A stretch of 52,377 bases of DNA from NCBI GenBank assembly GCA_024403275.1, contig JAKSSD010000010.1, positions 1-52,377 of the forward strand, in the 5' to 3' direction. Shown piece after piece: positions 1-52,377 of the stretch. Position numbers and translations under genes: made by a program. Source of the DNA: Lachnospiraceae bacterium (lineage in GTDB: Bacteria; Bacillota; Clostridia; Lachnospirales; Lachnospiraceae). The notes under the pieces were generated by a model. That model saw nothing but the letters and a program-made list of their open reading frames with translations. It searched no databases and was not told where the DNA came from. Numbering within the stretch: the first letter of the stretch is position 1; each line of letters starts with the position of its first letter.

Positions 1-20
1 TTCGAATCCTCTAACGCACG
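1..20 (+). tRNA. 3' end of a tRNA gene (partial, cut by window edge)
   Basis: The first bases read as a T-loop (TTCGAAT), a 5-nt T-stem strand (CCTCT), a 7-nt acceptor strand (AACGCAC) and a discriminator G. CCA is not encoded, which is usual in this group. The 5' part lies outside the window; the acceptor strand predicts a tRNA beginning GTGCGTT. The amino acid cannot be read because the anticodon is missing; a G discriminator fits Arg, Ser, Asn or Asp among others. A terminator follows at once. The same tail recurs at 189-200 and 1428-1447, as expected for an integration site. Confidence 0.75.
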
Positions 21-34
21 GGATAAAAGAAAGA

Positions 35-62
35 GAGATGTCTGAAGACATCTCTTTTTCTT
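35..62 (+). terminator. Rho-independent terminator of the tRNA
   Basis: GAGATGTC (35-42) pairs with GACATCTC (47-54) around a TGAA loop and is followed by a T-rich run. The flanking A-rich and T-rich arms extend the stem. Confidence 0.85.
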
Positions 63-76
63 TTATATCGGCGTTG

Positions 77-175
77 CCGATTCGAACCCATGTTGCACAT
101 AGGTTCGGTCTCCAACGATGCTACGCATCGTTTACGGTCGGTTCGGTGGAAAAAAGGTCCACAGGACCTTTTTTT
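77..175. repeat. Cluster of three hairpins between two tRNA-tail copies
   Basis: Three inverted repeats stand in a row: CGAACC-c-ATGT (83-93) with ACAT-a-GGTTCG (97-107); AACGATGC (114-121) with GCATCGTT (125-132); and AAGGTCC (154-160) with GGACCTT (164-170), the last ending in a T-run and so able to terminate transcription. The first hairpin has a diverged counterpart at 1515-1541, also just downstream of a tRNA-tail copy and its terminator. No coding frame is visible here. Confidence 0.7.
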
Positions 176-188
176 GTTTCCACCTCAC

Positions 189-200
189 CCTCTAACGCAC
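189..200 (+). repeat. Second copy of the tRNA 3' tail (att-like)
   Basis: Twelve bases, CCTCTAACGCAC, repeat positions 8-19 exactly. It lacks the T-loop part, so it is a bare tail such as site-specific integrases leave at attachment sites. AT-rich unannotated sequence and a headless gene fragment follow. Confidence 0.6.
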
Positions 201-239
201 ATTAAAAATTTTTAATATATTTATTAGGAAAATTCCTGA

Positions 240-563
240 TATAAATATGTATCATATAGAATTTATTGGGCGCATCTAGATGTAGATGATACAGATTACT
301 TTGGTCCAGAAACTATTACTTTCACATTTACACCTGAAATGATAGAGGGTGGTGGTAAATTTGAATATTGGGTTTATAATTATGCATATAGATATTCGAA
401 TTCAAAATCTGAATTATCAGAATCACAAGCAGTAGTAAAAGTGTATTCAGGTAGTGAATTGATTAAAATATACTATGTACCAAGGAATCAAAAAGGAATT
501 ACATGGAATGTATTTGAAATCAATAGCGAAGGAATTAAAACTGTTAATTCGATAAAGTGGTAG
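240..563 (+). pseudogene. C-terminal fragment of a YfaP/DUF2135-like surface protein domain
   Basis: An open frame runs from 240 with no proper start near it; the first ATG (339) lies inside the conserved domain. The translation carries the block LDVDDTDYFGPET, then YWVYNYAYRYS, LSESQAVVKVYSG and a closing WNVFEINSEG. This order is typical of the beta-rich domain that ends many Clostridia surface proteins (YfaP/DUF2135-like). The N-terminal signal sequence and upstream domains are absent, so I read it as a 5'-truncated remnant stranded by integration or deletion next to the tRNA-tail repeat. It overlaps or abuts the following lipoprotein gene. Family assignment is from memory of the motif order. 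Confidence 0.65.
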
Positions 564-577
564 AAAGGCATAAAAAA

Positions 578-1144
578 ATGAAAAAAATGCTTACAATTGT
601 AATGATATTCCTGATGGTCATAATGTCTTCTTCGTGCGCTAAAAGAGAAGAAGATATTATAAATAATTGTCCTTTTGGTATATCTGAAAATGCAGTAATA
701 GAGCAATATCCGTCTAATAATTTGCTTGGGTTAACTGCAATAATTGAAGAGGAAAAGGGAGAATCTAATAATATAATTTTGGTGTTTGATAACTTAGGGA
801 AAAAATTAAATGCTGATTATGATGATTATGCAAGAATCTCTGGAACAGGAAGAAAGAATTCAAAAAGAATTAATAGTTTTCATTTCGATGAAATTGAAAT
901 GAAATATAGTGATAATAATTTATATGTGAGCCTAATGTATGATAAGAATATAGAACCAGAGTGGGTTGATTTTCCTATTGAAAGAGTTTTTCTGGAGGAA
1001 ATAGGCGTAGCCCGTTATACATATGGACTTGATAAATCTGGAAATCCACAAGTAAGAACTGATTATCAGTCGTTTGATTATAGTAATTTAAAGTGGAGTA
1101 AAGTCAGTAAAGAATATATGTCGCTTCTTGATGAGCCTCAATAG
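578..1144 (+). CDS. Putative lipoprotein of unknown function
   Basis: 188 residues. I start at ATG 578 (MKKMLTIVMIF...) because an AGAAAGG site lies about nine bases upstream; an in-frame GTG at 557 would overlap the previous fragment. Residues 1-20 form a hydrophobic signal ending in SSSC, a lipobox, so the mature protein should be anchored to the outer face of the membrane by Cys20. The rest is hydrophilic and acidic with no motif I recognise. It sits inside the island bracketed by tRNA-tail repeats and may be cargo or a survivor of a larger lost operon. Confidence 0.7.
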   Translation: MKKMLTIVMIFLMVIMSSSCAKREEDIINNCPFGISENAVIEQYPSNNLLGLTAIIEEEKGESNNIILVFDNLGKKLNADYDDYARISGTGRKNSKRINSFHFDEIEMKYSDNNLYVSLMYDKNIEPEWVDFPIERVFLEEIGVARYTYGLDKSGNPQVRTDYQSFDYSNLKWSKVSKEYMSLLDEPQ

Positions 1145-1427
1145 CTCTAGGAGATTAGTTCGTTATCAAAGAATATATCATAAAATCATTATGTAAGAAG
1201 AATTTATCTTCAGATTGAATCGTTGATTACTGGTCGACATTTCGACATTGTAGGTTGTCAATAAAAGTCATATGATTTTCTCACAACACAGAAGGGGGAA
1301 CATCATATGATACCTTCAGAACAATAATATTATTATAAGAAGTTGAACGCCAGTTGAACGCCTGGAGATTAATGATGATGCGAAACCCCAGTATTTATGC
1401 GGGTTTGAGGGCTCTTACCAATTAGGC
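1145..1427. other. Non-coding, repeat-rich segment of the island
   Basis: I see no convincing gene here. It holds short tandem repeats (TCGACATT twice near 1235-1250; AGTTGAACGCC at 1341-1351 and again at 1352-1362), two copies of CATATGAT near 1270 and 1305, and a short hairpin AAACCC/GGGTTT (1383-1388 with 1401-1406) just before the third tRNA-tail copy. Such a hairpin beside an att-like sequence is what often remains at the end of an integrated element, but no integrase frame survives. Confidence 0.45.
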
Positions 1428-1447
1428 TTCGAATTCTCTAACGCACG
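1428..1447 (+). repeat. Third copy of the tRNA 3' end (att-like)
   Basis: Matches positions 1-20 at 19 of 20 bases (T for C at the eighth position), including the T-loop and the discriminator G. With 1-20 it frames a 1.4-kb island. A terminator different from the one at 35-62 follows directly, so each tail copy carries its own terminator. Confidence 0.7.
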
Positions 1448-1450
1448 GAT

Positions 1451-1495
1451 AAAAAGAAAAGGATATGCAGGAAACTGCCTATCCTTTTTCTTTTT
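1451..1495 (+). terminator. Terminator after the third tRNA-tail copy
   Basis: A long A-rich arm ending GGATA (1451-1465) pairs with TATCC plus a T-rich run (1480-1495), with an inner GCAG-gaaa-CTGC stem-loop at 1467-1478. A diverged copy of the CGAACC...GGTTCG hairpin follows at 1515-1541. Confidence 0.85.
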
Positions 1496-1595
1496 AGACC
1501 GTGCATCGCCGATACGAACCAATGCCTTTGGCATGGGTTCGGTCTTCAGAGATACTGCTTATTTCTGAAGGTGGTGTTTCATAAAAGAATTTATA

Positions 1596-1648
1596 TTGTT
1601 TTTTTAGGGAACTTTTTGATAAAATTATCACGAATAAGTTCCCTAAAA
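1596..1648 (+). promoter_or_regulatory. Promoter with a 13-bp inverted repeat, likely operator
   Basis: TTGTTT (1596-1601) and TAAAAT (1620-1625) are 18 bases apart. A perfect inverted repeat, TTTTAGGGAACTT (1602-1614) and AAGTTCCCTAAAA (1636-1648), spans the spacer and the start of the transcript. This is the layout expected for autorepression of a toxin-antitoxin promoter. The AAGGAG ribosome site of the next ORF overlaps its right arm. Confidence 0.5.
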
Positions 1649-1658
1649 GGAGACGAAG

Positions 1659-1802
1659 ATGAATAAGTTCAATGAAATTCAATCACTATTACAAGATAAA
1701 GCTGATATTCAGGCTAGAATAAATCTTATTCCATATGATGGGAATCCAGAAATAAAAGAAAATGCTAGTGGAAAAAATTTTAAAGGTAATGAGAAAAGAT
1801 AA
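1659..1802 (+). pseudogene. Truncated antitoxin-like small ORF
   Basis: A 47-residue ORF (MNKFNEIQSLLQDKADIQAR...) with a good AAGGAG site. Its first 39 residues, including INLIPYDGNPEIKE, match my memory of a small protein encoded next to Fic or nucleotidyltransferase toxins in Lachnospiraceae, normally near 90 residues. Here the frame turns into KNFKGNEKR and stops, so the conserved C-terminal half and the partner toxin are missing. Best read as a 3'-truncated remnant whose promoter and palindrome are intact. The toxin-antitoxin link is inference. Confidence 0.5.
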
Positions 1803-1834
1803 ATGTTTGTAATCGCTGTAATGGAGAATAGAAA

Positions 1835-2338
1835 ATGAGAAACTCAAATAATAAATCCCGCATAAGAATAGTAGTAGTTATTGCGATAACTTTAGTATTA
1901 GCTCTGTCTTTGTATATCATTATCAGTAATATAAATAACAGAGTATTTATGAGAATAACTTATACTTCGATGTTTATTGGACCTGTTGGATATCCGGATG
2001 AAATTACATACGAAATATATGAGAGTGGCAAAATATCTATTTATAGAGATCTTGTTGGAATAGAAGATCAGAAAGAAACAGCTTATATGAAACAATCAGA
2101 TTTGAAGACTATAAGGGAATTTGCTATTAACAGTATCCAAAATGACACTTTTGCTAATACACATGTACAGGCTTCTGATGGAGCTATATGGAAATTTGTA
2201 TATATAGATTCTTCTGATAATGAGATAATGATATATTCAGGTTATACTTATGATGTTGAAGAACTTGAAGCTATACAGTCATTAATCAGAAGTTACCTTC
2301 CATTGATACGAAAAGAAAAGAGGAATAATCTAAAATGA
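1835..2338 (+). CDS. Membrane-anchored protein of unknown function
   Basis: 167 residues with an AT-rich, basic N-terminus, one membrane segment (about residues 10-31) and an outside domain of about 130 residues. The start is supported by GGAGA nine bases upstream. No motif recognised. Its stop overlaps the start of the following solute-binding lipoprotein by four bases (ATGA), so the two are translationally coupled and probably work at the outer membrane face together. Confidence 0.7.
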   Translation: MRNSNNKSRIRIVVVIAITLVLALSLYIIISNINNRVFMRITYTSMFIGPVGYPDEITYEIYESGKISIYRDLVGIEDQKETAYMKQSDLKTIREFAINSIQNDTFANTHVQASDGAIWKFVYIDSSDNEIMIYSGYTYDVEELEAIQSLIRSYLPLIRKEKRNNLK

Positions 2339-4062
2339 GAAAATCAATGATAGTTTTTATACTATCAATTCTGACAATTGGTATAAGCGTAACAGGGTGT
2401 CAAAGGGATGAGGGAGTAGAAACTCTTCCTCCAGATAATATTGTTCAAATAGATATTCCTGAAATTACAGAAATAACGCTATATCATTATAATTACAATG
2501 GAATAGATGCATTAATAAGTGATGACAATGATATATGTAATCTGATTTCTTCTAAAACAAACTGTATGATTAAAGAAGTTGATTACTCAGAGGCGATATC
2601 TGACAGGGAAGAACTGCTGGCAATGGTAGATAATGATAATCTCACAGATTTGATTTATTGTAGCGATTACGAATCTATAGGGGCTAGTTCTAAAACGACA
2701 TTCCTTGGTGAAAATGGAATGCTTATCCCATGGGATTATTACCTTGATAAGTACCCAAATCTTAAGGAATTATATACAGATGAAGAGTGGGATTTATTCC
2801 GCCAGGAAGATGGGCATATATATTGGGTTGATCTATTGGGCAAAACCTATGGCGAGGATAGAAGTACTAGTCATGATGAGTTTGCATTCTGGATTCAAGC
2901 GAGGGTATTAGAGTGGGATGGTTACCCTGAGATTAATACATTAGATGAGTACTTTGATTTACTGGAAAGATATACAGATGCTAATCCTACAATGCCCGAT
3001 GGAACGGACGTTATCCCATATACAGCTCTTTGTGATGATTGGAGATATTATTGTATTGAGTCGGCTCCTAGTTATTTGGATGGTTATTATGGCCTTGGAT
3101 CGATTAGTGTAAATGAAGACGATCCGAATAATCCATATGTTATTGATTACAATGTAACTCCAACTGCCAAGCTTTATTATCAGAAGCTTAACGAAGTCTA
3201 TAATGCTGGATATATGGATAAAGATTTCGATACTCAAACTTACGATGAGTATATGGAGAAGCTTTCTACGGGACGAGTTCTTGGTATGACAGATCAGTAC
3301 TGGGATTTTGCCTATATGATTGATACTGCATTTGATGAAAAAGGGTTAAAAGAAATTGGATGTGATTATGTTCCGCTTGCCATTGTGATGAATGAAGGAC
3401 AGTCTTCACAGTATCATTTGTATACAGACGATTATATAGATGTATATGGTGGATTAGCTGTAACAACTAAATGTTCAAATCCAGAAGTAGTGTTCAAATT
3501 TTTAAATGATCTCTTAGATCAAGAGATACACAATTTGAGATTTTGGGGTATTGAAGGTGAAGATTATTGCGTTGATGAGAAGGGCTTATTTTATAGAACA
3601 GAAGAAATGCGAGATAAATGGTCTGATCCAGAATATCGGATGAAGCATATTTGTCAGTATCCATTTATGCCTAACTGGTACGGAACGTCCAAGGATGGAA
3701 TTAATGCGATGAGACCTGAACAGCAGACCTCTGAATTCTATGCTACACTTTCTTCACCGCTCGCATGTTGCTTTGAGGCATATGGGGCAAGTGGTTATGC
3801 GGATATGCTTAAGTCTGATAAAGATTACAGACAAGGAGTTTGGTATCCATTATACGAATATTCTTCATCTGCGAATGAGACTCCAGCTGACATAGCCTCT
3901 AAGGCAATAGTCAACTGCAAGCATGAATGGATTCCAAAGGTCGTTAAATCTACAGACTTCGAATTATCATGGAATCAATATATGGAAGCTTATAACGACT
4001 GTAATCCACAGGATTTCCTTGATTATCAACAAAAATTAATAGATGAACGTCTTGGCAAGTAG
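2335..4062 (+). CDS. Extracellular solute-binding lipoprotein (ABC-type, family 1-like)
   Basis: 575 residues. The N-terminus is a lipoprotein signal with lipobox VTGC (Cys22). The body has the feel of a large sugar- or peptide-binding protein of the ABC family-1 type: a long acidic, aromatic-rich chain with the stretch LPPDNIVQIDIPEITEITLY and many Trp/Tyr residues in WYGTSKDG-like segments. Length (about 550) fits LplA-type binding proteins. No permease or ATPase gene is nearby, so it must borrow a transporter encoded elsewhere or serve as a sensor. It is coupled to the upstream membrane protein. Substrate unknown. Confidence 0.75.
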   Translation: MRKSMIVFILSILTIGISVTGCQRDEGVETLPPDNIVQIDIPEITEITLYHYNYNGIDALISDDNDICNLISSKTNCMIKEVDYSEAISDREELLAMVDNDNLTDLIYCSDYESIGASSKTTFLGENGMLIPWDYYLDKYPNLKELYTDEEWDLFRQEDGHIYWVDLLGKTYGEDRSTSHDEFAFWIQARVLEWDGYPEINTLDEYFDLLERYTDANPTMPDGTDVIPYTALCDDWRYYCIESAPSYLDGYYGLGSISVNEDDPNNPYVIDYNVTPTAKLYYQKLNEVYNAGYMDKDFDTQTYDEYMEKLSTGRVLGMTDQYWDFAYMIDTAFDEKGLKEIGCDYVPLAIVMNEGQSSQYHLYTDDYIDVYGGLAVTTKCSNPEVVFKFLNDLLDQEIHNLRFWGIEGEDYCVDEKGLFYRTEEMRDKWSDPEYRMKHICQYPFMPNWYGTSKDGINAMRPEQQTSEFYATLSSPLACCFEAYGASGYADMLKSDKDYRQGVWYPLYEYSSSANETPADIASKAIVNCKHEWIPKVVKSTDFELSWNQYMEAYNDCNPQDFLDYQQKLIDERLGK

Positions 4063-4133
4063 ATTTTGAGAATACAGAGCAGTCTATTGTGAACAAAGAG
4101 AATGGATGAATAATATGTCTTGCCTAAATAGTG

Positions 4134-4142
4134 TGATATAAT
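4134..4142 (+). promoter_or_regulatory. Extended -10 promoter of the flavodoxin-like gene
   Basis: TGA-TATAAT, a TGn-extended -10 element, with no good -35. It lies about 90 bases before the start at 4232. Confidence 0.5.
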
Positions 4143-4231
4143 AGCGATAATAAATACACTAAAGACAGACAGGAGACAAGCATTAGAAAGAACTGGTAAT
4201 AAAGTAACATATGTTAGATAGGAGAGAAATA

Positions 4232-4852
4232 ATGAAAGTATTAATGTTAAATGGTAGTGCAAAGGCAAATGGAAATACATATACAGCATTAAATGAAATT
4301 GGTAAACAGCTTAATGCAGAAGGTATCGATTATGAGATTTTTCAATTAGGAGCTAATCCAATTCGTGACTGTATTGGATGTGGACAGTGTACAGAGAATG
4401 GTTGTGTGTTTACAGATGATGATGTTAATGCATTTGTTGCAAAAGCAAAAGAAGCTGATGGTTTTATTTTTGGAACACCTGTTTATTATGCTCATCCAAG
4501 CGGAAGAATCCTTTCATTCTTAGACAGAGCATTTTATTCAAGCAGTTATGCATTTAAGCATAAGCCAGGTGCTTCAATTACAGTAGCAAGAAGAGGTGGT
4601 AATTCAGCTTCATTTGATGCATTAAATAAATATTTTGGTATTAGCCAGATGCCAGTGGCTGGATCAACTTACTGGAATATAACATACGGAAGAACTCCTG
4701 GCGAATCAGTAAATGATCTTGAGGGAATGCAGACAATGAGAAATCTTGCAAGAAATATGGCTTGGATGATGAAATGCTTTGAGCTTGGTAAGCAAAATGG
4801 CATTGCACTTCCTGAGGCAGAAACTTCAAATAAAACACATTTTATCAGATAA
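4232..4852 (+). CDS. NADPH-dependent FMN reductase / flavodoxin-like protein
   Basis: 206 residues from ATG 4232, chosen because AGGAGA sits six bases upstream and MKVLMLNGSAKANGNT is the natural beginning of the flavodoxin fold (phosphate loop GSAKANGNT for FMN). A cysteine cluster CIGCGQC near residue 46, then a further Cys, is the pattern of the iron-sulfur-flavoprotein branch of this family, which may hold a cluster or act as reactive thiols. FGTPVYYAHPSG is the second FMN-contact loop. Cytoplasmic redox enzyme; the natural electron acceptor is unknown. It is monocistronic or cotranscribed with the YhfC-like gene 24 bases on. Confidence 0.85.
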   Translation: MKVLMLNGSAKANGNTYTALNEIGKQLNAEGIDYEIFQLGANPIRDCIGCGQCTENGCVFTDDDVNAFVAKAKEADGFIFGTPVYYAHPSGRILSFLDRAFYSSSYAFKHKPGASITVARRGGNSASFDALNKYFGISQMPVAGSTYWNITYGRTPGESVNDLEGMQTMRNLARNMAWMMKCFELGKQNGIALPEAETSNKTHFIR

Positions 4853-4876
4853 AAAAATATAAAAGGGGTGTTAAGT

Positions 4877-5716
4877 ATGACAGACTACGGTTATGTAAGT
4901 GTTTTATCTATTATATGGATGATATTAGGACTTTTAATATTTACAATTGTTCCAATTGTACTCTCTATAGTATGGCTCGTGAAGAAAAAAGAGCGTATAA
5001 CAACGATACTAATTGGAGCAGTTTGGTTTATATTGTTTGCGTTGATTCTTGAGAAGCCTATTCAGAATGTGTTGGCATTTCCAACAGCATTGGGACTACC
5101 TAATCATGCTTTGAGTAATTTCTTCAATGCAAATCCTATTTTGTTAGCTTTTGTAGCAGGACTTTTTCCTGGTCTTTTTGAGGAAACAGGAAGATTTGTT
5201 GCATTTAAAACAATTCTTCGAAAAAGAAAAAATAGAGAGACTTCCATTTCATATGGTATAGGTCATGGCGGGATTGAGGTTGTAGTACTATTAGGTCTTA
5301 CATACATTAATTATATTATTTATGCACTGATGATTAATTCGGGACTTATGCAAACTACAATAAATCAAATGATGGAGATTGCACCTGAACAGGTTGGGCA
5401 GTTGGAAGAAATAATTGTGATGATGACCACATTTTCAGGGACAACCTTGTTAATTAATGTGGTGGAGAGAATATTTGCAGTTATGTTCCATATAGGTGCA
5501 TCTATTCTGGTATTTTATGCATGCAAAGATAAGAGTAAAATGTGGTTATATCCACTAGCCATTATTCTTCATACACTTATGGATTTCATTGCGGCAATGG
5601 TAATATTTAAAGTTATTAGCATCTCCGATTTGGGATTAGAACTGATAATTGCAATATTAGGTATGGCAGTATTTTTTGGTTCATTCTTTTTACTTTATAA
5701 AAGAGATAAGAATTAA
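4877..5716 (+). CDS. YhfC-family intramembrane metalloprotease-like protein
   Basis: 279 residues from ATG 4877; the preceding GTG (4868) overlaps the AAAGGGG ribosome site and is unlikely. About seven membrane segments. The motifs FEETGRFVAFK, YGIGHGGIE and HTLMDF occur in the order known for YhfC (DUF2324), a distant relative of CPBP/Abi-type membrane proteases where Glu and His residues form the active site. Targets are unknown; relatives have been linked to envelope stress and bacteriocin handling. A decayed gene fragment begins at its very stop codon. Confidence 0.8.
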   Translation: MTDYGYVSVLSIIWMILGLLIFTIVPIVLSIVWLVKKKERITTILIGAVWFILFALILEKPIQNVLAFPTALGLPNHALSNFFNANPILLAFVAGLFPGLFEETGRFVAFKTILRKRKNRETSISYGIGHGGIEVVVLLGLTYINYIIYALMINSGLMQTTINQMMEIAPEQVGQLEEIIVMMTTFSGTTLLINVVERIFAVMFHIGASILVFYACKDKSKMWLYPLAIILHTLMDFIAAMVIFKVISISDLGLELIIAILGMAVFFGSFFLLYKRDKN

Positions 5717-5857
5717 TCGAATAATATCCTATATTGGAAGAATAGAAGTACCATATTATAATTTGGCATTTTGTTGACGTTAGTTCCGCTATTCTTATCC
5801 ATATTAAATGTTGGTTTGTGCATATTTTTTATATTAGATATTAGAAAAAGAAATTGA
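5715..5857 (+). pseudogene. Frameshifted C-terminal remnant of a paralogue of the 12008 membrane gene
   Basis: Frame one from 5715 reads NRIISYIGRIEVPYYNLAF and frame two (5762-5857) reads LTLVPLFLSILNVGLCIFF then ILDIRKRN and stop. Joined, these align residue for residue with the end of the gene at 12008-12454 (NGIVSYVARIELPYYDMSF, then VTLFMTILNVALCVFF and IVDMRKKK). So this is the last third of a paralogue, broken by one frameshift near 5770 and lacking its front. It starts exactly at the 3' end of the YhfC-like gene, pointing to a deletion junction there. Confidence 0.75.
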
Positions 5858-5918
5858 ATAAAAATTAAGGCTATAATAGTTGGTTATTATTGGGAAATAA
5901 CTGGGATTGTTTGAATAA

Positions 5919-5950
5919 AAGGTGGGATAGTAATTACCCCACTTTTTTAT
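5919..5950 (+). terminator. Terminator before the esterase-like gene
   Basis: AAAGGTGGG and CCCCACTTTTTT pair (one bulge) around ATAGTAATTA and end in a T-run. Confidence 0.65.
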
Positions 5951-6023
5951 TATAATATAAATTGATTAAGTATGGATCCTGGACTGGATTTTAATTGTTT
6001 CGAAAAATATTTAAGGAGATAAC

Positions 6024-7646
6024 ATGGAAACTAGACCTATAGTACATACATTTAATGACCAAAGTAAGGCATGGGAATATACATTTGAATTCTTCAAAAC
6101 AAAGGTATATGTGCCAGTTAATAATCTTCCAGATAATATTATTAATTATGGATATGATGCGCCATATCTTTTAGTATTTGAAGAAAAAGAGATGGATATG
6201 GATACTGCCAAGTTATATGCAGATAATACTGGTCTAGCTCAGATAGCATCAGAATATGCATCATCAGTTGTATTTATATATCCAACAGGTGAAGATGGTT
6301 GGAAGGGCGCAACTAAGGATTTGTGGATTGAACTTATTTCTAAATCAAAGATTCATGAATATCATAAGGATGGATATGCAATTCTTAATAATAGATTTAC
6401 TAAACAGTGTGATGGATACGCCATAAGAGGAGCAATATTTAGAACATTTATATTCAGTAAAGGCGCTTCCGCAGACTATGTGGCTACCAATCTTATTGAT
6501 ACAATTGATGGTGAAGGCCTTTGGGGTCCAGCAGTTATCACACCTACAGCCTGTGTACTTGAGAGCTTAAGTGTTGAACCAAAGATTCTTAGAAAGGATA
6601 TGCCAATAGCATCACTTGCTAACTCCGATAGCTTGAATGAGAAAATAAATGAGCAGGTAAAAGATTTTATATGCATGCCTGAGTCTGATTATATAGCAGT
6701 ATTTAATGAGTTTTTAAAGCCTTATAAGAGATGGGGCTGGGTAGGAGATTTATCTAAGGATGAAGATCTTAAAGCTTTAGGAATGACAGAGGAGGCAGGA
6801 ATTGCAAATCTTGAAACCTCAAAGGATAATCTTGGTGATGATAAAGAAACTAACAGACACGAAGTAGGATACCTTGCATATTATAATGATAATTTATTTG
6901 AGAAGGGAGCTGCACCACTTGTATTATGCTTCCATGGTGGCGGAGATTCTGCTAAACATATTGCCAAGGTGTCAGAGTGGTACAGGGTAGCCAAGGATCA
7001 TGATTTCCTTCTTATATGTGTGGAAAATCATCTTAACAGTACAGCAACGGAGATGATGGAATTAATAGAGATTTTAAAGGATAGATACAATATCGATTCT
7101 ACTAGAATCTATGCCACAGGCTTTTCAATGGGTGGATGTAAATCCTGGGATTTATATCAGGAATATCCTCAGGTGTTTGCTGGTCTTGCACCAATGGATG
7201 CAACCTTTGACGTTGGAAGAAATATATTTGATCAGGTTGTTGAGAAGGGTATAAATGAAGATGTTTTAGTTCCAATATTCTATGCAGGTGGCGAGATAAC
7301 ACCACTTCCAGAGCTTCCATTCCAGGAGAAGAAATGCCTTGATCGCATGCAATATGTATTTAAGGTAAATAAGGTCAAAAAAGAATTAAATGTAAAAATG
7401 GAAGATGTGACTGAGTGGGTCAATCCAATCTGGGGAATTGATGGAGACCGAATTGAGAAGATTTATGACGAATCAAGAGATGCCACATTAACATTGCATT
7501 GTTTTGATAGTGAAGACGGTAATTGCTACAGTGTATTTGGTAGCATAGATAATCAGGGTCATGAGTGCAGATATCATACCTGCGAGCAGGCATGGTTATT
7601 TATTAGTCAGTTTAGAAGATTAGAGGATGGTAGTTTGATATCATAG
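6024..7646 (+). CDS. Large PHB-depolymerase/esterase-type alpha/beta hydrolase
   Basis: 540 residues, start supported by AAGGAG. The C-terminal half (from about 290) is a standard alpha/beta hydrolase of the LpqC/PHB-depolymerase esterase type: CFHGGG oxyanion loop, YATGFSMGGCKSWDL with the nucleophile Ser in GFSMGG, and a late His candidate in GHECRYH. The N-terminal half (residues 1-240) repeats the general order beta strand, VFIYPTGEDGW, but lacks a GXSXG motif, and may be a degenerate accessory domain. No signal peptide, so cytoplasmic. Substrate is probably an acylated sugar or ester brought in by transporters; unproven. Single gene between a terminator and the beta-helix protein. Confidence 0.75.
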   Translation: METRPIVHTFNDQSKAWEYTFEFFKTKVYVPVNNLPDNIINYGYDAPYLLVFEEKEMDMDTAKLYADNTGLAQIASEYASSVVFIYPTGEDGWKGATKDLWIELISKSKIHEYHKDGYAILNNRFTKQCDGYAIRGAIFRTFIFSKGASADYVATNLIDTIDGEGLWGPAVITPTACVLESLSVEPKILRKDMPIASLANSDSLNEKINEQVKDFICMPESDYIAVFNEFLKPYKRWGWVGDLSKDEDLKALGMTEEAGIANLETSKDNLGDDKETNRHEVGYLAYYNDNLFEKGAAPLVLCFHGGGDSAKHIAKVSEWYRVAKDHDFLLICVENHLNSTATEMMELIEILKDRYNIDSTRIYATGFSMGGCKSWDLYQEYPQVFAGLAPMDATFDVGRNIFDQVVEKGINEDVLVPIFYAGGEITPLPELPFQEKKCLDRMQYVFKVNKVKKELNVKMEDVTEWVNPIWGIDGDRIEKIYDESRDATLTLHCFDSEDGNCYSVFGSIDNQGHECRYHTCEQAWLFISQFRRLEDGSLIS

Positions 7647-7706
7647 AGAATGGAAGCAACGATAATGATGATGAATCAGAAGAATAAATAATAAAGGCAA
7701 AAATAT

Positions 7707-10637
7707 ATGCGAGAGAAATTTATCCAGAAGACAGGATTTAGAAAGATTTTAATATATGGAATGTTGTTGATATTAGTGCAGTTTTTTGTACTTATGTCAA
7801 ATAATATTTCAGCACAGGCAGCAGATACATATACGATAAAGGTTGTTGTGCCTGGAAATGATACATTTACCTTGGAGATGCCCAAAACAGATTATATAGG
7901 CTGTATTAAATTCAGACTCCAGGACAAGGTAGATATTGATTTGAATAAAATGGATTTGATTTATAACGGTAAGATTCTTACTGAGGTTAAAAGATTCTCA
8001 TCAGGCATAGTTCCTGATGGCGCAACCGTTACAATGCAGACATCAAATCGCTGGAATTATGATGAGGTAAAGGGAGTGGATGACCTTACCTTTTCTATTG
8101 CGCGACCAAAGGAAGAAGCTTTAACTAAAATATATGCTAAGAATTATGGTATGAGTCCTGGAAATGTGGATAATACAAAAGCCTTTACGGATGCATTAAA
8201 GGATTGTACTTCAAATGCATATCTGGTGATAGAAAAAGGAACCTATTATTTTAGAGGAATGACTGATGATATTGCATTTAACAATATGGAAAATGTAATT
8301 ATTGATGGAAATGACTCTACATTTATTTTTGACACTAAGTACTGTATGAAAATATATGGTGGAAATGGTGTTGAAATTCGTAATTTGAAGGTTAACTGGG
8401 ATTGGGATACTATTCCTGTTGGTTCCTTGGTTCAGATAGATAAGAAGGTCAGCGATACTGAATTTGATATTAGATTTATTGGTGTCGATGAAGTGGACGC
8501 TGATATTCCTATAGGTACTTTTTGGTACTTGGATCCTGATAATCTGACAATTGGATCTTATGGAAAATATAAAGCATTTACACCAGGAAAAGTTGGTGGG
8601 CCTTACTTAAAAAAAGTTGAAAAAATCGATAAAAATGTATTAAGAATTACGCATACAACCTCTGAAATGAAGCATTTCAACGAAGGTGAGTATTATTTAC
8701 TTAGACATTTTGAGTATTCAGGCAGAGTATTTGGTATAGCCAGATATGCTAAAAATATTACATTTGATAATGTTAGTATTTATGGCTTTACTGGTATGGG
8801 CTGGGTATTTGCAGACAGATCCAATCATTTTCAGGTTATTAATTCTTATTTAGGATTAGATCCCAATGGCCCTAAGGAAAGAAGAATTGCGACTGCAGCG
8901 GATGCAATTCATATTTTAAATACAGGTGGATATTTTAGAATTGATAATTGTGATTTAGGTTTCACAGGAGATGATATCATTAATATTCATGATGATATTA
9001 TGGGTATTATGTCGATTGATGAGAGTCGTACTACGATTCGTGGCTGGGCGACTTCCGGATTCATTGAACCAGGTGACAAGGTACGATTTTTCAATAATCA
9101 GCTTTCGGATTTTACTGATTATGAGGCAACAATTACATCCTTTACAACAGACACAACCAAGGTTGACAGCAAGGGCAATAAATATGAGCGAATTGTGACT
9201 TTTTCAGAGCCACTGCCAGAAGAGATTACCACGGATTGCTATGTACATAATGTATCCAGTTCGACTTCGTTTTATGTAGTATCAAACAACTATATTCATG
9301 AAGCGAGAGCTCGTGCTGCACTATTAAATGACGATTATGGATTATTTGAAAATAATCATATTTACCGTATTGTTTCAGGTGCCATTCAGATGAGAGCATC
9401 AGTATCACCAGGACGTTGGATGGAAGGTGATGGTGCAAACCATGTTGTAGCAAGAAATAATTTGTTCGAGGAATGCAATTTCGGTGCGGGTGAGTCGATA
9501 GTCAATATTGGTGTTAAGGTTGATGACACAGAAAGCTCAGAAATAATATTAAATGATATTCGCATAGAAAATAATATATTTCTTAATTGCGTTCACAAGG
9601 ATGAAAAGCAAGTAGGGGTTGTATATGCCAATAATGTAGATAATATCGTTATTACAGGCAATGTAATGATTGATAGCGGTGACATTTACATAGGTGATGC
9701 TGTCGGAAAAAGAACGATAACCAACAATGATACGCATAGCGAGCATATATTTGAAAAGAATGAAAAAATAGATGCGAATAAGCATAAGTTAGTATGTAAA
9801 TATTGCAGATATGAAACCGAGGAGAAACATAAATTCTCGAATAATAAATGTACAGTTTGTGGATACGTAAAGCAAAATGACAAGCCTAATCCACCTCAAG
9901 AGGATAAGGATCCGTTAAAAGCTTTTGCTTCAAGAATGTATACGGTTGTATTAAACAGAACGCCAGATTCTGCAGGATTAGATTTCTGGGTAGAGGAGTT
10001 ATTATCAGGAAAAAGAGACGGTGCTTCCATTGCAAGTGGATTTATCTGTAGCAAAGAATTTACAGATAAAAATCTGAGTGATGAGGAGTATGTAAATGTT
10101 TTGTACAGAACTTTCTTTGACAGAGAAGCAGAAGCAGCAGGTAAAGCATACTGGCTTAACGTATTAAGCGAAGGACAGCCTAGAACGAAGGTATTGGCAG
10201 GATTTGTTAATTCAAATGAGTTTGGTAGCTTATGTGAAAGCTATGGTATAGCCAGAGGAACTATGGACGAAGATGGCTCCAGCATCTACAATGCAAATGT
10301 TCGCGAGTTTGTTCTGAGAAATTATACAAAGGTGTTGCAAAGAAACGGCGAGTTAAATGGTGTTGAGAATTGGTGTTATCAAATCAACAAGGGAAATATT
10401 CAGCCAGTTGATGTAGCCCGAAGCTTCTTTTATTCAGAAGAGTTTATAAAGAAAAATCTAAATGATGAAGATTATGTAGAAACTCTTTATGAGACATTCT
10501 TTGGCCGTGGTTCGGATGCCGATGGAAAAGCATACTGGTTAAAAGAACTTAGAAATGGGAAAAGTCGCGAGGAGACTTTGGATGGATTCGCATATTCACC
10601 AGAATTTGCTGAAATTTTAAAGAGTTTTGGATTATAA
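7707..10637 (+). CDS. Secreted ubiquitin-like / beta-helix / DUF4214 surface protein
   Basis: 976 residues. A signal peptide (1-39, cleavage near AQA) is followed by a ubiquitin-like domain at 43-112: TLE, D-x-I, K-x-x-LQDK and LIYNGKIL line up with the ubiquitin strands in order. Residues about 130-690 form a right-handed beta-helix of the Pectate_lyase_3 type, opening with NVDNTKAFTDALKDC; the stretches TAADAIHIL and FTGDDIINIHDD resemble the acid cluster of GH110-like alpha-galactosidases, so it may be an enzyme. A short CxxC...CxxC ribbon (CKYC, CTVC) precedes two DUF4214 units (about 735-850 and 860-976), thought to mediate surface attachment or matrix contact. No sortase motif. Catalysis is inference. 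Confidence 0.8.
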   Translation: MREKFIQKTGFRKILIYGMLLILVQFFVLMSNNISAQAADTYTIKVVVPGNDTFTLEMPKTDYIGCIKFRLQDKVDIDLNKMDLIYNGKILTEVKRFSSGIVPDGATVTMQTSNRWNYDEVKGVDDLTFSIARPKEEALTKIYAKNYGMSPGNVDNTKAFTDALKDCTSNAYLVIEKGTYYFRGMTDDIAFNNMENVIIDGNDSTFIFDTKYCMKIYGGNGVEIRNLKVNWDWDTIPVGSLVQIDKKVSDTEFDIRFIGVDEVDADIPIGTFWYLDPDNLTIGSYGKYKAFTPGKVGGPYLKKVEKIDKNVLRITHTTSEMKHFNEGEYYLLRHFEYSGRVFGIARYAKNITFDNVSIYGFTGMGWVFADRSNHFQVINSYLGLDPNGPKERRIATAADAIHILNTGGYFRIDNCDLGFTGDDIINIHDDIMGIMSIDESRTTIRGWATSGFIEPGDKVRFFNNQLSDFTDYEATITSFTTDTTKVDSKGNKYERIVTFSEPLPEEITTDCYVHNVSSSTSFYVVSNNYIHEARARAALLNDDYGLFENNHIYRIVSGAIQMRASVSPGRWMEGDGANHVVARNNLFEECNFGAGESIVNIGVKVDDTESSEIILNDIRIENNIFLNCVHKDEKQVGVVYANNVDNIVITGNVMIDSGDIYIGDAVGKRTITNNDTHSEHIFEKNEKIDANKHKLVCKYCRYETEEKHKFSNNKCTVCGYVKQNDKPNPPQEDKDPLKAFASRMYTVVLNRTPDSAGLDFWVEELLSGKRDGASIASGFICSKEFTDKNLSDEEYVNVLYRTFFDREAEAAGKAYWLNVLSEGQPRTKVLAGFVNSNEFGSLCESYGIARGTMDEDGSSIYNANVREFVLRNYTKVLQRNGELNGVENWCYQINKGNIQPVDVARSFFYSEEFIKKNLNDEDYVETLYETFFGRGSDADGKAYWLKELRNGKSREETLDGFAYSPEFAEILKSFGL

Positions 10638-10638
10638 A

Positions 10639-10731
10639 ATGCACTTTTCTTTATTGACATAGTGCAAGTTTTGCACTATATTGAATTTAAGGTGCAAAAA
10701 TGCACTGTGTTTTATTGTGAGGTGCAAAACT
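10639..10731 (+). promoter_or_regulatory. Autoregulatory promoter-operator of the MNT/HEPN pair
   Basis: TTGACA (10654-10659) and TATATT (10677-10682) are exactly 17 bases apart, and the spacer is filled by the perfect palindrome AGTGCAAGTTTTGCACT (10661-10677). A second palindrome, GTGCA-AAAA-TGCAC, lies at 10692-10705; single half-sites TGCAC/GTGCA stand at 10640-10644 and 10722-10726. The HTH domain of the first gene product is the natural ligand, giving repression by occlusion of RNA polymerase. Confidence 0.8.
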
Positions 10732-11199
10732 ATGCTTAAAAAATTACGAATGGAGAAAAAATTAACTCAAGCAGAAACTGCTAATATTTTGGGAATATCT
10801 TTGAGATCATATAAATCGTATGAAAATGAAGAGACAAAGAGAAATACAAAGAAGTATCAATATTATTATGAAAAATTAATGGAAATTAACCCTATAGATG
10901 AAGAACGTGGAGTAAGGACGATTGATGATATAAGGAAAATATGTGCTTCAGTATTTAATGAATATAATGTTGAGTTTGTTTATTTGTTTGGATCATATGC
11001 CAAAAATAGTGCAAAAGAGAACAGTGATATAGACTTGTTAGTTTGTTCTGATATTAAGGGTTTGAAATATTATGGCTTTGTAGAAGAACTAAGACAAGCA
11101 TTGAGAAAAAAAGTTGATGTGCTAGATTTTTTACAACTTTCTGGAAATATAGATTTAACCAAAGAAATATTGAAAGATGGAATTAAGATATATGGATAA
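10732..11199 (+). CDS. mntA: HTH-MNT fusion: antitoxin nucleotidyltransferase with its own DNA-binding domain
   Basis: 155 residues from ATG 10732, where the HTH begins (MLKKLRMEKKLTQAETANIL); the longer frame from 10681 would run through the operators. Residues 1-55 are an XRE-type helix-turn-helix. Residues about 60-155 are a minimal nucleotidyltransferase with GSYAKNSAKENSDIDLLV, matching GSxAx(8-11)DxD. In studied HEPN/MNT systems the MNT protein neutralises the HEPN toxin by attaching AMP units to a tyrosine. The fused HTH suggests the antitoxin represses the operon directly through the GTGCA palindromes upstream. It overlaps the toxin gene by eight bases. Confidence 0.85.
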   Translation: MLKKLRMEKKLTQAETANILGISLRSYKSYENEETKRNTKKYQYYYEKLMEINPIDEERGVRTIDDIRKICASVFNEYNVEFVYLFGSYAKNSAKENSDIDLLVCSDIKGLKYYGFVEELRQALRKKVDVLDFLQLSGNIDLTKEILKDGIKIYG

Positions 11200-11533
11200 T
11201 ACAAAAAATAACCTGTATTATGTATTGAAAATACAAAATGATTTAAATTTTATTGTAAAGCATATGAAGGATGTGGAACTGGATGAGTTGGATAAAAATG
11301 AGGTTTTGCTTGATTCAATGCTTTTTAGAATGATACAAATTTCTGAAAATGCAAAAAAATTGACAGATGATTATAAATCAGAGCATTCATCGATTCCGTG
11401 GAATGCATTGTATGGTCTGAGAAATCGAATTGTTCATGATTATGGTAATGTTAATTTAAATATTATTTATGATACATTAAAGAATGATATTCCTGAAATG
11501 TTAGGATTAATGGAACTTGAGTTTATTGCGTGA
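11192..11533 (+). CDS. hepT: HEPN-domain toxin (HepT, DUF86)
   Basis: 113 residues from ATG 11192 (MDNTKNNLYYVLKIQNDL), the usual HepT opening; an ATG at 11177 would add five residues. The all-helical HEPN fold ends in RNRIVHDYG, which fits the full RX4HXY motif: Arg and His for RNA cleavage and the Tyr that partner MNT proteins adenylylate. Both the active site and the modification site are therefore intact. Predicted to be an RNase held in check by the upstream MNT antitoxin; roles of relatives include phage defence and plasmid maintenance. Confidence 0.88.
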   Translation: MDNTKNNLYYVLKIQNDLNFIVKHMKDVELDELDKNEVLLDSMLFRMIQISENAKKLTDDYKSEHSSIPWNALYGLRNRIVHDYGNVNLNIIYDTLKNDIPEMLGLMELEFIA

Positions 11534-11665
11534 AGAGACATAAGAGAATAATAGAACTCAAGAAAATTACAATTGAAGATGTTTTTATGGATATTTGATA
11601 ATAATACCAATAAATCAACATTGTGTATTCGTACTAATACAAGATAACAAAAAGGAGTTACTTGT

Positions 11666-11974
11666 ATGAAAAGAGTTAAATTTGCATTAGCAATGATGAT
11701 TATAGTTGTGGGAATGTTAATTGCCTGTGGGAAAAACAGCCAGTATGATGCTAAATATGATTATGTACTTGAATATTTACATGATACATATGGTGGTTCG
11801 TATACCATTGATAAGGTTAGTTTTGAACAGCATGATTATGGGATTACAGGCGGACAGTTTATATATTCTTTTGAAATACGTGATAAATATGGTAAGAAGT
11901 ATAATGCATTTTATATGAAACTTACGGATATTAGCGAAGATACTGTGAAATATTTATCTTTTGAAAGTAAGTAA
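11666..11974 (+). CDS. Small lipoprotein of unknown function
   Basis: 102 residues with AAGGAG upstream, a hydrophobic signal and lipobox LIAC (Cys21). The mature part is about 80 residues, Tyr/Asp-rich, likely a small beta domain. No family recognised. A promoter for the next gene lies inside its 3' end. Confidence 0.7.
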   Translation: MKRVKFALAMMIIVVGMLIACGKNSQYDAKYDYVLEYLHDTYGGSYTIDKVSFEQHDYGITGGQFIYSFEIRDKYGKKYNAFYMKLTDISEDTVKYLSFESK

Positions 11975-11988
11975 AGAAATGCTATAAT
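11961..11988 (+). promoter_or_regulatory. Promoter for the 12008 gene inside the previous gene's end
   Basis: TTGAAA (11961-11966), 16 bases, then TATAAT (11983-11988) with TGC directly before it (extended -10). Confidence 0.6.
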
Positions 11989-12007
11989 ATAAATCGAGGG
12001 AAAAAAG

Positions 12008-12454
12008 ATGAAGGCATTTAAGATTATTTATCATATTTTAACTTTTATAATTTTATTTAGTGCATTATTAATTATTAAGCCTATTTGGGAAATGATATAT
12101 GCCGCACCATTTGACGATTTCGATGGATTTATTACTTCTTCTATCGCCTGCTTTTTAAAAGAAATAGTTTTATGGACTTATTTTCCAGCAGTAGTATTAA
12201 TTGGTTCACAGGGCTTTATTTACAAGTTTCCAGTAGTTTCACTTGTTATTTCGGCTGTTAATATAATGATTACGACAATTGTATTGGCATTGAATGGAAT
12301 CGTTTCATATGTTGCGAGGATTGAATTGCCATACTATGATATGTCATTTATGGTAAATTTTGTTACATTATTTATGACAATATTAAATGTAGCTTTGTGT
12401 GTATTCTTTATTGTGGATATGAGAAAGAAAAAGGTTAAGGCTGCAAATCAATAA
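12008..12454 (+). CDS. Four-segment membrane protein of unknown function
   Basis: 148 residues with four predicted membrane segments and a short basic tail (RKKKVKAANQ), so the C-terminus should face the cytoplasm. No catalytic motif. A broken paralogue sits at 5715-5857, so the family has been duplicated and lost at least once nearby. It is followed 22 bases later by a Nudix gene and is probably cotranscribed with it. Confidence 0.7.
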   Translation: MKAFKIIYHILTFIILFSALLIIKPIWEMIYAAPFDDFDGFITSSIACFLKEIVLWTYFPAVVLIGSQGFIYKFPVVSLVISAVNIMITTIVLALNGIVSYVARIELPYYDMSFMVNFVTLFMTILNVALCVFFIVDMRKKKVKAANQ

Positions 12455-12476
12455 AATAGATTTTAGGAGATATAAA

Positions 12477-12986
12477 ATGGAAGAGATGATGGATCTCTAT
12501 GATGAGAACAGAGTAAAGCTTGGAGTCAGTGTTCCAAGAAAAACAAAACTTCAAAAAGGTCAGTTTATGCTCTATGTAATAGCACTTATTCAGAATGAAA
12601 AGGGAGAGTTTCTTGTAACTCAAAGAACTATGGATAAGAAATGGGCAGCAGGACACTGGGAGATTCCAGGTGGTGGTTCAAAGGCAGGTGAGACTTCTTT
12701 TGAGGCAGTATGTAGAGAGGTTTGCGAGGAGACAGGTCTTGATGTTTCTACATGTGAACCAAATGTTGCATTTACATACAGAAATGAAGATTTAGAAAGA
12801 GGAGATAACTATTTTACAGATATTTATCTTTTAAAAAAGGATTTTACTCTGGATGATGTTAAGGTTGACAAAAGAGAAGTTTTGGATGTTAAATTAGCTG
12901 ATTTCGAGGAAATCAAAAGATTAAACGAAGAGATTGGATTCCTTCATTTTAAGAGAATTTGTCAGGCTCTTGGAAAAGAAGCTTAA
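12477..12986 (+). CDS. Nudix hydrolase
   Basis: 169 residues, start supported by TAGGAG. The Nudix box GX5EX7REVXEETG is complete (residues about 64-86, preceded by WEIPGGG), giving the metal-binding Glu residues needed to hydrolyse a nucleoside diphosphate linked to another group. An N-terminal extension with LYDENR and a C-terminal helix resemble IPP-isomerase/MutT-like or YfcD-type proteins. Exact substrate cannot be told from sequence. Confidence 0.88.
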   Translation: MEEMMDLYDENRVKLGVSVPRKTKLQKGQFMLYVIALIQNEKGEFLVTQRTMDKKWAAGHWEIPGGGSKAGETSFEAVCREVCEETGLDVSTCEPNVAFTYRNEDLERGDNYFTDIYLLKKDFTLDDVKVDKREVLDVKLADFEEIKRLNEEIGFLHFKRICQALGKEA

Positions 12987-13051
12987 AAATGAGTGCTATA
13001 TTAAAGGTACATATCATTAGGATATGTACTTTTTGATTAAAGGAGTAGAAA

Positions 13052-14137
13052 ATGGCTAGAGTTGATTCCCCGATAACAATTGGGAAAAAAGTATGCAAGA
13101 ATCGAGTAACTATGGCACCAACAGTTAAGTTTTCTGCAGGTGAAGATGGTAAGGTTACAAAAGATTTTGTGAAGCATTATGAAGAAAGAGCAGCACATAA
13201 AACAGGATTGATAGTTGTTGAGGCAACTTGTGTTGCCAAGGATGCCAGACTTTTTCCAGGTCAGTTAGGCTTATGGAATGATGAACAGATTGAAGGTCAT
13301 AAGCAGATAGCAGAGGCAGTCCATAAATATGGAGCCCTTGTCATTCCACAGATTCACCATGGTGGCTTAGGAACGCATCCTGCCTGTGGAGAGCTTACTT
13401 CTCCAACAGCAGTTGAATGGGATAATGGATTTGAAAAAATTTGGGCCAGGGAATTAACTCTTGAAGATATTAAGACAGTAATAAAGCAGTTTACAGAGGC
13501 GGCAATCAGAGCAAAGAAGGCTGGTTATGACGGTGTACAGTTACATGCCTGTCATGCATATCTTATTAATGATTTTGCTTCAAATGTAAATAAAAGAACT
13601 GACGAGTATGGCGGTAGTGTTGAGAATAGAGCCAGACTTGGATGTGATATTATAAGAGAAATCAGAAAAGCCTGCGGTGAAGATTTTATTATTTCAGCAA
13701 GAATATCGGGAGCAGATCCAACTGTAGCAGAAGCAAAAGAAGTGGCTGAGTATTATGTGGCAGCAGGTTGCGATTATCTTCAGGTTTCTTGTGGAATTGA
13801 AGAATTTGACGAAGTACCATATGATGAGTCTTTGCCATATACCAAAATAGCTGCTCTTGGTGTGGATATGCACAGAGTATTCAAGGGAAGAGTACCAGTT
13901 TCAACGGTAAATGGTATAAGAACTGCGGAAATAGCCAGATATCTTATTGAGAATGATCTTGTAGATACGGTTGACCTTGGTTGTGGATTACTCGCTGATC
14001 CTGCATTAGCAGAAGGAATATTAGAGGACAAACCATATGTTAAATGTTTTAACTGCAAGGCTTGTGCATTTGGACCAGGTCATTCACATAAATGTCCAGC
14101 AATGCTTGCTCGTGGAGCAAATGAATTTTCATGGTAG
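13052..14137 (+). CDS. Old-yellow-enzyme family NAD(P)H:flavin oxidoreductase
   Basis: 361 residues, TIM-barrel flavoprotein of the OYE/NamA group. Seen: MAPTVKF at the FMN-binding first strand, QIHHGG, the substrate-site HACHAYLINDF, RTDEYGGSVENRARL, and the FMN-phosphate region DLVDTVDLGCGLLADP. Unlike NamA it ends in CFNCKACAFGPGHSHKC, spacing C-x2-C-x2-C-x9-C, which matches the cluster-binding part of 2,4-dienoyl-CoA and 2-enoate reductases, although their extra NAD domain is absent here. It may carry a 4Fe-4S cluster and take electrons from ferredoxin or a partner. Substrate: probably an enone or enoate. Confidence 0.85.
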   Translation: MARVDSPITIGKKVCKNRVTMAPTVKFSAGEDGKVTKDFVKHYEERAAHKTGLIVVEATCVAKDARLFPGQLGLWNDEQIEGHKQIAEAVHKYGALVIPQIHHGGLGTHPACGELTSPTAVEWDNGFEKIWARELTLEDIKTVIKQFTEAAIRAKKAGYDGVQLHACHAYLINDFASNVNKRTDEYGGSVENRARLGCDIIREIRKACGEDFIISARISGADPTVAEAKEVAEYYVAAGCDYLQVSCGIEEFDEVPYDESLPYTKIAALGVDMHRVFKGRVPVSTVNGIRTAEIARYLIENDLVDTVDLGCGLLADPALAEGILEDKPYVKCFNCKACAFGPGHSHKCPAMLARGANEFSW

Positions 14138-14167
14138 ATTATATTAAGATAATAAGAGAAATGAGAA

Positions 14168-14881
14168 ATGAATAAAAAATCAAAAAAATCAAAAAAATCA
14201 CTCGTGTTTTTAATATGTGTTTTAGTTATTGCTTTATTTATAGTAGCTAAAATTTTGTTTAACTCAAGCAGATTTGGCTATGAGCGAAAGGTCAATAAAT
14301 TAAAAAATAGGAATGCAGAGTATTATGAATTCCTTCCAGATACTCTTCCGTTTGAATGTACAAATTGGAGATTATCCCATATGCCTACGATTTTGCAGGG
14401 AGATGGCTGGGATTATTTTATAATGAATGTTGATGAAAGTTATGTAAACCAAGTGGTAAATAAATATGAAGGCAAGACTCTTCGTGCATTTACTGGTTAT
14501 ACTAATATTAACGATTCACAAAAACAGGCGATGATTGTTACTGATGCAGGAAAAATGTATAAAAAAGAAGAAAAGTATGAAATTGAAGGGGAAACATATA
14601 CCTTTACAGACTATGTATATGACATGAGGAGTGATGATATTAGTGAGATTCATTTTTATACAAGTGACGATGAGCTAAGCTATAAAAATGGTTGTATAGA
14701 TAAAGAACTTTATGATGTTAGAACTTATGACGTTGATTTTATGTTAAAAACATCAAATATTGATCCTAATAATGAAGTTATTATTTATATTCTTTACGAT
14801 AATGATTACTGGAATCATTGGAGAAGACATGTAATTATTATTGATAAAGACGAAAATATAGTTGCATATTGCATAAGTTAG
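14168..14881 (+). CDS. Membrane-anchored extracellular protein, unknown
   Basis: 237 residues: a lysine-rich start, one membrane segment (about 11-30) and a long outside domain. No family recognised. It lies 30 bases after the OYE gene and ends at a strong terminator. Confidence 0.65.
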   Translation: MNKKSKKSKKSLVFLICVLVIALFIVAKILFNSSRFGYERKVNKLKNRNAEYYEFLPDTLPFECTNWRLSHMPTILQGDGWDYFIMNVDESYVNQVVNKYEGKTLRAFTGYTNINDSQKQAMIVTDAGKMYKKEEKYEIEGETYTFTDYVYDMRSDDISEIHFYTSDDELSYKNGCIDKELYDVRTYDVDFMLKTSNIDPNNEVIIYILYDNDYWNHWRRHVIIIDKDENIVAYCIS

Positions 14882-14909
14882 AAATTATAAGAAAATTTTG
14901 AGAATCAGT

Positions 14910-14940
14910 AAGTGTACAAAGTGACTTTGTACACTTATTT
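14910..14940 (+). terminator. Terminator with perfect 12-bp stem
   Basis: AAGTGTACAAAG (14910-14921) and CTTTGTACACTT (14925-14936) around TGA, followed by ATTTTG. An extended -10 promoter (TGT-TATAAT, 14941-14949) for the DUF1292 gene begins right after. Confidence 0.8.
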
Positions 14941-14998
14941 TGTTATAATGTTTGAGGTGTATTTAGGCTTATTTCGAAAATTATAATAGGAGACAGAA

Positions 14999-15256
14999 AT
15001 GGAAGAAGAAAAAGAGTATGTGATATTTACGGTAACAGCATCTGATGGCAGTCAGGTAGCTATGGCAATAGTAGATGAGTTTGATTTTGAGAATAAGCAT
15101 TATATTGTTTCTGCCAGAGTGATAGATGATACTATAAGTGATGAAGGCCAGTATATTTACAGAGCCAAGATTACAGGTGATGACTTTGTACCAGAAAAGA
15201 TTACCAATATGGTGGATTATGAGAGAATTGTAAAGGCCTATATGGAGATGGAGTAA
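14999..15256 (+). CDS. DUF1292 family protein
   Basis: 85 residues, GGAGAC ribosome site. The acidic beta-rich chain (MEEEKEYVIFTVTASDGSQ..., DEGQYIYRAKITGDD) has the form of DUF1292, a small cytoplasmic protein widespread in Firmicutes, often near the yrzL/ruvX cluster. No function is established. Here it stands alone between a terminator and a DUF389 gene. Confidence 0.8.
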   Translation: MEEEKEYVIFTVTASDGSQVAMAIVDEFDFENKHYIVSARVIDDTISDEGQYIYRAKITGDDFVPEKITNMVDYERIVKAYMEME

Positions 15257-15372
15257 TCTAAAAATAAGCTGCATTTGTCAGGTGAAAATATAAAGGATAA
15301 TAAGCGTTATTTTGATTTTTTAATGACAATTTATTATAATTACAATTATTAAAGGAACGGGGAATTTAACAA

Positions 15373-16791
15373 ATGAGTAATAAAAAAGATACTGTAATTA
15401 GTCTCAAGAAAATGTTTAATATTTTCGACGGAATGATGTCTTATGAAGAGATAGACGAAATGATGACAGAAAATACAGTTATCCAAGGTCCTAATATGTG
15501 GATTCTGATGATGGCTATATTTATTGCATCAATTGGTCTTAACATGAACTCTACAGCAGTAATTATTGGTGCTATGCTTATTTCGCCTCTCATGGGTGGA
15601 ATTATGACTATGGGATACTCACTGGCTGTAAGAGACCTGAATCTTTTGAAGAAAGCTCTTATGAGATTCAGTATTCAGGTATTTATAAGTCTTGCGACTT
15701 CAACTTTATATTTCCTTATTACACCACTTCAGGATCCAACTTCTGAAATGATTGCAAGAACCTCACCTACTATTTGGGATGTTCTTATTGCCGTTACTGG
15801 TGGTATCGCAGGTATGATTGGTAATACAAGAAGTAAAAAGGGAAATGTAATTCCAGGTGTGGCTATTGCTACAGCACTTATGCCACCTCTTTGTACAACT
15901 GGTTATGGTATTGCTACAGGTCAGCCAGAATTCTTTATTAAAGCATTCTATTTATTCCTCATTAATACAATGTTTATTGCTATGGCAAGCTACCTTATTG
16001 CACTTATTCTTAAGGTGCCATATCACAAAAAGCAGTCAGAGAAGCAGCAGAAAATTATTAATGTTATTATCGCAATAATCGTAACACTGGTTTTGATTCC
16101 AAGTATTTTCATTGGTGCTTCAACTGTAAAAGATACATTTATCAAAAGAAGCGTTGATGAATTTATTAACAAAGAATTCAGATTTGAAAACACATCAGTT
16201 GTTAAGAGTTCATATGATACAACTTTGAAAACTATTGAAGTATCACTTCTTGGTTCAGTTGTTGAGCCAAAAGAGATAGATAAGCTTACTGCTTTATTAA
16301 AGGATTATAAGCTTGATGATTATACACTTCGTATCACTCAGAATGATACATCCTATGTTAATAACATGGCTTCAAGCCTTATGACTGATAAGGAGCAGAT
16401 TGAGAGTGACAAGAAGATTATCATTAGTCAGGAATATACAATTGCTTCGTTGAATGAGCAGATAGAAAACCTAAATAGTGAGATTGAAGAAAAGGATAAG
16501 CTTATTGACGAGTATAGTGAATTGATTGGTGAAAATGTGGATTTTGCCAAGTTGTCAGAGGATGCCAAGAGTATTTTTACGGATTTGGTAGAGGTTAAAT
16601 GTGGCGAAGCATTTGACAACGATTCAAATGTTGTAGTTATGATGGCTATAGTAAAAGAAGAGATACCAGAGCTTACCAAAGAGACTATTGAAAACTGGCT
16701 TAAGAAAGAAACTGGATGTGATAATGTCAGTATGTTTTTCGAAATTAAGGAAGAAGAGCCAGAAGAGAGCGAGACAGAAAACGCTAATTAA
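15373..16791 (+). CDS. DUF389 membrane protein
   Basis: 472 residues. The hydrophobic core (about 45-245) carries the DUF389 signatures STAVIIGAMLISPLMGGI, GNTRSKKGNVIPGVAIATALMPPL and a final helix before an extracytoplasmic or cytoplasmic alpha/beta part. After residue 330 comes a coiled coil (SEKDKLIDEYSELIGE-type heptads) and an acidic end. The family (TIGR00341 type) is of unknown function, possibly a transporter. Ribosome site AAAGGA. Confidence 0.85.
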   Translation: MSNKKDTVISLKKMFNIFDGMMSYEEIDEMMTENTVIQGPNMWILMMAIFIASIGLNMNSTAVIIGAMLISPLMGGIMTMGYSLAVRDLNLLKKALMRFSIQVFISLATSTLYFLITPLQDPTSEMIARTSPTIWDVLIAVTGGIAGMIGNTRSKKGNVIPGVAIATALMPPLCTTGYGIATGQPEFFIKAFYLFLINTMFIAMASYLIALILKVPYHKKQSEKQQKIINVIIAIIVTLVLIPSIFIGASTVKDTFIKRSVDEFINKEFRFENTSVVKSSYDTTLKTIEVSLLGSVVEPKEIDKLTALLKDYKLDDYTLRITQNDTSYVNNMASSLMTDKEQIESDKKIIISQEYTIASLNEQIENLNSEIEEKDKLIDEYSELIGENVDFAKLSEDAKSIFTDLVEVKCGEAFDNDSNVVVMMAIVKEEIPELTKETIENWLKKETGCDNVSMFFEIKEEEPEESETENAN

Positions 16792-16962
16792 TTAACAGTA
16801 GTCAAAGTTGCTCTAATAGGTAAATTAAGAGTACGAATTATTCGGATTTTAACATTTAGATATTTATATAAATCGTTTATAGTTATGTTTGTAATAGGGG
16901 TTATACCTAATACGAAGGTAACATATTAAATTTTGCAAATAGGGAAATAAGGAGGGAATGAT

Positions 16963-18276
16963 ATGCCACCATCACATAGAAGTTCGGGCTCATCACATAG
17001 AAGCTCAGGTTCATCACACAGAAGTTCATCACATAGCAGTTCATCCCATAGAAGTTCATCGCACAGCAGCTCATCACATAGAAGTAGTTATAGTTCAAGC
17101 AGAAGCTCTTATAGTGGTGCAAGCGGAGCAGGCCTTGCAGGATCATCATTTGCTACAGGCCATTCAAATTCTGCAGCAAGCAGAGCGGTGAATAATAGAA
17201 ATCTTACATCATCAGATTTAAGAGGCAGTTATTCAGCTTTAAAAGCAGGCAGGGAAATGGTTGCAGCCAGAGCAAAAGCTGCCAGACCAAGAGTTCATCA
17301 GCCTGCAGGATATAATAGAACAGTAGCAGGTTATGTAGATGCAAGAATGCATCGTTGTAAGCATCATGATTATGTTTATTATCCAGTTGCTTGGACAGAT
17401 AATCAGAATGTATATCATGAAAAAGGTTACTATGATGAAGAAGGCCAGTACTATGAAGCGATAGCTTTCTATAACAAAGATTCCGGTAAATACGAAAGTA
17501 AGTTTGAATGTAAATACTGTGGAACAGAGATTAAAGCAGAGTGGGAAAAGGGTGCAGCACCTGATTGTCCAAACTGTGGAGCTAATCTTACAGAAGTAAT
17601 TACAGGCATTGTTTATGAAGAAGAAACTGAGTCTTATTTTATGCCAGATTTATCAGTTACTCCTGAAGAAGAGAAAAGACTTAAAGCAGAGGAAAATCGA
17701 TATAAAAACAAAAGATTAGTTTCTGTACTTCCTGTGATTATAATGGTTGTTATGTTCTTTGTATCCTGCGCGTGTTGTGGTTGCTTAAGTCCTTTCCTGG
17801 AAAGAATTGAGAGTGGACTCGATAATGTTACTGACAAACTTGAGAACGTTTCAAATACTCTTGATGATGCGTCTGCTAAGTTAGAAGGATATGACAATAA
17901 TCAGAATGTTATTAATAATCCATCAGTTGGAGATGGTATTTTATCAGCATCAGATGCGTATTTATATGGTTACGACATTAATGAGCGTGACATGATTTTT
18001 GTTGAAGAAATAGGAAGAAATTGTGAATGGGATAATTATGAGGAATGTTATTATGATCCTGCTACAGCTTGCTATTTCTGGTATAATGCTTATTTAGATG
18101 AGCCATGCTGGCAGTATTGGTATGATTCAGTTTCTGAAGATTTTGCAGAAGCCGGTGGAGGCTGGATGGAATATGATGAGTACGAAGGCGTTTGGTATAT
18201 AGAGTACAAGACAGACAGTTGGGAAGTTCTGCCAGATTATTACAATACCAATAATTTGTGGCATATAAAAGAGTAA
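16963..18276 (+). CDS. His/Ser-rich protein with zinc ribbon, membrane segment and coiled coil
   Basis: 437 residues, start at ATG 16963 after GGAGGG. Residues 2-50 are a Ser/His/Arg repeat built on SHRSS units. About 120-195 hold a zinc ribbon with CxxC pairs (CKYCGTEI and CPNCGANL) after a His-rich MHRCKHHDYVYY. A hydrophobic segment with SCACCGC is at about 255-275, followed by a short coiled coil and a Trp/Tyr/acid-rich tail. The order suggests an N-terminal cytoplasmic metal-binding region and a C-terminal outside domain. No known family; a metal-related or nucleic-acid-binding role is a guess. Confidence 0.75.
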   Translation: MPPSHRSSGSSHRSSGSSHRSSSHSSSSHRSSSHSSSSHRSSYSSSRSSYSGASGAGLAGSSFATGHSNSAASRAVNNRNLTSSDLRGSYSALKAGREMVAARAKAARPRVHQPAGYNRTVAGYVDARMHRCKHHDYVYYPVAWTDNQNVYHEKGYYDEEGQYYEAIAFYNKDSGKYESKFECKYCGTEIKAEWEKGAAPDCPNCGANLTEVITGIVYEEETESYFMPDLSVTPEEEKRLKAEENRYKNKRLVSVLPVIIMVVMFFVSCACCGCLSPFLERIESGLDNVTDKLENVSNTLDDASAKLEGYDNNQNVINNPSVGDGILSASDAYLYGYDINERDMIFVEEIGRNCEWDNYEECYYDPATACYFWYNAYLDEPCWQYWYDSVSEDFAEAGGGWMEYDEYEGVWYIEYKTDSWEVLPDYYNTNNLWHIKE

Positions 18277-18294
18277 TCGCATCATTTAAGAAGC

Positions 18295-18363
18295 AAAGGT
18301 CGCTATAAGCTATTTTCAAAGTTTAGGGCTTAAACCAAGAAAATAATTTTTGCGACCTTTTTT
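18295..18363 (+). terminator. Long-range terminator
   Basis: AAAGGTCGC (18295-18303) pairs with GCGACCTTT (18352-18360) and a T-run; an inner GTTTA...TAAAC hairpin lies in the loop. Confidence 0.75.
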
Positions 18364-18401
18364 AATAAAATTTGTAACGAAACTTATTTTAATCTGTTTA
18401 A

Positions 18402-18427
18402 CTATCAGAAGGGTAAACATCTGATAG
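18402..18427 (+). promoter_or_regulatory. Hairpin in the sigma-factor leader
   Basis: CTATCAG (18402-18408) and CTGATAG (18421-18427) flank the upstream region of the ECF gene, just before the GGAGG site at 18441. GTAACGAAAC near 18374-18383 resembles an ECF-type -35 and hints at self-activation. Confidence 0.4.
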
Positions 18428-18452
18428 GTTATCCTGGATGGGAGGCGTCATT

Positions 18453-18959
18453 TTGAGTGACATGGTCAATCAAATGAATATGGATGAGATTTATCGCAAA
18501 TATGCAATTCCTCTAAAGAGATTTGTTATGAGTCTTTGTCATAATGAGACGATTGCAGAAGACGTGGTAGCAGATACGTTTTATAAAGCGATAAAAAACA
18601 TTGATTCATTTAAGGAAGGTAATATTTTCACATGGTTATGTACAATAGCCAAGAATACGTATTTAAATTACCTTAAGAAAAAAGATAGTGAAAATATATC
18701 TCTTGATGGAGAGGATATTCCTGAGCCAGCAGCCCCGAGTTCAGTTGAAGAAGAGTGTGTCAAGAAGGAAACAAGGATTGAACTTTATCGTGAGATTCAA
18801 AAACTTGAGCCGATGGAAAGAGATGTTATTTATCTGAGAATTTTCGCAGGGCTCTCTTATAAAGAGATTGGCGATATTCTTCAAAAGAGTGAAAGCTATG
18901 TGAGGGTAACCTATTTCAGATGTAAAGAAAAACTGAAAGGACAGATGAGAGATGAGTAA
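18453..18959 (+). CDS. ECF-type RNA polymerase sigma factor
   Basis: 168 residues from TTG 18453, chosen because GGAGG ends seven bases upstream; the ATG at 18438 overlaps that site and the ATG at 18462 is too far. Region 2 (YRKYAIPLKRFVMSL, then VVADTFYKAIKNIDSF and NIFTWLCTIAKNTYLNYL) and region 4 (LEPMERDVIYLRIFAGLSYKEIG) are both present, which is the ECF layout. The following gene, overlapping by eight bases, is its anti-sigma factor. The signal sensed is unknown. Confidence 0.9.
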   Translation: MSDMVNQMNMDEIYRKYAIPLKRFVMSLCHNETIAEDVVADTFYKAIKNIDSFKEGNIFTWLCTIAKNTYLNYLKKKDSENISLDGEDIPEPAAPSSVEEECVKKETRIELYREIQKLEPMERDVIYLRIFAGLSYKEIGDILQKSESYVRVTYFRCKEKLKGQMRDE

Positions 18960-19725
18960 ATATTCATGTGATGTTATTAAAGATTTAATTCCACTTTATA
19001 TTGATGGTGTTTGTTCCAAGGAAACAGGAGATTTACTTGAGGAACATTTTAGAGAATGTCCAGAGTGTAAAGCTTTATATGATAGCATGAAAGAGGACAT
19101 TATTGAGGAAATAGTTAAGGAAGATAAGACAACGACAATATCTTCACTGGAAGAAAAAAGAATAATAAGCAAGGTCAATGACAGAATTGAAAAGAAGAAT
19201 AATATAGTTAAAGCAGTATGTATAGGAGTTTGTGTATTACTTGCTGTTGTTGGATTGTTATTTATTCTTCCAATAAGACGCATTCCTAAGGAGAATATTT
19301 CAGTTGAGATAGAAAAGGTAAACGACGTGGTGATTAATAGTAGTAATCAATTTGATCTTGATTTGAGTGGTTTGACTGCTGATGAGAAGTGGTATAGAGG
19401 CAGTGCTTTTAATGAACCTGGCTGGAAGGATGATACAATCTTTTTATATCCATCTGATAAGAATATAGATGAGTGCAGATTCTTTGATGTCAGGGTATTA
19501 GGATATTTTGATTATAATATCGCGGTAGCTTCTGATTATATAAATGAAGATGGGACAGTTGAAATAACAGCGGTTAACATTAAGTCGGATTATGCAATTA
19601 AGAATTATTACGAAGAATATAAAGTAGAAAATGGCGAGACAGTATTTAATCTTAAATCTGCTTATACAACATTGCTTGGCAGACAGGGAAGTAATGTTCA
19701 ATCAAGAGTAGTTCTCTTCTATTAG
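18952..19725 (+). CDS. Anti-sigma factor with zinc-finger and one membrane segment
   Basis: 257 residues. The N-terminus has the ZAS-type finger CDVIKDLIPLYIDGVCS then HFRECPECK, giving the H-x3-C-x2-C that holds zinc and binds the sigma factor. A membrane segment lies at about 85-105 and the C-terminal 150 residues face outside as a sensor domain. Overlap with the sigma gene by eight bases (ATGAGTAA) indicates coupling. Signal unknown; no nearby regulated gene is evident. Confidence 0.9.
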   Translation: MSKYSCDVIKDLIPLYIDGVCSKETGDLLEEHFRECPECKALYDSMKEDIIEEIVKEDKTTTISSLEEKRIISKVNDRIEKKNNIVKAVCIGVCVLLAVVGLLFILPIRRIPKENISVEIEKVNDVVINSSNQFDLDLSGLTADEKWYRGSAFNEPGWKDDTIFLYPSDKNIDECRFFDVRVLGYFDYNIAVASDYINEDGTVEITAVNIKSDYAIKNYYEEYKVENGETVFNLKSAYTTLLGRQGSNVQSRVVLFY

Positions 19726-19738
19726 CGTCCCCACGTCC
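19725..19738. repeat. GTCCCC element, left of the TraX-like gene
   Basis: GCGTCCCCACGTCC, a GC-rich motif unlike its surroundings, related to the pair at 20591-20621 on the other side of the gene. Confidence 0.4.
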
Positions 19739-19760
19739 GATATGAAAGGAAGTGTATATA

Positions 19761-20582
19761 ATGAGTTCAGAAAAAACAAGGTTTGGTATATCATCATCGA
19801 CCTTACATATTATTGCAATGCTTCTGATGTTTTTCGATCATCTTTGTATGACACTTCTTGGTAATCAGATGTGGCTTCACTATGTTGGAAGAATAGCTTA
19901 TCCAATATTTGCGTTTATGCTTGTAGAGGGATTTAAGTATACTAGCAATCTCAAAAAATATTTTTTGAGATTAATTATATTTGCACTTGTTTCGGAGATA
20001 CCATTTGATTTGATGTGTGGCGGAACTTGGCTATTTATAACACAGCAAAATGTAATGTTCACATTCATAATCAGTATGCTTTTGATGCTTTTAATGGAGC
20101 AGCCAAAGAAAATAAAAAATGCACCTTTGAAATATATAATATTTGGAATAACAGCACTATTTGCCTTAATTCTTGGATTTGTACTAGGCATAATCACTAT
20201 GGTGGATTATTTTGGTGGCGGAGTTGTTATGGTTCTTTGTTTCTATCTTTTTCAGGGAGATAGAATCTTGTCGTTTGAGGCTAAATACAAGAAGAAATGG
20301 GTTAAAAATCTTGTATTGTGGATTAACCGCATAGCTCAGGCTATATGCATATGGCAGATTTGTAATGAAATGATAGGAGGACTTTGCGAGAATATAACTA
20401 TTTTCGGTAGAACTTTTGAGGTGGTAGTTGAAGCATTTGGCATTTTCTCGCTGATACCAATATGGCTATATAATGGTCAAAAAGGTATTAAATCAAAAGC
20501 ATTTAAATATACATGTTACGCATTTTACCCAGCGCACATTTTGATATTAGTTTTGTTACAGTTTTTGATATATCAGGTATAG
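19761..20582 (+). CDS. TraX-family membrane protein
   Basis: 273 residues from ATG 19761, AAAGGAAG ten bases upstream. Hydrophobic throughout with about eight segments; the opening LHIIAMLLMFFDHL, GRIAYPIFAFMLVEGF and a late FYPAHILILV are the TraX signatures. TraX was named for acetylation of pilin, but chromosomal homologues in Firmicutes are of unproven role, probably acyl transfer to a surface polymer. GTCCCC repeats flank the gene. Confidence 0.85.
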   Translation: MSSEKTRFGISSSTLHIIAMLLMFFDHLCMTLLGNQMWLHYVGRIAYPIFAFMLVEGFKYTSNLKKYFLRLIIFALVSEIPFDLMCGGTWLFITQQNVMFTFIISMLLMLLMEQPKKIKNAPLKYIIFGITALFALILGFVLGIITMVDYFGGGVVMVLCFYLFQGDRILSFEAKYKKKWVKNLVLWINRIAQAICIWQICNEMIGGLCENITIFGRTFEVVVEAFGIFSLIPIWLYNGQKGIKSKAFKYTCYAFYPAHILILVLLQFLIYQV

Positions 20583-20590
20583 TGGTAGTA

Positions 20591-20631
20591 GGAACGTCCC
20601 CGTGGCAAAAGAAACGTCCCCATGATATAAT
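20591..20631 (+). promoter_or_regulatory. Paired AACGTCCCC repeats and extended -10 promoter
   Basis: AACGTCCCC at 20593-20601 and 20613-20621 are direct repeats 20 bases apart (two helix turns), then TGA-TATAAT (20623-20631) before the PPOX gene. Confidence 0.5.
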
Positions 20632-20657
20632 GTAAAAAAATAGCAAAGGAGACTATT

Positions 20658-21050
20658 ATGAAAGAGGTTTACGAGTTTTTAAAGAAATGTGGTACATATT
20701 ATTTAGCTACAGTTGAAGGAGATCAGCCAAGAGTTCGTCCTTTTGGAACTATTGATGTGTTTGAGGATAAGCTTTACATTCAGACAGGTAAGGTTAAGGA
20801 AGTTTCAAAGCAGATTCAGGCTAATTCAAAGGTTGAGATCTGTGCATTTGCAGAGGGCAAGTGGATAAGAGTTGCTGGTACATTAGTTAGAGATGACAGA
20901 ATCGAAGCTAAGAAGCATATGCTTGATTCATACCCATCACTTCAGGCTATGTATTCTGCAGAAGATGACAACACAGAAGTATTATATTTTGAGAATGCTA
21001 CAGCAACTATCAGCTCATTTACAGAAGCTCCACAGGTTATTAAATTTTAG
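20658..21050 (+). CDS. Pyridoxamine-5'-phosphate-oxidase-like FMN-binding protein
   Basis: 130 residues, AAAGGAG ribosome site. The split-barrel pattern YYLATVEGDQPRVRPFGT, LYIQTGKVKEVSKQI and CAFAEGKWIRVAGT is that of the small PPOX family (general stress protein 26-like). Binds FMN or a similar flavin; substrate unknown. Confidence 0.88.
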   Translation: MKEVYEFLKKCGTYYLATVEGDQPRVRPFGTIDVFEDKLYIQTGKVKEVSKQIQANSKVEICAFAEGKWIRVAGTLVRDDRIEAKKHMLDSYPSLQAMYSAEDDNTEVLYFENATATISSFTEAPQVIKF

Positions 21051-21090
21051 GATAAAAAGAAAAATTAATTAACACTAAGGTTGACATAAA

Positions 21091-21822
21091 ATGGGAAATG
21101 AGAATGGTACATGGGTTATGTATGGAGTTGACTGGGATGATCCAGAATGCATACATACTGTGGATGAGGCAATTGAATATATTAATGAAGTTGGATTTCT
21201 TCCTTTGTTCAGAAATGATATTCCTGGATTTTCTTTAGAAGAGAGAACCGTCCCTGAATACTGGTGGTGCGATGATGTAGAAAAAGACCCATGGATGTGG
21301 CGAGCAGTTATTGCCAGAAGAAAAGATATTGTCTATGGTAAATTTTTCGATAAAAAGGCAGGATTCATTTCCAAGAAATGGCTTCCTTATTTTGTTAATT
21401 ATAGAAGAGACGGATATGATTTTGATGCTCTTTACGAGGATGGCAAGGCACCGTTAAAGCATAAGAAAATAATGGATAATTTCATTGAAGATAATATTGA
21501 TGAAGAGAAATTTTCTTATGAACTTAAAGCGGCAGCAGGCTTTGGTAAAGAGGGTGAAAAAGGCTTTGATGGAGCTATTACCAATCTTATGATGCAGATG
21601 TATCTGTGCAATTGTGATTTCCGTAAAAAAATTAACAAAAAGGGTGAAGCTTATGGATGGGATGTGGCGATTTATTCATCCATAGAGCATATTCATGGAT
21701 ATAAGTATGTTACATCAAGATATAAGGAAAGCCCGGAAGAATCATTAGGGGCAATCGTGGCTCATATAAAAGAAATCTATCCGATTGCAAATGATAAGCA
21801 AATAAAAAAACTTCTTAAATAA
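21091..21822 (+). CDS. AlkZ-related winged-helix protein
   Basis: 243 residues. I recall this conserved Clostridia family (WDDPECI, LPLFRNDIPGFSLEE, YWWCDDVEKDPWMWR, GKFFDKKAGFISKKWLPYF) as annotated AlkZ-related, after the glycosylase that unhooks crosslinks, but the catalytic QxQ/QxD motif of AlkZ is not obvious here. Trp-rich N-terminus, cytoplasmic. No clear ribosome site before its ATG; the start follows MGNENG. Confidence 0.7.
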   Translation: MGNENGTWVMYGVDWDDPECIHTVDEAIEYINEVGFLPLFRNDIPGFSLEERTVPEYWWCDDVEKDPWMWRAVIARRKDIVYGKFFDKKAGFISKKWLPYFVNYRRDGYDFDALYEDGKAPLKHKKIMDNFIEDNIDEEKFSYELKAAAGFGKEGEKGFDGAITNLMMQMYLCNCDFRKKINKKGEAYGWDVAIYSSIEHIHGYKYVTSRYKESPEESLGAIVAHIKEIYPIANDKQIKKLLK

Positions 21823-21854
21823 GAGTTAGCTTGTGATGAAGAGAGGTAAAAGGA

Positions 21855-22445
21855 ATGAAAAATTTAAAAAGAATTGGATTAGCTGTTTTGATTTGTTCAG
21901 TATTAGCAGCTTGTACTTCAGGTGGAACAGGAAATGCTACAGTTACGCAAAATACTTCTGTTACAATAGGAATGCCTGGTGGAACAGAACTTATAAAAGA
22001 TTATCCTAACTTTGAAGTTAAATCAGAAAGTATTAAAAATGGTGCTTGGAATAAAGTGATTTCAAATACAGACAAGGGATCAAATAAGTCACCACAGTTA
22101 TCATGGGAGCCAGTAGAAGGTGCTGACAGTTACATGATTTATATGGTTGACACAAGTGTAGAATATTGGATGCATTGGAAATCAGAAAATGTTAAGGAAT
22201 GCAATCTTCCTGAAGGTTGGGCACCAGAAACAGAGTATATTGGACCATACCCTCCAGCTGGCGGATCTCACAATTATGAGATTTATGTAATTGCAGTTAA
22301 GAAGCCTGTAGAGAGAATGAAGGGTGGTTTTAATAGTTCAAATGGTAAATTTGCAAGCTTTATTACAGCGCTTGATACAGATGCCGAAGGAAACGAAGGA
22401 AATATTATTTCCTGCGGCCATATATCTGCTACATTTACCAATTAA
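21855..22445 (+). CDS. PEBP (YbhB/YbcL) family lipoprotein
   Basis: 196 residues with GAGGTAAAAGG upstream. A lipoprotein signal ends in LAAC (Cys20). The core has the phosphatidylethanolamine-binding-protein order: SPQLSWEPVEGADSY, MVDTSVEYWMHW, YIGPYPPAGGSHNYEIYVIA. Bacterial relatives are small ligand-binding or kinase-modulating proteins of unknown target; this one is tethered outside. Confidence 0.85.
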   Translation: MKNLKRIGLAVLICSVLAACTSGGTGNATVTQNTSVTIGMPGGTELIKDYPNFEVKSESIKNGAWNKVISNTDKGSNKSPQLSWEPVEGADSYMIYMVDTSVEYWMHWKSENVKECNLPEGWAPETEYIGPYPPAGGSHNYEIYVIAVKKPVERMKGGFNSSNGKFASFITALDTDAEGNEGNIISCGHISATFTN

Positions 22446-22515
22446 ATTTATATGATAAAATAAAGAGTAATGGCGATATTATTCAAAATAATTGTAAAAG
22501 AGGAAGGAACAAATT

Positions 22516-22971
22516 ATGAGCATTATCGGAAGATGGGAATTAGGATCAATTAGAATGTTAGATGAGAATGGGGTAGAAAAATATGTTACTCCAGATGAAT
22601 ATTTGAATTCACCAATGCCACCTTACAGAACAACTGAGAGTGATATTAAGAATGAAATGAAACAGAGAAAAATGACAGTTGATACTGTTTTATCGGTAGA
22701 AGATGATGGCAAGATTTATTCATTGATGCCTGTTCCAGAAGGAATCTCAAAAGAACAACTCGATATGGCAGTGAATGCCGGAGCAGTTAAGCTTAAGAAT
22801 GGTTTGATGCTGATAGATTCATATGACTGGAAAGAAGAAAATGGCGGATACATATTCGATAGTAAGATTCAGGGCGAAGCACTTGGTGAAAAAGTTAGCC
22901 CATGGATTCAGCTCCTTGACGATGAAGGCTGTATAAATATGATAGGAATGAGATTCGTTAAGGTAGATTAA
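22516..22971 (+). CDS. Hypothetical protein
   Basis: 151 residues, good GAGGAAGG site. Beta-rich, acidic, cytoplasmic. IIGRWELGSIRM at the start resembles the opening of lipocalin-like folds, but no family is recognised. Confidence 0.6.
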   Translation: MSIIGRWELGSIRMLDENGVEKYVTPDEYLNSPMPPYRTTESDIKNEMKQRKMTVDTVLSVEDDGKIYSLMPVPEGISKEQLDMAVNAGAVKLKNGLMLIDSYDWKEENGGYIFDSKIQGEALGEKVSPWIQLLDDEGCINMIGMRFVKVD

Positions 22972-23003
22972 TATGAGTAGAGTAGCAGGCGTATACAAAG
23001 AAT

Positions 23004-23120
23004 ATGGTATATCTGATAGGATTGACTTTTTCGATACTAGGTCTAGTTGCAGCAGCTTTAATTCTTATTCTTGGAAGTATATTGGGATTTGGATTCATTA
23101 TTATGATAATGTTCGGATAA
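23004..23120 (+). CDS. Possible small single-span membrane protein or remnant
   Basis: 38 residues, mostly one hydrophobic helix (LGLVAAALILILGSILGF). Its ribosome site is weak, and an overlapping 55-codon frame from 22973 also exists. Either a small membrane protein or the tail of a frameshifted gene. It stops before a strong terminator. Confidence 0.35.
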   Translation: MVYLIGLTFSILGLVAAALILILGSILGFGFIIMIMFG

Positions 23121-23148
23121 TAATAAAAGAAGCATAAATTATATGATT

Positions 23149-23197
23149 CCCCTTAAGTAGACAAGGTAAATTAACTAAATCTACCTAAGGGGATTTT
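23149..23197 (+). terminator. Strong terminator
   Basis: CCCCTTAAGTAGA (23149-23161) pairs with TCTACCTAAGGGG (23180-23192), then ATTTTC. Confidence 0.85.
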
Positions 23198-23236
23198 CTA
23201 TGCCCATTTCAATCGAAGAATTAAAAAGATAAAAAT

Positions 23237-23329
23237 TTATCGTTTTTCGATAAAAATATGTTGACAAAGATAAAATTAAGAATTAATATACATGCATAAG
23301 GTGAATGGCAGAGCATGCAGCCAGTCACC
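23237..23329 (+). promoter_or_regulatory. Promoter, operator-like palindrome and leader hairpin of the DUF2975 operon
   Basis: TTTATCG...CGATAAA (near 23237-23254) precedes TTGACA (23261-23266), 17 bases, TAATAT (23284-23289). The transcript then opens with GGTGA-a-TGGC (23300-23309) and GCCA-g-TCACC (23320-23329), a nine-pair hairpin in an unusually GC-rich stretch. The HTH protein of this operon could act at the palindrome. Confidence 0.6.
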
Positions 23330-23387
23330 AGCGCGCAAAAAGTAACATATTAAACAAATATTAAATTAGAAAATAAGGAGTCACGAA

Positions 23388-23936
23388 ATGGACAATCAGA
23401 ATACAAAATTAGCAAATGTAAAAAAGAGCTGTAAGATAGCAGCAATTATATCAAAAGTATTCACAATTATATTTATTGTAGCAACAGTGTTATGTATAGC
23501 AGGAGCAATCTTTACTTTCGTAGTTAAAGATCCAGCTTCAAACCCTATGTTAAATAGTGAAGATATTCAGGTAATGCTTAATTCAGGATTATTTCATATA
23601 CAAAGTTCAATACCTTCATTAAATGAGAAAGTGCAGAATATAGCCCCAACTATTATATTAGGTGTATATATTCTTGTAATTGCTTTGTATATGGCTATTA
23701 TGGCTGGAGTAATGGCATTAATCGGTTCAATCTTTAAATTAATCATCAAAGAAGAAACACCTTTTAGTAGCAATGTAGTAACAAGATTATTAATTGCTAT
23801 GATAATCATTTCTACATGTATTTTTCTTTCAGTAGGATTAGGTTCCGGTGTATTGGCATACTTTATCACATGGGTAATCTATACTATTATGGATTACGGC
23901 AGAGCCTTACAGATTCAGTCTGATGAGACATTATAG
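23388..23936 (+). CDS. DUF2975 membrane protein
   Basis: 182 residues, four membrane segments. The ending FITWVIYTIMDYGRALQIQSDE and the linker KEETPFSSNVVTRLL are typical of DUF2975. In Firmicutes this gene is regularly followed by a small XRE regulator, as here (nine bases on). Function unknown. Confidence 0.85.
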   Translation: MDNQNTKLANVKKSCKIAAIISKVFTIIFIVATVLCIAGAIFTFVVKDPASNPMLNSEDIQVMLNSGLFHIQSSIPSLNEKVQNIAPTIILGVYILVIALYMAIMAGVMALIGSIFKLIIKEETPFSSNVVTRLLIAMIIISTCIFLSVGLGSGVLAYFITWVIYTIMDYGRALQIQSDETL

Positions 23937-23945
23937 GAGGTGCCT

Positions 23946-24164
23946 ATGGGTAAGATTGTATTAAGATTAGATCGTATGATGGCGGATCGAAAAATGTCAC
24001 TGAATGAATTGTCAGAGAAGGTTGGAGTAACAAATGTTAATCTGTCAAAATTAAAAACGGGTAAGGTAAATGCAATTCGATTCTCCACTTTGGAGGCGAT
24101 ATGCGATGTGCTTAAATGCCAGCCCGGTGACATTCTCGAATATGATGAGAATGCAGAAGAATAA
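23946..24164 (+). CDS. XRE-family regulator, YozG-like
   Basis: 72 residues from ATG 23946, AGGAGG five bases upstream. IVLRLDRMMADRKMSLNELS then VTNVNLSKLKTGKVNAIRF give the helix-turn-helix, with CQPGDILEY at the end, a hallmark of the small Cro/CI group paired with DUF2975. Probably regulates its own operon. Confidence 0.9.
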   Translation: MGKIVLRLDRMMADRKMSLNELSEKVGVTNVNLSKLKTGKVNAIRFSTLEAICDVLKCQPGDILEYDENAEE

Positions 24165-24200
24165 GGAAATAGGGACTAGAAATTAATTCCCTTTAAAATC

Positions 24201-24234
24201 AGGAGCTAATGCCTAAAGGTGTTAGCTCCTTTTT
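24201..24234 (+). terminator. Terminator of the DUF2975 operon
   Basis: AGGAGCTAA (24201-24209) and TTAGCTCCT (24222-24230), then a T-run. Confidence 0.88.
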
Positions 24235-24335
24235 AAAATCCAGCTATTGTTTTGAGGCCTTGAGTCTTTTCGTTTGGCATAAATTTAGGTATAATATCCA
24301 TGTATGTGTTTTAAAAAATATCAGGAGAAAACTAT

Positions 24336-25280
24336 ATGAAATATGTTTTGGAAAATGACAAAATAAGTATAGAAATTGATTCGTTTGGAGCAGAATTAAA
24401 ATCTGTTATAGATAAAAAAACTAATCGTGAATATATGTGGTATGCGGATAAGAAATACTGGGGAAGAACATCTCCAGTGCTATTTCCATTTGTTGGAAGC
24501 CTTAAGAACAAAGAATTTATAGTGGATGGCAGGCAATATCCTATGGGCCAGCATGGCTTTGCAAGAGATATGGAACATTCTTTACTATCAAAGGATGATA
24601 AGTCTATCTGGTTTATTTTAGAAAGTAATGAGGAGACTCTTGCTAAATATCCATTTGAATTTAAATTAAGAATTGGTTATGAGATAAAAGATAATTCAGT
24701 GAAGGTTTTATGGGAAGTTGAAAATCCTGCTGGTAATAATTTACCATTCTCTATTGGCGCTCATCCAGCGTTTATATGCCCAAGGTATAATGAAGAGGAT
24801 AAGAGTGGATATAAACTATCCTTTGCTAAATTTGCAAAAGAAAGCCTGAATACAGCAAAAGATATCAGGGTAAATGCAGATGCTGAATTAAAAAATATTG
24901 AAAAGATTTATCATCATGGCAATACAAGAGATACAGGTCTTGCTATTACAGAAAATCGGATACTTGATTTACAAGAAGGCAAATGCGATATAACTCCTGG
25001 ATTTTTTGACAGATGCACATATATGATTGAGGGAAATCAGGCAAATAGCGTGGGAATTGTGGATCCAGATGGAGAAGAATTTGTAAGAGTTCTTTTTGAC
25101 ACACCATTATTTGCGATTTGGTCACCAGAGGAGAAGAATGCTCCATTTCTTTGTATCGAACCTTGGTATGGTAGAGCCGACCATGTGGATTTTGAAGGTG
25201 ATATTTATAAGCGAGAATTTACAAATATGCTTGAAGGTCAGGATGTGTTCCATTCTGAATATGTAATGATTTTTAGTTGA
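24336..25280 (+). CDS. Aldose 1-epimerase-like mutarotase (LacX type)
   Basis: 314 residues. Beta-sandwich mutarotase motifs: GAELKSVIDK, YMWYADKKYWGRTSPVLFPFVG, GQHGFARDM with the catalytic His, IGAHPAFICP with the second His, and FLCIEPWYGRADH near the end with the catalytic Glu. It interconverts anomers of a sugar, and lies before a GH43 gene (40 bases), suggesting use of pentoses or galactose released from plant polysaccharide. It is about 20 residues longer than usual at the C-terminus. Confidence 0.88.
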   Translation: MKYVLENDKISIEIDSFGAELKSVIDKKTNREYMWYADKKYWGRTSPVLFPFVGSLKNKEFIVDGRQYPMGQHGFARDMEHSLLSKDDKSIWFILESNEETLAKYPFEFKLRIGYEIKDNSVKVLWEVENPAGNNLPFSIGAHPAFICPRYNEEDKSGYKLSFAKFAKESLNTAKDIRVNADAELKNIEKIYHHGNTRDTGLAITENRILDLQEGKCDITPGFFDRCTYMIEGNQANSVGIVDPDGEEFVRVLFDTPLFAIWSPEEKNAPFLCIEPWYGRADHVDFEGDIYKREFTNMLEGQDVFHSEYVMIFS

Positions 25281-25320
25281 AGTTAAATTTAATAAATTAA
25301 TAAATAAGAGGTAGAAAACA

Positions 25321-26655
25321 ATGGCAAACATTTTGGATTTGATTGAAATTCCTTATAAGAATGAAATAAGAGGTAATATTGATCTTCCGGATAACATTGA
25401 CAAAACAGTAATTGAATGGACAAGTAGTGATCCTGAGACGGTATGTCCTGTAAATGTAGGAAATAAGAAGGCAGGAGTTGTAAAAAGAGGAGATGTAGAT
25501 AAAAAGGTTGTGCTGACCGTTAGAGTCAAAACAGGTTCAGATGTCGATGTTAAGGCATTTGTCGTTAATGTACTTAAGAAACCAGAGGAAATTAAGGAAG
25601 AGGATTATGCTGGTTATCTTTTTGGCCATTTCATAGGTGAAGAAGATGAAAATGGGGAGCAGATTTACTTCGCAGTAAGTGAAGATGGTCTTAATTTTAA
25701 GGATATGAATGGTGGTAAACCAGTCGTTATAAGCAATATTGGAGAGAAGGGAGTTAGAGACCCTTATATTTGCCGTTCAGCAGAAGGAGACAGGTTCTTT
25801 CTTATTGCAACAGATTTGAGTATTTATCATCGTGGAGGCTGGCATTTAAATGAACAGGGTTACTATGATCCAAGTACTACAGGAAGCCAGTATCTTGTAT
25901 TTAGCGAGTCTACGGATTTGATTAACTGGAGTGAGCCAAGGTTAATTGATGTTGCGCCAAAGAATGCAGGAATGGCATGGGCTCCTGAAATGGTTTATTC
26001 AGAAGAAACAGGCGAGTATGTGATATTCTTTTCTTCAAGTATTATGGATCCAGTTACTAAATATAAGGCAAAACCAAATGCTATTTATTATGTTACAACA
26101 AGGGATTTTATTCATTTCTCAGATACAAAGCTTTTCATTGATAATCAGACCGATGGGGCAAAGGATGGCAAGCCAAGAGAAATCATTGATACTACTATTT
26201 TAAGAATTAATGATACATATTATGCTGCATCAAAGGATGGTGATAATGCCGAGAAAAATGGAGGTATTAGAATCCATAAGAATAAGAATTTGTTAGATCC
26301 TGATGGATGGGTTAAGGTTCTCGATTTGGACGAGCTTGGAATTGATATTTCAAAGACTGATTTAACAGCTCTTGATAATAGTATGTTAGAAGGACCAGAA
26401 TTGTTTAAATACAATAAGAAAGACTGGAGTGATGCAAATGTTCCTGAATATGGACTTATTGCGGATCAATTCCAGCTTGGTACAGGATATATTCCATTTA
26501 AAACTACTGATATTGAGGATGCTAAAAATTCAAAGAATTCCTGGAGGATGCTTGATGAGAGTCAGTATTCATTTGATAAATTAAAGAAAAGACACGGAAC
26601 AATTCTTAATATTACAAAGAAAGAACTTGAAAATATTAAGACTAAGTTAGGTTAG
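25321..26655 (+). CDS. GH43-family glycosidase with an N-terminal atrophied Ig domain
   Basis: 444 residues. Residues 1-90 look like an aBig-type Ig domain (VIEWTSSDPETV). The catalytic five-blade propeller follows: VRDPYICRS (Asp base), FLIATDLSIYHRGG, GMAWAPEMVYSEETGEYVIF and MLEGPELF (catalytic Glu). These fit arabinofuranosidase/xylosidase GH43 enzymes. There is no signal peptide, so it acts on imported oligosaccharides. Cotranscribed with the mutarotase upstream and the ProX-like gene nine bases on. Confidence 0.88.
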   Translation: MANILDLIEIPYKNEIRGNIDLPDNIDKTVIEWTSSDPETVCPVNVGNKKAGVVKRGDVDKKVVLTVRVKTGSDVDVKAFVVNVLKKPEEIKEEDYAGYLFGHFIGEEDENGEQIYFAVSEDGLNFKDMNGGKPVVISNIGEKGVRDPYICRSAEGDRFFLIATDLSIYHRGGWHLNEQGYYDPSTTGSQYLVFSESTDLINWSEPRLIDVAPKNAGMAWAPEMVYSEETGEYVIFFSSSIMDPVTKYKAKPNAIYYVTTRDFIHFSDTKLFIDNQTDGAKDGKPREIIDTTILRINDTYYAASKDGDNAEKNGGIRIHKNKNLLDPDGWVKVLDLDELGIDISKTDLTALDNSMLEGPELFKYNKKDWSDANVPEYGLIADQFQLGTGYIPFKTTDIEDAKNSKNSWRMLDESQYSFDKLKKRHGTILNITKKELENIKTKLG

Positions 26656-26664
26656 GAGATAAAT

Positions 26665-27219
26665 ATGGAGTTAGTACTTGAAAAAGGAAGTCCAGCAGAC
26701 TATTCAGACAGACTTGAAAAGGAACAAAGATGCTACAAATTACTCGATGAATTAGGATTAGAATACTGGAGATGCGACCATGCAGATGCAGAAGCAGATA
26801 CGATGGAAGATTGTCTCAAGATTGATGCGATTCTCGAAGCAGTTGTATGTAAAAATTTATTTCTTTGCAACAGACAGAAAACTCAGTTTTATTTACTAAT
26901 GATGCCTGGAGATAAGGTATTTAAGACAAAAGAAATCAGCTCACAGCTTAATTGTGCGAGACTTAGTTTCGCAAGTCCTGAGGATATGGAAAAATATCTG
27001 GATATAACTCCAGGCTCTGTCAGTGTTTTAGGACTTATGAATGATCATGAAAATGCAGTTAAACTTGTAGTTGATGAGGATGTACTCAAGGGAGAATTTG
27101 TTGGATGCCATCCATGCATTAATACTACAAGCCTTAAGTTATATAAAGATGATATTTTTGGACCGTTACTTAAGGCTATGAATCATGACATGACAGTTGT
27201 AAAGCTTATTGGTGAATAA
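26665..27219 (+). CDS. YbaK/ProX-like aminoacyl-tRNA editing protein
   Basis: 184 residues. Length and motifs (VVCKNLFLCN, QFYLLMMPGDK, LGLMNDHENAVKLVVDE, GCHPCINTTSLKL) are those of the ProX/PrdX branch that hydrolyses alanyl- or cysteinyl-tRNAPro. Stand-alone editing protein working in the cytoplasm. Confidence 0.88.
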   Translation: MELVLEKGSPADYSDRLEKEQRCYKLLDELGLEYWRCDHADAEADTMEDCLKIDAILEAVVCKNLFLCNRQKTQFYLLMMPGDKVFKTKEISSQLNCARLSFASPEDMEKYLDITPGSVSVLGLMNDHENAVKLVVDEDVLKGEFVGCHPCINTTSLKLYKDDIFGPLLKAMNHDMTVVKLIGE

Positions 27220-27295
27220 GTTGATTGGACAAATAGTTGCATATTTTTATATTAAATCAATTACATTTCCTGTTAAAACAAGAGAGGAATAGATA

Positions 27296-28042
27296 ATGCA
27301 GACACAGTTTGAAAGAACTAAGCTTCTCATAGGGGAAGAATCATTGGAAAAATTGAAGAATGCCAGGGTCGCTATATTTGGCGTTGGCGGAGTAGGCGGA
27401 TATGTTTGCGAAGCCTTGGTCAGAAGTGGCATAGGTTCTTTTGATTTAATAGACAGTGATACAGTATGTCTTTCTAATTTGAACAGACAAATAATTGCTA
27501 CACATAGCTCAGTGGGTAAATATAAAGTTGATGTAATGAGAGATCGAATGCTTGATATTAATCCAGAGGTTAATGTGAAGGTGTATAAATGTTTCTTCCT
27601 TCCGGAAAATGCACATGAATTTCCATTTGCTGAATACGATTACGTTGTTGATGCGGTAGATACAGTAACTGCTAAAATAGAGTTAGTTAAGAAGTGCCAG
27701 GAGGAAGGAGTTCCTATTATTTCTTCTATGGGAACTGGAAATAAAATGGAAGCTAGTGCTTTCAAAGTAACAGATATTTATAAGACCAAGATGTGTCCTC
27801 TTGCAAAGGTTATGAGATATGAGCTTAAGAAAAGAGGAGTTAAGAAGCTTAAGGTTGTATATTCAGAAGAAATACCATTAAATCCAATGGATAGAAGTAT
27901 AGAAGTTGATGCTAAGACAGATAAAACAGTAGCGTCAAGAAGAAGTACACCTGGAAGTTTAGCTTTTGTTCCACCTGTTTCAGGAATGATTATTGCTGGT
28001 GAAGTGGTAAAAGATTTGACTGGACAAAAGGGCAAATTTTGA
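27296..28042 (+). CDS. tcdA: tRNA threonylcarbamoyladenosine dehydratase (TcdA/CsdL)
   Basis: 248 residues, E1-like Rossmann fold: VAIFGVGGVGGYVCEALVRSGIG nucleotide loop (GXGGXGG), then DSDTVCLSNLNRQ and the AVDTVTAKI region. It cyclises t6A37 in tRNA with ATP. Length fits the family. Monocistronic. Confidence 0.92.
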   Translation: MQTQFERTKLLIGEESLEKLKNARVAIFGVGGVGGYVCEALVRSGIGSFDLIDSDTVCLSNLNRQIIATHSSVGKYKVDVMRDRMLDINPEVNVKVYKCFFLPENAHEFPFAEYDYVVDAVDTVTAKIELVKKCQEEGVPIISSMGTGNKMEASAFKVTDIYKTKMCPLAKVMRYELKKRGVKKLKVVYSEEIPLNPMDRSIEVDAKTDKTVASRRSTPGSLAFVPPVSGMIIAGEVVKDLTGQKGKF

Positions 28043-28122
28043 TCGATAAATGTAAGATTGCTTTAGCGATTATTTATTAATTCAATTAGTACTAAAACAT
28101 TCAATTTATAGAGTGAAAATTT

Positions 28123-28152
28123 ACAGAATATACATATCTGTTATGCTATAAT
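28123..28152 (+). promoter_or_regulatory. Extended -10 promoter with inverted repeat
   Basis: TGC-TATAAT (28144-28152) preceded by ACAGA...TCTGT (28123-28141), a possible operator of the alcohol dehydrogenase gene. Confidence 0.5.
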
Positions 28153-28196
28153 AATCAAAATAAATGTAGTAAAAAATAAATATATAGGAGAGGGTT

Positions 28197-29375
28197 ATGT
28201 TTAATTTTAATTATTTTACACCTACAAAAGTTGTATTTGGTAAGGATACAGAGAAGACAGTAGGTCAGCTTATTAAAGAGTTTGGCGGTAAGAAGGTTCT
28301 TATCCATTACGGCGGTGGTAGTGTAATTCGTTCAGGTCTTATGGACAAGGTTACAAAGGTTCTTGATGCTGAAGGTATTTCATATGTAATGCTTGGTGGC
28401 GCAGTTCCTAATCCAAGACTTGGTCTTGTATACGAAGGAATCGAACTTTGCAAGAAAGAGGGCGTAGATTTCCTTCTTGCAGTTGGTGGTGGTAGTGCAA
28501 TCGACTCAGCTAAGGCTATCGGTTATGGTGTAACAAATGAAGGCGATGTTTGGGATTTCTATGATTACAAGAGAAAGGCTACAGCTTGCCTTCCACTTGG
28601 TGTAATCCTTACACTTTCAGCAACAGGTTCAGAAATGAGTGACTCTTCAGTTATCACAAAGGAAGAGGGACTTGTTAAGCGTGGATATAGCAGTGATTTC
28701 TCACGTCCTAAGTTCGCTATTATGAATCCAGAACTTACAATGACATTGCCTGATTATCAGACAGCATGTGGATGTACAGATATCATGATGCATACAATGG
28801 AGAGATACTTCACAAATGGTGGTAATATGGAAATTACAGACCAGCTTGCAGAAGGCCTTTTAAGAACTGTTATGAACAATGCTAAGATTCTTGTTAAGGA
28901 TCCTAAGAACTATGATGCAAGAGCAGAAGTTATGTGGGCAGGAAGCCTTGCACACAATGGTCTTACAGGTTGTGGTAATGATGGTGGTGACTGGATGGCT
29001 CATAAGCTTGAGCATGAGTTAGGTGGTCTTTATGACGTAGCTCATGGTGCTGGACTTGCAGCAGTATGGGGCAGCTGGGCTAGATATGTATACAAAGAGT
29101 GTCTTCCAAGATTCAAGAAATTCGCTATTAACGTTATGGGCGTTGAAGCTACAGGAACAGATGAAGAAATTGCTATCAAGGGTATTGAAGCTATGGAAGA
29201 TTTCTACAGAGAAATCAAGATGCCTACAAATCTTCGTGAACTTGGCGTAGAAGCAACAGATGCAGACCTTGTTGAGATGGCTCACAAGTGTGCAGTAGGA
29301 GTTGGTGGAGCAATGGGTTCAGCTAAACTCTTGAATGAAGAAGATATGCTTGCTATTTTCAAAGCTTGCAAATAA
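28197..29375 (+). CDS. Iron-dependent alcohol dehydrogenase (butanol-type)
   Basis: 392 residues, YqhD/BdhA branch of Fe-ADHs. Seen: FTPTKVVFGK, VGGGSAIDSAKAIGYG (NAD(P) loop), metal ligands in GCTDIMMHTMERYF and KLEHELGGLYDVAHGAGLA (Asp and His residues). Reduces butyraldehyde or similar aldehydes, helping to reoxidise NAD(P)H in fermentation. Codon use is unusually smooth, with high-use codons throughout, suggesting strong expression; a promoter and terminator flank it as a single unit. Confidence 0.92.
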   Translation: MFNFNYFTPTKVVFGKDTEKTVGQLIKEFGGKKVLIHYGGGSVIRSGLMDKVTKVLDAEGISYVMLGGAVPNPRLGLVYEGIELCKKEGVDFLLAVGGGSAIDSAKAIGYGVTNEGDVWDFYDYKRKATACLPLGVILTLSATGSEMSDSSVITKEEGLVKRGYSSDFSRPKFAIMNPELTMTLPDYQTACGCTDIMMHTMERYFTNGGNMEITDQLAEGLLRTVMNNAKILVKDPKNYDARAEVMWAGSLAHNGLTGCGNDGGDWMAHKLEHELGGLYDVAHGAGLAAVWGSWARYVYKECLPRFKKFAINVMGVEATGTDEEIAIKGIEAMEDFYREIKMPTNLRELGVEATDADLVEMAHKCAVGVGGAMGSAKLLNEEDMLAIFKACK

Positions 29376-29401
29376 AATAAGTATTGAAATTAATGATTAT
29401 G

Positions 29402-29430
29402 AAAGGCTCGTTAATTAACGGGCCTTTTGT
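29402..29430 (+). terminator. Terminator after the alcohol dehydrogenase
   Basis: AAAGGC-t-CGTTAA and TTAACG-g-GCCTTTT pair around no spare loop bases at the centre, then T-run. Confidence 0.85.
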
Positions 29431-29474
29431 TATGAATGATTGATTTGGACAGATTATTGTTAGCAGGGTGGAAT

Positions 29475-30413
29475 ATGAAAAAAGAAAAATTTCTTTCCAA
29501 TACAATAGTTGTTATTATCGGAGCACTAATATGCTGTTTCCTTTGGGGAAGTGCATTTCCATTTATTAAAATTGGATATAAATTATTAGCAATAGAAGCT
29601 TCAGATACTGCTTCTCAGCTTCTCTTTGGTGGTATTCGATTCTTTATTGCCGGTATACTGACTGTTATTCTTGGTTCTATTATGCAAAGGAAAATATTAG
29701 TTCCAAAGGGTAGAGAGATTAGTGAAACTATTAAATTATCTATGTTTCAAACAATTGGTCAGTATATTCTTTTTTACATAGGACTTGCCCACACTAGTGG
29801 TGTCAGAGCATCAATTGTTGAAGGTACAAATGTATTTGTTGCTATATTTGTAGCTGGAATAATTTTCAAACAAGAGAAGATTACAGTTAAGAAAATAATC
29901 GGAAGTATAATTGGTTTTGCTGGTGTAATACTTATCAATGTATCAGGTAATTCAATGGGTCAGGGAAATGTTTTATCAGGAGATCTTTTGGTATTCCTTT
30001 CTACAGTGTGTTATGCTTTATCATCAGTTATGCTAAAGAATTATTCTAAGAAAACTAATCCTGTTTTGCTTAGCGGATATCAGTTCATATTTGGTGGACT
30101 GGTAATGACTTTGATAGGATTAATATTCAAAGGAAGATTTCCTAATATTAATTTGGCAGGAATGATGGTACTTGTATATTTAGCGTTTGTATCAGCGATA
30201 GCTTATTCCTTATGGGGAATATTGCTTAAGTACAATCCTATATCTAAGGTTGCGGTTATTGGATTTATGAATCCTGTTTTCGGTGTTATTTTATCAACAA
30301 TTCTTCTTAAGGAAGGAACTGGATTTGGATTGGCTGCGGTAATCTCATTATTGCTTATTTGTATTGGTATCATTATAGTTAATATAGAAAAAAAGAAAGA
30401 AGCAGCTCATTAG
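29475..30413 (+). CDS. EamA/DMT-family membrane transporter
   Basis: 312 residues from ATG 29475, AGGGTGG just upstream; a longer frame from 29436 is less likely. Ten membrane segments in two five-helix halves with FLWGSAFPFIKIGYK at the first and a GVILINVSGN repeat region, the drug/metabolite transporter pattern. Exports an unknown small metabolite or amino acid. Overlap-free, 30 bases before the spermidine-synthase-like gene. Confidence 0.88.
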   Translation: MKKEKFLSNTIVVIIGALICCFLWGSAFPFIKIGYKLLAIEASDTASQLLFGGIRFFIAGILTVILGSIMQRKILVPKGREISETIKLSMFQTIGQYILFYIGLAHTSGVRASIVEGTNVFVAIFVAGIIFKQEKITVKKIIGSIIGFAGVILINVSGNSMGQGNVLSGDLLVFLSTVCYALSSVMLKNYSKKTNPVLLSGYQFIFGGLVMTLIGLIFKGRFPNINLAGMMVLVYLAFVSAIAYSLWGILLKYNPISKVAVIGFMNPVFGVILSTILLKEGTGFGLAAVISLLLICIGIIIVNIEKKKEAAH

Positions 30414-30443
30414 AAAAGATAAGAGAGGCTGGAAGGAGAAAAA

Positions 30444-32060
30444 GTGAGCGAAAAAAGACCTATACTGAAAAACAAAATTTTTCTGTATCTTACAGAGTTT
30501 TTTGCGGGAATGTCAGTTATGGCAGTAGAACTTGGAGCAAGCAGACTTCTTGCACCATATTTTAGTTCTTCGCAGATTGTGTGGACAATCATTATTGGTA
30601 CAATTATGATTGCCATGGCATTAGGAAATATTTATGGAGGAAGAAGTGCAGATAAGAATCCAAATCCGGATAAGCTTTATACAAGAATTATTATTGCAGC
30701 TATTTGGATTGCTTTGATTCCTGTTGTTGGAAGATATATCATTCTTCTTATTTCAGCTTTGTTGATATTTGCGGTTAACAGTAATTTCCTTATAATAGCT
30801 GGATTTGCTGCATGTATGGTAATCTTTGTATTCCCATTATTCCTTCTTGGAACTGTAACTCCATCATTGGTTAAATTTACAGTTGATAATCTTGATGATA
30901 ATGGAAAACTTGTTGGAAATCTTAATGCATCAAATACAATCGGTAGCATTATTGGTACATTCGTTCCAACATTTATTAGTATTCCTGCAGTAGGAACATC
31001 AATAACATTCTTAATTTTTGCAGGTATCCTTCTTACACTTGCAGTAGTGTATTTTGTTAGTGGTAAATTTTCAAATTTTCTAAAAGCCCCAAAGCTTCCA
31101 ATTAGTATATTTATATTCCTTGTATGTGTGCTTTTGGGGCATAATAATAGTTTTGCTTTCTGGCAGAACGATTTAACATATGAGGGAGAATCAATTTATA
31201 ATTATCTTCAGGTTTATGAAGATGATAGAGAAGTGGTATTCTCAACAAATGTACTCTTTGGTGTTCAGTCTGTGTACATGAAGGAGAAAGGCCTTACTGG
31301 TTTTTACTATGATTACGCTATGGCAGCTCCATTTATGACTGGTATAAATGAAAAAGATGGTATAAATATTCTGATTCTTGGAAATGGTACTGGTACATAT
31401 GCAACTCAGTGTAAGAGATACTTCGATAATGTTGATATTACTGGTGTTGAAATTGATCAGAAAATTACAGACCTTGCAATTGAATATTTCGAACTTCCAG
31501 AAGATGTTGAAGTAGTAACTTATGACGGAAGAGCATACCTTAATGCCATTGATGAAAAATATGATGTTATTATGGTTGATGCATATCAGGATATTACAAT
31601 TCCTTTCCAGATGTCATCAGTGGAATTCTTTACTTTGGTAAAGGATCATCTTAAGGATGACGGTGTTATGGTTGTTAATATGAATATGCGTGGTAAGGAT
31701 AGTGAGGATGACATTTGCCATCATTTGTCAGATACAATTTCTACAGTATTTTCTGAGAGATATACTGTAAATTCAGGAAGTACTAATAGAGAATTATTTG
31801 CTTCAAATAATCCACAAATGCTTGAAGTATTTGCTAAAAATGTAGAAATGGAAGATGATGCAGCATTGATTCTTATGATGAATCGAGTTACAGATCAGAT
31901 TACTGTATATGAGCCAGGTGAGCATTTGATGACTGACGATAAGGCTCCTGTAGAACTTCTTGGTATGAAAGAAATCGATTCGATTATTCAGGATGAGGTT
32001 AGATATTACAAGGATATCTTCAAAAAGGAAGGTATTAAAGGTGTAATTGATAGACTATAA
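30444..32060 (+). CDS. Membrane-fused spermidine-synthase-like protein
   Basis: 538 residues from GTG 30444, AAGGAG upstream. Residues 1-210 hold about seven membrane segments with FFAGMSVMAVELGASRLLAPYF, the rest (from about 300) is an S-adenosyl-type methyltransferase/polyamine-synthase fold: ILILGNGTGTYA (SAM loop), GVEIDQK, MVDAYQDITIPFQMSS, corresponding to spermidine synthase motifs. Such fused proteins are found in many bacteria; the product is unproven and may not be spermidine. Cotranscribed with the EamA exporter, which could carry a related compound. Confidence 0.85.
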   Translation: MSEKRPILKNKIFLYLTEFFAGMSVMAVELGASRLLAPYFSSSQIVWTIIIGTIMIAMALGNIYGGRSADKNPNPDKLYTRIIIAAIWIALIPVVGRYIILLISALLIFAVNSNFLIIAGFAACMVIFVFPLFLLGTVTPSLVKFTVDNLDDNGKLVGNLNASNTIGSIIGTFVPTFISIPAVGTSITFLIFAGILLTLAVVYFVSGKFSNFLKAPKLPISIFIFLVCVLLGHNNSFAFWQNDLTYEGESIYNYLQVYEDDREVVFSTNVLFGVQSVYMKEKGLTGFYYDYAMAAPFMTGINEKDGINILILGNGTGTYATQCKRYFDNVDITGVEIDQKITDLAIEYFELPEDVEVVTYDGRAYLNAIDEKYDVIMVDAYQDITIPFQMSSVEFFTLVKDHLKDDGVMVVNMNMRGKDSEDDICHHLSDTISTVFSERYTVNSGSTNRELFASNNPQMLEVFAKNVEMEDDAALILMMNRVTDQITVYEPGEHLMTDDKAPVELLGMKEIDSIIQDEVRYYKDIFKKEGIKGVIDRL

Positions 32061-32084
32061 AAAGATAATAAATTAATAAAAACC

Positions 32085-32131
32085 TGTCTGAAAGCTATGT
32101 GTTTACATATCTTATCAGGCAGGTTTTTTGT
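32085..32131 (+). terminator. Terminator between convergent genes
   Basis: AAAACCTG-t-CTGA pairs with TCAG-g-CAGGTTTTTT. Confidence 0.85.
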
Positions 32132-32173
32132 TAAAAAAATGTAACAAAGGAGTTTTAATTTATAGTATAAATT

Positions 32174-35100
32174 TTATGCCAAACCTTTTTCCTCAATCCA
32201 AGTATAGGTGAGTTTCTTATTATGTTTGATTTTACGTCCTCTGATTGCGAATACAAGAATTGATAAAAGTGTAAATACAACCATAATTCCTAATAGGATA
32301 AGCATTTCAGGTAGAATATCCCATCCACCGCTAATAGCAGATCTGAAGGCGTCAACAGTATATGTGAAAGGCATATATGTATGTAAGCTATTAGCAAGAT
32401 TGCCGGATACTTCTATTGGATAGGTTCCAGCTGAGCCAGCTAACTGAAGTACCATAAATATTAGCATTATAAAACTTCCAACCTTACCAAGAAGGATATT
32501 AAAGAAGTACATAATTGACATAAATGCTATGGCACTAATAATAGCAACAATTGCTGTTTTCAAAATACTTTCAGGGTTAAAACCAAGGAAGAGATGTAAT
32601 ACAGTGATTGCCACTAGTGACATTATTATGGCTACAGGATAGGCTACAGCAGCTTTACTTGCCCACCATGCAAAACCGTTTTTAAGTTTTGAGTTGTATT
32701 CAACAAGCGGATACATAAGGCAGAAGGCAAGACAACCAACCCAAAGACCTACAGATAACATATAGGCAGCCATTGCATGTCCGTTATTTTCAACTTTGGT
32801 AATAGTAGTTTCATCTGTTTCAACAGGAGAAACAAACATATCAATATTTTTATCAGAAGCAAGATTTTCTTTGACTTCAGCTGAACCATCATAAAGAGCA
32901 CTATTAAGTTCTTTTGTCCCAGCTTGAAGAGTAACAAGTCCTTCACCAAGTTCTTTAGAACCATCAGCTAGTTTGTTTGCACCATCAGAAATATCAACTG
33001 CTCCAGAGTTGAGTTTTTCGATTCCACTGAGGATTGTTTCATTATTGGCTACGAGCTCGCTTGTACCATTGGCAAGTTTAGTAGCACCATTATTTAATTC
33101 ACCATTATGACTTTCAAGAGTTGCAAGTCCATTGTTTAAGGTTTTAACACCATCCGTGTAAGTTCTAATTCCTGATTTAAGTCCGTTTTCACCAACAACC
33201 TTGGAGTATAAGGTGTCAAGACCATTAGAAACGAGTGAAATTCCTTCAAGAAGTCCTGCTTTACCATCATTAGCTGTAGTTTGAGTAAGACCAGCTTGAA
33301 CATTCTGTAATCCACCAAGCATTGAGTCAAGTGCATTTGATGAAGCTGGGAGAAGCTGATCTGCACCGTTTGAAAGCTGTGCAATGGAAGACTTGAGAGT
33401 AGCTATACCATCACTATTTGAAAGATTTGTTAAAATCTGTCCAGCATCGGTAAGATATGTGCCAGCATCCTGAACATCTGTGCCTGTGTTTTCAAGATTG
33501 GTTTTAAGGTCATTAAGGTTTGTTCCAGTATTTTCCAAATCGGTTTTGATACCATATAAGGAAGCACCTGTGCTTTCAAGATTAGTTTTAATATCACTCA
33601 TGTTAGAGCCAGCAACGTTTAATGAAGCTCCAGCCTGGGTAAGAGCATCGCCAGCAGTATTAAGACCTAAACCAGCATTTGCAATGTTTGTTCCAGTAGT
33701 TGAAAGATAACCTGCAACATTTTCAGAACTTCCATTGGCAGGGTCATAAAGAGCTGCAAAAGCAGTCTGTAATTTTATAATGTCTTCGGTTGAAAGAGGA
33801 GCATCAGGGTTGTTATTAATATCAGTAAGAACTTCTCCAAGATTAGATATTGAAGTATTTAATTTTGTACTTGCAGATGCAAGATTAGTGCCGGCATTGT
33901 TTAAATCAGAAGCAACATTTGCAATTGATGTACCAGCATTCTGGAGGTTGGCACCTGCAGAGGTGACATTTCCTGCGGCATTTGCAAGATTAGATCCAGC
34001 AGCCGAAAGAGTATTGCTTGCATTCTGAAGATTAGTTCCCGCATTTGTTAAATTACCAGCTGCAGTCTGAAGATTAGTGCCAGCCTGAGGAAGTTCACTG
34101 CCAGCTAACTGAAGCTTACCACCTGCGCTTTGTATATCAGAACCAACATTTGTTAATGATGCAGTCATTGCATCCAGGGCATTTCCATCCCCATTAACAG
34201 CGCTATTTAATGCGGAAATACCATTATGCAAGGTATTAAGACTTTGTGAAGCGTATTTAATGTCGTTTACATTTTTTTCAGAAAGGCTTGTGTCTAACGA
34301 ATTCTGCATAAGAGTAAGACCATCCTTAAGCTGAGTGGTGCCCTGCTTTAAATCGTATACTCCATTTGCAACTTTATCTACACCATCATTGATTGCACTA
34401 TTATTAGCTACTAGCTTGTCCGAACCGGATTTGGCACTTGAAACTCCTTTTGTATATTCTGGAAGCTTATTGCTAAGAGAATGAGTTCCATCATTTATAA
34501 GATAGGTAGCATCCATATATGTTTCAAGGCCATCTTTTAAATCGCTGCTTCCATCCTTAAATGTTAGAGCACCATTTGCGAGAGTGTAAAGATTTTCTGT
34601 AATAGTAGTATTACCTTCAATTAAAGATTCCTCTCCATCAAGCATTTCTCTTGTTCCATCGTATGCTTCATCAAATCCATCAGCTACATCTGAAAGACTA
34701 TCGAATACGGCTTCAGTATAAGTAGTAGTAACTTCTTTCATTATATTAGCTTTGATTTCTTTAACAGCACTTTCGCCAAGTTTCATGGAAATATAGTTTT
34801 TACCGGGATTGGTATAATACTCGAGAGTCATTTTTTTAGGATCTGTATCCATTACACTTGATGCACATTTAGAGAAGTCTTCAGGAATAATTATTTTCAT
34901 ATAATATGTTCCATTTTCAAGACCATTATTAGCAGTTTCTTCATCCACGATATTGAAAGCCATTGAATCATTAGTGGAAAGTGAATCGGCCAATTCCTCG
35001 CCGACATTTAGTGTTTTGTTTTTGTACTCAACCGGAATATCCTTGTTGACTACAGCAACCGGAAGATACTTTAAATCCCCATAAGGATCCCACATTGAGC

Positions 35101-35203
35101 TGAGAAAAAATCCTGAATAAATTGAGGGAATCAGTATGATTGCAGCAAGCACGACAAGAAGTAAACGGTTATGAAGTAAGTTTTTAAGTTCTTCTTTAAT
35201 CAT
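32174..35203 (-). CDS. Giant YhgE/Pip-family membrane protein with long pseudo-repeat stalk
   Basis: 1009 residues from the second ATG (35203), where AAAGGA is nine bases upstream. N-terminal membrane segment (about 10-30) and the YhgE/Pip domain (VAVVNKDIPVEYKNKT...PEDFSKCASS), then roughly 650 residues of repeats. The middle repeats are 7-residue-like units on a TNLxxAGxxL theme; flanking parts use LxxGLxxLxxGxxxL heptads typical of this family. Five to six membrane segments close the protein (ABC-2-like). Relatives act in phage infection (Pip) and in ESX/type VII export (EsaA). Its regulator is probably the divergent TetR gene. Confidence 0.9.
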   Translation of the reverse strand: MIKEELKNLLHNRLLLVVLAAIILIPSIYSGFFLSSMWDPYGDLKYLPVAVVNKDIPVEYKNKTLNVGEELADSLSTNDSMAFNIVDEETANNGLENGTYYMKIIIPEDFSKCASSVMDTDPKKMTLEYYTNPGKNYISMKLGESAVKEIKANIMKEVTTTYTEAVFDSLSDVADGFDEAYDGTREMLDGEESLIEGNTTITENLYTLANGALTFKDGSSDLKDGLETYMDATYLINDGTHSLSNKLPEYTKGVSSAKSGSDKLVANNSAINDGVDKVANGVYDLKQGTTQLKDGLTLMQNSLDTSLSEKNVNDIKYASQSLNTLHNGISALNSAVNGDGNALDAMTASLTNVGSDIQSAGGKLQLAGSELPQAGTNLQTAAGNLTNAGTNLQNASNTLSAAGSNLANAAGNVTSAGANLQNAGTSIANVASDLNNAGTNLASASTKLNTSISNLGEVLTDINNNPDAPLSTEDIIKLQTAFAALYDPANGSSENVAGYLSTTGTNIANAGLGLNTAGDALTQAGASLNVAGSNMSDIKTNLESTGASLYGIKTDLENTGTNLNDLKTNLENTGTDVQDAGTYLTDAGQILTNLSNSDGIATLKSSIAQLSNGADQLLPASSNALDSMLGGLQNVQAGLTQTTANDGKAGLLEGISLVSNGLDTLYSKVVGENGLKSGIRTYTDGVKTLNNGLATLESHNGELNNGATKLANGTSELVANNETILSGIEKLNSGAVDISDGANKLADGSKELGEGLVTLQAGTKELNSALYDGSAEVKENLASDKNIDMFVSPVETDETTITKVENNGHAMAAYMLSVGLWVGCLAFCLMYPLVEYNSKLKNGFAWWASKAAVAYPVAIIMSLVAITVLHLFLGFNPESILKTAIVAIISAIAFMSIMYFFNILLGKVGSFIMLIFMVLQLAGSAGTYPIEVSGNLANSLHTYMPFTYTVDAFRSAISGGWDILPEMLILLGIMVVFTLLSILVFAIRGRKIKHNKKLTYTWIEEKGLA

Positions 35204-35461
35204 AATAAGCATTCCTTTCTAACAAGTGTTTTGTTTTTACAAATAGATAATAAGTTTACTTTAGGGTAAAAACAATGGTCAAATAATGCACAAATGTTTA
35301 TTAATATACAAAACTATAAGAGGATGGGGCGTAAAGTGACAAAAATGTTACACTAATGAGTAAAAACTAAAGATAATTGTTGCGAAAATTTTACTGATAA
35401 GATATTATTTATGCATAAGCGGATATAAAAACACAAAAATAATACACAAGTGAGAAAAATT

Positions 35462-36079
35462 ATGGTTTTTTTGGATAGTAAATTTGAAGAAGAATTATAT
35501 TCTTTTGATGACGCAAAAGATAGAAGACAAAGAAAAACACACAAAGCAGTGGAACTTGCATTAATGGAACTACTACAGGAAAAGAATTATGAGCAGATAA
35601 CTATTTCAGAAGTAACATTAAAAGCAGATGTTAATAGAAAAACCTTCTATAATAATTATGATTCACTGGATGATATAATTAAGAGCATTGAACGTAAGAT
35701 GTCGGCTTTATTATTTTCAAAGCTTCCACATAAAATTACGGTTCAAAATGAAATTGAGATTTATAATCTTTTAGTGGAACTCACCCAAACACTTATGCCA
35801 TACAAGAAGGTATTACACAGGATATCTGTAAATCGTGGAGAGACAGTTTTCTTTAAGGACGTGCAGGGTGCCATACTTCCCTATATTGAACATTCAATGA
35901 TGGGATATCATATTGATGCGACGGTTATTCCATATGTAGGTAAATTTATTATTAATGGTATTACTGCAATATTTTATGAGTGGTTTGAATCTGATAATCT
36001 TGAGCCTGAACAGGTTGCAAAACTTTGTTATAACCTTATTACAGCGGCCATTAAGCTTGAGAATTATGAGACCATATAG
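35462..36079 (+). CDS. TetR/AcrR-family regulator
   Basis: 205 residues from ATG 35462, or 209 from GTG 35450; neither has a strong ribosome site. The TetR helix-turn-helix lies at about 22-68: KTHKAVELALMELLQEKNYEQITISEVTLKADVNRKTFYNNY. The rest is a helical ligand-binding part. Divergent from the YhgE/Pip gene with a 250-base AT-rich intergenic region, the classic layout for local repression. Confidence 0.88.
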   Translation: MVFLDSKFEEELYSFDDAKDRRQRKTHKAVELALMELLQEKNYEQITISEVTLKADVNRKTFYNNYDSLDDIIKSIERKMSALLFSKLPHKITVQNEIEIYNLLVELTQTLMPYKKVLHRISVNRGETVFFKDVQGAILPYIEHSMMGYHIDATVIPYVGKFIINGITAIFYEWFESDNLEPEQVAKLCYNLITAAIKLENYETI

Positions 36080-36112
36080 AGATAAAAATATTGGATATTT
36101 GCTTGAATTTAA

Positions 36113-36176
36113 AATTCCCGTATGTAAATGATATGTACTCAAAAGCGGACACATATCAAAAGCATACGGGAATTCT
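36113..36176. terminator. Bidirectional terminator between convergent genes
   Basis: AATTCCCGTATG (36113-36124) pairs with CATACGGGAATT (36163-36174); an inner GATATGT/ACATATC pair extends the stem. A-rich and T-rich flanks serve both strands. Confidence 0.8.
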
Positions 36177-36186
36177 TTGTTGTATA

Positions 36187-37017
36187 TTATCTAAGATATT
36201 CTTTTAATCTGTCTTTAACATAAGAGAGACTTGCAAGATATTCTTCATCGGTATTAAGATGCTCAATAATCATTGGCATTTCAGGATTATATCTGTTTGC
36301 AAGTTCAGCATATTTCTCAAGTGATAAATGACCATCACCACAGGCGGATTCCTTTAACTGGAAAGTGTAGCCCTCGAGAAGATTAACATCCTTAATATGA
36401 CAGCTTAATATTTTATCGCCGAGCTTATCAAAAGTATCTTCCATAAATTTCTCATTAAAGAAATATCTTTCGGGGCAGTTAATCATATTAACGATATCGA
36501 GATGAACTCCGAATTCTGGTCGATTTACTTCTTCAATTAATCTTAAATATTCATCAGGACTACTTGGAATCATCCAGGGCATTGTCTCGATAGTGAATTT
36601 AGTATTAACAGGTTTAGCTTCATCAATTATATATTGGATTGAATCAACGGCCATTTTCCATGCTTCTTCAGTAAGATTGCCAGCATAGCCTCCGTCCCAA
36701 CGAGGACCATAAGGAGTACCGACGATATTAACGCAGCATTTGGCATTTATTTTGTCTGCAAGTTTTAACTGGCCTATAGAATAGTTTACAGCTTCCTGTC
36801 TTTCTTTTTCATCTGCAGCAAGGACATTCTTCCAGACACCAACTTCCGCAATTGTAAGGTTGTTAGATTTGGCAGCCTTAACGTATGCATCAATTTCTTC
36901 ATCACTATTATTGCAATTAAGAGGAAATACAAGAGCCTTACATCCAAGCTCAGCGTGTTTTTGTCCCCATTCATCAGCATTATTGTGTGAAAGAGGAGAT
37001 GAGAGTCCGAGTATCAT
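36187..37017 (-). CDS. Sugar-phosphate isomerase/epimerase-like TIM-barrel protein
   Basis: 276 residues. AP-endonuclease-2 / xylose-isomerase-like barrel: GVWKNVL, CCVNIVGTPYGPRWDGGYAG, FTIETMPWMIPSSPDEYL (metal Glu), HLDIVNMI (Asp), SCHIKDVNLLEGY (His) and MPMIIEHLNT (Glu) supply the usual metal ligands. It is the last gene of the minus-strand TIR operon, 14 bases after the FMN enzyme. Substrate unknown; probably a keto-sugar or inositol-like compound. Confidence 0.85.
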   Translation of the reverse strand: MILGLSSPLSHNNADEWGQKHAELGCKALVFPLNCNNSDEEIDAYVKAAKSNNLTIAEVGVWKNVLAADEKERQEAVNYSIGQLKLADKINAKCCVNIVGTPYGPRWDGGYAGNLTEEAWKMAVDSIQYIIDEAKPVNTKFTIETMPWMIPSSPDEYLRLIEEVNRPEFGVHLDIVNMINCPERYFFNEKFMEDTFDKLGDKILSCHIKDVNLLEGYTFQLKESACGDGHLSLEKYAELANRYNPEMPMIIEHLNTDEEYLASLSYVKDRLKEYLR

Positions 37018-37031
37018 AAGCCTAAATCCTT

Positions 37032-37913
37032 TTAAAAAATTCTAAAATGTAAAACACTTGAGTCAATATCCTTTAATGAACTAGCACCAGTTCTGGCCAT
37101 AATGCTTTTAAGTTCATTTGTTATTTCGTTAATCTTTCCTGTTACACCAGGAGCAGAATCCTTTAAAGGTCCCATTAGAGCTCGTCCAACACATACAGCA
37201 TCTGCACCAAGCGCTAATGCTTTGAAGGCATCTAATCCAGATTCGATACCACAATCAACGAATACAGGAATCTGTCCATTTACAACCTTGACGATTTCAG
37301 GAAGCATCATTAATGGAGGTACAGCAGATGGAAGAATTCCATGATGGTGTGATACAATAATTCCTTTCGCACCAGCTTTTATGGATTTCTCTGCATCTGA
37401 AGCACTTAATACACCTTTAATAATGAAAGGTACTTCAGCGGCTTCGACAAATTCTTTGATGTCATCAAAGGACTTGGATTTCATAGGTAAGCCACAAACG
37501 TTGTCGTAAGAACCGTTTCCAGAGAAACAGTGATCTATATCCATACCCATTGCAAATGCGCCAGTCTTTTTGGCATGTTCTATTTTCCTGAATACTTCCT
37601 TGTTGTCAAAATGAGGTTTGATGATTTTAACTGCTTTAGCACCAGTAGCTACGATATCTTCAAGTTCTTTATCTTCGCCCATTCCAACGAAGTGAAGAGT
37701 ATTTGCATCCTTAGCACCTTTGGCAAATTCTACCATGCCATTTTCACATGTGTTGTGAAGGTGAGAAAGTGCAGCAGTCATAATAGGAGTGGAAAATTTC
37801 TCTCCATACAGATTTATTTCTACTGATGGTAAATCTGCATCAATGTATCTTGATTCCAAAAGAATGGAATCGAAGTAGTCGCGAGTAATCTGGTTAGAGT
37901 CTGTTGTATACAT
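37032..37913 (-). CDS. FMN-dependent alpha-hydroxy-acid-oxidizing-type enzyme, atypical
   Basis: 293 residues, shorter than the usual 350. The barrel has PIMTAALSHLHN, PFIIKGVLSASDAEKSIKAGA and, late, FVDCGIESGLDAFKALALGADAVCVGRALM, all standard for FMN-dependent 2-hydroxy-acid dehydrogenases. The usual active-site loop SNHGGR is replaced by SHHHGI, so the substrate-binding Arg is gone while a His remains. It may act on a different substrate. Its AAGGAG site overlaps the stop codon of the TIR-LRR gene, so its translation is coupled to it. Confidence 0.8.
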   Translation of the reverse strand: MYTTDSNQITRDYFDSILLESRYIDADLPSVEINLYGEKFSTPIMTAALSHLHNTCENGMVEFAKGAKDANTLHFVGMGEDKELEDIVATGAKAVKIIKPHFDNKEVFRKIEHAKKTGAFAMGMDIDHCFSGNGSYDNVCGLPMKSKSFDDIKEFVEAAEVPFIIKGVLSASDAEKSIKAGAKGIIVSHHHGILPSAVPPLMMLPEIVKVVNGQIPVFVDCGIESGLDAFKALALGADAVCVGRALMGPLKDSAPGVTGKINEITNELKSIMARTGASSLKDIDSSVLHFRIF

Positions 37914-37923
37914 TTAGTGCTCC

Positions 37924-39993
37924 TTATTCGTTATATTTAAGTAAATTATAGGAATGCCATCCTAACATATCAAGAGGACTATATTCATTAAAAGCATCCA
38001 ATTCTTCAATAGTATAAGAAAGTTCTACATCTGAATCAGTAAATGTATTTGAGAAATCTGACATTTTGTCGATAGGACAGTTGGCAATATAAATATTATC
38101 GAAATATCCTAAACTTGAGATACTCAAAAGATTTGCAGAATAGTCTATAACTATAGTGTTCTTTCTTTCTCCGTCAGCTGTAAGCTTGAATACTTTATCA
38201 ATAGTATCGTTATCGTAGTCAATATGGTTTTTGTAAGCAATAAGTGTACTAAACTCTGAGTTTTCCAGGAATGAAAGGGAAGTAAGCTCGTTGTTTGATA
38301 CATTTATAATCTGCTCGCGGAAAGAAAATTCAGATTTAAGACTTAAAGCAGGAATATCTTTTAACTCATTATTTGAAAGGTTGAGTTTTTCAAGACCTGT
38401 AAGCTTTTCGATTCCAGAAGCTGATAAATCTTCAAGACCACAGCCAGAAAGGCTTAAAGTGGTAAGAGTAGTCATCTTACCAATGAAAGATGGGTCTTTT
38501 ATTGAAATATTGTCAAGGTAGAGTTCTCTTAAATCAGCTGAATATACAGTAATATAAGAAATGGCTTCTTCTGTAATATTTGTATTAGAAAGATTAATAG
38601 AAGAAATATAAGATATGCTACTGTTATAAGGATCTAAAAATTCAAGGTTATCTATAGGATTGCCAGATAAATCAATTTCGCTGACTGAATCACAGTTCTT
38701 AAGGAAACTGGCATCTGTCAGACCGCAGTTTGATAATAAGATCTCGTTAGCATTAATTGTCAAAGCAGGTGAAATATTATTAATATTGCAATTGCTAGCA
38801 TCAACGCTATACATAGATGTGATACGAGACAGAGGGTCAAGGTTTGTTACGCCTGTATTTGAAATATCCAAGGATCCATAAAATTCGGCTGGAAGATCAG
38901 TAAGATCCTTAAAATCCATAGTGTCCGTAATACTTAAAGAACTAAGAGATGTCATTGACTGAAGGAATGAGTAGTCAGTAATTCCTGTACAGTTATGAAG
39001 TGACAAACTTGTTATGTTTTCAAGGCCTTTAAGCTTACCTAAATCCGTACCATCAGTAAAAGTACAATCTGTAAAAGATAAAGTAGTAACCGAATCAAGC
39101 TTATTAAGCTGGCTAATAGATTCAGGTGTGACAGTATCTTTGTTTAAAAATACAGATGAGTAGTAAGATGAAATCGCATAGTTTGCGGTAATCTGAATCT
39201 TCTCATCATTATTTACGGAAGAACTACCTGAAAGTAATGTCTTAATAACGAAAAATCCACCAACACCACCTACAATAAATACGAGTATGATAATTACAAG
39301 AACAATCGGAAATATGAAGAAAGGAAACTTTTTCTTCTTTTTCTGATTTATTTCAACATCTGAATCACTATTATCTTCGAAAGATGGAGTGGTAGTTTCA
39401 GCCTTAGAAACAGGGGTATCTATTGTAGTGGATTCAAAAGATACAGTTTCGCTGTTGTCAGAAGACACGACTTTCTCAAATTCCTTGTGTGCAGCTATAT
39501 CCTTATCTACAGCTTCGTCGTAAATTCTGTCGGTAACATCTTCTTCATTTTCATCACGAAGACAGCTATTGAAAAGGTTAGTAGTTAATAGTTTATTAAA
39601 GAAACTTTCATCATCAGGATATTCGTATTTCATAACGCTCTGATAAGAAGAAAGCTGTAATTCCATTCCAAGTGAAAAATCAGTTGGTTCAAGAATAATA
39701 CATAAGAATTTCTTATTTCTTGAAATTGTAAAATTTATTTCACGACGACAGTTCTCAGATGCAACGGAATTAGGTGATGCAAAAAAGATAACTGTATCGC
39801 ACATATCAATATGTCTGGCAATATATTCCGGCCATTCGGATCCAGGTGAGATACCATCGTCATACCATACTCTGTAGCCCCTTGCATTAAGGGATTCAAT
39901 GATAGGATATACCTGTTCAGAATCTTTATGAGCGTAACTAATAAATATGAAATTTTTAGAACCTTCATAAGAATTAAAATTGCATTTACTCAT
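37924..39993 (-). CDS. TIR - transmembrane - leucine-rich-repeat receptor-like protein
   Basis: 689 residues from ATG 39993, with AGGAGG nine bases upstream (a frame 11 codons longer exists). Residues 14-140 are a TIR domain: IFISYAHKDSEQVYPII, RVWYDDGISPGSEWP, VIFFASPNSVASENC and RREINF, where Glu85 is in the position of the NADase glutamate. A 75-residue acidic linker, then KKKKK and a 27-residue membrane helix (about 223-250). The outside 430 residues are leucine-rich repeats (about 300-640) with NLS/SNNEL and LxxLxLxxC signatures, internalin-like. Positive-inside rule puts TIR in the cytoplasm and LRRs outside. First clear gene of an operon with an FMN enzyme and TIM-barrel isomerase. Confidence 0.9.
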   Translation of the reverse strand: MSKCNFNSYEGSKNFIFISYAHKDSEQVYPIIESLNARGYRVWYDDGISPGSEWPEYIARHIDMCDTVIFFASPNSVASENCRREINFTISRNKKFLCIILEPTDFSLGMELQLSSYQSVMKYEYPDDESFFNKLLTTNLFNSCLRDENEEDVTDRIYDEAVDKDIAAHKEFEKVVSSDNSETVSFESTTIDTPVSKAETTTPSFEDNSDSDVEINQKKKKKFPFFIFPIVLVIIILVFIVGGVGGFFVIKTLLSGSSSVNNDEKIQITANYAISSYYSSVFLNKDTVTPESISQLNKLDSVTTLSFTDCTFTDGTDLGKLKGLENITSLSLHNCTGITDYSFLQSMTSLSSLSITDTMDFKDLTDLPAEFYGSLDISNTGVTNLDPLSRITSMYSVDASNCNINNISPALTINANEILLSNCGLTDASFLKNCDSVSEIDLSGNPIDNLEFLDPYNSSISYISSINLSNTNITEEAISYITVYSADLRELYLDNISIKDPSFIGKMTTLTTLSLSGCGLEDLSASGIEKLTGLEKLNLSNNELKDIPALSLKSEFSFREQIINVSNNELTSLSFLENSEFSTLIAYKNHIDYDNDTIDKVFKLTADGERKNTIVIDYSANLLSISSLGYFDNIYIANCPIDKMSDFSNTFTDSDVELSYTIEELDAFNEYSPLDMLGWHSYNLLKYNE

Positions 39994-40082
39994 TTGGGTA
40001 AACCTCCTAAAATGGGAAAAGTCCAATTAAAATTAATTATATCATATAGAAGGCATAAAAATAAACAAATTTGCTTATGAAA

Positions 40083-40355
40083 TTACAGACTTCGCTCCTT
40101 GGGAATACCCCATACTTCTTCAGGTACAAAATAGGTGAGGGCCATAGTCATCTTAATGCCATTAATAACGATATCGATTGAGAATTCCTTGGTGGTTCTG
40201 GTTACTCTTTTCAAATAATAGGAAATGATATCATAACGTTGATTTTCCAATTTGATTAAGAGAGGGATAATGTGTCCTTTATCGTCAAATCCTGCAATTA
40301 CAGGAACTGTAAGTATGGATGTAAAGGCAGAAGCCGGGTTGTTTTTAATTGGCAA
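40083..40355 (-). CDS. Small hypothetical protein
   Basis: About 90 residues; start unclear, GTG 40364 abuts the AAGGAAG site while TTG 40355 has better spacing. Content: LPIKNNPASAFTSILTVPVI, FDDKGHIIPLLIKLENQRYD, IVINGIKMTMALTYFVPEEVWGI. No family known. It lies 90 bases upstream of the TIR-LRR gene on the same strand, possibly in the same transcript. Confidence 0.55.
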   Translation of the reverse strand: MPIKNNPASAFTSILTVPVIAGFDDKGHIIPLLIKLENQRYDIISYYLKRVTRTTKEFSIDIVINGIKMTMALTYFVPEEVWGIPKERSL

Positions 40356-40448
40356 GTAAATCACTTCCTTTCTGAAAAATGTTTCGTGGTTATTTCAAAA
40401 TACCAAACAAATGTTCGAAAGTCAAGAGTGCAAATTTAAAAAGTTTTG

Positions 40449-40457
40449 TGTTATAAT
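40449..40457 (+). promoter_or_regulatory. Extended -10 promoter
   Basis: TGT-TATAAT, 42 bases before the start at 40499; no clear -35. Confidence 0.5.
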
Positions 40458-40498
40458 CGTGTCGTGAAAACAAATGCGAAAAGAGATATGAAAGCAGA

Positions 40499-41950
40499 AT
40501 GAAAAAAAGTTATTTAGGTTTTGTTTTATTGATTACTTTAGGCATTGCAGGATGTTCAACTACAATGCCTACATTAAATCCATATATTAGTGAATTTGAG
40601 GATGAAATTATTTCTGCATATCCAGATGATAATGCAGGATATACATTTGTACCTTTTGAATATTCGGAGGATGGCAAATCAGCATATGTTCCACTGGAAT
40701 TTTACTATACGGATTATGAACAGATCGATGAAGCTATAAGAAATAATATTGATTCGTTTTTTATAAAGCATGTTGAAGAAGATAATGCAGAAGATATTTA
40801 TGATGAAAATGGTTATTATCGTGAAGATTTTACTGATAAAATGTATTCAGAAACCTATGATTATGTACTTTCTTTAGGAGATTATATTACTTATCAGGAT
40901 GCAGATGTTATATTTACATATGACAAGAAGCAGGATAGCTGGATTACAGAAGATTCAGTTAAACTTAATGTTAAGGAACTTACTGATAAGAAGGTTATTA
41001 TTGAGGAATATCTTTCAAATAATGATATTTATAGGAAACATTACGTAATTGAGGAAGGCGCTAAGGCACCGCTTCCAGATAGTGCATGTTATGGTACATT
41101 TACACAGGATGAAGCTGATAAAGTATTTGAAATATTAGATAAAGCAAGGTTTTATGGATTGCTCGAAGAAGATGAGCAGATTGCTTATACAAGTGATGTA
41201 CCTTTTTACGAGGATAGTGTAATTAACTATTACCTTGATGAGACAATTCTTATGATAGAATGGAGAGAGTTAAGGGATGGTAGCATTGTTACATTCGCAG
41301 AGGTAAAAATCAAAGATTCTTCACAATTTAAACGTAAACTGGCAGGAGAAGAGTATGGCGATGGTGGAATGGAATTCCTTCATGTAATGGCCGAAGAATG
41401 TAATGCTGTAATGGCGGTAAATGCGGATTTTTACGCTTTTAGAGCTGAAGGAACTACCTGCTATGACGGTACAATTTATCGTACAAATACAAGTCTTGAT
41501 ACAATGTTTGTCGATGAGAATGGAGATTTTAAATTCCTTTACAGACAAAATGGCATGGATAAGGAAGCGCTGCAACAGTTTGTAGATGATAATAATCTTA
41601 AGTTTTCAGTGACATTTGGACCAGTAATGATAGATGATGGTGAGCTTGTTGATTTCGGAGAATATCCAATTGGAGAAGTGTATTTAAGATATTCAAGAGC
41701 TGGAATTGGTCAGATGGGCAAGCTTCATTATCTATATTCAAATGTGTGCCATGGGGCAGAACATACATGTACATTGCCGGTATTTGCACAGTATATGCAT
41801 GAGAAGGGCGTTGTAAATGCATATAATTTGGATGGAGGTCAGACAGGCGAGATAGTAATAAATAACGAAATAATTAATCACATTGATTTTGGCGAGGAAA
41901 GAACAGTTAGCGATATGATGTTTTTTGCAACAGCAATGCCTAGGAATTAG
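40499..41950 (+). CDS. Lipoprotein with phosphodiester-glycosidase (NAGPA) domain
   Basis: 483 residues. Lipobox IAGC (Cys19). The C-terminal 210 residues contain VMAVNADFYAFRAE, FSVTFGPVMIDDGE and VNAYNLDGGQTGEIVIN, core motifs of the NAGPA family (N-acetylglucosamine-1-phosphodiester alpha-N-acetylglucosaminidase), whose bacterial members trim teichoic-acid-like or exopolysaccharide linkages. The first 250 residues form an acidic domain of unknown family. It is expected on the outer membrane face. Confidence 0.82.
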   Translation: MKKSYLGFVLLITLGIAGCSTTMPTLNPYISEFEDEIISAYPDDNAGYTFVPFEYSEDGKSAYVPLEFYYTDYEQIDEAIRNNIDSFFIKHVEEDNAEDIYDENGYYREDFTDKMYSETYDYVLSLGDYITYQDADVIFTYDKKQDSWITEDSVKLNVKELTDKKVIIEEYLSNNDIYRKHYVIEEGAKAPLPDSACYGTFTQDEADKVFEILDKARFYGLLEEDEQIAYTSDVPFYEDSVINYYLDETILMIEWRELRDGSIVTFAEVKIKDSSQFKRKLAGEEYGDGGMEFLHVMAEECNAVMAVNADFYAFRAEGTTCYDGTIYRTNTSLDTMFVDENGDFKFLYRQNGMDKEALQQFVDDNNLKFSVTFGPVMIDDGELVDFGEYPIGEVYLRYSRAGIGQMGKLHYLYSNVCHGAEHTCTLPVFAQYMHEKGVVNAYNLDGGQTGEIVINNEIINHIDFGEERTVSDMMFFATAMPRN

Positions 41951-41958
41951 GAGGAAGA

Positions 41959-43152
41959 ATGCAGTACAGACAAGACAGATATGGTAATCCTATTTCATTA
42001 ATCGGATACGGATGTATGAGATTTTCCAAGAAAGGAAATTCTATTGATTACGAGAAAACAGAGAAAGAAATTCTTCACGGAATTGAAAGTGGAATTAATT
42101 ATTATGATACAGCCTATGCATATCCAGGAAGTGAAGAAACTTTAGGAAAAATATTAGCCGAGAATAATGTCAGAGAGAAAGTTAATATTGCGACTAAACT
42201 TCCACAGTATTTAGTAAAGAAGCCAGAGCATATTGATAAATATTTTGATGAAGAATTGAGAAGACTTCAGACAACATATATTGATTACTATCTTATGCAT
42301 ATGTTTACAGATATTAAGAACTGGGAGAATCTTGTCCAGGTAGGAATAGTTGACTGGATTGAGAAGAAGAAAGCAGAAGGAAGTATCAGACAGATTGGAT
42401 TTTCATTCCATGGAGATTCAGAGATGTTTATTAAGATTTTGAATGCTTATGATTGGGATTTCTGTCAGATTCAGTATAACTATATGGATGAGAATACTCA
42501 GGCGGGCAAGAAAGGTCTTCAGGCAGCAGCTGCTAAAGGTATTCCAGTAATCATTATGGAGCCATTAAGAGGTGGCAAGCTTGTAAATCTTCTTCCGGAT
42601 GAAGTTAAGAAGAAAATGGCCAAGGATCAAAGAGGCTGGACACCAGCTGAATGGTCATTCAGATGGCTTTGGAATCAGCCTGAGGTTACATGTGTTCTTT
42701 CTGGTATGAATTCTATGGAAATGTTAGACGAGAATATCAGAATTGCAAATAGCGTTGTAACAAACGGAATGACAGAAGAAGACTTCAAATTTTATGAGGA
42801 AATAAAGGAAACTATTCTTAAAACAGAAAAGGTTGGCTGTACAGGCTGCAGGTATTGTATGCCTTGTCCTAAGGGTGTAGATATTCCAGGAACATTTGCA
42901 TGCTACAATCTTATGTATTCAGCTAACAAGTTTGAGGGAAGATTTGAATACGCGAGAAATGTTGGTGTGCGTGAAGTACCAGGATTTGTGACATTATGTG
43001 TAGAATGTGGTAAATGTGAGACTCACTGCCCACAGAATATTCCAATAAGAGCAAAGCTTAAAGAGGCAAATAAAGCTTTAAGACCATTGCCTTACAGAAT
43101 GGGTACCAGCATAGCAAGAAAGATTATGCTCAGCGGAAAGAAGCAGAAATAA
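41959..43152 (+). CDS. Aldo/keto reductase with C-terminal ferredoxin domain
   Basis: 397 residues, AGGAGG site eight bases upstream. The AKR barrel has the catalytic Asp and Tyr in YYDTAYAYPGSE, Lys in IATKLP and His in YYLMHMF. From about 290 on, two cysteine clusters (CTGCRYCMPCPKG and CVECGKCETHCPQN) hold a 2x[4Fe-4S] or similar ferredoxin fold, the usual arrangement of this Clostridia AKR subfamily. Electron flow between the domains is presumed. Confidence 0.9.
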   Translation: MQYRQDRYGNPISLIGYGCMRFSKKGNSIDYEKTEKEILHGIESGINYYDTAYAYPGSEETLGKILAENNVREKVNIATKLPQYLVKKPEHIDKYFDEELRRLQTTYIDYYLMHMFTDIKNWENLVQVGIVDWIEKKKAEGSIRQIGFSFHGDSEMFIKILNAYDWDFCQIQYNYMDENTQAGKKGLQAAAAKGIPVIIMEPLRGGKLVNLLPDEVKKKMAKDQRGWTPAEWSFRWLWNQPEVTCVLSGMNSMEMLDENIRIANSVVTNGMTEEDFKFYEEIKETILKTEKVGCTGCRYCMPCPKGVDIPGTFACYNLMYSANKFEGRFEYARNVGVREVPGFVTLCVECGKCETHCPQNIPIRAKLKEANKALRPLPYRMGTSIARKIMLSGKKQK

Positions 43153-43164
43153 CAGATATTAAAG

Positions 43165-45798
43165 ATGAAAAAAAGACTGGTTGCAGGGATTCTTGCACAT
43201 GTAGATGCAGGTAAGACAACTCTTTCAGAAGGCCTTTTGTATGAAACAGGAGTTATTAGGAAAAGAGGGCGAGTAGATACCAAAGATGCCTATCTTGATA
43301 ACGATAACGTTGAAAGGGAGAGAGGGATAACAATCTACTCAAAGGTTGCAAAGATTCCTTTAGAAGAAACTGAATTAACGCTGGTAGATACACCAGGACA
43401 CATAGACTTTTCCACTGAAATGGAAAGGTCTTTGTCTGTATTGGACGTGGCTATTCTTCTTATAAGTGGATCTTCAGGAGTGCAGCCTCATACCAAAACA
43501 CTTTGGAGTCTTTTGAAATATTACAATATTCCTACATATATTTTTGTAAATAAGATGGATATGCCAGATACAAATCATGATGTATTGTTGGCTACTATCA
43601 AAAAACATTTATCTGCTAATGCAGTAGATTTTAATGTTGATAATCAGGATGAAATGTATGAGGAAATCGCAACCTGTGATGAGTCCATGTTAAATGGATA
43701 TCTTGAGAATGGCAGCATATCTGATGATGAAATCAAAAGCGCAATTAAAAATAGAAAATTATTTCCAGTATTTTTTGGCTCAGCCCTAAAAATGACAGGA
43801 ATAAGTGAATTTGTAGAAGGTCTTAACAGATTTCTAATTGATTCATCCTATGAAGAGAAGGAAAAGGATGAGTTTTCAGCCAGAGTATACAAGATTATTC
43901 ATGATTCGATGAATAAAAGAATTACATTTATGAAGGTGCTTTCAGGCAGTCTTAAAGTAAAAGATATGCTAGGAGAAGAGAAAGTAAATGAAATACGTAT
44001 CTATTCTGGTGAGAAGTTTGAGATGGTTAAAGAAGCGTATGCGGGAGAAATATGCGCTGTAACAGGAATACTTGAATCTACGAATGGTCAGGTATATGGA
44101 AAGAATTTTAAAACTCAGAATTCAGTTCTGGCGCCTGCTTTAAGTTATGCGGTTCATTATCCATGGGATATGGACAAAAATAAAATGTATGGAATTCTCA
44201 AGGAGCTTGAGGATGAAGATCCATCTTTAAATGTTGAATACAGGGAACAGACTGGAGAAATATTCGTCTCATTGATGGGAGATGTGCAGACAGAGGTTTT
44301 GAAGAGAACTCTTATGGACAGATATTCTGTTAAGGTTGAATTTGGTGACGGAAAAGTTTGCTATAAGGAAACTATAGACGGAATAACGGTTGGAGTAGGT
44401 CATTTTGAACCATTGCGTCATTATGCAGAGGCACAAATCAAATTAGAACCATTAGAGCGTGGCAGTGGAATGGAGTTTGAGACAGATGTCAGCGAGGATA
44501 TTCTTGATAGAAACTGGCAGAGACTGATAATGACTCATATGTGCGAGAGAGAGCATAGAGGTGTTCTTCTTGGTACCCCTATAACAGATATAAAAATGAC
44601 TTTGGTAGCAGGAAGAGCTCATATAAAGCATACCGAAGGTGGAGATTTTAGACAGGCAACCTATAGAGCAATAAGACAGGGCTTGATGAAGCTTTTGGTA
44701 AGTGGAAATTGCAGGTTGTTAGAACCTTATTATGATTACACATTAGAGATTCCAGATTCATATATAGGAAGAGCCATGAATGATATTACATCGATGTGTG
44801 GCAGTGCGATAATCAGTGAAAATGATTACGAGAATGGAATAACAATTCTAACAGGAAAAGCACCAGTTTCTACTATGAATGGATATATGAAAGAAGTAAT
44901 CTCGTATACCAAAGGACTTGGTAAATTAAATCTTAATCCTTCTGGATATGATATTTGCCATAACGAAGAAGAAGTATTAGCTGCATCACATTATAATCCT
45001 GATGCAGATGTGAGAAATCCAAGTAGTTCAGTATTCTGCTCTCATGGTGCAGGAACTGTAATAAACTGGGATGAAGTAGATGATTATAAGCATGTTGAGT
45101 ACACTCCTGAAATGGGTGCTAGAGTTGTAGATACTGATAGCTACTCAATGGAAGCAAATCGCTTAAGACGTGAAAGAGAGAGAAGGTCTGAAGATGAAAG
45201 ATTTGTTTCTGTAGAAGAAGTTGATAGTATTATCAAGTCGAGCGGACACAATAATGCCAATGGCAGAAAGAGTGCATATAAAGGTATTTCTGCTGCAATG
45301 AGGGAGAGAAATTCTACAGTTTCAAGAAAAGAAGCCAAAGAAGTTGTATACGTTGGCACAGTCCATAAAGAGAAATATATGTTAGTCGACGGATATAACG
45401 TAATACATGCATGGAAGGAACTGGATTCGTTGGCAGCTAAATCACTGGATGCAGCGGTTGCAAGTCTTAATGATGTATTAAGCAACTATCAGGCAATAAA
45501 AGGTATCAGAATGATTGTAGTATATGATGCCTATAAAGTAGTAGGTCATTCTACAGAGGAGAAGAATTACAACAACATTACAATAGTATATACAAAAGAA
45601 GCACAGACTGCTGATCAGTATATAGAAAGATATGCTCATGAAAATAGCAAGAAATTTGATATAACTGTTGTAACGTCTGATGGACTTGAACAGATAATTG
45701 TAACGGGTGAAGGTTGTGGCTTGTTCTCTTCAAGAGAATTTGAGGAAGAAGTCAAAAGAACCTGTGATGATTTCTACGAAAAATTCAATGTTAAATGA
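43165..45798 (+). CDS. TetM-like ribosome-protection GTPase fused to a YacP/Rae1 nuclease
   Basis: 877 residues. The first 650 are an EF-G-like ribosome-protection-protein GTPase: P-loop AHVDAGKTTLSE, DTPGHIDFSTEM, NKMD and GSALK, then the later domains ending in NPSGYDICHNEEEV. After a charged linker (about 650-735) comes an NYN-type domain: YMLVDGYNVIHAW, MIVVYDAYKV, EAQTADQYIERYA and VVTSDGLEQ, the motifs of YacP/Rae1, which in B. subtilis cleaves mRNA at the ribosomal A-site. Tetracycline resistance is possible but unproven; many such chromosomal proteins have other roles. Ribosome site weak, 12 bases after the AKR stop, so coupled. Confidence 0.9.
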   Translation: MKKRLVAGILAHVDAGKTTLSEGLLYETGVIRKRGRVDTKDAYLDNDNVERERGITIYSKVAKIPLEETELTLVDTPGHIDFSTEMERSLSVLDVAILLISGSSGVQPHTKTLWSLLKYYNIPTYIFVNKMDMPDTNHDVLLATIKKHLSANAVDFNVDNQDEMYEEIATCDESMLNGYLENGSISDDEIKSAIKNRKLFPVFFGSALKMTGISEFVEGLNRFLIDSSYEEKEKDEFSARVYKIIHDSMNKRITFMKVLSGSLKVKDMLGEEKVNEIRIYSGEKFEMVKEAYAGEICAVTGILESTNGQVYGKNFKTQNSVLAPALSYAVHYPWDMDKNKMYGILKELEDEDPSLNVEYREQTGEIFVSLMGDVQTEVLKRTLMDRYSVKVEFGDGKVCYKETIDGITVGVGHFEPLRHYAEAQIKLEPLERGSGMEFETDVSEDILDRNWQRLIMTHMCEREHRGVLLGTPITDIKMTLVAGRAHIKHTEGGDFRQATYRAIRQGLMKLLVSGNCRLLEPYYDYTLEIPDSYIGRAMNDITSMCGSAIISENDYENGITILTGKAPVSTMNGYMKEVISYTKGLGKLNLNPSGYDICHNEEEVLAASHYNPDADVRNPSSSVFCSHGAGTVINWDEVDDYKHVEYTPEMGARVVDTDSYSMEANRLRRERERRSEDERFVSVEEVDSIIKSSGHNNANGRKSAYKGISAAMRERNSTVSRKEAKEVVYVGTVHKEKYMLVDGYNVIHAWKELDSLAAKSLDAAVASLNDVLSNYQAIKGIRMIVVYDAYKVVGHSTEEKNYNNITIVYTKEAQTADQYIERYAHENSKKFDITVVTSDGLEQIIVTGEGCGLFSSREFEEEVKRTCDDFYEKFNVK

Positions 45799-45911
45799 AA
45801 TCAAAAATTGTTAGTCATAGCATAAATTTCATTGCTAATGCAAGGGACTTGAAAGAAAACGCCTTTTGTGAGAAAATAATAGGAGTTTTGCAAATATAAA
45901 AGAGGAATAAT

Positions 45912-48479
45912 ATGAAGATCGTAGATAAAATTTTTGGAACACATAGTGCCAGAGAATTAAAGCGTATCAATAATAAGATTGATGCAATTGAAGCTTTAAG
46001 ACCTCAGATGAAGGAACTTAGTGACGAAGAATTAAGAGCAAAGACAGAAGAATTTAAGAAAAGACTTGCAGCAGGAGAAACACTTGATGATTTACTTGTT
46101 GAAGCTTTCGCAGTAGTAAGAGAAGCAGCATGGCGTTCAATAGGTCTTGAACCATACAGAGTACAGCTTATCGGTGGTTATGTACTTCATCAGGGACGTG
46201 TTGCCGAAATGAAAACAGGTGAAGGTAAAACTCTTGTAGCAACACTTCCATCATACCTTAATGCACTTGAAGGAAAAGGTGTACAGATCGTAACTGTTAA
46301 CGATTACCTTGCAAAGCGTGATGCTGAGCTTATGGGACAGGTTCACAGATTCCTTGGACTTACAGTTGGTGTTGTTCTCAATAGTATGGAGAACGATGAA
46401 AGAAGAGAGAATTACAAGTGTGACATTACATACGTAACAAATAATGAACTTGGTTTCGATTACCTCCGTGATAACATGGTAGTTTATAAGGAACAGAGAG
46501 TTCTTCGTGATCTTAATTATGCAATCATCGATGAGGCCGACTCAGTTCTTATTGATGAGGCAAGAACACCACTTATTATTTCTGGTCAGTCAGGAAAGTC
46601 TACTAAGCTTTATGAGGCAGCAGATTATCTTGCTCAACAGCTTAAGCGTGGTAAAGATCAGGAAGAACAGTCAAAGATGGATCTTATTCTTGGTATTGAA
46701 CAGGAAGAGACCGGAGACTTCATTATCAATGAGAAAGAAAAGAATGTTAACCTTACAGCAGAAGGTGTTGGAAAGGTTGAGAGATTCTTCAATATTGAAA
46801 ACCTTGCTGATCCTGAAAATATTGAAATTCAGCATAATGTAATCCTTGCATTAAGAGCTCATTATCTTATGTTCAGAGATCAGGATTATGTAGTTAAAGA
46901 TGATCAGGTTATTATCGTAGATAGCTTTACAGGTCGTTTGATGCCAGGACGTCGTTATTCAGATGGTCTTCATCAGGCTATTGAAGCTAAGGAACATGTT
47001 AAGGTTATGAGAGAATCAAAAACTCTTGCAACTATTACATTCCAGAACTTCTTTAACAAGTATGGCAAGAAAGCTGGTATGACAGGTACTGCGCTTACAG
47101 AAGAGAAGGAATTCAGAGAGATTTACGGAATGGATGTTATTGAAATTCCTACAAATAAACCTGTAATTCGTATTGATCAGAATGACGCAGTATATAAGAC
47201 AAGAAATGGCAAATTAAATGCTATTTGTGATGATGTAGAGGAATGCTACAAGAAAGGACAGCCTGTTCTTGTTGGTACAATTAATATCGATGCATCTGAA
47301 GAATTATCAAGAAAACTTCAGAAGAGAGGAATTCAGCACAAAGTACTTAATGCTAAGTTCCATGAAATGGAAGCTGAAATCGTAGCACTTGCTGGTCAGA
47401 AGAAGGCAGTTACTATTGCTACTAACATGGCTGGTCGTGGTACCGATATTAAACTTGCAGAGGGTGTTGCTGAACTTGGTGGTCTTAGAATCATCGGTAC
47501 AGAGAGACATGAATCAAGACGTATTGATAATCAGTTACGTGGTCGTTCAGGTCGTCAGGGAGATCCAGGTTCATCAAAGTTCTATATTTCACTTGAAGAT
47601 GATTTGATGAGACTTTTCGCATCAGACAGACTTATGACTATTTTCAATTCACTTGGTGTGCCAGATGACCAGGAAATTTCACATAAGCTTCTTTCAAATG
47701 CAGTAGAAAGTGCTCAGAGAAAAATTGAAAGTAATAACTTTGCAATTAGAAAGAGTCTTCTTGAATATGATCAGGTTAACAATGATCAGCGAGAGATTAT
47801 TTACGCAGAGAGACTTAGAGTTCTTGATGGTGAAAATATGAGAGATACCATTTACAAGTGGGTTATCGATGTGGTTGAGGGTGTTGTTGATTCAACTATT
47901 TCAGATGACGCTTCATCAGACGAATGGGATCTTGCAGAATTAAATATTAAACTTCGTTCAATTATGGATGCTACTCCAATCACTCCTGACAGAATTAAAG
48001 GAATGAAGAAGAATACATTAAAGCAGCAACTTAAAGAAGAAGCAGTTAAATTATATGAAGAGAAGGAAGCATTGTTCCCAACTCCAGAAGCTGCACGTGA
48101 GACAGAGCGTATTATTCTTCTTAAGGCAATTGACCAGAAGTGGATGAATCATATCGATGATATGGAACAACTCAAACAGGGTATCGGAATGGTTGCATAT
48201 GCACAAAAGGATCCTAAGGTTGAGTACCGTATGACTGGTTTCGATATGTTTGATGCCATGACAGAAGCAATCAAAGAGCAGACAGTAATGATGATGATGC
48301 ACGTTGTTGTTGAGCGAAAGATTGAAAGAGAGCAGGTAGCTAAGGTTACTGGAACAAACAAGGATGATACAGTAGTTAAGGGACCTAAGAAGAGAACGGA
48401 AGATAAGATTTATCCTAACTCTCCATGTCCTTGTGGAAGTGGTAAGAAATATAAAAACTGCTGTGGAAGAACTTTATAA
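45912..48479 (+). CDS. secA: Protein translocase subunit SecA
   Basis: 855 residues, the ATPase that drives unfolded pre-proteins through SecYEG. Seen: [14 protein letters not shown] (Walker A), [19 protein letters not shown] (DEAD box), [45 protein letters not shown], and the tail [14 protein letters not shown] that binds zinc and SecB or ribosome. A single full-length copy with strong codon use. Confidence 0.98.
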
Positions 48480-48566
48480 AATACAAATATTATATTAAGC
48501 ACCAGTAAATGACAAAATAATCTGTTATTTACTGGTGTTAAAAAATAAAAAAAGGAGGCAAATATT

Positions 48567-48659
48567 ATGGACAGTTGTGATGGTCATAGTCGAAGTAAAC
48601 TTAACGATGGAAGAGACTTGAAAACTATTTCGGGTGTCTGTAGTTATGCCTTGTTATAA
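48567..48659 (+). CDS. Possible 30-residue leader peptide in the mgtE-like leader
   Basis: MDSCDGHSRSKLNDGRDLKT... with AAAGGAGG six bases upstream, the best ribosome site in the region. Its codons 13-15 lie in the 5' arm of an RNA stem (AACGATGG). A leader ORF inside a structured region suggests translational control, but coding is not proven. Confidence 0.45.
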   Translation: MDSCDGHSRSKLNDGRDLKTISGVCSYALL

Positions 48660-48765
48660 ATATTTTTAAGCCAAAACCATCGTTAGTAGAATGTCACAAC
48701 CAAATGGATTGTGCTTTTATGCACGGTGGTATTTTTATGCCCTTTTATAGGGAGAATAGAGGCTT
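48603..48765 (+). promoter_or_regulatory. Structured leader RNA, possible riboswitch, before MgtE_N gene
   Basis: AACGATGG (48603-48610) pairs with CCATCGTT (48677-48684) to close a large loop. CACAA (48695-48699) can pair with TTGTG (48709-48713), while GTGC (48711-48714) can pair with GCAC (48721-48724). Since the two share 48711-48713, they are mutually exclusive, a switch-like layout. CCCTTTTATAGGG sits next to the AGAGG ribosome site of the MgtE_N gene. It does not match M-box, yybP-ykoY or NiCo consensus as I know them. Confidence 0.5.
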
Positions 48766-48768
48766 AAA

Positions 48769-49092
48769 ATGGAAAAAGAAATATTAAAGGAACCAATGTT
48801 TGTTGAAGAAATTATTGCAATTATTGGAAGTGGTGAGTCAGACGAAATTGTTGCAGAGAAGCTGAGAGATTATCATGAAAATGATATTGCGCAAAGTTTG
48901 GAGCAATTAAGCAAAGAAGACAGATTGCACTTATATGATGTATTAGGCGCAGAGTGGCTATCTGAGGTTCTTACCTTTATTGATGAACCAGATGTTTATC
49001 TGGAAGAATTAGGTGTTGATAAATTAGCTGCTGTAATCAATGAAATGGATTCAGATGATGCGGTAGATTTGTTGGAAGATTATTATAGATAA
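48769..49092 (+). CDS. Isolated MgtE N-domain (truncated magnesium transporter?)
   Basis: 107 residues. EIIAIIGSGESDEIVAEKL, DIAQSLEQLSKEDRLHLYDVL, WLSEVLTF and INEMDSDDAVDLLEDYY are the helical repeats of the MgtE intracellular N-domain that senses Mg2+. The CBS pair and the membrane domain of a full MgtE (about 450 residues) are missing and no continuation is visible downstream. Either a truncated pseudogene or a free-standing sensor domain kept with its leader. No transmembrane segment. Confidence 0.75.
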   Translation: MEKEILKEPMFVEEIIAIIGSGESDEIVAEKLRDYHENDIAQSLEQLSKEDRLHLYDVLGAEWLSEVLTFIDEPDVYLEELGVDKLAAVINEMDSDDAVDLLEDYYR

Positions 49093-49192
49093 ATCATAAG
49101 TATTTAGTTTGATATAAGAAGATTTATAAGTCGCTGGGAATTAATCATGAAAATAAAGGATAACGATTTAATTGAGGGAGAATGATAAATAA

Positions 49193-49810
49193 ATGAAATT
49201 GATTTCTTATAATACATCCAAAGCTGGTGGTATGCTTGGAGGATTTTCATCTACATCCATTACACATACAGAGGATGGTAGATGCAAGGTTATTATTTCT
49301 AATAAGTATACTCACAATGATCCATGTATAAAGGAGACATATTATGCAGATGGTCTTTTGGAGAAACTTAGTGAAATATGCGAACGATATAATATTATTA
49401 ATTTGAAGGAAATGCCTGGACAAACAATAGTTATGCTTGATGACCCCTCAGGACAAACAAGCTATGAGTTCGAAGATGGAACAAAGATTGTTTTAGAAAA
49501 AGGAAAAATATATCCTGATTTTGATTATAATATGTTTCATGAATTTAACGAACTTATAGAAGAGTCTAAAAGCTATGGCGTTGATATGGAAGTTACGCAA
49601 GAAACTTTCGGCATGCCTATGGGCATGATGGGAATGATGGGTATGAGCATGTTGAATGGTCAGGTTACTAAAATTGACAAAGCTTTGGATAATGCTAGCC
49701 AGAGTGAAGACGATTCAAAATGGGCAAGGTTTTGCTCAAACTGCGGAAATGAATTTGTAGGAAAACAAAAATTCTGCGCTGAATGCGGTTCGCCAAGACC
49801 TAAATTGTAA
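49193..49810 (+). CDS. Zinc-ribbon protein of unknown function
   Basis: 205 residues, GGGAG site. Beta-rich N-terminal part, a Gly/Met stretch at about 140-152 (GMPMGMMGMMGMSML) and a C-terminal CSNC...CAEC zinc ribbon. No family known; the ribbon resembles small 'zinc-ribbon domain' envelope proteins of Firmicutes. Confidence 0.65.
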   Translation: MKLISYNTSKAGGMLGGFSSTSITHTEDGRCKVIISNKYTHNDPCIKETYYADGLLEKLSEICERYNIINLKEMPGQTIVMLDDPSGQTSYEFEDGTKIVLEKGKIYPDFDYNMFHEFNELIEESKSYGVDMEVTQETFGMPMGMMGMMGMSMLNGQVTKIDKALDNASQSEDDSKWARFCSNCGNEFVGKQKFCAECGSPRPKL

Positions 49811-49820
49811 TTAAATAATC

Positions 49821-50294
49821 TTATTCATCTAAAACTTTCTCGTAGTTAGCTTCATTTATATCTAAAAATTTAAGGAATTTATCCTTGTCCTCATCTTTGA
49901 TTGAGATATAGTTTCCTTTAGATATATAAAAAGCTATAAAATTATCGTTTGGGTCATACAGTACCTCGCCACGAATGTAGGCGTCGTTATCCATATATAT
50001 AACCCGGGTATTTTGACAGAAAAATTTGGCAAGAATGTCATATTGCTCAGTGTAATTGTTACGAGATTTTCTTGCATAAATAATAACAAAGATTGAAATC
50101 GGAATGAACAATATAAATCCGCCAAACAGACAAAAAACTCCAATTATATTGATATACTCAGGAAAATTAGAACTGATTAAAAATAAACTGATAAATTCAA
50201 ATATCATCCACCCCAAAATTGGACCTAATATAAGCCAGTAATTTCCAGTATTTACTTTGGTATAGGTTGCTCTGAATTCTGTAATTTCACCCAT
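49821..50294 (-). CDS. Two-segment membrane protein, unknown
   Basis: 157 residues with two membrane helices near 20-40 and 48-70, then a cytoplasmic or outside domain. Divergent from the next gene; the intergenic region holds an inverted repeat (ATGATACA...TGTATCAT, 50309-50341). Confidence 0.6.
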   Translation of the reverse strand: MGEITEFRATYTKVNTGNYWLILGPILGWMIFEFISLFLISSNFPEYINIIGVFCLFGGFILFIPISIFVIIYARKSRNNYTEQYDILAKFFCQNTRVIYMDNDAYIRGEVLYDPNDNFIAFYISKGNYISIKDEDKDKFLKFLDINEANYEKVLDE

Positions 50295-50308
50295 TTAATT
50301 ATCCTCAA

Positions 50309-50341
50309 ATGATACAAATAAATGATTGTTTATTGTATCAT
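50309..50341. promoter_or_regulatory. Inverted repeat in divergent intergenic region
   Basis: ATGATACA-a-ATAAA pairs with TTTAT-TGTATCAT around TGATTG. Could be an operator or a leader hairpin for the minus-strand gene. Confidence 0.4.
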
Positions 50342-50449
50342 ATATATTATTCATAATTCAAATAGTTTGAAGTTTGACAAAATATTTAATGAGACCTTTT
50401 GTAGAGTTGTTACATCAAATACAAAAAGGGTGGTAAGAGAGTTAGCATT

Positions 50450-50977
50450 ATGACTAAAGAAGATGTTGAAAGAATAATTGAAGAAGAGGAATTGTCAGCA
50501 GCATATAATATATTAGAGGACAGACCTGATAAGGAAAATGAAGTAGTTGTAAAAAAAGAAGAAGACCACTTTGTTGTTTATCTAACAAACGAGAGTGCTC
50601 AAATAGAAGGACATCCTGTAAAGATTATTAGAGAAGAGGATGCTTTTGACATGTTTTTAAGTCGATTAAGAGCAATAAAAACGAAAAGATTTGAACAATT
50701 GTTTTACGACCAAGGTGCAGAAAGAATATTACGAAATGAAATAAGTAAAACTTTTGTATCAAGACATGATTTTGATACGAATTATCAAGAATTATATAAG
50801 GCTAAAGGTGGTAAATATTATTCCGTAACGCGTATAGACCCTGCTCCTGGCGGATACGGAGAAGAATTTATGTATATCAAAGAAGTATATGCATTAAATA
50901 TTGATGAAAATGGAAAATTATATTCTGATGAAGAACTCATGTTAGTTGTACTATCTGAAGGGGAAAAGTTGAAATGA
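50450..50977 (+). CDS. Hypothetical protein, possibly an immunity-type protein
   Basis: 175 residues, acidic, cytoplasmic. The opening TKEDVERIIEEEELSAAYNI and LEDRPDKENEVVVKKEEDHF, followed by LTNESAQ and FLSRLRAIK, recall the Imm59-type immunity proteins that guard against polymorphic toxins. No toxin is nearby. Very tentative. It overlaps the next gene by four bases (ATGA). Confidence 0.55.
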   Translation: MTKEDVERIIEEEELSAAYNILEDRPDKENEVVVKKEEDHFVVYLTNESAQIEGHPVKIIREEDAFDMFLSRLRAIKTKRFEQLFYDQGAERILRNEISKTFVSRHDFDTNYQELYKAKGGKYYSVTRIDPAPGGYGEEFMYIKEVYALNIDENGKLYSDEELMLVVLSEGEKLK

Positions 50978-51303
50978 CACGAGAGATAGAAAATTATATA
51001 GAAAAATATCCAGAAGAAATTAGGAAGTTATTTATGCAAATCAGAGATGTAATATTCTCGTTAGAGGGTGTTATCGTTGAAGAAAAGATGTGGGCAAAAC
51101 TTCCAAGTTATTACTATGGAGAAAAATTAGTGAGAATCATACCTTTTAAGGATCATATTAATATTGAGGCAGAGGGATTAGGCAAATATAAATGTGAATT
51201 TGAAGGTTGTAAATTTACTCCTAAGGGAATGTTACAAATACAAGTAGATCAAATAGTTAGTTTTGATGCGCTTAAAAAGGCTTTTTCTGAAACCTATATG
51301 TAA
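50974..51303 (+). CDS. DUF1801 family protein
   Basis: 109 residues: IEKYPEEIRKLFMQIRDVIF, KMWAKLPSYYYGEKLVRIIPFKDHI and QIQVDQIVSFDALKKAF fit DUF1801 (YdhG/frataxin-like fold). Coupled to the upstream gene by a four-base overlap. Function unproven. Confidence 0.8.
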   Translation: MTREIENYIEKYPEEIRKLFMQIRDVIFSLEGVIVEEKMWAKLPSYYYGEKLVRIIPFKDHINIEAEGLGKYKCEFEGCKFTPKGMLQIQVDQIVSFDALKKAFSETYM

Positions 51304-51305
51304 TT

Positions 51306-51443
51306 GATTTACTGAAAGAGGGCTTAAATACAATTCTAAAGAAGAGCAGGGAAAGAATCATTCATCGTGTTGCGAGTGCAGGAAGAATTAACTGTAGAAT
51401 AGAACGATATTATTTTGAGAATACGGGCTATTGTAACTTCTGA
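51306..51443 (+). pseudogene. Open frame without a start (possible gene remnant)
   Basis: The frame LKEGLNTILKKSRERIIHRV... then AGRINCRIERYY is open for 45 codons directly after the DUF1801 stop, with no start codon or ribosome site. The basic, helical look suggests the end of a lost DNA-binding protein. Low confidence. Confidence 0.3.
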
Positions 51444-51466
51444 TTTTGCTGTGAAAGGTGGGGCAA

Positions 51467-51967
51467 ATGATACTTATAATAGAATGCATAATTGGGTGCT
51501 TGGTATTTGGCACATTTATATTGCTATCTGTTTTAAAGAATAAGGATATGTGGATTCAGGAATATCCAGAATCTGTTCAAAGGAGATATATTGAGTTACA
51601 TCCAGATATAAACATTAAAGAACCAGAAGGATTAACACCTAGAGTAATATGTATGAAATTAGGTGCCTGTATAGTGTTTTTGATGTTGTTGATTGGGATG
51701 GTGTATTTAGCAGGTGCAAAAACATTCTTTCAAGGAGTTATATATTGTTATACGATATGGTTTGTTGTAAATGCATTTGACACATTGGTGATAGACTTAG
51801 GGTTGATGGTGCATTGGAAAAAATGCAGATTACCAGGTACGGAAGATATGGATGCTGAATATAAGCTTTTAAATAAGAAAAGCTTACTAGACGGAATTGC
51901 AGGTTGTCTAATAGGTATTCCAATTGCGTTACTTACTGGTCTTGCAATTTTCTTGATTTGTAGGTAA
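51467..51967 (+). CDS. Membrane protein of unknown function
   Basis: 166 residues from ATG 51467, chosen over GTG 51458 because AAAGGTGG lies five bases before. Three or four membrane segments. No motif recognised. Confidence 0.65.
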   Translation: MILIIECIIGCLVFGTFILLSVLKNKDMWIQEYPESVQRRYIELHPDINIKEPEGLTPRVICMKLGACIVFLMLLIGMVYLAGAKTFFQGVIYCYTIWFVVNAFDTLVIDLGLMVHWKKCRLPGTEDMDAEYKLLNKKSLLDGIAGCLIGIPIALLTGLAIFLICR

Positions 51968-52040
51968 TGAAATTCTGATTGAACTCGCCAAGGAGGTATT
52001 CTTATGTGTGGACTTACAACTGATTTATAAATAAAAATAA

Positions 52041-52184
52041 ATCGGAGGTATATATGAATTACATTATAAGAAAGCATCATTAGCTGTTCAGAAGCAGAAT
52101 TATGCTGTGAGAATGTATAAAAATGTGGGATTTGAAATAGTTGATGAAAATGCAGAAGAATACATTATGGTTTGTCAGTTGTAG
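52041..52184 (+). pseudogene. C-terminal remnant of a GNAT acetyltransferase
   Basis: The frame reads ELHYKKASLAVQKQNYAVRM then YKNVGFEIVDENAEEY and ends. This is motif B and the last strand of GNAT N-acetyltransferases, the part after the acetyl-CoA loop. There is no start and stops lie just upstream, so the front was lost. Confidence 0.7.
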
Positions 52185-52277
52185 TGGCAAATTCCGTTTT
52201 TCAAATGTATGCGATTTTTATAAAAGTTTATTTTGGAAACAATAGAACTAGAATGATATAAATATGAGGAGAGTTTT

Positions 52278-52377
52278 ATGAAAACTAGATTAGTAAAGAT
52301 ATATGGAATTATATTGTGCATTGTAATTGCTACAGTTGCGACAATACTTGGTGGTGCAAATGTTGCAGGTGTTAAGT
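52278..52377 (+). CDS. Start of a gene cut by the window edge
   Basis: AGGAGAG site and ATG 52278; 33 residues visible (MKTRLVKIYGIILCIVIATV...), a basic start and a hydrophobic stretch, so a signal or membrane anchor. Nothing more can be said. Confidence 0.6.
   Translation, partial: MKTRLVKIYGIILCIVIATVATILGGANVAGVK

Follow-up and report, generated by a model that had tools for sequence, protein, structure and literature searches.

The gene at positions 37924..39993 on the minus strand of the window (the whole stretch of Lachnospiraceae DNA analyzed here, 52,377 nucleotides long) appears to encode a real and new variety of bacterial TIR protein, one that would work somewhat like a Toll receptor while standing outside that family. 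Our leading reading, at a probability of roughly 0.52, is a single-pass envelope sensor in which a TIR domain sits on the chassis of the receptor Ser/Thr kinases, with an N-terminal cytosolic head, one helix and a C-terminal ectodomain. The domain order is conserved, positive charges lie mostly on the TIR side of the one helix, the TIR is under tighter constraint than the leucine-rich repeats (LRRs), and similar C-terminal parts occur behind TIR heads and kinase heads. From these features we infer that the protein is exposed at the surface, binds a ligand and clusters. The LRR ectodomain, predicted to lie outside, would most likely bind its ligand at the cell surface or in the envelope, and ligand binding or crowding would gather several copies. 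The long flexible linker would allow the TIR heads to meet, and the assembled heads would form the output within envelope signaling.

No description of a bacterial TIR-TM-LRR protein was found in the literature searched, which was covered mostly at listing level and included few subscription papers. If the reading is right, bacteria independently reached the Toll-like solution of LRRs outside and TIR inside by reusing the receptor kinase layout, and TIR domains serve in outside-in signaling, beyond phage defense. The family would also offer a natural test case of TIRs that have the catalytic Glu and lack the WxxxE Trp.

Domain Architecture

The open frame of 689 residues begins with an ATG at 39993, and an AGGAGG resembling a ribosome-binding site lies 10-15 nt 5' of it (40003-40008). 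A longer frame beginning with the TTG at 40026, as given in the ORF listing, was judged less likely. All features lie on the minus strand. The N-terminal TIR_2 domain (residues 16-120, 39634..39948; Pfam E 5.4e-22) passes the PF13676 gathering cut-off with 79 bits against 28. It is followed by a low-complexity linker ending in Lys218-222 (39328..39633), a single predicted membrane helix found by hydropathy scan (residues 223-250, 39244..39327), and a 439-residue LRR ectodomain (residues 251-689, 37927..39243) assigned through Pfam, a match to internalin A and an LRR pattern count. The original prediction of a TIR with Glu85, a polybasic stop, one helix and about 430 residues of LRRs had placed each element correctly, as judged by Pfam, hydropathy and sequence.

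The repeats had also been called internalin-like, and this description holds. The C-terminal half matches LRR_4 (E 3.6e-20) and LRR_EndoS (E 3.4e-12) in Pfam, and internalin A is among its LRR kin of solved structure (E 7.5e-13). The LRR pattern occurs 12 times beyond residue 264, with 2 of these overlapping, whereas 5000 shuffles averaged 3.4 occurrences and reached 11 at most. Hydrophobic autocorrelation over lags of 15-29 gave no clear peak in the LRR region because the repeats are irregularly spaced. In an NCBIfam search with the 689-residue protein, none of the listed models scored above its cut-off.

Internalins and the EndoS LRR proteins are exported and are not known to carry a TIR. 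The window protein shares their LRR subtype, but it has no signal peptide and its helix is internal. An internalin-like adhesin or host-interaction protein, with a TIR that anchors it, regulates it or targets host TLR signaling, would suit both this ectodomain and the animal gut origin given in the titles of many of the 80 homologue records. However, constraint is strongest on the TIR, which falls on the predicted cytosolic side and comes with no export signal, while close kin fuse the same kind of TIR to FHA and FtsK, both of which are intracellular. We consider such a role very unlikely.

Membrane Topology

The helix has a mean hydropathy of 3.27 over its best 19-residue window and is the sole hydrophobic segment in the scan of all 689 residues, which also gave no N-terminal hydrophobic segment or signal peptide. 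Within 15 residues of the helix, there are 5 Lys and Arg residues on the TIR side and 2 on the LRR side. This single helix, with its positive charges on the N-terminal side, agrees with an N-in/C-out receptor chassis. The hydrophobic segment is kept in all 23 TIR-TM-LRR proteins found here, with best-window values of 2.44-3.33, and the same scan found a second segment in none of them. By the same count of Lys and Arg, 20 of the 23 have more on the TIR side, two are tied and one is reversed. The positive-inside rule acts here as a tendency, since several homologues carry Lys and Arg on both sides of the helix. The placement of the TIR inside and the LRRs outside, proposed from this rule, thus agrees with 20/23 proteins as a prediction of a single pass common to the homologues. 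Because the single-pass layout is kept among them, the arrangement is TLR-like with its ends swapped, as had been proposed.

Alternatively, both parts may be cytosolic, with the hydrophobic segment serving only as a tether or buried in the fold. Some relatives that place LRR_5 or Sel1 repeats behind the TIR have no helix (L086, L098, and L101), so repeats behind a TIR need not lie outside. The Cys content of the ectodomain (1.59%) separates neither topology, as the mean is 1.38% for secreted and 1.81% for cytosolic proteins. This alternative is nonetheless hard to credit given the strongly hydrophobic segment in 23/23 proteins. In addition, a more distant TIR protein, L017, has a trypsin-like protease behind its helix, which fits a predicted outside C-terminus.

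Animal Toll and Toll-like receptors likewise combine an LRR ectodomain, one helix and a cytosolic TIR in one chain (PMC7075850, PMC6040629). In Toll-like receptors, however, a signal peptide and the LRRs are N-terminal and the TIR is C-terminal, whereas the window protein has its TIR at the N terminus and no such signal. Its TIR belongs to a bacterial TIR_2 clade whose close members bear other C-terminal parts, and TLR TIRs match it weakly (TLR1, E 0.004). The resemblance reads as convergent. Dictyostelium TirC also joins a TIR to a single predicted helix (PMC13142454), but as described there it is eukaryotic, with an N-terminal helix and no ectodomain.

The TIR Active Site

Glu85 (39739..39741) occupies the place of the catalytic glutamate of TIR NADases, and Asn81 (39751..39753) takes the place of the Trp in the WxxxE motif. 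Just past the BB loop lies Trp54 (39832..39834), a residue typical of the clade. Both Glu85 and Trp54 are invariant in the 27 TIRs of alignment A3, as expected if the glutamate and the BB-loop residues persist across homologues. In a wider survey of 79 proteins including that of the window, 2 were not parsed; all 77 others have Glu at the Glu85 place, and at the WxxxE Trp place 76 have Asn and one has Glu. Among PDB entries, the TIR profile matches TIR enzymes that include Cat1, tir-1 and AbTIR. A comparison with known TIR NADases had been called for; when aligned with Cat1, a CRISPR-associated TIR of solved structure, Glu85 pairs with a Glu, and the place of Asn81 is held by Trp. Of the two TIR NADase features, the window protein therefore has the catalytic Glu and lacks the WxxxE tryptophan.

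Mutation of the WxxxE Trp in AbTir (W204A) abolishes NADase activity, while the equivalent TcpC mutant is still active (PMC11374754). The same report finds that the WxxxE Trp is required for production of 2'cADPR by AbTir and is strongly conserved among cADPR makers. The glutamate alone is not diagnostic of an NADase, as PMC7075850 reports it at a frequency above 90% in TLR1/2/6/10 too and notes that frequency need not follow reported activity. The NAD-derived signal of the original prediction is weakened on both counts, and a cADPR signal in particular is less likely than was held, given the change from Trp to Asn and the Trp data of PMC11374754. If the protein is a sensor, we rank first, at about even odds, an output by protein scaffolding within a phospho-signaling network. 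Cleavage of NAD to a non-cyclic product is a tentative second choice, and a cyclic ADP-ribose signal would be unlikely.

The comparison with ThsB, Cat1 and AbTir bears directly on a Thoeris-like enzyme, in which stimulation would lead the TIR to synthesize an isomer of cyclic ADP-ribose, and this product would switch on a separate effector. The invariant Glu85 and the profile matches to Cat1, tir-1 and AbTIR are common ground, and weak similarity to ThsB was found in PADLOC (best E 8.1e-7, in a resource with no cut-offs) and in Pfam, where ThsB_TIR scored 20.1 bits, below the cut-off of 21.2. ThcB4 likewise fell below its NCBIfam cut-off, with 21 against 220. Unlike these enzymes, the window protein has Asn for the WxxxE Trp that AbTir needs for 2'cADPR, has the layout of a membrane receptor, and has no effector recognized among its ten scanned neighbors. 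The STALD family was found in 0/31 genus genomes, although that search gave no positive control signal. Overall, a Thoeris-like role looks quite improbable.

The own genome also holds three TIRs that retain the WxxxE Trp by eye (C93, C105, and C136). Across 182 distinct TIRs, the WxxxE Trp and the BB-loop Trp occur together in only 3; 31 have the WxxxE Trp only, 126 the BB-loop Trp only, and 22 neither. The idea that one Trp was swapped for the other was unsupported in a tree-aware test, with 3 independent pairs on supported branches, and is kept as a lead only.

Distribution and Constraint

Matches to the window protein at E <= 1e-5 occur in 21 of 61 genomes (60 related genomes and its own). 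Among the 31 genomes of the genus, an intact TIR-helix-LRR gene is present in 8 (G000, G004, G012, G013, G015, G021, G022, and G025); one further copy is broken (G024) and two are cut at contig ends (G017 and G028). Alignment A1 was run against 84,980 species genomes and gave 129 confirmed stretches, and the 80 that were examined represent 78 distinct loci. By their record titles, these 80 come mostly from Lachnospiraceae, Oscillospiraceae, Ruminococcaceae and unplaced Clostridia, with a single Peptococcaceae and a single Coriobacteriales. A search for homologues that share the domain order had been suggested, and the order TIR-helix-LRR was found in at least 22 loci beyond the window (22 of the 78 examined), making 23 proteins in all. 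Their titles place them in Lachnospiraceae, Oscillospiraceae/Ruminococcaceae and Peptococcaceae. The LRRs were confirmed by Pfam in all 12 proteins scanned and are pattern-based in the other 11. Two TIR homologues (L009/L092 and L064) are interrupted, which may reflect either decay of the gene or a fault of assembly.

Across the class as a whole the clade is infrequent, with matches at E <= 1e-10 in 13 of 196 genomes, the own genome counted. The genus itself is rich in TIRs, as all 31 genomes hold between 2 and 10 TIR_2 matches at E <= 0.001. In comparison, TIR_2 was matched at E <= 1e-5 in 22 of 149 phylum genomes (own included) and in 4 of 14 control genomes. The original prediction had presented a membrane TIR as unusual, which is too strong for this lineage: in five of the seven TIR_2 matches of the own genome, the TIR is followed by a hydrophobic helix and then by a C-terminal part.

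Seven pairs of homologues were compared by dN/dS, of which three were close enough for use; in three of the others, dS was saturated in one or both parts. In the close pairs, dN/dS was 0.042, 0.092 and 0.039 for the TIR and 0.21, 0.291 and 0.288 for the ectodomain, and the linker was the fastest-changing part by dN in all three. The pair L066/L117 gave 0.054 for the TIR and 0.118 for the ectodomain, but with dS near 2.8 it is too saturated to carry weight. The TIR is tightly held and the ectodomain more loosely, and positive selection on average was not seen in the three pairs. Linker length, counted from residue 150, ranges from 22 to 167 residues across the 23 proteins, a variation that would suit signaling by proximity better than rigid coupling.

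A TIR tree was built from 69 of the 80 rows; the other 11 were left out because they were broken, truncated, short or unparsed. On the best tree the TM-LRR label must change 8 times, against a mean of 19.4 when shuffled, while supported branches force only 1 change and so do not establish a repeated origin of the order. The tree labels 'TM-other' and 'noTM' rest on a hydropathy threshold only.

C-Terminal Modules and the Receptor Kinase Parallel

The close kin of the window TIR carry a variety of C-terminal parts. Those with a helix have LRR, Sel1, TPR or parts with no Pfam match, and those with no helix have FHA, LRR_5, Sel1 or FtsK. In one of the latter, from L085 (8992-12141), the TIR is fused to an FtsK/SpoIIIE translocase that comprises alpha, motor and gamma domains. 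Among more distant TIRs in this lineage, DUF6273 or the trypsin-like protease stands behind the helix. WG-like (L062) and SecD-like (L069) C-terminal parts were guessed by eye and set aside, as neither has a Pfam match.

Bacterial receptor Ser/Thr kinases, of the kinase-TM-PASTA type known as PrkC or PknB, share the N-terminal cytosolic head, the helix and the C-terminal ectodomain with the window protein, in which a TIR replaces the kinase. The own genome has four Pkinase matches, including a Pkinase-helix-PASTA protein (L250) and a helix-free Pkinase-DUF6273 protein (L253); DUF6273 thus occurs there both behind a kinase and behind a TIR (TIR-helix-DUF6273, L003). Kinase-helix-LRR proteins are found at two loci. 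Behind the TIR-FHA gene of L077 come PP2C, a pair of Pkinase-helix-LRR genes (helices at 286 and 337) and STAS; one of the kinase matches is partial (residues 76-210), was missed by the strict kinase motif and may be degenerate. L074 has a Pkinase-helix-LRR gene, with its helix at 459, after TIR-FHA. A STAS gene also adjoins the TIR-TM-LRR gene of L073 and the TIR-FHA gene of L095. The window ectodomain matches an L077 kinase ectodomain at E 4e-13, a similarity that is partly repeat-driven. Because kinase and TIR heads share a chassis and some C-terminal parts, the "reversed" ends can be explained with no appeal to TLRs.

Some observations count against the parallel. A strict kinase motif within 3 genes was seen in only 2 of 73 neighborhoods, both beside TIR-FHA. 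Of the 31 genus genomes, 3 match one part of the L077 kinase-LRR protein and none yielded a relative that covers both. It is possible, though rather doubtful at present, that Toll-like membrane receptors make up a large class in Clostridia that has not been described before. Such a class would combine the receptor kinase chassis and interchangeable ectodomains with a single TIR clade whose site is non-canonical, having Asn in place of the WxxxE Trp and an extra invariant Trp at the BB loop. It would be wired to Ser/Thr kinase, FHA, PP2C/SpoIIE, STAS and perhaps c-di-GMP signaling, and not to Thoeris-type phage defense.

Genomic Neighborhood

Ten neighbors of the gene in the window were scanned with Pfam: an ABC2-type membrane protein, an ORF with no match, a TIM barrel, FMN_dh, a short ORF with no match, a phosphodiester glycosidase, an aldo-keto reductase, an EF-G-like protein with a YacP NYN domain, a spermine-synthase-like protein and SecA. 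None is a GGDEF, phosphatase or kinase gene, and no mobile-element, defense or effector gene was recognized among them. The FMN_dh gene lies 10 bp downstream of the TIR-LRR gene and is matched in 9 of the 31 genomes of the genus; in G013, which holds the closest homologue, the two are on different contigs. A promoter-like site for FMN_dh (11/12) lies within the 3' end of the TIR-LRR gene, in a scan that gave 20 sites in total against 19.6 in shuffles. Clustering of neighbors over 73 neighborhoods, which include 22 of the 23 TIR-TM-LRR genes (all but the unplaced L080), found no family that stays beside TIR-TM-LRR. The search for conserved neighbors suggested at the outset thus yielded no strictly conserved partner gene.

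Signaling genes nevertheless recur beside the intact genus copies. A SpoIIE-type phosphatase gene lies directly upstream in 3 of the 8 (G012 and G004 by Pfam, G022 by near-identical sequence), and in G012 it is preceded by an MCP gene. A GGDEF/EAL gene lies within 4 genes in 5 of the 8 (G012, G013, G015 and G025 by Pfam; G022 as near-identical to G012), or in 4 of 7 when the near-copies G012 and G022 are counted once. With 21 GGDEF matches spread over 2.47 Mb, the own genome has a density at which a GGDEF gene would fall within four genes on either side by chance in about 7% of cases, assuming about 1 gene/kb. The proximity looks above chance when set against this own-genome density, and both it and the SpoIIE association were noticed post hoc. 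Two stretches (L033 5067-12275 and L034 6803-12930) show genus TIR-TM-LRR genes amid MCP, SpoIIE phosphatase, and EAL/GGDEF or histidine kinase genes.

Such surroundings bear on whether the protein is instead an abortive-infection device, clustered by phage adsorption or envelope damage, whose TIR destroys NAD and makes no messenger. Conservation of Glu85 and much of the TIR core would serve this purpose, and the analogous Trp of TcpC is dispensable for NADase activity (PMC11374754). The gene is patchily present in the genus, as its 8 intact copies in 31 genomes show, and mobile-element genes lie near some homologues: IS200/IS605 by the G025 copy, a DDE transposase in L059 and KilA-N in L054. 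However, the recurring genes are those of signaling, no mobile-element or defense gene was recognized among the window's ten scanned neighbors, and the ectodomain is on average under purifying selection in the three usable pairs. A search of viral_contigs gave 0 confirmed relatives, and phage and plasmid matches never approached full length (best coverage 17% and 20%). We regard this device as unlikely, and the suggestion that the protein senses phage found no support, as the sole 'phage' match is a bacterial-looking scaffold. That record (L230, MT836178.1), an unverified 'Bacteriophage sp.' scaffold, appears bacterial by eye, with ORFs that resemble a carboxypeptidase, a pseudouridine synthase and a subtilase, and its TIR is C-terminal.

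Several other arrangements were noted. In three genus genomes, tandem genes for TIR-helix-Sel1-like and TIR-helix-LRR_5-like proteins immediately precede a rex-like repressor gene (L041 7720-10590, L042 7783-10968 and L043 7876-10451), and an NAD(P)HX-repair gene lies two genes further along; the rex-like and repair assignments on L041 are Pfam-based, and all others were made by eye. A tie of these TIR proteins to NAD metabolism is possible. In L077 (1-10413), L095 (2-6179) and L073 (1003-9507), TIR genes cluster with STAS and ABC exporter genes, the exporter being assigned by Pfam on L073 and by a shared BLAST cluster on L077 and L095. Small ORFs at these three loci resemble Nif11-type leader peptides by eye, with no Pfam match. 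Within the window, the EF-G-like translation factor is fused to a YacP-type NYN domain (43165-45798), and the ABC2_membrane_3 protein of 1012 residues (32174-35212) is YhgE/Pip-like by eye, a family that includes a lactococcal phage receptor.
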